Below, piece by piece: positions 1-25,737 of a DNA stretch of 25,737 nucleotides; within the stretch, counting starts at the first letter, position 1; each line of letters begins with the position of its first letter. The stretch comes from a virus. Position numbers and translations under genes: made by a program. The notes beneath the pieces were generated by a model. It did no database searches. It saw only the letters and a program-made list of their open reading frames with translations, and had not been told where the DNA came from. The DNA is taken from positions 9,356-35,092 of the IMG/VR virus record IMGVR_UViG_3300002460_000102; one strand, given 5' to 3'.

Positions 1-1125
1 ATCCCCTGTCTCCGAGAGCATCTGCGTCCCTTGATAAAAGAACATCTTATAAATCGATAACGTAAGTTGATCGATTGTCATGTTGCGAATCCTATCGAGC
101 AAATCTTGGTCGTTTCGCATAGACTCGTACATCCCAATGCCATAAATCGTATCCGTATCACGCAGAGACCACATCGCTTGCCAGAGAGATAGTTTCTTGT
201 TGCCAGCGTTGTCGGAAATAGGGAGCGGAGAGATAACCACCGGGATATCGTTGGCAATAACCATAAAGAGGTCTTTTAATCTGTTCTCGTAGAATAGGAC
301 CTCGACGAGCTTGCTCTCCTTATACTCTTTATTTGCTTTTACTCCTTTTAACTTGAGATCGGTATTTCCTCCCGGCTTGACATACTTCCAGTTTGGATAC
401 GAGCCGAACTCTTCCTCCGCAGCGTCCCATGCGTATACTTTCCTCCACGACCAGTCTCTAATCGAGAACTGATTTCCCGGCTTAGCCGTATCGTCTACCC
501 ACGTATTCCATACATCAAGATTCTCTCGGAAGATATCGTTGAACTCCACCACCTCTTTTTCTTCGTATTTATTCCTATCTGGATTCTCGGGATCGTATTC
601 GACAAGTACCCTTGTCTTTCTTGCGATACGAAGCGGAAACGTTCGCGCAGCTGACCATCCATATTTCGCCAAATTAAAAACAAACAACTTTAACTGTTGC
701 TTGCTTTTCGCATACTCCCAGCTCCTCTGATAGAGTTGTTCCATCAGCTTCGAGGTTGCTTGGTACTTCTTGCTCGTAGCCGAAAACACCCCAGAAGGAT
801 TCTGGTCTACCAATAACGAAAGGGCCGTCTGTATCTTCGTATACGGATTCGGCTGCGAGATATCGGATTGCCACTCGCTCGCGCCTAGCGTAACCATCGT
901 ACCCCTCCATCCCTTATCCTCGTCCGTTGCTATTACCCTCCTTCCCTTTGTCTGGAATCGATGAGGTATATAGTCCTTATCCGCGTCTCTCCATACTTTC
1001 TCTATCGCCGGGTCTTGCGACCGCTGGAGGTCGTATATCCTGTCCTTTACAAATTTAAAATCTTCTCGCTCGCTATCGGTCAGTTCCTTTTGTATATCGA
1101 AATTAGGCGTAGGTTGTTCTGTCAT
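1..1125 (-). CDS. Portal protein, N-terminal 375 residues (cut by window edge)
   Basis: The reading frame starts at an ATG 18 bases after the terL stop and stays open to the left edge, so 375 residues are visible and the C-terminus is missing. Portal proteins form the dodecameric ring at the capsid vertex through which DNA is packaged and ejected. The visible protein is hydrophilic, with an early segment giving QTALSLLVDQNPSGVF and a later segment rich in acidic and aromatic residues. This layout resembles SPP1-gp6-type portals, but I recognise it mainly from position: terS, terL, portal is the standard order. No Shine-Dalgarno precedes the ATG; a 7-bp inverted repeat fills the intercistronic gap instead. 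A minor-capsid protein is the main alternative, but it would be unusual directly after terL. Confidence 0.72.
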   Translation of the reverse strand, partial: MTEQPTPNFDIQKELTDSEREDFKFVKDRIYDLQRSQDPAIEKVWRDADKDYIPHRFQTKGRRVIATDEDKGWRGTMVTLGASEWQSDISQPNPYTKIQTALSLLVDQNPSGVFSATSKKYQATSKLMEQLYQRSWEYAKSKQQLKLFVFNLAKYGWSAARTFPLRIARKTRVLVEYDPENPDRNKYEEKEVVEFNDIFRENLDVWNTWVDDTAKPGNQFSIRDWSWRKVYAWDAAEEEFGSYPNWKYVKPGGNTDLKLKGVKANKEYKESKLVEVLFYENRLKDLFMVIANDIPVVISPLPISDNAGNKKLSLWQAMWSLRDTDTIYGIGMYESMRNDQDLLDRIRNMTIDQLTLSIYKMFFYQGTQMLSETGD

Positions 1126-1144
1126 GTGAACTCGGCCAGTTCAC
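1126..1144 (-). promoter_or_regulatory. Intercistronic hairpin between terL and portal
   Basis: GTGAACT and AGTTCAC form a perfect 7-bp inverted repeat around a 5-nt CGGCC loop. The hairpin touches the terL stop codon and ends next to the portal ATG, where a ribosome binding site would normally lie. It could tune portal translation or be an mRNA processing site; no function is proven. Confidence 0.4.
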
Positions 1145-2502
1145 TACTCACCATACTTTTGTTTCATTATTATAATCTTTTTTTCGACTTCTGTTAAGAC
1201 CTTCGGACCCAAACGTTCATGGAGACTCATGAGAAAGTACCTGCACTCATCCGCCGCATGGTCCTCTCCTCTCGTATCCATATCCTCCGGGCGTATATCA
1301 GAGTGTATCAAAGCTGGGATAGTTCGCAAGGAGTTCGTACATGTGCTAAAAAACTTAAGTTTTGGCTCTGTGGTATCGTCCCACCGGAGATACTGATGCA
1401 TGATATTCCACCCATCTATGCGCCTATTTGACGCGGGATAGAAGGTGATCCCGTATCTTGCGAACGTCTCTGCCAACGTCTGGCCGCCGAACTTATCAAC
1501 AAACCCTTGATTGGCGAAGATAGACGGATCGGCTACAGAGTACTGATACGATTCCCCAGCGGATAGCCTATTGATCTCCTCTGCCAACTGATCTACATTG
1601 AGACCCTTTGCATATAACTCACGATATTTATACACCTGTCCGTCTCCGTTGACCGCGTACCACCCCATACATGCCGGGTTTTCTCTTCCGTGATCGTATG
1701 ATCTAAACTTATGCCAATACTCTTGTAACTCAAACGGCTCAACAACGTGCTTCTGCATATCCCATTCATCGAAGTATTGCCCCGCGAATATATCCCAATT
1801 ACCATCCCGATATGCTTTGCGTAGATTCTCCGGTAACGAATCCAATGTTCGGAAGTACGACGGGTCGAGATACTTATTGTCCGTCGCCTTTGCGGGAATA
1901 AAAACAAACTGATCCTTCTCTTGCTCGTTCTCGTCGAACTTCTTATCTATCCAGAGATCCTTTACCCATACATGGCCTATCTCTCCGGGGTTTGTACCCG
2001 CGATGAACTTTGTTCGCGGCACTCCCGTCCATCTCTTACGCATACGCAGGAAGTCAAACGTTTGTTTCTTGTTCTTGGTCAACTCGTCTACGGCGATCAT
2101 AGCGAACTCCGAAGACATATACTTCGAGGGATCGTCTAGGTTACGAAAGGCAATCACGCCACCGCCATACTTTTGATTGAGAACAAACTCGTGCGTCTGC
2201 CCTTTATATTCCCCGAGCCACATCGGAAACTCATACGGAATCCTGTTGATATGCCGATCCCAAAGCGTCGGGTAATCTTCGCAAAACAGACCGGCGCGAA
2301 CACCTTTAAGTCTGTATTCGTTAAAACACTTCTCAATTAAAAACTTGATCGGGTACTTCCTTAGCCAATAACTCTTTCCTCCTCCGGCGGCGCCACCATA
2401 CAGGATATAGTCATGTTCATCTACCGCTTTCTCCGCTTGCCTTTGGATCTCCGAGAAGTTCGCCCAATCGTTCCACCATTTTTTCCATTTAAGACTTTTC
2501 AT
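1144..2502 (-). CDS. terL: Terminase large subunit (TerL)
   Basis: This is the ATP-driven packaging motor and headful or cos nuclease. Near residue 36 it has a Walker A motif (GGAAGGGKS) and near residues 133-140 a Walker B strand ending in the acidic pair DE (FAMIAVDE). Further along, GTNPGE resembles the coupling segment. The C-terminal RNase-H-like nuclease domain shows all three acidic motifs: SYDHG, VADPS, and DHAADECRY near the end. About 452 residues is normal for the family. I chose the ATG at 2502 over an in-frame TTG one codon earlier; it overlaps terS by 14 bases, which suggests translational coupling. The gene sits between terS and portal in the usual order. The stop is TAG followed directly by TGA in the next codon. 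Confidence 0.96.
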   Translation of the reverse strand: MKSLKWKKWWNDWANFSEIQRQAEKAVDEHDYILYGGAAGGGKSYWLRKYPIKFLIEKCFNEYRLKGVRAGLFCEDYPTLWDRHINRIPYEFPMWLGEYKGQTHEFVLNQKYGGGVIAFRNLDDPSKYMSSEFAMIAVDELTKNKKQTFDFLRMRKRWTGVPRTKFIAGTNPGEIGHVWVKDLWIDKKFDENEQEKDQFVFIPAKATDNKYLDPSYFRTLDSLPENLRKAYRDGNWDIFAGQYFDEWDMQKHVVEPFELQEYWHKFRSYDHGRENPACMGWYAVNGDGQVYKYRELYAKGLNVDQLAEEINRLSAGESYQYSVADPSIFANQGFVDKFGGQTLAETFARYGITFYPASNRRIDGWNIMHQYLRWDDTTEPKLKFFSTCTNSLRTIPALIHSDIRPEDMDTRGEDHAADECRYFLMSLHERLGPKVLTEVEKKIIIMKQKYGE

Positions 2503-2896
2503 CAAAGTCGAAGTCGGGGGCGTTAGTGATGTTTAGATTCTCCTTGTATCCATGCTTGGCGAGAACCAGCTTTGCAATGGTTGAATTATACGTTCCCGAT
2601 AGTCCACTATCGATCAACTTCTGTGCCTGTCTTTGATTCAAGGATTCCAATACGTTAGAAAACCCTTTGTGTTTCTTAGCCCAATCGTATAGCGTTTCCC
2701 TTCGCACTCCTAAATACAATGCTAATCCCTCCGCTTTGGGGAGGTTTACCTTTATCGTCACCGGCCTGCCCTTCTCATCTATATCAATATCGTCTACACA
2801 CGAATCTATATATTCTTGCGCTTTTTTTATTGTTTCTCCGTTATATTTGGGCGGTCTTCCCCCTTTATCTACTTTTTTTCCATCAGATTGTTTCAT
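2489..2896 (-). CDS. terS: Terminase small subunit (TerS)
   Basis: This 135-residue protein recognises phage DNA and hands it to TerL. The N-terminus has an AT-hook-like GGRPPKY at residues 12-18. A helix-turn-helix follows at about residues 54-74 (ALYLGVRRETLYDWAKKH), as in small terminases of the P22-gp3 or DNA-packaging type. The C-terminus is acidic (PDFDFDEKS), which is typical of TerL-contacting tails. It overlaps the upstream dehydrogenase-like gene by 14 bases and terL downstream by 14 bases, so it is part of the continuous leftward operon that starts with glycan genes. Confidence 0.9.
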   Translation of the reverse strand: MKQSDGKKVDKGGRPPKYNGETIKKAQEYIDSCVDDIDIDEKGRPVTIKVNLPKAEGLALYLGVRRETLYDWAKKHKGFSNVLESLNQRQAQKLIDSGLSGTYNSTIAKLVLAKHGYKENLNITNAPDFDFDEKS

Positions 2897-3605
2897 TATA
2901 CTTTTTTATGATTTCCGCGATCTCGCCCCCGAGTAATTCGCAGTTTTGCATAATACAATGCCCACCGATTTTCCCTTCCATGTGCTTTAAATACGGGCGC
3001 ACGACCTCTGGTCTGCCTAATTCTCTATATCCTTGATTATACGTCTCATTCGCCAATGAATAAATCGTATCGAAATAAACCGATAGCCCATTATCTTCGC
3101 ACCACTTATGAATTGCTTTCTCCAAAATTATATTCCACCCGTATTGGGTTGTGTCCCATAGTTTAAGGGCCTCAGTTGCCCTAGTGCCTCGAACAATCAT
3201 CGCATTTGGTATGCCTATTTCCATAAAGTGTCCGGCTATATAAAGTGCGTTTTTCAGTTCAAAATCCTCGTCTCCGACAAACTTTACGAATGTCCGTATC
3301 CCTTCCGCCAAATGCGGATGTACGCCGCGAATAGGGCTATGAACCACTCTTTCGTGAAATTTTGATATCTTTTCGGTCGTTCCGATTGGCGTTGAGGCGT
3401 GATTCACGATATATCCCACCCTGTGCGTATCAACGATCTCCTTTACGAGATCGACAAAATTAGGCGTATTCCCCGGAATACATACGTGAAGAATATCAAT
3501 ATCTCTTGGGAGCGAATCGCTATCGATGTCCTTTATGTATACCGCGTCGCAAAAGGACGCTATTGCTTTCCCAGCTTCCCCGAATCCGAATATGCCTATA
3601 TTCAT
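2883..3605 (-). CDS. NAD(P)-binding UDP-sugar/6-phosphogluconate dehydrogenase-like protein
   Basis: This 240-residue protein begins with a Rossmann fold: GFGEAG at residues 7-12 is the dinucleotide-binding loop. STPIGTT at 71-77 matches the conserved STxxPGTT-type segment of UDP-glucose/GDP-mannose dehydrogenases. IGGHC at 213-217 resembles their conserved GGHCIP motif, but here the ring ends soon afterwards and the usual C-terminal UDP-binding domain is missing (family members are about 400-450 residues). The canonical catalytic-cysteine context is only partly kept (GGHCIMQN), so the reaction is uncertain. It is the last glycan gene before terS, starts 3 bases after the glycosyltransferase stop, and overlaps terS. 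Likely role: oxidation or reduction of a nucleotide-linked or related sugar. Confidence 0.68.
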   Translation of the reverse strand: MNIGIFGFGEAGKAIASFCDAVYIKDIDSDSLPRDIDILHVCIPGNTPNFVDLVKEIVDTHRVGYIVNHASTPIGTTEKISKFHERVVHSPIRGVHPHLAEGIRTFVKFVGDEDFELKNALYIAGHFMEIGIPNAMIVRGTRATEALKLWDTTQYGWNIILEKAIHKWCEDNGLSVYFDTIYSLANETYNQGYRELGRPEVVRPYLKHMEGKIGGHCIMQNCELLGGEIAEIIKKYNETI

Positions 3606-3608
3606 GGT

Positions 3609-4547
3609 TTATGCTTCGATACCGAACTCTTTTAATATCTTTTCCTTGTTTGCGACGATCTCGCCTTGTCTAAACGGGTGATTCCAAACTGTACTTATTT
3701 GATGCCCGTAATTGTGAACGAGAACGCAGTATTTCCCCTCGCTCAGCCCGTATGTTCTCCATGTTTCGATCACGTCTTCGTGGCTATGGAACGGAACGTG
3801 CATGAACGATGCGCCGCTATAGTATTCGAGATACTTATCTACATCGAAGAACGTATCCTTGTCAAAGATAATCGTATAAAACGGTGGGTTTGTTCCCGGT
3901 CTCCAATATCCGAGTTCTTTCGTGTCCTTGTTATATACATATCCAATTCTGAACGAGAGGGCGCCGGCAAACGGTTTACACGCCTGAACTTCTTTGATCG
4001 CGTCTTTGTGGAATATATCGTCTGAATCGATGCGTGTTACATAGACATAATCCACGTCAGAAAACGATGCTTTAAGATAACTCAATGCCCTACCCAACCT
4101 TGCCCGAAGCGTCTTGTTCTTGTTGATCAGCAACTCCCTCATTCCCTTAAAGAATCCCTTTATATCCCTGGAAAGAATGGCGCGTCTTGCCATCCTCGCA
4201 ACGTTTTTGAAACCATTGGCGATTCCCTCTGCGGCAAACTTATCGTCAAAGTACATAAGTCCCTCAAATGTCATGACATACGGCATATCTATTTTTTGTA
4301 GATATTCACGCAATTCCTGCGTGGCGGGGTTAAATTCTTCTTCCGGTCGTAATGTGAGCCAGAGAATAAAAGCCTTGGCAGTCTGCTGTTGTAAACTCTT
4401 GAGTGTAAATTCCTTAAATATCTTGAGCCGATATTCGTACCAATCCTGCCCCCTGAATCCCTGATATAACCCCACCCCCGTTACCGGAATCAATACGAAA
4501 TGTAGCGACTTGACGACCGCGCCCTCTTGTTTTGTTTCTTCCGTCAT
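3609..4547 (-). CDS. GT-A-like glycosyltransferase (putative rhamnosyltransferase type)
   Basis: The early segment SLQQQTAKAFILWL and the later acidic motif RIDSDD (about residues 172-177) match the putative rhamnosyl-transferase-like GT-A group, where the DxD binds metal and nucleotide-sugar. It probably adds one sugar to the glycan whose precursors are made by the neighbouring genes. A longer frame beginning at a TTG exists, but the ATG at 4547 overlaps the preceding TGA (ATGA), a clear coupling signal, giving 312 residues. No transmembrane segment is seen, so the enzyme would act in the cytoplasm or at the inner membrane surface. The sugar donor and acceptor cannot be told from sequence. 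Confidence 0.72.
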   Translation of the reverse strand: MTEETKQEGAVVKSLHFVLIPVTGVGLYQGFRGQDWYEYRLKIFKEFTLKSLQQQTAKAFILWLTLRPEEEFNPATQELREYLQKIDMPYVMTFEGLMYFDDKFAAEGIANGFKNVARMARRAILSRDIKGFFKGMRELLINKNKTLRARLGRALSYLKASFSDVDYVYVTRIDSDDIFHKDAIKEVQACKPFAGALSFRIGYVYNKDTKELGYWRPGTNPPFYTIIFDKDTFFDVDKYLEYYSGASFMHVPFHSHEDVIETWRTYGLSEGKYCVLVHNYGHQISTVWNHPFRQGEIVANKEKILKEFGIEA

Positions 4548-5398
4548 TGTAGAAAGTTTGTTAATTTTCCCCTCCAATGATAACTCGCCTCTTTATTCGC
4601 ATGACCTCTGTTTTTAAGTTTTTTTAATAGTTCGATCGTTTTTGCAATCGTTGGCGCGTAATCTATTCTCGGGTACTGAACCCTCGTAATCGGATACTGA
4701 CCGAGAAGAATCGATTTCGCCGTTACTTCGCTGAATCCGTCAAACTTATTCAATCTCAATCCGCATTGGTAGCCACTAATCTCTCTGTCGAATTGCTCGT
4801 TTGGTACGAAACCTTTGTATTGTATATTATGATGACTCGGCTTATCAATTCCATATACGTAAAAGAAAACATCAGGTACTTTAGGTGCGATCTCGTTTTC
4901 CAAGGTCGACAATCCATATTCGTCTTCCCTGCTCTTATGAACGCACATGAAAACCTTAGGATTTGGCTGACACTTATAACTTATCTGATACTTATCCGCG
5001 CCACCGAAGAAACTCGGCTTGATATGCGACGGGATTCCCTTTTTAATCAATTCCAATTCCTCTATGATATTCTCGCAAAAATGAATCGCCTTCTCGCGCT
5101 TAATCCAGAAAGTCCAATGGTTGGACAATTGTAAGATATCACTTCCGCACCAGAATACCATTTTCGGACCGCGGTGAATCAAGAACTTTATATAATCGAT
5201 CGGATGGTAAAGTCCTACGAATATCGCCACATCTCGTATGTTACGAAAAGACCACTTCGGAAGCCCGGTCTTTTTAAGCAACTCCTCCTCAAAATTCGCA
5301 ACCGACGAAGAACAACAAAGATATGTATTTAGTCGGTCGGTGTTCTTGGGATAGCCGTAAACATGACTCCATATTTTTCCCAACTCGTATTCGGCCAT
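4544..5398 (-). CDS. GT-B-like glycosyltransferase (GT4-like)
   Basis: This 284-residue protein has the donor-binding C-terminal half of a GT-B glycosyltransferase. Residues 213-238 contain GLRLNKFDGFSEV followed by AKSILLGQYPIT, the pattern in which the Glu region contacts the nucleotide-sugar. PKVFMCVHKSREDEYG near 147-162 fits the start of the C-terminal Rossmann domain. It is shorter than typical GT4 enzymes (about 350-400), with a reduced N-terminal acceptor domain. The chosen ATG gives a 70-base overlap with the upstream methyltransferase, unusually long for this operon; no better ATG lies downstream, so the exact start is uncertain. The stop overlaps the next glycosyltransferase start as ATGA. 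Confidence 0.7.
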   Translation of the reverse strand: MAEYELGKIWSHVYGYPKNTDRLNTYLCCSSSVANFEEELLKKTGLPKWSFRNIRDVAIFVGLYHPIDYIKFLIHRGPKMVFWCGSDILQLSNHWTFWIKREKAIHFCENIIEELELIKKGIPSHIKPSFFGGADKYQISYKCQPNPKVFMCVHKSREDEYGLSTLENEIAPKVPDVFFYVYGIDKPSHHNIQYKGFVPNEQFDREISGYQCGLRLNKFDGFSEVTAKSILLGQYPITRVQYPRIDYAPTIAKTIELLKKLKNRGHANKEASYHWRGKLTNFLQ

Positions 5399-5970
5399 TC
5401 TTCGTGTGTTAATTTATGGTGAACGACGTACCACCCTTTATGATTTAAAAGCGTTGTGTAGTCCCGCGCCCAATGGAAGTTTACCAATTTCCCGTATTCC
5501 GAGATATCGTACCATTCTACGAATATAATCGCCTTCTTGGCGACCCGCACCAATTCATTCACAACCCTCGCTATCTTGTTTTTGTCAACGTATAGCATAA
5601 CCGCGTCGGACAAAATAACATCAATGGATTTATCCTCAAACGGCAACCCCTTGGTAAAATCTCCAACGATAAATTCTCCAGACAACTTCTCTCTTGCTAT
5701 CTCTATCGCCTTTTCGTTTGCGTCTATCCCGATAACCGATACGTTCGAGAATAACGCTTTTATCAAATACAAATTCGGGCCGCAATTACAACCGACCTCA
5801 AGAACGGATCGCGGGCTTAATTCGCGCATCTTATCGGTTATCAGTTTTCTGTGGGGGTGGCTAGTTGATTTCCAATAATCCTGTATCCAATTTTCTCCCT
5901 TAGCTTCCCAATCCCTCTTATTATCTTTTATCTCCCTGTTTTTCCAATACTCAAATGATTGTGCCGTCAT
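5329..5970 (-). CDS. Class I SAM-dependent methyltransferase
   Basis: Residues 56-64 (VLEVGCNCG) are the SAM-binding motif I. An acidic residue at the end of the second strand (GIDAN, about 81-85) would bind the ribose, and GDF at 103-105 is the adenine-contact motif. The 213-residue size fits small-molecule or sugar methyltransferases. The ATG at 5970 overlaps the dehydratase stop as ATGA, preferred over a GTG four codons upstream. Sitting between a nucleotide-sugar dehydratase and glycosyltransferases, it probably O-, N- or C-methylates a sugar, but the substrate is inferred from context only. Confidence 0.82.
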   Translation of the reverse strand: MTAQSFEYWKNREIKDNKRDWEAKGENWIQDYWKSTSHPHRKLITDKMRELSPRSVLEVGCNCGPNLYLIKALFSNVSVIGIDANEKAIEIAREKLSGEFIVGDFTKGLPFEDKSIDVILSDAVMLYVDKNKIARVVNELVRVAKKAIIFVEWYDISEYGKLVNFHWARDYTTLLNHKGWYVVHHKLTHEEWPNTSWEKYGVMFTAIPRTPTD

Positions 5971-6821
5971 TTTATAATCCACATGTCATCAACTTTAACC
6001 GCCCTTTTCTCCTCCTCCTCGGTCATCAAGATCTCCGACATCTTTTCCCCCTCGTTCGGGTGGGTAAATACGATATCGAGAGGTTTCCCGGATAGTTTTA
6101 TCATCATCTTGGCGAGATCGACAATCTTCATGGAAACACCCATATCCAATACGAATATCTCGCCGCCCTCTCCGATCTCTGTCGCCTTTAAAACCAAATC
6201 AGCCGCCTCATAAATTCCCATCCAGTAACGTTCCATGTCGGGATGAGTAACTGGTAATGATTTATTCTCCTGAATACATTTCTGAAAGATTGGGACAACA
6301 CTTCCCCGGCTTGCCATCACATTCCCGAATCGAACGACAATAAACTTCGTTCCATATTCGTTGTTGCTTCGCAAACACATATCTTCACATTCTTTCTTCG
6401 TTTTACCCATTACGCACACAGGATTAACCGCTTTGTCTGAAGAAATAAGAACAAACTTCTCTACGCCACAATCTTTCGCACACATAGACACGACCTCCGT
6501 TCCCCATACATTATTTTCATACGCCTCGGTCGGATACCGCTCCATAAGAACTACGTGTTTATACGCCGCGGCATGGTATACGATATTCGGTTTAAAGAAC
6601 GTAAACACCTCCCGTATTGACGACAAATCGCGTATATCTCCAATCACATAATCAACATCGCATTGCTCTTTCAACTCTTCATAAATATCAAACAAACCCG
6701 ATTCGTTATTGTCGAGCAACACAAGGAGTTTCGGTTTGAGTTTCGCTATCGTTCGGGAAAGTCCACCCCCGATCGATCCGGCGGCTCCCGTAACTAAGAC
6801 AGTTTTATTTGAAAAATCCAT
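5967..6821 (-). CDS. Nucleotide-sugar 4,6-dehydratase-like extended SDR (CapD/WbpM soluble domain type)
   Basis: TGAAGSIG at residues 11-18 is the NAD-binding glycine motif of an extended SDR. HAAAYKHV at 83-90 and SSDKAVNP at 127-134 are hallmarks of the polysaccharide-biosynthesis group containing UDP-GlcNAc 4,6-dehydratases (CapD, WbpM, PglF, FlaA1/PseB). The usual catalytic tyrosine of YxxxK is a methionine here (M138, with K142), as is known in WbpM/PglF-type enzymes. At 284 residues it has only the soluble catalytic domain and no membrane helices. The expected product is a 4-keto-6-deoxy UDP-sugar, a substrate for the aminotransferase encoded immediately upstream. It overlaps that gene by 17 bases. 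Confidence 0.85.
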   Translation of the reverse strand: MDFSNKTVLVTGAAGSIGGGLSRTIAKLKPKLLVLLDNNESGLFDIYEELKEQCDVDYVIGDIRDLSSIREVFTFFKPNIVYHAAAYKHVVLMERYPTEAYENNVWGTEVVSMCAKDCGVEKFVLISSDKAVNPVCVMGKTKKECEDMCLRSNNEYGTKFIVVRFGNVMASRGSVVPIFQKCIQENKSLPVTHPDMERYWMGIYEAADLVLKATEIGEGGEIFVLDMGVSMKIVDLAKMMIKLSGKPLDIVFTHPNEGEKMSEILMTEEEEKRAVKVDDMWIIK

Positions 6822-7932
6822 GTATGGTTTTTATAACGTAGTCGACTTCGCTTATGTGCATCTCCGGATACAAAGGCAACCTTGTGATTTCCGCCGCCAT
6901 CGTGTCTGTAACGAGAAGATCGAAATGACTCAAATTAAGTCCTTTCATGCGGTGGTTGGGAATAGTGTCTCGTGTGAGGGTTTCCACGCATTTTTTGGTC
7001 AAGTATGCTGCAAATTCAGCCCTGTTTTTAACCCTAATGTGAAACTCTTGCCACACTCTCCCGGGAGAATCGTGTGGAAGTATCAATGGCGTGTCGGCGA
7101 GCCGATAAAGATATATATTCGCAATATCCTTTCGCGCGTTTAAGAGTTGTTTAAGATACTTGAATTTTATATTCAGGAACGCGGCGTTTAAGTTAGATAA
7201 CCTCGATTTCCAAGCCCATTGCATTTCCTCGGGCTGAGGATAGTCGTTCCGATCTACGCTTAACTGATGAACGTTCCAATGGTTTCTCAGTAGACAAATC
7301 TTTTCGTATAGTTCCCGGCTGTTTGTGGTTACCATACCACCATCGCATAAACCACCCATAAGCTTCGCGGTGTTGAATGAGAAACAACCCAGATGTCCAA
7401 ACGCGCCCGCCTTTATTCCTCCCTGGGTTGCGCCGACCGCCTGGCAAGCATCTTCCACAACAAATATCCCTTTCTCCGATGCAATATCGGTGATTCTATC
7501 CATATCGCACATTGAACCCGTATAGTGAACCGGAACAATCGCTTTCGTTTTGCTTGTGATTGCCCCCTCCAACAGATCGACGTTCATTTGTTCATCTTCC
7601 CCAACATCGATAAGAATCGGAGTGGCGCCGGTATGAATGATCGCCTGAATCGTGGCAATGAACGTATTTGAAACCGTAATCACCTCATCTCCCGGACCGA
7701 CACCCAATGCGAGTAACGACAAGAAAAGCGCGTCGGTTCCGCTGTTCACACCGGCTGCGTACTTCGTTCCGATATACTTCGCAAACCTCTTTTCCAAATC
7801 CCATAAATCCTTTCTCAGTGTTAGTTGCCCGGTAGATAAGCACTTTTGGAGAGAGTAATCGATCTCGTCTTTGTGCGACTGATAGTAGCGACGGTAACTG
7901 GAATTGATAAAGTCAACTTTAAAATTTTTCAT
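6805..7932 (-). CDS. DegT/DnrJ/EryC1/StrS-family sugar aminotransferase
   Basis: This 375-residue protein is a fold-type I PLP enzyme of nucleotide-sugar pathways. SGTDAL at 64-69 binds the PLP phosphate, EDACQAVGA at 160-168 carries the Asp contacting the pyridine nitrogen, and SFNTAK followed by GG at 185-194 holds the Schiff-base lysine K190. The family transfers an amino group, commonly from glutamate, to keto-sugars made by dehydratases such as the one encoded next. The gene follows the split transketolase after an 82-base gap, the only sizeable gap inside the glycan cluster. No Shine-Dalgarno is obvious before the ATG. Amino-sugar product identity (4-amino or 3-amino) cannot be assigned. 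Confidence 0.93.
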   Translation of the reverse strand: MKNFKVDFINSSYRRYYQSHKDEIDYSLQKCLSTGQLTLRKDLWDLEKRFAKYIGTKYAAGVNSGTDALFLSLLALGVGPGDEVITVSNTFIATIQAIIHTGATPILIDVGEDEQMNVDLLEGAITSKTKAIVPVHYTGSMCDMDRITDIASEKGIFVVEDACQAVGATQGGIKAGAFGHLGCFSFNTAKLMGGLCDGGMVTTNSRELYEKICLLRNHWNVHQLSVDRNDYPQPEEMQWAWKSRLSNLNAAFLNIKFKYLKQLLNARKDIANIYLYRLADTPLILPHDSPGRVWQEFHIRVKNRAEFAAYLTKKCVETLTRDTIPNHRMKGLNLSHFDLLVTDTMAAEITRLPLYPEMHISEVDYVIKTIHGFFK

Positions 7933-8014
7933 ATAAACCTACCGTCTTTCCCCATTATTCTTTTCTCCCAACATCGACTTTTAATGAACCAGATACTAAT
8001 TTTATCTTTCCAAA

Positions 8015-8515
8015 CTACAGTCGGATATACGAGGGTTTTTCCGACTGATACGTTTCGATAATTGTTTGCCGAACCTCCTCGTTTGTTTTCGGAACAAAGC
8101 AATCCATATATGGCTTTAAGTGATATAAATCTTCATCATCAAACACCATGTTATGACTGAAGCCCAAAAAACGGTATTTCTCGCTTCCCTTTACGCCGAG
8201 AAGTTTTACGTTCGCTTTGTGTAACGCGATACCATTTCGTACCATCTCGAACGGTCGGAAGGCGACAAAATTTATCATGCTGTATAAATACGGCTTCATG
8301 CCCGATAAAGCCATTCCCGCCGCGATAAGCACGGTCGATTGCTCGGTAACTCCGAAATTGTAGAATCTATCCGGGAATCTTTTAGAAAACTCCTCGACAT
8401 AATTGAATCCTACATCCGGGATAATTAGACAAATAGCCTTATCCTTTTCGGCAAGTTCAATAAGAGTATCGATAAACGTTCTGCGAGAATCTTGCTGTTT
8501 GATTATTTCACCCAT
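8015..8515 (-). CDS. Transketolase pyrimidine-binding subunit, lacking the C-terminal domain
   Basis: These 166 residues cover only the Pyr domain of a transketolase. GVTEQ near 55-59 contains the glutamate (E58) that activates thiamine diphosphate. The protein stops at PSYIRL, where typical C-terminal transketolase subunits (about 300 residues) continue into a further domain. Only 82 bases remain before the next gene, so that domain is absent. In frame beyond the TAG there are just 19 more codons before TAA, so readthrough would not restore it. The ATG at 8515 is preferred to a TTG two codons earlier; it overlaps the partner subunit by 8 bases, as expected for a heterodimer. Confidence 0.85.
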   Translation of the reverse strand: MGEIIKQQDSRRTFIDTLIELAEKDKAICLIIPDVGFNYVEEFSKRFPDRFYNFGVTEQSTVLIAAGMALSGMKPYLYSMINFVAFRPFEMVRNGIALHKANVKLLGVKGSEKYRFLGFSHNMVFDDEDLYHLKPYMDCFVPKTNEEVRQTIIETYQSEKPSYIRL

Positions 8516-9296
8516 TTTCAAGTTCGGCTTTCGCCTTTAAGTATTCTTCCCCCGACAGGTTTTTGTAGTGAAAAAAATTATTGTTTTCCATGAAAGAAAC
8601 TCCCTTGCCCTTGATTGTATCTGCAATCATAACCATCGGAGCTTCTTCGTTTTCGCTCATTCTTTCCAGATAATCGACAACCGTATCTATTTGTTCGGTG
8701 TTGTGTCCATCTACGCCCATCAGATTCCACATCATAGCTACCCACTTCTCCCGGAGATCCCCGAGATTAAGAACGGAATCGGTGGGCCCCATCGCCTGAA
8801 GCCCGTTATTATCTACAATCACAACGAGATTGTTTAATCTATGGTGCGCCGCGATTAAGGCGCTTTCCCACGTCGTTCCTATCGCCATTTCCCCGTCGCT
8901 CATAAGACAGTAAACCCTCCCCTTTTCTCCTTTTATTTTCTTGGCGAGAGCCATGCCGACCGCCGCCGGAAATCCAAGCCCCATGCTCCCACCCGCAAAC
9001 TCGCACCCCCAGAATCCCAAAGGCTCTACCAGTCCGATATACTTGCTTCCGTCTTGGCAGAAAGTATCGAGATCTTTTTCGGGTATGATACCGTGTTCTG
9101 CCGCAAGGGCGTATGCCGTCGCGGCGACCCAGCCCTTCGATATAACCAATCTATCGATCGCACGATCGCACTTATTAAATAAAACAGTCAGAATATCCAC
9201 GCAACTAAAATTGCTCCCAATATGCGAGGTTTGCGCCTTGTATACCATGTCCAAAACCTTTAACCGTATCTTTTTCGCCCTCTCTACGTATGTCAT
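8508..9296 (-). CDS. Transketolase thiamine-diphosphate-binding subunit
   Basis: This 262-residue protein is the N-terminal half of a split transketolase. SDGE at 133-136 and the closing VDNN at 161-164 make the TPP/Mg-binding motif (usually GDG...N). SHIGS and SKGW are further transketolase signatures. Together with the Pyr subunit encoded next it would move two-carbon ketol units between sugars. Split transketolases are known in surface-polysaccharide and aminoshikimate-type clusters, for example beside an aminotransferase. The start overlaps the upstream methyltransferase stop as ATGA. Whether it serves a branched or unusual sugar, or simply feeds the pentose-phosphate pathway, is open. 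Confidence 0.92.
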   Translation of the reverse strand: MTYVERAKKIRLKVLDMVYKAQTSHIGSNFSCVDILTVLFNKCDRAIDRLVISKGWVAATAYALAAEHGIIPEKDLDTFCQDGSKYIGLVEPLGFWGCEFAGGSMGLGFPAAVGMALAKKIKGEKGRVYCLMSDGEMAIGTTWESALIAAHHRLNNLVVIVDNNGLQAMGPTDSVLNLGDLREKWVAMMWNLMGVDGHNTEQIDTVVDYLERMSENEEAPMVMIADTIKGKGVSFMENNNFFHYKNLSGEEYLKAKAELENG

Positions 9297-9907
9297 CGTT
9301 TTTGGCAGAACGCTACTATCGTCGGGAATCGGTACTCATAGAACGGAAATAAAATACTTCGCATCTCCGTTATATGTACTTTCCCGTACGGATTTAATAA
9401 ATTCTTTACATCGACTTTCTCGAAAGACCAAATATGTCGTTCTCCGTCTACCTCGCCAGCTTCGGTTTCTCCTTTCGGAACCGATATCGCAAGAATCCCG
9501 CCGATCTTTAATGAACGGAAAGTTTCCCCAACAAACCGTTCGGGGAACTCCAAATGTTCCATAAGTTCTCCGGCGATCGCGTAATCGAAATAATTATCGG
9601 GGAACATATTTTCGTATACATCGCCATATAGATAATTTATCTCTGGGCACGTTTTTGCGAGGAACTCCATAGATTCTCTGGCGCAGTCCAATCCCCATAT
9701 ATCTGATGTCGGGTACTTCTTTTTTGCGAGTATGGGGGCAAGAGAATCGAGACACCCCAAGTCGACAAATCGCCCACCCCGGAATCTACTCAGCAACTTA
9801 TTCCAGCGATCAATGTCATAAGAGTTGGCGCCGTCAATGCTTCGCTGTTTAAATATACAATCGTACTCTTTTCCGGTGTTCAACGCCGACTCACGAAGTC
9901 GTTTCAT
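9293..9907 (-). CDS. Class I SAM-dependent methyltransferase
   Basis: FVDLGCLDS at residues 47-55 is motif I, D74 in GLDCA is the expected ribose-binding acidic residue, and GELMEHL at 113-119 is the UbiE/Methyltransf_11-type motif IV. LKIGGIL at 133-139 is the post-motif loop. Length (204) fits the small-molecule group. It starts on the last A of the sugar-transferase stop (TAATG) and ends in ATGA with the transketolase, so it is tightly coupled to both. The substrate is probably a sugar or lipid-linked sugar, from context only. It is unlike the other methyltransferase of the cluster, so the two probably modify different positions. Confidence 0.82.
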   Translation of the reverse strand: MKRLRESALNTGKEYDCIFKQRSIDGANSYDIDRWNKLLSRFRGGRFVDLGCLDSLAPILAKKKYPTSDIWGLDCARESMEFLAKTCPEINYLYGDVYENMFPDNYFDYAIAGELMEHLEFPERFVGETFRSLKIGGILAISVPKGETEAGEVDGERHIWSFEKVDVKNLLNPYGKVHITEMRSILFPFYEYRFPTIVAFCQKR

Positions 9908-10401
9908 TATTTAAAAATCTTTCCCACTATTTTTGTAAATGTCCGCCAGATAATCCACGCGTCCAAAAACCAACTCTTATTCTGAACATAAAAAATCTGA
10001 AGAACTATTTTGATCGGTTTTATCTTAGTCCAATAGTCGTACGAGGAATCAACGCTTTGCTGAAGCATCTTTTCCTCCTCAAAAAAGTGAAGCGAAGCGA
10101 GGTCGGTTAGCCCGGGCCTTACACTGAGAATGACGCTGTGCAAATCCTCTGGTATTACACCAATCGATTTTTCCTCCTCAGGTCTCGGCCCTACAATCGC
10201 CATATCTCCTTTGATGATATTCCAGATTTGCGGCAGTTCGTCTATTTTAAAAGTGCGGAGAAACTTACCGAAACGAGTATATTGGTCCTCTTGGGCGAAC
10301 GAACTTGTCTTGTCCGTTCCCTCTTTTAAGGTGCGGAACTTGAACATCTTAAACGGCTTCCCGTTTTTTCCCACCCGTAGAGATGAGTAAAAGATACCCA
10401 T
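9907..10401 (-). CDS. Sugar-phosphate transferase catalytic domain (monotopic PGT type) without membrane anchor
   Basis: RVGKNGKPF at 9-17, KFRTL at 21-25, KIDELPQIW at 52-60 and GDMAIVGPRPEE at 65-76 are the conserved blocks of bacterial sugar transferases that move a sugar-phosphate from UDP-sugar to undecaprenyl phosphate. D54-E55 correspond to the catalytic Asp-Glu dyad of PglC-type enzymes. The family normally starts with a re-entrant membrane helix about 30 residues before this point; here an in-frame TGA a few codons upstream of the ATG rules out an extension. Two hydrophobic stretches near the C-terminus could still touch the membrane. This is the first gene of the leftward operon, with a consensus promoter ending 8 bases before its ATG. 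Confidence 0.87.
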   Translation of the reverse strand: MGIFYSSLRVGKNGKPFKMFKFRTLKEGTDKTSSFAQEDQYTRFGKFLRTFKIDELPQIWNIIKGDMAIVGPRPEEEKSIGVIPEDLHSVILSVRPGLTDLASLHFFEEEKMLQQSVDSSYDYWTKIKPIKIVLQIFYVQNKSWFLDAWIIWRTFTKIVGKIFK

Positions 10402-10409
10402 AAGGTTGT

Positions 10410-10438
10410 ATTGTAAATCAACGATTTTGCGTTGTCAA
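10410..10438 (-). promoter_or_regulatory. Leftward sigma70-type promoter for the glycan/packaging operon
   Basis: Reading leftward, TTGACA (10438-10433) and TACAAT (10415-10410) are separated by exactly 17 bases. The predicted start lies within about 1-3 bases of the first ATG at 10401, so the mRNA would be leaderless. The -35 box overlaps the left arm of the 23-bp palindrome. Confidence 0.75.
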
Positions 10439-10459
10439 ATGTCCAATTATTGAACATTT
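10437..10459. promoter_or_regulatory. 23-bp palindromic operator candidate between divergent promoters
   Basis: The two 11-bp arms (starting AAATGT, ending ACATTT, centre at 10448) match at 10 of 11 positions; only 10443 against 10453 differs. It overlaps the leftward -35 box and ends 7 bases before the rightward -35 box. This placement fits a dimeric repressor or activator that switches between the two operons. The binding protein is unknown; the small HTH protein at 11574 is one candidate. Confidence 0.6.
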
Positions 10460-10466
10460 TGAGGAG

Positions 10467-10496
10467 TTGACTTTTTATCGGGACTTAGCGTATATT
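10467..10496 (+). promoter_or_regulatory. Rightward promoter for the early region
   Basis: TTGACT (10467-10472) and TATATT (10491-10496) are spaced by 18 bases. Transcription would begin near 10503 and give a leader of about 100 nt before the initiator ATG. The two hexamers are weaker than those of the leftward promoter. Confidence 0.55.
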
Positions 10497-10508
10497 GATA
10501 TTGCTATT

Positions 10509-10577
10509 CCGGCCAAGCGGAAAATAATCGGAGTGGTTGCGCTCATCGCTTGACCGGTGGGCGCTACCAGTCCGATT
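10509..10577 (+). ncRNA. Structured leader or attenuator with interleaved stems
   Basis: Two long pairings interleave. Stem A pairs 10509-10519 with 10547-10557 (10 of 11 bp). Stem T pairs 10526-10542 with 10561-10577 (AATCGGA, TGGT and GCGC blocks, with two internal mismatches) and is followed by TTTTTATT-like sequence, as in an intrinsic terminator. The 3' arm of A sits in the loop of T, so the topology is A-T-A'-T'. The linkers (3-6 nt) look too short for a full pseudoknot, so the stems probably exclude each other. It could attenuate initiator transcription or release a small RNA of about 75 nt. It matches no riboswitch I know. Confidence 0.5.
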
Positions 10578-10602
10578 TTTATTAACGGCCGAAAACTAGA
10601 AA

Positions 10603-11499
10603 ATGAAGGATAAATATGTAGATAATAGCGGCGATCGAAAGTATTTCGCTATGATCCCGTATTATGTCGTAAATCACTCGTGCGCATACGAGCAAAGCCT
10701 CTATCTCGTAATGAAACGAATCGCAAGCGAGAACGGGACCTGTTGGGCTTCCCCGGAATATATCGGGAAAAGCATGGGCTGCTCAAAGAACACGGTTATT
10801 AAATATCGAAAGTCGTTGGAAAAGCGCGGTTGGATAAGAATGATAGGGCAAAGGAAGTCGGGGAAGACATCCCAACTAGTACGCGAATACGAAATCGTCG
10901 ATCTCTGGGAAATAAACCTCGCGTACTATAAAAGCAAAAAGGTGTCAATGGTTGACACCTTAAAGGGCGAAAGGTGTCAACTGGTGACTGGAAAGGTGTC
11001 ACCAGTTGGTAACGAAGAAGAATATATATACAAAGATAATACAGTGGCTACGCCACAGGAGTTTTCCTTTAAGAACTATATCGAGAAGATGAAGCAATCG
11101 GCTCAGAAGCATATTCAAATAATCGTTCTTTATTGGGAAGGGAAAGGTTTTACTTTCGATAGTGTCGATATGGCTCGGAAGGCGTTAAAAAGAGAGTTCC
11201 GCCCGGCGACCAACTTGGTTGATTACGAACTACCGAAAATCGAATCCACGATCAAATTCTTAAAGAACGAGTATGACAAAAAGGGATTGTCATGGACACT
11301 CGAAACGGTGCATAAGAAAATCGACGATCAACCCGATAAACCGCAGAATCGTCTTTGTGCTTTTTGTTTAGAAAAAGACGCAACGGTACTTGTAAAGATG
11401 TCCGGCGAGAAACTTCGGTGGTGCGGGAAGTGCCATACGGGAATTGAGGCGGTAGACAAGAAAGCGGTGGTGGCAAGCGTAAATAGACCCGATTTATAG
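10603..11499 (+). CDS. Replication initiator with winged-helix domain and C-terminal zinc ribbon
   Basis: The first about 100 residues resemble the HTH_36-type winged helix of plasmid and phage initiators: WASPEYIGKSMGCSKNTVIKY is followed by a second helix and KRGWI, the usual wing entry. A variable linker of about residues 113-142 is the part whose DNA carries the iteron array. The C-terminus has four cysteines at 252, 255, 274 and 277 (CAFC and CGKC), a zinc ribbon. It is the first gene of the rightward operon after a structured leader, and SSB and exonuclease genes follow. By analogy with lambda O, the protein would bind the repeats inside its own gene and recruit replication proteins. 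The helicase or primase partner is not in the window. Confidence 0.72.
   Translation: MKDKYVDNSGDRKYFAMIPYYVVNHSCAYEQSLYLVMKRIASENGTCWASPEYIGKSMGCSKNTVIKYRKSLEKRGWIRMIGQRKSGKTSQLVREYEIVDLWEINLAYYKSKKVSMVDTLKGERCQLVTGKVSPVGNEEEYIYKDNTVATPQEFSFKNYIEKMKQSAQKHIQIIVLYWEGKGFTFDSVDMARKALKREFRPATNLVDYELPKIESTIKFLKNEYDKKGLSWTLETVHKKIDDQPDKPQNRLCAFCLEKDATVLVKMSGEKLRWCGKCHTGIEAVDKKAVVASVNRPDL
10939..11030. repeat. Iteron-like array and AT-rich tract inside the initiator gene (candidate origin)
   Basis: The decamer AAGGTGTCAA occurs at 10939-10948, inverted at 10952-10961, direct at 10971-10980, and with one end change at 10993-11002. The first two copies form a perfect 10-bp inverted repeat with a 3-bp spacer. 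A second perfect inverted repeat with 11-bp arms pairs 10978-10988 with 10998-11008. Direct copies are 32 and 22 bp apart, close to whole helical turns. The AT-rich run AATATATATA follows at 11021-11030 and could be the unwinding element. This is the layout of lambda-type origins embedded in the initiator gene. Confidence 0.65.
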
Positions 11500-11518
11500 C
11501 GATTTCATTGGGTTTTTG

Positions 11519-11527
11519 TTATCCACA
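11519..11527. promoter_or_regulatory. Consensus DnaA box
   Basis: TTATCCACA matches the DnaA-box consensus exactly. It lies just after the initiator stop and 9 bases before the next -35 box. It could bring host DnaA to the origin region or regulate the promoter. A single 9-mer may also be chance; the same word at 21988 falls inside a coding region. Confidence 0.45.
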
Positions 11528-11536
11528 GATACATGG

Positions 11537-11564
11537 TTGACAACATTTGACATATAGATATAAT
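11537..11564 (+). promoter_or_regulatory. Consensus promoter of the small HTH gene
   Basis: TTGACA (11537-11542) and TATAAT (11559-11564) are both perfect, with 16-bp spacing. The ATG at 11574 begins 9 bases after the -10 box, so the transcript would be almost leaderless. The spacer contains ACATTTGACA, also present at the leftward promoter (10433-10442, other strand). Confidence 0.75.
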
Positions 11565-11573
11565 TCAAGAGAA

Positions 11574-11768
11574 ATGAAAAGATCAACAAAAGCAAGAAAC
11601 GTGGCGCAGCAAGAGGAGATGATAAAATTACGAAACACCATAGACCCGATTACCGGAATGTATTACACGTTACAGTCGATCGGGGATAAATATGGACTAT
11701 GCAGAGAGCGTGTTCGGCAGATTATCGGGAACACGGGATTCAAAAAAGTTTATCCAAGTAAAAAATGA
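11574..11768 (+). CDS. Small helix-turn-helix protein (sigma-70 region 4-like)
   Basis: This 64-residue basic protein ends with YTLQSIGDKYGLCRERVRQI, the region-4 sigma-type helix-turn-helix that reads -35 boxes, followed by a lysine-rich tail. No other sigma region is present. It could be a transcription regulator, an anti-sigma-like decoy or a small DNA-binding protein. The ATG at 11574 is chosen because an upstream in-frame TTG lies inside the promoter. Its own promoter has perfect hexamers and shares a 10-mer with the leftward operon promoter, so autoregulation and control of the late operon are attractive but unproven. Confidence 0.62.
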   Translation: MKRSTKARNVAQQEEMIKLRNTIDPITGMYYTLQSIGDKYGLCRERVRQIIGNTGFKKVYPSKK

Positions 11769-11792
11769 AAACGGGCGCGAACCCGTTTCATT
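11764..11792 (+). terminator. Hairpin after the HTH gene (terminator-like)
   Basis: AATGAAA/TTTCATT and CGGG/CCCG form an 11-bp stem with one bulged A and a 6-nt loop, overlapping the stop codon. The run of U after it is short, so termination may be partial. Confidence 0.45.
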
Positions 11793-11833
11793 AAGCGTCG
11801 TAAAAACAATTAAGTCATTAGTATTATAACAAC

Positions 11834-12166
11834 ATGTGCCTAAAAGAAAAGATGCAGGAAATCGCTAAGAACATAGCCGGAGTATCAAAAGAGGATCTTG
11901 CATATATGCTCGATACCTTAGATGAAAGTTTCAAGGTTGGTGCGATGATTATTCTTACCCGGGTGAGTCGGACAGCAAAAGACCCAAGAAATCAGTGCGA
12001 AATTCGCAAAATGAAAGAGTTGATTTCCGCTACCGAGATCGAGATGTTCTGCAAAATTTGCGGAAACAAAATAACGGAAAGCGCAGTAGAGGATACGGAG
12101 GGATTCGATGCAACGGTCGAACTCGGGCACGACGAAACTTGCTCGAAGGTATACGCATTAGTATAA
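11834..12166 (+). CDS. Hypothetical protein with C-terminal zinc site
   Basis: This 110-residue protein is not recognised. The first half is helical and acidic. The last third contains CKICGNK and then GHDETC, a likely zinc-binding C-C-H-C set. The ATG has no Shine-Dalgarno, but TATTAT ends 6 bases before it and might be a -10 box, although no good -35 is seen. It sits 6 bases before the exonuclease gene and may work with the replication module. A shorter frame in the same DNA on the other strand was judged a shadow. Confidence 0.55.
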   Translation: MCLKEKMQEIAKNIAGVSKEDLAYMLDTLDESFKVGAMIILTRVSRTAKDPRNQCEIRKMKELISATEIEMFCKICGNKITESAVEDTEGFDATVELGHDETCSKVYALV

Positions 12167-12172
12167 AAACAA

Positions 12173-13129
12173 ATGGAATATACAAAAGAAACCGAGGCGC
12201 TGATTCGACCGCTTATCGAGAGAATCAATCTACAGGATAAAATCCGAGATGCGATCAACGATATGATGGCGAAAGTATCTATTGACGAATCGCACAACTA
12301 TACTCGCCTTTCCGACGGCAAATGGCTCGCCGGCACAACAAGCGTATCGGGAATCTATCCGAAAGATTGGCTCGCCGCATGGGGCGCGAAAGAAGCAGTT
12401 AAGGATTTAGGGTATTCCGATTTCCCGGGAGATACGAAAGAAGCGGAGAAGATGCTCGAAAAAATCCGTAACCTCGCATCAGACGAAAAGAAAACCGATG
12501 TAGAAAGGTACCTCGCCATTCTCAAGGAAGCAAAAGGCGCGAGTTTCCGAAAGAGCAAGGAAGCGTTACTCGACGGGAAAGAAGGACACGAGTGGATTGA
12601 GGCGTACATCAAGGCAAAGATTCGATTTGAGATATTACCGCAACTACCCGAAGGAAAGCTTGATAGACCACTAAAGCAGTTCGTAGAATGGGCAGAAAAA
12701 GAGGTGGACTACTGGATTTTATCGGAAGCGAGGGTATGTGACGTAGAAAAAGAATATGCGGGAACGCTTGATGCGGTTGCAAAGATGAGGTCCGGGGATC
12801 TCGCGCTTATCGATGCGAAGTTCGCCTCGCATATTAGCGAGGAGTATTCGTTGCAGACCGCCGGCTACGCCGCAACGTTCGAGAAATACGATATCAAATT
12901 CGACAAAAGAATAATCGTGCGCCTACCGAAGACGCTAGAAAAGCAAGAATGGGATAAGAAATCTCATATCTACTCGATGATCGAAAACACAATAGAGGTT
13001 CGCGAAATTGATTCTCCGTATGAGTTTGACCGGGACTCGTTCTATTCCGCGCTCAAAGTAAGTAAATGGATAAACTATATGAAACGAAAAGAAAATAAAC
13101 CGTCGGAAGTAATTAAAAATATAGAGTAA
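12173..13129 (+). CDS. PD-(D/E)XK nuclease (Cas4/RecB-like recombination exonuclease)
   Basis: This 318-residue protein has the RecB-type nuclease motifs: a possible leading histidine at 139 (EGHEW), GTLD at 197-200, the IDAK motif with D214 and K216, and QTAGY at 228-232 (QxxxY). In phages these nucleases resect double-stranded ends for recombination with an SSB or annealing protein. The SSB-like gene starts on the last base of this stop codon (TAATG) and supports such a pair. An iron-sulphur cluster as in Cas4 is not evident, because the required cysteines are missing. No Shine-Dalgarno is present. Confidence 0.8.
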   Translation: MEYTKETEALIRPLIERINLQDKIRDAINDMMAKVSIDESHNYTRLSDGKWLAGTTSVSGIYPKDWLAAWGAKEAVKDLGYSDFPGDTKEAEKMLEKIRNLASDEKKTDVERYLAILKEAKGASFRKSKEALLDGKEGHEWIEAYIKAKIRFEILPQLPEGKLDRPLKQFVEWAEKEVDYWILSEARVCDVEKEYAGTLDAVAKMRSGDLALIDAKFASHISEEYSLQTAGYAATFEKYDIKFDKRIIVRLPKTLEKQEWDKKSHIYSMIENTIEVREIDSPYEFDRDSFYSALKVSKWINYMKRKENKPSEVIKNIE

Positions 13130-13740
13130 TGGCAAAATACAATTTTAGCGAGCAATTAAAAGGGGATGGATCTTTCACAAACGAAAGATTTAAGTTTGTC
13201 GAGGGAAGGAACGCCGTTCGTGTACTATCGGAAAGCGCAATCGTTCTATCGCACTTTCTCGGAAAAGGCGCAAAGCCGGCAACGTGTTACGGCATTAAGA
13301 ATGGTTGCCCGCGACACGATAAAAAAGACGAGGTCCCGGGAAAGAAGTGGGTGGTTTGGGTGCTTGATCGTGCGGATGGAAAGATAAAGACGGCGAATTT
13401 CCCCTATAAGGTTATTCAGGCGGTAGCGGATCTTCAGAACAACGAAGATTTCTCGTTCGACGAAGTGCCCATGCCGTACGATATCGTTATCAACGCCACG
13501 AATGCGGGAACGAAAGAGGTGGTATATTCGGTAACCCCACGTCCAGCAAGAACTCCGCTTACAAACGAAGAATTGTTAGAACTTTCCTCGAAAACTCCCG
13601 TTACCGACATTGTATCGAGAATGAAAGAGAAGCAGAGGAAATTAGATGAATCAGACGGAACACTCATTTATCCGATCGAAATCGAAGGTGATCCGTTGGA
13701 AGACGGACCGAAAGAGTTGGGTGACGAAATCCCTTATTAA
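13129..13740 (+). CDS. Phage single-stranded DNA-binding protein (SSB-like)
   Basis: This 203-residue protein has an N-terminal GRNAVRVL and then HF and GCPRHD segments, with KKWVVWVLDRADGKI as in phage ssDNA-binding proteins of the gp32/gp2.5 type. The C-terminus is acidic and ends DEIPY, like the acidic tails with which SSBs recruit partners. It starts on the last base of the exonuclease stop, so the two are co-translated. The zinc-like pattern (CYGIKNGCPRH) could be structural. The exact fold is not certain, but the operon position with the nuclease supports the role. Confidence 0.7.
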   Translation: MAKYNFSEQLKGDGSFTNERFKFVEGRNAVRVLSESAIVLSHFLGKGAKPATCYGIKNGCPRHDKKDEVPGKKWVVWVLDRADGKIKTANFPYKVIQAVADLQNNEDFSFDEVPMPYDIVINATNAGTKEVVYSVTPRPARTPLTNEELLELSSKTPVTDIVSRMKEKQRKLDESDGTLIYPIEIEGDPLEDGPKELGDEIPY

Positions 13741-13741
13741 T

Positions 13742-14218
13742 ATGAAAAATCTACCCATTGGCGCATCAGAGGCCAATAAGATAGTCCGATTGATCGACGA
13801 AGCGAAGCACAACATCGTTCGGAACTTCCTCGTCATCGGAAAGTGCCTGTCTCTGTTGTCCGAGAACCGCGGCTGGAAATACTCCGGGAACCACATCGAA
13901 ACATTTGACGACTTCTTAAAGGAAATCCGACTCGGGAGGACGACCGCCTATAACTGCATGAAAATCTACCGAATCTTCGGTGGCGTTCTCGAATCAAAAA
14001 TGTCCGATAAATTGGACATCGACTATACGCGGCTCATCAGATTACTCCCGGTGGTATCGGACAATAATGCAGAGGAGTGGCTTCACAAGGCGTACTCGCT
14101 GCCCACCGGGGAATTTGAACAAGCGGTCGCCGAATCAAAGCGAGGATCGCCATGCCAACACGAGGAATTGGAGGATTGGAAAAGGTGCGCTAATTGCGGT
14201 AGGTTTCTAAAACAATGA
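13742..14218 (+). CDS. Hypothetical protein with DUF3102-like HTH segment and zinc tail
   Basis: The ATG lies 1 base after the SSB stop, giving 158 residues. The middle, FDDFLKEIRLGRTTAYNCMKI, resembles the DUF3102 or ParB-like helix-turn-helix found in many phage early genes. The last 25 residues hold CQHEE and CANCG, a possible zinc site. I know of no biochemical function for this type; a DNA-binding regulator is most likely. The stop overlaps the next start as ATGA. A longer in-frame reading from inside the SSB gene was rejected. Confidence 0.6.
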   Translation: MKNLPIGASEANKIVRLIDEAKHNIVRNFLVIGKCLSLLSENRGWKYSGNHIETFDDFLKEIRLGRTTAYNCMKIYRIFGGVLESKMSDKLDIDYTRLIRLLPVVSDNNAEEWLHKAYSLPTGEFEQAVAESKRGSPCQHEELEDWKRCANCGRFLKQ

Positions 14219-14457
14219 CAGAACTCTGCAAATCCGACCATGAGTACCGAATGGATTGGGATAAAAAGAGCAAACAGTTCGTGTTTACTTGCCGAAAGTG
14301 CGGCATAAGTGAATCGTTGGCTAATGTTCGATCAAAATCGTCAGACAAAACGGCCGGGCTATGCAAGATATTCATAGATCCAAATGAACATCAAAAAAAT
14401 GCAGGATATGGTCAAGGAGATACTGCGGACAAAGCCGGAAACGAGGGATTCATTTAA
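14215..14457 (+). CDS. Small zinc-ribbon protein
   Basis: This 80-residue protein starts with C..H spacing followed by FTCRKCG, a compact zinc ribbon. Its start overlaps the previous stop as ATGA. The last 24 codons overlap the next gene, an overlap of 74 bases, so only the first two thirds look conserved in style. The role is unknown; other early genes in this region have similar zinc sites. Confidence 0.5.
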   Translation: MTELCKSDHEYRMDWDKKSKQFVFTCRKCGISESLANVRSKSSDKTAGLCKIFIDPNEHQKNAGYGQGDTADKAGNEGFI

Positions 14458-14662
14458 GAAACTATACCTTGAGTTCTGGGATATTCAGGGGCTTCACTTG
14501 ACCGAGGACCAGCGAAAATACTTCATACTTCATTGCGCCGAACCGTCGTCGATATTACGCCGGGCGCAGGAAGTGCAGAACGGTCTTGGGCTATACCGTC
14601 CAACCGATCCGATGGCGGTGCAGCGAGAATTATTTGCCACCGGGTGGCACCTAAAGCAATGA
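14384..14662 (+). CDS. Hypothetical 92-residue protein
   Basis: The protein is helical and hydrophilic, with the DQRKYFILHCAEPSSILRR stretch in the middle and LYRPTDPMAVQREL near the end. I do not recognise the family. Clean coding composition and the ATGA overlap with the next small gene support it as real, despite the 74-base overlap with the previous zinc protein. Confidence 0.55.
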   Translation: MNIKKMQDMVKEILRTKPETRDSFKKLYLEFWDIQGLHLTEDQRKYFILHCAEPSSILRRAQEVQNGLGLYRPTDPMAVQRELFATGWHLKQ

Positions 14663-14787
14663 ATGACCCACTCATTGAATCAATGATGTCCCGCCTCTAC
14701 GATTCATACTATAAGGCGGTAGACGATAAGTGGGTGGTGATATTCTTTGCAGAGATACGGAAGATGCTATACAAAATTAAGTCGTAA
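14659..14787 (+). CDS. Hypothetical 42-residue protein
   Basis: The ATG overlaps the previous stop as ATGA, giving 42 residues rich in aromatics, with WVVIFFAEI in the middle and a lysine-rich tail. A longer frame starting inside the previous gene has no support. Function unknown; it may be a membrane-touching or protein-binding peptide. Confidence 0.45.
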   Translation: MNDPLIESMMSRLYDSYYKAVDDKWVVIFFAEIRKMLYKIKS

Positions 14788-14804
14788 GTAAGAATAAATT
14801 TATT

Positions 14805-15146
14805 ATGAGCAAGATAATAGAAATTAGCGAAGAGATGTGGGGAAAAATTAAGGAACAAATAGAGGCGGACGGGGGAAAAGAAGTGAATACATACGAAGAT
14901 TTAATCGGGGGCAAATACTATTTCCGAACGGTTACGTATCACACAGTCGGAGAGGTAAAAAAGATAGTCGGAAGATTTGCGTTCTTGAAAAATGCTTCAT
15001 GGGTCGCAGATAGCGGCAGATTTATGAACGCGATAAAAGATGGAACATTGAACGAGGTAGAGCCGGTTGGGGATGCATTTGTCAATCTTGACACGGTGGT
15101 TGATTTCTTCAAATGGACGCATAAATTGCCAACTGAACAAAAATGA
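14805..15146 (+). CDS. Hypothetical 113-residue protein
   Basis: This protein is not recognised. It has a mixed helix-strand pattern: an acidic N-terminal helix, then [14 protein letters not shown] and [17 protein letters not shown] in the middle. No cysteine motif or membrane segment is present. The start has no Shine-Dalgarno; an AT-rich stretch precedes it. Its stop overlaps the start of the Ser-X repeat gene as ATGA, so the two appear coupled. Confidence 0.55.
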
Positions 15147-15376
15147 CGATTGCTGTGATTGGAAACAATAATATAGTGTGGTGGGTAACCCCGCAGAGCT
15201 GGAGCGGGAGCGGGAGCTGGAGCTGGAGTAGGAGTGGGAGTAGGAGCGGGAGCTGGAGTAGGAGTGGGAGTAGGAGCGGGAGCTGGAGTAGGAGTGGGAG
15301 TAGGAGCGGGAGCTGGAGTAGGAGCTGGAGCTGGAGCTGGAGTAGGAGTAGGAGTAGGAGCGGGGGCGGTTCGTAA
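15143..15376 (+). CDS. Ser-X dipeptide repeat protein encoded by a hexanucleotide repeat
   Basis: After 18 ordinary residues (to VTPQ), almost the whole protein is serine alternating with glycine, tryptophan or arginine, encoded by 28 copies of a GGAGNN-type hexamer. The frame is open only because TAG triplets in the repeats fall out of frame; a neighbouring frame would be Gly-Ala/Val but has no start. The ATG overlaps the previous stop as ATGA, and 77 codons end before the metalloprotease gene. It could be a flexible, aromatic- and arginine-rich linker-like protein, perhaps a nucleic-acid binder, or only a DNA repeat that happens to be open. Function unknown. Confidence 0.4.
15199..15366 (+). 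repeat. Purine-rich hexanucleotide tandem repeat
   Basis: About 28 hexamers of the form (T/C)(A/G/T)GGAG-like purine units run here. A perfect 30-bp higher-order unit, starting CTGGAGTAGG, occurs three times at 15223-15252, 15253-15282 and 15283-15312, then degrades. The plus strand is nearly all purine with frequent GG and GGG runs, so G-quadruplex or triplex formation and slippage are likely. Confidence 0.9.
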
Positions 15377-15414
15377 GCATGTGAGATTAGAGATAGTGAG
15401 GTTAAAAAACTAAC

Positions 15415-15972
15415 ATGAACAAATACACAGAAGAAGATATTAGAAAGTTCAAGGTTCTTGATGGAATGAACACTTTTTACCAACAAACCCATAAAGGTAT
15501 AAAGATAATCTCCCCGACAAAATCATTACTTGTGAAAATGCGGAAGTGTTTGGATATGATTGTAAAAAAAGACGAGGGGTTGAAAACGATTCTGATAACG
15601 CCAACAAGAGGAAATGGTTTCGGATTATATGAACAAGATAAAACGCTGGTAGTCGAGAGAGGTTATCTTGATTGCGAAGATAATTGGCTTGCTTCTTGTT
15701 TAGTTCACGAGTTCCGCCACGCATATCAGAATCGGGAATGGAGTTATAAAGATAACGAGAATTGGGATAAGTGTGAAAAGGATGCCGCGAAGTGCCAAGA
15801 AACATTCTTGTTCCGCGCCGACAGAGAGGATTTGATAAAACATTTGAATAAGCAACTAAAAAAGAAATGGTGGAAGAAAGACGGAAAGAATTATGCCGAA
15901 GGTGAAGATATCCTATCGGAATGGCTTATGAAATATAAAGAGAGAAAGTTAAGAGCAACGAAAGTGAGTTGA
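15415..15972 (+). CDS. HExxH metalloprotease-like protein
   Basis: This 185-residue protein contains VHEFRHAYQ, an HExxH zinc-binding motif with flanking hydrophobic residues as in zincins. Acidic residues 15-25 positions later (EKDAAKCQ) could provide the third ligand. No signal peptide or membrane segment is seen, so it would act in the cytoplasm. The C-terminus is lysine- and tryptophan-rich. Substrate unknown; possible targets are host proteins or a phage protein. Family assignment rests on the motif only, though the helix around it looks right. Confidence 0.6.
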   Translation: MNKYTEEDIRKFKVLDGMNTFYQQTHKGIKIISPTKSLLVKMRKCLDMIVKKDEGLKTILITPTRGNGFGLYEQDKTLVVERGYLDCEDNWLASCLVHEFRHAYQNREWSYKDNENWDKCEKDAAKCQETFLFRADREDLIKHLNKQLKKKWWKKDGKNYAEGEDILSEWLMKYKERKLRATKVS

Positions 15973-16064
15973 ACAGTGTTGGTGGAACGAGTGGTTACTA
16001 AACTGACCGCATAAAGCCGGCACCATTGAACCCACCGAATCTTTAGGAAAGGAGGTGGATGGAA

Positions 16065-16151
16065 ATGTACGCGAATCAAAAAACACGACCTACGCCGCCG
16101 AAAGCTCCACAACCGCCGCGCGGCAGTCCACCAAAGCCGTCCACGAAGTAA
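16065..16151 (+). CDS. 28-residue proline-rich basic peptide with strong ribosome binding site
   Basis: This short gene has one of the best Shine-Dalgarno sequences of the window: AAAGGAGGTG about 9 bases before the ATG, in a region where most starts lack one. An alternative in-frame ATG is two codons earlier. The peptide is basic and proline-rich, with PTPPKAPQPP and GSPPKPS; similar short PPKP peptides occur in other phages. It could bind SH3-like or nucleic-acid partners; the role is unknown. The roughly 90 bases before it (15973-16064) hold no other gene I can support. Confidence 0.55.
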   Translation: MYANQKTRPTPPKAPQPPRGSPPKPSTK

Positions 16152-16152
16152 G

Positions 16153-16214
16153 GGTTCAACCGAAGGAGCGACGGTATATTCGCTCCATGAATTACAAGAT
16201 ACTATGTTGAAACC
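16153..16214 (+). other. Nested inverted repeats before the methyltransferase gene
   Basis: GGTTCAAC (16153-16160) can pair with GTTGAAACC (16206-16214, one bulge), enclosing a perfect hairpin of GGAGCG (16165-16170) with CGCTCC (16181-16186). The pair ends 12 bases before the next ATG. It could be a leader structure or a weak terminator for the proline-rich gene; no U-run follows. Confidence 0.3.
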
Positions 16215-16226
16215 AAGAAACATATT

Positions 16227-16640
16227 ATGAAAGAGGAAACAAAAAAATACTGGATAACTCCACCCGAAATATATAAGGTATTAGACGATGAGTTCCACTT
16301 TGATTATGACCCATGTCCATATCCTTTCAATGGGATAGATGGAACAGAAACAGAATGGGGTAAAAGTGTTTATCTCAATCCACCTTTTAGAAAAAGCGAT
16401 GGAAAGTTTGGCAAGGGCCCAACGGCATTCATTCGTAAAGCCATAGGGGAGAATAAAAAAGGTAAAAATGTAGTTATTATGATAAATACGAACGCCTTTA
16501 TAAATATGCTCATAGAAGCTGGGGCAGAAATGCGGTCAATGGGCCGCATAAAGTGGCTTGATGGGCGAACAAAAGAGCCATGGAAGTCGCCATCAAATAC
16601 AACTTGTTTTATTCTAAGAAATAGTTCTTTAACCCCTTAA
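16227..16640 (+). CDS. Phage DNA N6-adenine methyltransferase (short Dam-like)
   Basis: WITPPEIYKVLDDEF at the start and LNPPFRK in the middle match the PF05869-type phage adenine methyltransferases, where NPPF is the catalytic motif binding the target adenine. The length, 137 residues, is near the short end of the family. Such enzymes mark phage DNA against host restriction or regulate packaging and transcription. The target site is unknown. No cognate nuclease gene was identified, although HNH genes are nearby. It has no Shine-Dalgarno. Confidence 0.8.
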   Translation: MKEETKKYWITPPEIYKVLDDEFHFDYDPCPYPFNGIDGTETEWGKSVYLNPPFRKSDGKFGKGPTAFIRKAIGENKKGKNVVIMINTNAFINMLIEAGAEMRSMGRIKWLDGRTKEPWKSPSNTTCFILRNSSLTP

Positions 16641-16646
16641 TAAATA

Positions 16647-16808
16647 ATGCTAAAACCCCGAAAGAACCAAAAATGCCGAGTATGTAAAAAGATATTAACC
16701 GAGCGAGGAGGATGGGCATTTAACGGGCATTGGTGGTGTGGAAAATGCAAAGACAAAGATTCCGCTTTGCGAATTAAGAAATACCTCAAGAACTATGAGC
16801 CAAAATAA
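16647..16808 (+). CDS. Small zinc-finger protein
   Basis: The 53-residue frame has CRVC at residues 10-13 and CGKC at 31-34, a four-cysteine zinc site with an intervening GGWAFNGHWW loop, and a lysine-rich C-terminus. It starts 6 bases after the methyltransferase stop and overlaps the next gene by 14 bases, so it looks like a real operon member. Function unknown, possibly DNA or RNA binding. Confidence 0.6.
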   Translation: MLKPRKNQKCRVCKKILTERGGWAFNGHWWCGKCKDKDSALRIKKYLKNYEPK

Positions 16809-17073
16809 CGAAACCCTCGTGATAGAACATAACGGTCGTTGGCTGGTCTTTCGAGATGTTATAGCGGAAGCATGGGGAGATGACGAAGAAACGATAAAAG
16901 AACCGACCTTATCCGCGAAAGATGCCAAAGGAAATTTCGACACGAAAGAGAAGGCGTTGGAATTTGCCTTTGAACTGGACGCGAAGTGCGGACAGTGGGA
17001 AGAAGGAACGGAATATGGTGTTGTAGTCGGGAAGTTGATAAAAGACGGCACAAAAGTAAAAGTGATAGATTAA
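16795..17073 (+). CDS. Hypothetical 92-residue protein
   Basis: The ATG at 16795 overlaps the zinc-finger gene by 14 bases and is preferred over an in-frame start 19 codons upstream inside that gene. The sequence has a beta-rich beginning (LVIEHNGRWLVFRDV) and an acidic helix, then a short beta end (KLIKDGTKVKVID). No known domain is recognised. Co-translation with the zinc finger is likely. Confidence 0.55.
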   Translation: MSQNNETLVIEHNGRWLVFRDVIAEAWGDDEETIKEPTLSAKDAKGNFDTKEKALEFAFELDAKCGQWEEGTEYGVVVGKLIKDGTKVKVID

Positions 17074-17089
17074 AACCGAATGTATCTTT

Positions 17090-17527
17090 ATGAAGAAAGA
17101 AAATACACCAATACTTTTGGAGAATGTTGAATGGATTCCGCCAAAAAGATTACTTGATGAAGTGAAAGCGGAGCGAATGATAAATGGACTTCTTGAAATG
17201 GTTAAACTCGAATTAAAGGAAGAAACTGTCGGCGATGCGGAATGTTTAGCGTATCTCATGCCACGGGTAAGCAAAGTGCCATTGGAACACGATTGGGTAG
17301 ATATTTACCTTTATTTGGCAGGGCAAGTTTTAAAGAGATGGAAGCAATATGAATCATTACCCGAAGATTGTAAAGTAGAAACATTGAGCAAATATGACGC
17401 TGAGAAAATGAACGGCCTGAAGCATTGGATTTATAAAGAACGAGGCGGTGAAGAAAAGAATCCAATTTTGTCGGCATTAAAAGAAGTATTAAAAACTTTC
17501 AGAAATAAAAATCATGAACCAAATTAG
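17090..17527 (+). CDS. Hypothetical 145-residue protein
   Basis: The protein is mainly helical, with acidic and basic patches, and has DWVDIYLYLAGQVLKRWKQYESL in its middle (shown in part). No motif or membrane segment is recognised. It overlaps the next gene by 14 bases. The start follows the previous stop by 16 bases without a Shine-Dalgarno. Confidence 0.55.
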   Translation: MKKENTPILLENVEWIPPKRLLDEVKAERMINGLLEMVKLELKEETVGDAECLAYLMPRVSKVPLEHDWVDIYLYLAGQVLKRWKQYESLPEDCKVETLSKYDAEKMNGLKHWIYKERGGEEKNPILSALKEVLKTFRNKNHEPN

Positions 17528-17876
17528 TTATTGTAAATACTGCAAACTTCCCAAACATCAATGTCAATGCACAAGCGGAGAATGGTCTACGGATTTTAAG
17601 CCTGTGGCTGGAACAATAAAAACACAACCGGAGGAAATTGGATTTTGTCCGAGATGTAATAAATGCTGGAACATACACGATTGTCCTGAAGTGGGAGATT
17701 CGGGGAATATCTACAAACACCTTGTCTATAATCCCCACATGAGAAATATCCAGCAAGTTATTCAGGAAGCGGGGGATGAAGAAAATTTAAACAGTGGACT
17801 AGGGTGGCAATTTGTTAGAGTGCAACCAGTTACGGAATATGAGTGGGTAGCAATCTTTAGGAAATGGGTCTCCTGA
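17514..17876 (+). CDS. Cysteine-rich zinc-binding protein
   Basis: The first 20 residues contain CKYCKLPKHQCQC, and a second cluster near residue 45 gives CPRCNKCWNIHDC, two likely zinc sites. The C-terminal 30 residues are a beta-rich segment (GWQFVRVQPVTEY). The family is not recognised. It overlaps the previous gene by 14 bases and is followed by a 40-base gap to the NinG-like gene. Confidence 0.55.
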   Translation: MNQISYCKYCKLPKHQCQCTSGEWSTDFKPVAGTIKTQPEEIGFCPRCNKCWNIHDCPEVGDSGNIYKHLVYNPHMRNIQQVIQEAGDEENLNSGLGWQFVRVQPVTEYEWVAIFRKWVS

Positions 17877-17916
17877 TAGTCGAGCAGAGGATTAGAGAAA
17901 CAACCGTTCCCCTGAT

Positions 17917-18309
17917 ATGAAACTTGAAACAATAAAGAAAAAAGGACAGAATTATTACATTAAATACCTGAAGAGAAAGTTGGACGAGCTCTGGTCTCTG
18001 TATGTACGGAAAAGAGATGGATATTCCTGTGTTATCTGCGGGTCAAAAAAGAAACTTCAGAATGGGCACCTCATTAGGCGCGGGAAGTGGTCGGTAAGGT
18101 ATAATGAGTTTAATCAGAATGCAAAGTGCTCGCGACATAATTTTTTACACAACGAATATCCGGAATACTATACCGATTGGTTTATTAAGAAATTCGGCGC
18201 AAAGAAGTATAATGAATTAGTAGAACTCTCTAAAATAAAAAAGCAGTTTTCGGTTTCTGAATTGGAAGCCATGCTTGAGAAAATAAAATCTCGTATACTA
18301 AGAATATGA
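17917..18309 (+). CDS. ninG: NinG/Rap-like HNH recombination nuclease
   Basis: LWSLYVRKRDGYSCVICGS followed by NGHLIRRGKWSVRY is the start of the lambda NinG (Rap) family, structure-specific endonucleases that resolve Holliday and branched junctions. The HNH core is present: CVIC, the GH pair, and the later KCSRHN segment. The usual second cysteine pair is replaced by C..H. The C-terminus, with FGAKKYNELVEL, is also typical. 130 residues is a little shorter than NinG. Its stop overlaps the peptidase gene as ATGA. Fits with the SSB and exonuclease as a recombination module. Confidence 0.82.
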   Translation: MKLETIKKKGQNYYIKYLKRKLDELWSLYVRKRDGYSCVICGSKKKLQNGHLIRRGKWSVRYNEFNQNAKCSRHNFLHNEYPEYYTDWFIKKFGAKKYNELVELSKIKKQFSVSELEAMLEKIKSRILRI

Positions 18310-19379
18310 AACTCCTTACATCCCGAAATACAGGTGTACGCGATAGTGTACGTTCGACAGACTGGCGAGCAGGAGGAGAAAGCGGGATAGCATTTGAGTC
18401 TGTTATTCCGAACGGAGACTGGTCGCCTTATATTGGACAGGGAGAACATCAGAGCGACCCACAATTTGATACGAAAGCCTGTGTATCTTTCTCCGCTCTC
18501 AACAGCATAGAAACACAGATAAATAGACTTATTCTGACAGGCACAATACTTCCGCAAACCCTCGTAGGACTGAAGGACTTAGGATTTATTAAAGACGGGG
18601 TATTTAACGCGAGCGATAGATTTATAGCAAAACTATCCGGTACTACCACGCAAGGCAATTGGGCTTGGAATGTCTGGGATACCATACGAACTCAGGGATT
18701 GGTTCCTGAATCGGATTGGTCATTCACTCCGGAGATGGACTGGAATGAATATTATGCAGACATATCTTTAACGCTTATCGCGAAGGCGAAAAAGTTCTTA
18801 GAATTATTTAAAGTGAATTACGAGTTTGTTTATTTAAACGATGGGCAAGATACTTTCTCTTCTGTTCTTAAACAACATTTACACCAAGCTCCGCTTCAGA
18901 TACTAACCCCCGTATGCCAGCCGTGGACAAGAGACGACCCGATAACCACCTGTGGTTCTCGCGCAAGTCAACACGCTACTATGCTCTATAACTACCGTGA
19001 TAATGCGTGGTGGAATATACAAGACCAGTACGAGCCGTATCTTAAAAGATTGTCTTGGGGATATGCTATTTTGACGGCGATAAAGGGTGTTGTTAATCAG
19101 ACGGGAAATAGTTTACAAGAGTTCCACTGGACTTTCTTAAAAGATTTGAGCTTTGGACAAACGGGAACGGATATTAAGGCTCTGCAAAATGCGCTAAAGA
19201 TACTCGGATTCTTCCCGAAGACAATACAAAGCACGGGCTACTATGGACTTATAACAAAAAAAGCGGTATCAAAATTCCAATGGGCGTATTCAGTTGCTTC
19301 TGCTCCGATACTATGGTGGAACGGCGGGAGGCTCGTAGGTCAAGCTACCCGTGAGAAACTAAACTCCTTATTTATCTAA
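18306..19379 (+). CDS. Papain-like cysteine peptidase with peptidoglycan-binding domain (putative endolysin)
   Basis: This 357-residue protein has a possible C1-type peptidase domain: the cysteine at 59 in KACVSFSALNS, His223 in SQHATMLYNY, and a polar pair near 237-240 as the third catalytic residue. Residues about 283-326 (FGQTGTDIKALQNALKIL onwards) form a PG_binding_1 repeat, which anchors lysins to the wall. No signal peptide is seen, so export would need a holin. It would cleave peptidoglycan peptides. It lies in the early rightward operon, while the holin-like and transglycosylase genes are on the other strand. A virion-associated hydrolase is the main alternative. Confidence 0.72.
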   Translation: MKLLTSRNTGVRDSVRSTDWRAGGESGIAFESVIPNGDWSPYIGQGEHQSDPQFDTKACVSFSALNSIETQINRLILTGTILPQTLVGLKDLGFIKDGVFNASDRFIAKLSGTTTQGNWAWNVWDTIRTQGLVPESDWSFTPEMDWNEYYADISLTLIAKAKKFLELFKVNYEFVYLNDGQDTFSSVLKQHLHQAPLQILTPVCQPWTRDDPITTCGSRASQHATMLYNYRDNAWWNIQDQYEPYLKRLSWGYAILTAIKGVVNQTGNSLQEFHWTFLKDLSFGQTGTDIKALQNALKILGFFPKTIQSTGYYGLITKKAVSKFQWAYSVASAPILWWNGGRLVGQATREKLNSLFI

Positions 19380-19388
19380 CTTCTTATG

Positions 19389-19416
19389 CAACAGATAATA
19401 AAAACTCAATCTGTTG
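19389..19416 (+). other. Hairpin ahead of the membrane-anchored HNH gene
   Basis: CAACAGAT (19389-19396) and ATCTGTTG (19409-19416) form a perfect 8-bp inverted repeat with a 12-nt AT-rich loop, 9 bases before the strong Shine-Dalgarno AAGGAGG (19426-19432). It may end transcription weakly or tune translation. Confidence 0.35.
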
Positions 19417-19437
19417 GCACATAACAAGGAGGATAAT

Positions 19438-19977
19438 GTGGACTATGTATGGTTAGTGCTCGGTTTCTTGTTCCTCGCTTTCATTCCTGCCTCGCTCAAG
19501 GCCAAACGGCGATACTGGTTCTGTAACTTCTGCGGAGGAACGAAGAATTGGCTGGATAAGAAGGGGGATGGAGCCTGCCGTAAGTGCGGAACACCAATCG
19601 GGACGGCAAAGGTTAAACCATTGTCTGAGAGCGAGAAAGAACTAATCCGGAAGAGAGATGAATGGATATGCGTGAATTGTGGACGTAAGATTTACAAGCA
19701 CAAGAAGCAAAACGTTCATCATCTTCGCGCTCGCCACTTTGGCGGAACAAATGACCCTGGCAATCTCGCCCTGCTCTGCGAAAAGTGCCATAAGGACGTA
19801 ACTCCTGGCTGGCAAGAAGCGCTAGACGCTTACCGCGCAGGAAACAAGAACGCCTTTAAGGAATGGGCTGAGGAAAAGGCGTATCAGACGCATCAATATG
19901 ACGAGGAAATGCGCTCTAGAATGTTGATTGCGTATGGCGTTGTGAAGGAAAGAGAGCGACTGAGGAATAAGAAATGA
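19438..19977 (+). CDS. HNH endonuclease with N-terminal membrane helix
   Basis: The GTG at 19438 follows AAGGAGG by 5 bases, a much better start than the in-frame TTG upstream. Residues 4-18 (VWLVLGFLFLAFIPA) form a transmembrane helix, followed by CNFCGG and CRKCG, a zinc ribbon, and a C-terminal HNH nuclease core with CVNCGRK, VHHLRARHFGG and CEKCHK. HNH proteins of this kind are usually soluble homing or restriction nucleases, so a membrane anchor is unusual. It is followed by a terminator overlapping its stop codon. Confidence 0.8.
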   Translation: MDYVWLVLGFLFLAFIPASLKAKRRYWFCNFCGGTKNWLDKKGDGACRKCGTPIGTAKVKPLSESEKELIRKRDEWICVNCGRKIYKHKKQNVHHLRARHFGGTNDPGNLALLCEKCHKDVTPGWQEALDAYRAGNKNAFKEWAEEKAYQTHQYDEEMRSRMLIAYGVVKERERLRNKK

Positions 19978-19999
19978 CTCCATTTGGGGTCTTTTTATT
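19976..19999 (+). terminator. Intrinsic terminator after the membrane HNH gene
   Basis: GACTCC (19976-19981) pairs with GGGGTC (19986-19991, one G-U pair) around ATTT, followed by TTTTTATT. The stem includes two bases of the stop codon. Confidence 0.75.
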
Positions 20000-20030
20000 G
20001 GTATAATTAAATAGCGAAAGGATGGTGGGC

Positions 20031-20180
20031 ATGAAAGTATGTGCTTCGCCAACAGAGTGGCAATGTAGTGCTTGTGGACATCTCAATCCTGCAAGTGCCT
20101 GCCGTTGCCAACAATGCGGGAAGGAACTGGGTTCTCCTCGCGGCATTGTAGCCCCCCTATTGAAAGGGGGGTTTTTATAA
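20031..20180 (+). CDS. RanBP2-like zinc-ribbon microprotein
   Basis: This 49-residue gene starts with a good AAAGGATGG ribosome binding site, 5 bases upstream. WQCSACGHLNPASACRCQQC has the W-x-C-x2-C...C-x2-C layout of a RanBP2-type zinc finger. A TATAAT is present at 20002-20007 without a clear -35. Its last codons (from about residue 41) are the two arms of the terminator hairpin, so its C-terminus PLLKGGFL is read from terminator DNA. The role is unknown; RanBP2-type fingers often bind RNA or protein. Confidence 0.68.
   Translation: MKVCASPTEWQCSACGHLNPASACRCQQCGKELGSPRGIVAPLLKGGFL
20152..20176 (+). terminator. Intrinsic terminator inside the zinc-microprotein gene
   Basis: CCCCCC (20152-20157) and GGGGGG (20166-20171) form a 6-bp GC stem with an 8-nt loop, followed by TTTTT. 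It lies in the last codons of the zinc gene and just before the next -10 box. Confidence 0.8.
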
Positions 20181-20186
20181 TATAAT
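20160..20186 (+). promoter_or_regulatory. Promoter nested in the terminator, for the next HNH gene
   Basis: TTGAAA (20160-20165) lies partly in the terminator loop and TATAAT (20181-20186) follows after 15 bases; a second overlapping TATAAT lies at 20176-20181. The HNH ATG at 20194 begins 7 bases after the -10 box, so the transcript would be leaderless. Spacing is short, so this is moderate. Confidence 0.45.
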
Positions 20187-20193
20187 AAGAAAT

Positions 20194-20532
20194 ATGGGCA
20201 AATGGATTCATGTGATGGTGAAAAGAGATATACCTAGAATGAAGGGAATCTGTTTAAATTGCGGAGAAGTGGAGTTGATAAAAAAGCACGGAGTTTACTT
20301 GTGCAGAAAAAGTCAGAAGAGACCAGAGTGGCAAGGGCATGGAAGGTGGTACAAGAAATTTAGAGAGAATGCGTGTTCTCTGTGTGGATTTGTCGCAGAA
20401 CATATTTCCCAACTAGACATAGACCATATAAACGGAAACCATAAAGACAATTCGCCGTATAACATAAGAACACTTTGTTCCAACTGCCACAGGCTCAAAA
20501 CCTACAAAGAAAGGACTCTACGGAGTAATTAA
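20194..20532 (+). CDS. HNH endonuclease
   Basis: This 112-residue protein has CLNCG near the start, then CSLCG, LDIDHINGNHKDN and CSNCHR, the zinc and catalytic parts of an HNH nuclease (the DHINGN His acts on the phosphodiester). The size is like small freestanding homing or group-I-intron-type HNH nucleases found in phage genomes. It has no Shine-Dalgarno and its ATG starts 7 bases after a TATAAT. It may be a self-spreading element rather than a needed phage gene. Confidence 0.85.
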   Translation: MGKWIHVMVKRDIPRMKGICLNCGEVELIKKHGVYLCRKSQKRPEWQGHGRWYKKFRENACSLCGFVAEHISQLDIDHINGNHKDNSPYNIRTLCSNCHRLKTYKERTLRSN

Positions 20533-20564
20533 GTGCGGGGATTTTTATTTACGTGAAGGAAAAA

Positions 20565-20580
20565 GACACTTGTGAGTGTC
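20565..20580. terminator. Hairpin after the HNH gene
   Basis: GACACT and AGTGTC form a perfect 6-bp stem with a TGTG loop. A U-rich tail occurs on both sides (CCTTTCTT on plus, TTTTTCC on minus), so it could terminate in either direction. Confidence 0.5.
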
Positions 20581-20630
20581 CCTTTCTTCGAACCAGCCCT
20601 TTTAAGAACGCTTGAGTTATAATGGAAGAT

Positions 20631-21182
20631 ATGAGAATAAGAAATAAAGAGAAACAAAGAATCTGGTCGATAGAATTTTACAGAAGGAACAGAGGCAAAA
20701 TAAACGAACTGCGTCGCTATAAAACGAGGAACGATGAAAAATACAGGGAGCAAGGAAAAGAAAGGGGGAGGAGATTTAGGGCAAGAAACGGTGTTTATCT
20801 ATCAATAGCAGAGAACTTCGTTTTCGAAAAACTAATAAAAATAAAACCAGCGCAAAGCGCAAAGGAGCGTAGGAGAAAGCGCTACAAGGAGGATGGTGCG
20901 TATAGGGATAGAGAAATACAACGCATAAAGAAATACTCTATCATGAAAGCAATGATGAGGTGCGGGGACGCATTGTCAGATTTTATTTGGGATAAATGGG
21001 AAGATATGAAGAAAATAAATGATTTTCGTTGTATAATGTGTGGTAAAAAAGAACCAGAAATAAAACTATCCATAGACCACATTATTCCATTAAGCAAACG
21101 AGGGACTAACGACATGGCGAACATCCAACCGCTTTGTAGGAGTTGTAATTCGAGAAAGAACAATAAGGTTATTACAAACTAA
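20631..21182 (+). CDS. HNH endonuclease with basic N-terminal region
   Basis: This 183-residue protein has a strongly basic, probably helical N-terminal region (about residues 1-100, rich in RKE) and a C-terminal HNH core: CIMCGKK, SIDHIIPLSKRG and CRSCNSRK. The basic region would bind DNA. The ATG at 20631 is 7 bases after a TATAAT that contains an earlier in-frame ATG at 20622, so the later one is preferred; no good -35 is seen. Its stop codon lies in the arm of the following terminator. Confidence 0.82.
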   Translation: MRIRNKEKQRIWSIEFYRRNRGKINELRRYKTRNDEKYREQGKERGRRFRARNGVYLSIAENFVFEKLIKIKPAQSAKERRRKRYKEDGAYRDREIQRIKKYSIMKAMMRCGDALSDFIWDKWEDMKKINDFRCIMCGKKEPEIKLSIDHIIPLSKRGTNDMANIQPLCRSCNSRKNNKVITN

Positions 21183-21205
21183 AAAGCTAGCAAGTAGCTT
21201 TTTAG
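21179..21205. terminator. Bidirectional terminator hairpin between convergent gene groups
   Basis: CTAAAAAGCTA and TAGCTTTTTAG form a perfect 11-bp inverted repeat around GCAAG. The A and T runs in the arms give a U-run in both directions. It overlaps the HNH stop codon. The following stretch to 21300 holds only GC-rich inverted-repeat pieces and no gene. Confidence 0.75.
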
Positions 21206-21300
21206 TCTCCAGAGGGAGGTTGTTTTACGAAGTTTAAGGTTTTCCCCTCCTAAACGCTTTAGTCAGTCTTTGATTACTGCGTATTAAAGTATATCACAAC

Positions 21301-21729
21301 CTATACCCCTTTTGTCAAGTGAGGGCAATGTCCATAGTTAGCTTTCGCGAGATTACAATTCCAACACAAAATCTGTATATTTGAAGGATAATTGTTCCTT
21401 TTTATCCATACATGTATTGCCGTTCCACCAATTTTATCCCTATGACCGGCGCCGTCGTTATTAACGTGGTCGAAAGTAAGAAATTCGTACGTAGATTCGC
21501 CACAGCAATTGCATTTCCCGCCATATCTTTCGATGGCACCTTTCCTAGATTTTGTATGCCATTTCTTAGTATTATTCTTGATATTTTGTTTATGTTCAAG
21601 ATACCAATCGTGAAAATTTTGTTTTACTCGCTCTTTATTATTTTGCGCCCACCTCTTACTTAGGAATTTCATCCTATCTTTATGCTTGGCATAGTACTCC
21701 TTATAGTATTGTTTATCTTTTATTATCAT
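21301..21729 (-). CDS. HNH endonuclease
   Basis: This 142-residue protein has a basic N-terminal region (EYYAKHKDRMKFL) and then an HNH core: CNCCGES, TFDHVNNDGAGH and CWNCNLAK. This is the DHVNNDG variant seen in many phage freestanding HNH genes. Its ATG has no Shine-Dalgarno, and an A/T-rich promoter-like region lies close upstream. It points towards the previous three HNH genes, so the four are convergent with a terminator between them. Confidence 0.84.
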   Translation of the reverse strand: MIIKDKQYYKEYYAKHKDRMKFLSKRWAQNNKERVKQNFHDWYLEHKQNIKNNTKKWHTKSRKGAIERYGGKCNCCGESTYEFLTFDHVNNDGAGHRDKIGGTAIHVWIKRNNYPSNIQILCWNCNLAKANYGHCPHLTKGV

Positions 21730-21733
21730 GATA

Positions 21734-21763
21734 TTTATACATTATAATAGAAAATTGCGTCAA
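21734..21763 (-). promoter_or_regulatory. Leftward promoter candidate before the HNH gene
   Basis: TTGACG (21763-21758) and TATAAA (21739-21734) are 18 bases apart, only 4 bases before the ATG at 21729. A TATAAT also lies at 21746-21741 but with a poor -35. The start would be nearly leaderless. Confidence 0.45.
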
Positions 21764-21803
21764 GACAATCTAAAAGAGGATTACTCCCCCTTTAGTGAAA
21801 ATG

Positions 21804-21835
21804 GTCGTTATCTCGCTTTCCGAGATAGCAACGAC
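21804..21835. other. Isolated long hairpin in an intergenic region
   Basis: GTCGTTATCTCG (21804-21815) pairs with CGAGAT and AACGAC (21821-21835) around CTTTC, with a 3-nt bulge AGC. It is 12 bp long and GC-rich in the middle, followed by no clear U-run on either strand. It sits in the 137-base gap between the HNH and transglycosylase genes. It could be a processing site, a small RNA or a regulatory element. Confidence 0.4.
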
Positions 21836-21866
21836 TTATCCCCTCAAAAAATGGGGAATATTAAAA

Positions 21867-22331
21867 TTACCTATATTTTTCTAACATTTTCATCACTAAA
21901 GAAGCATACACAAAATTCGGACGATAGGGAGCATTATACCGTGCCATAGCTCTTTTAATATCTTTCTTATAGTCATATTCAAGTAACTTATCCACAACCC
22001 AATGTGTTTCTCTGTAAATGTTACCAATGAAAATCTTTGTTTCAGGATACACGCAGGTATTTATTTGGAATACTCCCATACTACACCCAGAATCGCTTAT
22101 AACGTGCCTTTGTCTGCCAAGAGAGGTTTCCATATCTGCTAACGCCAAAAGCCCCGCTACATCGAACCTACGCGCAACAGCGACCCTCTTTATGATGGTT
22201 ACTATATCATCCGTATTCTTCGGTATAAGGTATGGGCTAGTAGTGGAGACAGGAAAGGGGCTTTTGGGCGGGGAAATAACTTTGATAGGATAAGCGAGGG
22301 AAATCAAAGAACTAATGAGAAGGATTCCCAC
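21867..22331 (-). CDS. Lytic transglycosylase (SLT-like) with N-terminal signal anchor
   Basis: The protein begins with a hydrophobic stretch (about residues 1-19, GILLISSLISLAYPI), a signal or anchor sequence. The SLT core is recognisable: LLALADMETSLG, where E68 is the likely catalytic glutamate, CSMGVFQIN near residues 83-91, and ARYNAP at 130-135. It would cleave the glycan strand of peptidoglycan during entry or lysis. Start is the GTG at 22331; the frame remains open upstream without a better start. It lies in a leftward lysis-like block with a holin candidate. Confidence 0.82.
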   Translation of the reverse strand: MGILLISSLISLAYPIKVISPPKSPFPVSTTSPYLIPKNTDDIVTIIKRVAVARRFDVAGLLALADMETSLGRQRHVISDSGCSMGVFQINTCVYPETKIFIGNIYRETHWVVDKLLEYDYKKDIKRAMARYNAPYRPNFVYASLVMKMLEKYR

Positions 22332-22344
22332 GATGAAATAGAAA

Positions 22345-22359
22345 GGCGCATCTTGCGCC
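22345..22359 (-). terminator. Terminator hairpin before the transglycosylase gene
   Basis: Reading leftward, GGCGCA and TGCGCC form a perfect 6-bp stem with a 3-nt loop, followed by TTTCTATTT. It would end transcription of the holin block and reduce expression of the transglycosylase, which may then need its own start. Confidence 0.55.
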
Positions 22360-22375
22360 CAACTATTTATTCTAA

Positions 22376-22558
22376 TTATTCTAATCTTTTAGCAAGCGTT
22401 GCGGCCTTAGGTTGATATACTTCTCTATTTTCATGTTTCTTTATCCAATTTGTTCTCCATAATTTGGAGCCACTTTTGTTTGCACAGGCAGGGAAAGACG
22501 TAATGTCTTTTTCTACCAAGCAAATCTTGCACACTTTTACAGGGCAAGATGTTTCCAT
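22376..22558 (-). CDS. Small zinc-binding protein resembling HNH N-termini
   Basis: This 60-residue protein has CPVKVCKICLVEKDITSF and then SKLWRTNWIKKHENRE, the first part of HNH homing nucleases in which a CxxC zinc knuckle is followed by a basic helix. The second half of an HNH core is missing, so it may be a remnant of an HNH gene or a small zinc-finger protein of its own. It lies between holin and transglycosylase. Confidence 0.5.
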   Translation of the reverse strand: METSCPVKVCKICLVEKDITSFPACANKSGSKLWRTNWIKKHENREVYQPKAATLAKRLE

Positions 22559-22563
22559 TTAAA

Positions 22564-22809
22564 TTACTCAAGACGCTTCAAGATAAGCGAGTACAACGCG
22601 CTTGCGTATACGAGGGAGTTCAGCGTAAGTGTTTGCCAATCAGCAGGGAGAAGTTTGAAACCCGAAACGGCAAACCCAACAACCGCGGAGAGGGCAATAA
22701 GAAAAGCAAGTATGCCCGTATCTCCAAACCTCGGCTTGATATAATTCTTCACTAATTGCACGACGAGTGTCACTATACCACCCAAAAGAACTCCGTCAAG
22801 AATAGACAT
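22564..22809 (-). CDS. Holin-like small membrane protein
   Basis: This 81-residue protein has two hydrophobic segments, GVLLGGIVTLVVQLV (about 6-20) and GILAFLIALSAVVGFAV (about 32-48), plus a weaker third near LNSLVYASALYSLI, and a charged C-terminus (KRLE). That size and layout fit class I or II holins, which form pores for endolysin release. It has no Shine-Dalgarno. Placed upstream of a zinc protein and a transglycosylase in the leftward lysis-like block. Assignment is by layout only. Confidence 0.55.
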   Translation of the reverse strand: MSILDGVLLGGIVTLVVQLVKNYIKPRFGDTGILAFLIALSAVVGFAVSGFKLLPADWQTLTLNSLVYASALYSLILKRLE

Positions 22810-22846
22810 AATTAAATACCGTTAATTACGACAGACCAATTATAAA

Positions 22847-23296
22847 TCACTTCACATCAAACATAGTAGTCCTAAATTCGTATGATATTTCCCTAATTCC
22901 GTTGACCTGATATGTCAACTTCCCGATAAAATAATACTTTCCGGGTGTAGTGCCGTTGGGGATAACTTCTACGGGATACATCTTATCCTTCCAACAACCT
23001 GTTAAAACAGAGCCAGTATCTCTTTCGGGGAAAGCTCTAATCCATGAATCCACTAAAGACCATTGAACCTTCCCTCGTATGGGTCGGTATTTGCACAAAC
23101 TTGAAATGTCATTTACGAGTTCACCTGACTTATAGACCGCCCTTTCTGTTCGCAGTGTATATGATTCCCATTCGGCAACCTTATTGACCACTGTGCCGTC
23201 GAGAAAGTAAAAGTATCCCAACACCAAAGACCCAATCACAATAATCGTGAGCATAGAAAACATAAGAATATCGAAGTATCTATGGTAGATGTTCAT
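22847..23296 (-). CDS. Single-span membrane protein with outer beta-rich domain
   Basis: A hydrophobic helix (MLTIIVIGSLVLGYFYFL, about residues 15-32) near the N-terminus is followed by about 115 residues with strand-like patterns and two cysteines (CKYRPI and GCWKDK) that may form a disulphide outside. I do not recognise the family. It overlaps the upstream membrane gene as ATGA. A spanin-like or host-envelope role is possible from context, but no evidence picks one. Confidence 0.55.
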   Translation of the reverse strand: MNIYHRYFDILMFSMLTIIVIGSLVLGYFYFLDGTVVNKVAEWESYTLRTERAVYKSGELVNDISSLCKYRPIRGKVQWSLVDSWIRAFPERDTGSVLTGCWKDKMYPVEVIPNGTTPGKYYFIGKLTYQVNGIREISYEFRTTMFDVK

Positions 23297-23502
23297 TGAC
23301 CGAGAATTACGGTCTTTAATAATGCAGCGAGAACAGCCATGCAGATAAGACCTATCGCACCGAACACTATCTTTTCAACTATTTTTAACGCATAAAGTCT
23401 GTTTGATTTGTCTCTTTCTAAATCTTTCGCCTTTTCCAATTCATCCAGTACTTCTTTGGCTAATAACTCTCGTTCTAGCTGTTCTTTTGATTTGGGGGAC
23501 AT
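23293..23502 (-). CDS. Coiled-coil membrane protein, XhlA/holin-associated type
   Basis: The 69-residue protein has a charged, probably coiled-coil N-terminal half (about 5-35, rich in E, K and L) and a C-terminal membrane helix (VFGAIGLICMAVLAALL). This is the layout of XhlA-type haemolysin/holin-associated proteins. It is translated with the following gene through an ATGA overlap. The lysis-like neighbourhood supports the assignment, but it could be another small membrane protein. Confidence 0.55.
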   Translation of the reverse strand: MSPKSKEQLERELLAKEVLDELEKAKDLERDKSNRLYALKIVEKIVFGAIGLICMAVLAALLKTVILGQ

Positions 23503-23513
23503 ATAATTAGACT

Positions 23514-23633
23514 ATGTTGATGATTCTATTGGGACTTCTGATCGTTGTTTGGACATTTATTATAAAGGTTGTTATTTATATTGCTACGGTGTTCTTTGCG
23601 GTTAAGTTTATCAAACTTCTCTGGGAACTCTAA
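23514..23633 (+). CDS. 39-residue hydrophobic peptide on the opposite strand
   Basis: This ORF fills the whole gap between two leftward genes, ending 2 bases before the next stop. It is almost all hydrophobic (MLMILLGLLIVVWTF at the start, VIYIATVFFAV in the middle) with a few lysines, so it looks like a single-span or hairpin membrane peptide. A TATAAT at 23502-23507 lies 6 bases before the ATG, but no good -35 is seen. It may be a small lysis or toxin-like peptide, an antisense-controlled element, or a chance ORF. Confidence 0.4.
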   Translation: MLMILLGLLIVVWTFIIKVVIYIATVFFAVKFIKLLWEL

Positions 23634-23635
23634 AT

Positions 23636-25063
23636 TTACGGCAACGGAACACCGAACGACCTAAGCGTTCTCTCTCCGGCTATCGTTAATCCTCCATATT
23701 TAATAAGGTTATATGCAGTAGGATATTTTCCGATAGTTCTCTGTATCCAGTTTTTCCCTTCCAGCTTCGCGGCCTTCTGCGCAACGTCATCCACCGCCTT
23801 ATATATATCCGCCTCTCTTTGTATAAGGCTCTTTATTTCCGGTCCAGCGGTCGAGTTATTGTAGATATAATCGTTTATATAGTCCCTCACCCCCTTTATC
23901 GCTTTTCCTGCGGGGGTGGAAACATCTATATATCCGCTCTTAAAGGCGCTCGGGTACTGTTCTTTATACGCTTGATCAAGGGCTATTCTCCAATTTCTCA
24001 TTCCCTTTGTAGTGCTCGGATATTTCCCGTAAGTTTGTTTTGCGAATTCCACAACATCGTCGTACAACGCGCTCGAGTCTTTAACCGTCTTAAATTCTCT
24101 GGGTATACTCGTCTTTAACTCTTTCAATCCGGATCGAACCGCCCCCTTGGCGATAGGAGAAGCGTCGTACTTCAAAAGCGTATCCAGTTGTTTCGTCGTA
24201 TTTCCAAATTCCTTCCCGAGATCTCCAAGTGTCGTAGCGGGATCGATAGATGTGATATACGGTTGCAGTCTCTTCGCACGTGCTATTGTAGATGCGCTAT
24301 TCGCCACCTCCTGCTTTCCTAGCAATCCCGTGTTTTTTATTCCCTCCGACTTTAACGCCTGCTGTTTATATTGATTGACCAATGCTTTCCCTTTTAACTC
24401 CGGGGCTATGGCCTCTATCGCCATTTCTGTCGATTTTGCTTCTTGCGCTGCGGTTCGAGACGCCTGAAACGCTTGTACTTTTTGCGGTATAGTGTCGGCG
24501 GCCCCCTTTAGATATTTAAACCCCTGCTTTGCTCCAGCGTAAGTCATTCCTACCCCTGCGATGTTACCAATCGCCTCGAGATCGGCTGCCGCCCGAGGAT
24601 TGTTTTGTTTCCATTGGTTATAGGCATCAGAAGTTGCTCCTATCGCCTTTGGAATAGCCTCGTTTAGTCCTTTTATTCCTGGGATTACCTGCCCTACGGT
24701 ATTCGCATACGCTTCGGCAACCGCCTTCCCACCCCTCACCAACGGGTCTATAATCGGTTTTGTCAAATCCAAACCGAATCCCGCCCCCTGACCAAGAGTC
24801 TGCAATCCCGTTTCTAGCGCGGTCTGTTCCCCACCCATCTGTCTCGACAGAGATTGTTCTATATTCGCGCCTCTATTTGCGATAGATTGTTGCGCGGCAT
24901 TTACAAATGGACTTATTATTCCCCCGAGAATAGGTACGTCTGAAATAGAAAATCGCGAGACAGGTTTTGTGCTCTTAGTATCAACCGGCGTAGCACCATA
25001 CTGTAATGGATCGAAATTTTGTATCGGCGTTGCCCCGTATTTTGTTGGATCAAATTCAGCCAT
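23636..25063 (-). CDS. Internal virion/ejection-type protein with N-terminal tandem motif
   Basis: This 475-residue protein begins with a 13-residue repeat, FDPTKYGATP at 4-13 and FDPLQYGATP at 17-26. The rest is alanine-, glycine- and lysine-rich and largely helical, with hydrophobic stretches (IGNIAGVGMTYAGA, about 165-178) that may enter membranes. Such composition and position behind another structural protein fit internal virion or DNA-ejection proteins of podovirus-like phages. No enzyme motif is visible. Start is the ATG 2 bases after the upstream stop. Confidence 0.58.
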   Translation of the reverse strand: MAEFDPTKYGATPIQNFDPLQYGATPVDTKSTKPVSRFSISDVPILGGIISPFVNAAQQSIANRGANIEQSLSRQMGGEQTALETGLQTLGQGAGFGLDLTKPIIDPLVRGGKAVAEAYANTVGQVIPGIKGLNEAIPKAIGATSDAYNQWKQNNPRAAADLEAIGNIAGVGMTYAGAKQGFKYLKGAADTIPQKVQAFQASRTAAQEAKSTEMAIEAIAPELKGKALVNQYKQQALKSEGIKNTGLLGKQEVANSASTIARAKRLQPYITSIDPATTLGDLGKEFGNTTKQLDTLLKYDASPIAKGAVRSGLKELKTSIPREFKTVKDSSALYDDVVEFAKQTYGKYPSTTKGMRNWRIALDQAYKEQYPSAFKSGYIDVSTPAGKAIKGVRDYINDYIYNNSTAGPEIKSLIQREADIYKAVDDVAQKAAKLEGKNWIQRTIGKYPTAYNLIKYGGLTIAGERTLRSFGVPLP

Positions 25064-25065
25064 TA

Positions 25066-25737
25066 TTATTGTGTATAGCCATTTTGCTTGAATATATCGA
25101 CTTGATCGGACGGCACATTAAACGATCCCTTCGGGCCAGTCATAATAACGGTTCCGCCTTGAGTTTGTTGCGCTTCTCCAACCGTTGGATCCCACGAATT
25201 TATATCGATACCGAAATCTGTAAGTATTTTCTGCGATTTATCGCTTAAGAATCTGAAGTTCTTTGGTTTTCCCAATCCAACCTCGTATTGATTCTGAAGC
25301 GCCTGCATACGCGAGTTCATGAGTTCCAACATTTTGTCTATTGCCCCGCGTAACTGTTCTGGTGATTCCGATGCGTTCACCGTATCCTTCCAACCTTGAA
25401 TTTCCTGATCTGTACCAGCGGTCTGCTTAAACACCGTAGCCATTTCTCCGGCTACCGCATTCTTGACAACATCGAAATTCTTAACAGTCGGGCTTCCAAG
25501 TTGCGTTCCCCCAGCATTCTTCAGTCTATTTAACGCCGTTAGCGATACGTTCCCAAGGGCGTCCGCCGATTTCTTAAACGATTCCAAGTGTCCTATGGCA
25601 GTATTAAGGGATCTGATAATGTTCGCTGTCTTCCCGGAAGTAAAGTCCTGGCGCAACTTAAGCCTTACGTTATATTGAGTAGCATCAAAAGACGGGTCGT
25701 ATAGAGACGCAAGTTGTAGTATATTCTGCCAATACGG
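25066..25737 (-). CDS. Large virion/ejection-type protein, C-terminal part (cut by window edge)
   Basis: The frame is open to the right edge, so only 223 C-terminal residues are visible. An internal TTG (25656) could be mistaken for the start. The first visible part, DPSFDATQYNVRLKL, then DFTSGKTANIIRSLNTAIGH, is a segment I associate with large podovirus internal proteins. The end carries GPKGSFNVPSDQV, a degenerate motif also seen at C-termini of such proteins. It probably is the C-terminus of a large ejection protein, in order before the 475-residue protein; family assignment is by resemblance only. Confidence 0.6.
   Translation of the reverse strand, partial: PYWQNILQLASLYDPSFDATQYNVRLKLRQDFTSGKTANIIRSLNTAIGHLESFKKSADALGNVSLTALNRLKNAGGTQLGSPTVKNFDVVKNAVAGEMATVFKQTAGTDQEIQGWKDTVNASESPEQLRGAIDKMLELMNSRMQALQNQYEVGLGKPKNFRFLSDKSQKILTDFGIDINSWDPTVGEAQQTQGGTVIMTGPKGSFNVPSDQVDIFKQNGYTQ

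What the first reader, a model, noticed from the sequence alone, without database searches (positions are those of the whole stretch)
10939..11030. Origin-like iterons inside the initiator gene
Four copies of a decamer (one inverted), two perfect inverted repeats and an AT-rich run occupy the DNA coding for the linker between the wHTH and the zinc domain. Direct copies are 32 and 22 bp apart, near whole helical turns. This is the lambda-O-type design in an unrelated-looking initiator.
Basis: partly seen in the sequence, partly recalled or inferred. Interest (0 to 1): 0.6.

Follow-up and report, generated by a model that had tools for sequence, protein, structure and literature searches.

The report
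Phage replication origin inside initiator gene
A bacterial virus appears to carry its replication start site inside the gene for the protein that recognises it, as phages lambda and SPP1 do; the case is well supported by sequence but is a new example of a known design.

Summary
In the linker-coding part of a 298-aa winged-helix (HTH_36) phage replication initiator lie four copies of AAGGTGTCA (three direct, one inverted), forming dyads GTCAA-NNN-TTGAC (10944-10956), GTCAA-NNN-GTGAC (10976-10988) and a half-degenerate third (10998-11010). They are 32 and 22 bp apart and are followed by the least stable 20 bp of the gene (11022-11041). The copies are read in two frames and on both strands, and 0 of 5000 synonymous shuffles give even three copies, so the repeat is a DNA feature. 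Three divergent initiators (L002, L014, L030) carry the same GTGTCAA-NNN-TTGACAC dyad at the same place, two with a TATATA run after it. Eight other initiators have different repeats there, against 0 of 76 control ORFs. In one homologous pair, synonymous changes are nearly absent over the array (1/37 vs 67/172, p=3e-6). The best reading is an iteron + DUE origin bound by the initiator encoded around it. The GC-skew test is uninformative, because skew follows gene strand. "Unrelated-looking" is overstated: the protein matches PHROG replication-initiation and O-like families. Lambda/Stx O and SPP1 oriL are known precedents. New member of a known kind; origin activity is untested.

The parts
10603..11499 (+). 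Replication initiator gene, 298 aa: wHTH (model residues about 25-98), unstructured linker (101-157), helical part, C-terminal CxxC/CxxC
   Evidence: HTH_36 PF13730 2.3e-11; PHROG_270 replication initiation 3.6e-13 and O-like PHROGs 678, 391; low-confidence AF2 model, wHTH pLDDT about 60-77, linker about 25
10939..10961 (.). Iteron/dyad 1: AAGGTGTCAA-TGG-TTGACACCTT, 10-bp arms, perfect
10971..10990 (.). Iteron/dyad 2: AAGGTGTCAACTGGTGACTG, core GTCAA-CTG-GTGAC; copy read in another frame (R-C-Q)
10993..11012 (.). Iteron/dyad 3: AAGGTGTCACCAGTTGGTAA, right half degenerate; also holds one arm of the inverted repeat 10978-10988/10998-11008
11014..11041 (.). AT-rich putative DNA unwinding element GAAGAAGAATATATATACAAAGATAATA
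   Evidence: least stable stretch of the gene; lowest 0.03-0.1% of the window
11533..11564 (+). Possible additional initiator half-site ATGGTTGACA overlapping the -35 of a perfect TTGACA-16-TATAAT promoter downstream of the initiator gene (tentative)

Best explanation
Bases about 10939-11041 are the phage's replication origin, placed inside the coding sequence of its own initiator. The wHTH domain, probably as a dimer, binds the three GTCAA-NNN-TTGAC-type dyads, which are 32 and 22 bp apart and so lie on about the same face of the helix. The resulting complex strains and opens the adjacent AT-rich element at 11014-11041, and the C-terminal part recruits the replicative helicase, probably the host's. 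Shown here: the repeats, their DNA-level (not protein-level) nature, the AT-rich element, the family of the protein, and recurrence of the arrangement in divergent initiators. Inferred: binding, dimerisation, melting, helicase recruitment, and that replication really starts here.
For: Copies lie in two reading frames (KVS/RCQ/KVS) and one is inverted, so protein selection cannot explain them; 0/5000 synonymous shuffles reach even three copies. L002, L014 and L030 have the same dyad in the same linker of 17-22%-identical initiators; L002 is also read in two frames; L002 and L014 are followed by TATATA runs. Other HTH_36/PHROG-type initiators (L038, L040, L041, L048, L050, L051, L052, L056) have different repeat arrays just after the wHTH; L038, L040, L041 and L048 also have their least stable 20-mer just downstream. 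The same test finds the annotated lambda ori iterons in O at gene position 348, against 336 here. Control ORFs: 0/76, after excluding one antisense ORF of a positive gene. L050 vs L051: 1/37 synonymous differences over the array against 67/172 elsewhere (Fisher 3.4e-6) and 36/82 in the N-terminal wHTH part, which hardly changes in protein. Lambda/Stx O and SPP1 oriL in gene 38 are experimentally known analogues (PMC7466680; PMC6316719).
Against: No binding or replication data. No close homologue of the window gene was found, so conservation of these exact repeats is not tested. Three dyads is a small array. Many HTH_36 hits, probably mostly not initiators, lack repeats, and two Enterococcus phage relatives (L037, L044) show no significant array. 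GC skew is uninformative. The RNA folds well (z=-4.8), so an RNA role is not excluded.
Confidence: 0.87

Rival explanations
1. The repeats are operators: the wHTH protein (or a phage repressor) binds its own gene for autoregulation or roadblock, without an origin function.
For: Dyads are typical of wHTH operators; the half-site ATGGTTGACA recurs at 11533 over a perfect promoter -35.
Against: The array sits mid-gene, away from promoters, next to the gene's least stable DNA; the same position and AT-rich neighbour recur in other initiators, including lambda O where it is the origin.
Confidence: 0.06
2. The inverted repeats act as RNA hairpins (attenuation, translational pausing or an antisense terminator).
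For: z=-4.83 for RNA folding; the 10-bp hairpin followed by T-rich DNA scores as a minus-strand terminator.
Against: Any DNA dyad folds as RNA. The property shared across initiators is repeat arrays, several of them plain direct repeats without an evident hairpin (for example L041 TAGTTCCG x4). No Rfam family matches.
Confidence: 0.03
3. A protein-level low-complexity or duplicated linker, or chance.
For: Linkers are repetitive in some relatives (L014 KVSxKVS in a single frame).
Against: Copies in different frames and orientation give different peptides here; 0/5000 synonymous shuffles; synonymous suppression in L050/L051.
Confidence: 0.02

Closest known systems
Phage lambda / Stx phage ori in gene O (O-some, 4-6 iterons plus AT-rich tract)
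   Same: Dyadic iterons in DNA coding for the stretch after the N-terminal DNA-binding domain (gene position 348 in lambda, 336 here); AT-rich element immediately downstream (PMC7466680)
   Different: Different iteron sequence; lambda iterons are 18 bp at 20-24-bp spacing (here 32 and 22); the C-terminus here has CxxC pairs; no lambda P-like loader was identified among the ORFs tested
SPP1 oriL in gene 38 (G38P replisome organizer)
   Same: Direct repeats and AT-rich DUE within the initiator gene of a non-lambdoid phage (PMC6316719)
   Different: SPP1 has a second origin (oriR) and its own helicase gp40 and loader gp39; only one array was found in this record
HTH_36 / PHROG_270 phage and prophage initiators with intragenic arrays (L002, L014, L030, L048, L050/L051)
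   Same: Same gene layout; L002, L014 and L030 share the same GTGTCAA-NNN-TTGACAC dyad
   Different: L002, L014 and L030 proteins are only 17-22% identical to the window's over the full alignment; copy number and spacing differ
DnaD / DnaD-like helicase loaders
   Same: Weak similarity in the wHTH: DnaD_N 0.001, below the curated cut-off; PHROG_186 2e-11; 2v79 among weak fold hits
   Different: No DnaD C-terminal domain was detected

Membership tests
wHTH (HTH_36) phage replication initiators | HTH_36 domain above curated cut-off | tested here: met
   43.7 bits vs cut-off 25
wHTH (HTH_36) phage replication initiators | Similarity to annotated phage replication initiation families | tested here: met
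   PHROG_270 3.6e-13, 19658, 428, 678, 391
Initiator-embedded iteron origins (lambda ori type) | Several repeats in the coding DNA between DNA-binding and C-terminal domains | tested here: met
Initiator-embedded iteron origins (lambda ori type) | AT-rich unwinding element adjacent to the iterons | tested here: met
   11022-11041, least stable 20-mer of the gene
Initiator-embedded iteron origins (lambda ori type) | Selection on DNA rather than protein | tested here: met
   Mixed frames and shuffles for the window; synonymous suppression only in a relative pair
Initiator-embedded iteron origins (lambda ori type) | Initiator binds the iterons and replication starts there | not testable with these tools
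   Needs EMSA/footprinting and a replication assay
Lambda O protein family proper | Close sequence relationship to lambda O | tested here: inconclusive
   Only partial matches to O-like PHROGs, over the wHTH; no phage record matches over most of its length
DnaD helicase loader | DnaD N- and C-terminal domains | tested here: not met
   DnaD_N 19.6 bits, below cut-off 27; no C-terminal domain hit

The most novel reading that the evidence does not exclude
Intragenic, synonymously constrained iteron origins are the general rule across HTH_36/PHROG_270-type initiators of several phyla, with iteron sequence changing alongside the wHTH, so that origins of uncultivated phages can be read directly from initiator genes; in addition the initiator may repress the promoter at 11537 through a repeated half-site.
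Probability: 0.35. Interest if true: 0.5.

Novelty: new member of a known kind. Interest (0 to 1): 0.4.

Why it matters
It locates the likely origin of an uncultivated phage with no close relatives in the collections searched. It also shows that the lambda-style overlap of origin and initiator gene extends to divergent winged-helix initiators (Bacteroidota prophages, gut phages and others) and can be found by a simple codon-shuffle test.

Tried and rejected
Close relatives: protein-seeded searches for the initiator (viral contigs and genome contigs) and for the terminase and exonuclease (viral contigs) gave none; no DNA similarity among phages. GC skew as an origin signal: rejected, because it follows gene strand (left arm -0.176, + genes +0.176, right minus-strand genes -0.124). 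Promoter inside the array: not found there; the perfect promoter lies downstream. Chance hits: most of the 16 dyad loci have no array and no initiator around them, and L029 is a two-copy array outside an evident initiator; these were set aside. The dyad is rare in Bacteroidota genomes (3 of 395, including the seed). Structure prediction from one sequence was poor; four sequences gave a moderately confident wHTH and a disordered linker. Fold search gave only weak winged-helix matches. The AT-rich minimum is not next to the array in L030, L050, L051, L052 and L056, so a simple nearest-neighbour DUE is not universal.

Full report
Setting. The window is 9356-35092 of a 35,280-bp IMG/VR virus record. 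Terminase and sugar-metabolism genes run leftward; a set of early genes runs rightward from 10603. The first rightward gene, 10603-11499, encodes a 298-aa protein with an HTH_36 domain (2.3e-11). Its best PHROG matches are replication-initiation families (PHROG_270, 3.6e-13; also O-like 678 and 391, and DnaD-like 186). Downstream genes match exonuclease and SSB families. No helicase or loader was identified among the ORFs scanned, although not every ORF was scanned.

The repeats. AAGGTGTCA occurs four times in 10939-11002, three direct and one inverted. Together with their right-hand halves they make three dyads: GTCAA-TGG-TTGAC (10944-10956), GTCAA-CTG-GTGAC (10976-10988) and GTCAC-CAG-TTGGT (10998-11010, degenerate). 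Starts are 32 and 22 bp apart. Immediately downstream, 11022-11041 is the least stable 20-mer of the gene and among the lowest 0.03% of the window.

DNA or protein? The direct copies are read as K-V-S, R-C-Q and K-V-S, and the inverted copy as V-D-T-L, so one DNA word is spelled in two frames and on both strands. Among 5000 synonymous shuffles, none gave even three copies of any 9-mer in 130 bp. The only other dense repeat in the record is the low-complexity tandem repeat near 15.2 kb. The linker is the unstructured part of the predicted model (residues 101-157, pLDDT about 25; the model is low confidence overall).

Relatives. No close homologue was found. A DNA search for GGTGTCAANNNTTGACACC in viral contigs gave 16 loci. 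Most look like chance, but L002 and L014 carry multi-copy arrays of the same dyad in the linker of a wHTH protein. A two-site pattern added L030. Their proteins match replication-initiation PHROGs and are 17-22% identical to the window's. L002 also reads its copies in two frames, and L002 and L014 have TATATA runs after the array. The L014 gene is also found, 100% identical, in a Solirubrum genome (L028).

Generality and controls. The codon-shuffle test recovers the annotated lambda iterons in gene O at gene position 348. It also finds strong arrays of other sequences in phage relatives L038, L040 and L041, and weaker ones in L039, L042, L043 and L045; two Enterococcus relatives (L037, L044) have none convincing. 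In a family search of Bacteroidota genomes with HTH_36, 5 of 30 loci (L048, L050, L051, L052, L056) are strongly positive. All five arrays start 36-69 nt after the end of the HTH match. Of 77 control ORFs from the neighbourhoods only one scored, an antisense ORF over the positive gene L056. The loci are a mix of initiators and other wHTH proteins, so 5 of 30 is not a rate for initiators.

Constraint test. L050 and L051 are 73% identical in protein. Over the array region (gene positions 280-420) 1 of 37 comparable codons differs synonymously, against 67 of 172 elsewhere (Fisher 3.4e-6) and 36 of 82 in the N-terminal part, where the protein hardly changes.

Mechanism. In lambda and SPP1, initiators bind intragenic iterons next to an AT-rich tract that opens. 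In lambdoid phages O is a dimer and the origin lies in the middle of O (PMC7466680). In SPP1, gp38 binds repeats of oriL within gene 38, next to an AT-rich DUE (PMC6316719). The present locus has the same anatomy, so the same working mode is inferred.

Rivals. Operator-only use and RNA hairpins are weaker. The array is mid-gene and next to the DUE candidate, and the shared feature across relatives is the array rather than pairing. RNA folding is strong (z=-4.83), as it would be for any perfect DNA dyad. A half-site, ATGGTTGACA, recurs at 11533-11542 over the -35 of a perfect promoter, so the initiator may also regulate downstream genes; this is tentative.

GC skew. The cumulative minimum is at window 10376, but skew is -0.176, +0.176 and -0.124 over leftward, rightward and again leftward genes. 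It follows gene orientation and does not point to the origin independently.

Verdict. It is a new member of a known kind. What remains undone is any test of binding or replication.

Noticed in passing
window 15196-15364: G-rich tandem repeat (30-bp unit GGAGTGGGAGTAGGAGCGGGAGCTGGAGTA, 5.7 copies; 6-bp sub-unit), open in several frames, with the window's strongest GC skew (0.47).
   Followed up: no
window 11533-11564: Perfect TTGACA-16-TATAAT promoter right after the initiator gene; its -35 lies in a 10-bp copy of the iteron half-site (ATGGTTGACA). TGTCAAATGT at 10433-10442, at the leftward promoter-like site, is repeated inverted at 11543-11552.
   Followed up: partly
window 3609-10401 (minus strand): A block of sugar/surface-modification type genes (nucleotide-sugar epimerase, aminotransferase, methyltransferase by PHROG; apparent transketolase halves and sugar transferase by eye) inside a phage record.
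   Followed up: partly
window 11547-11768 (+): Small protein with a Sigma70 region 4-like HTH (8.5e-6) directly after the initiator.
   Followed up: no
window 17917-21729: Several HNH-type proteins close together, one NinG/Rap-like (17917-18309, PHROG_5034 1.9e-18) and one HNH endonuclease (19414-19977); others at 20194-20532, 20622-21182 and 21301-21729 by eye only.
   Followed up: partly
L050 and L051 (Bacteroidota genomes): A pair of related HTH_36 genes with near-absent synonymous change over the repeat array, a good test pair for intragenic origins.
   Followed up: yes
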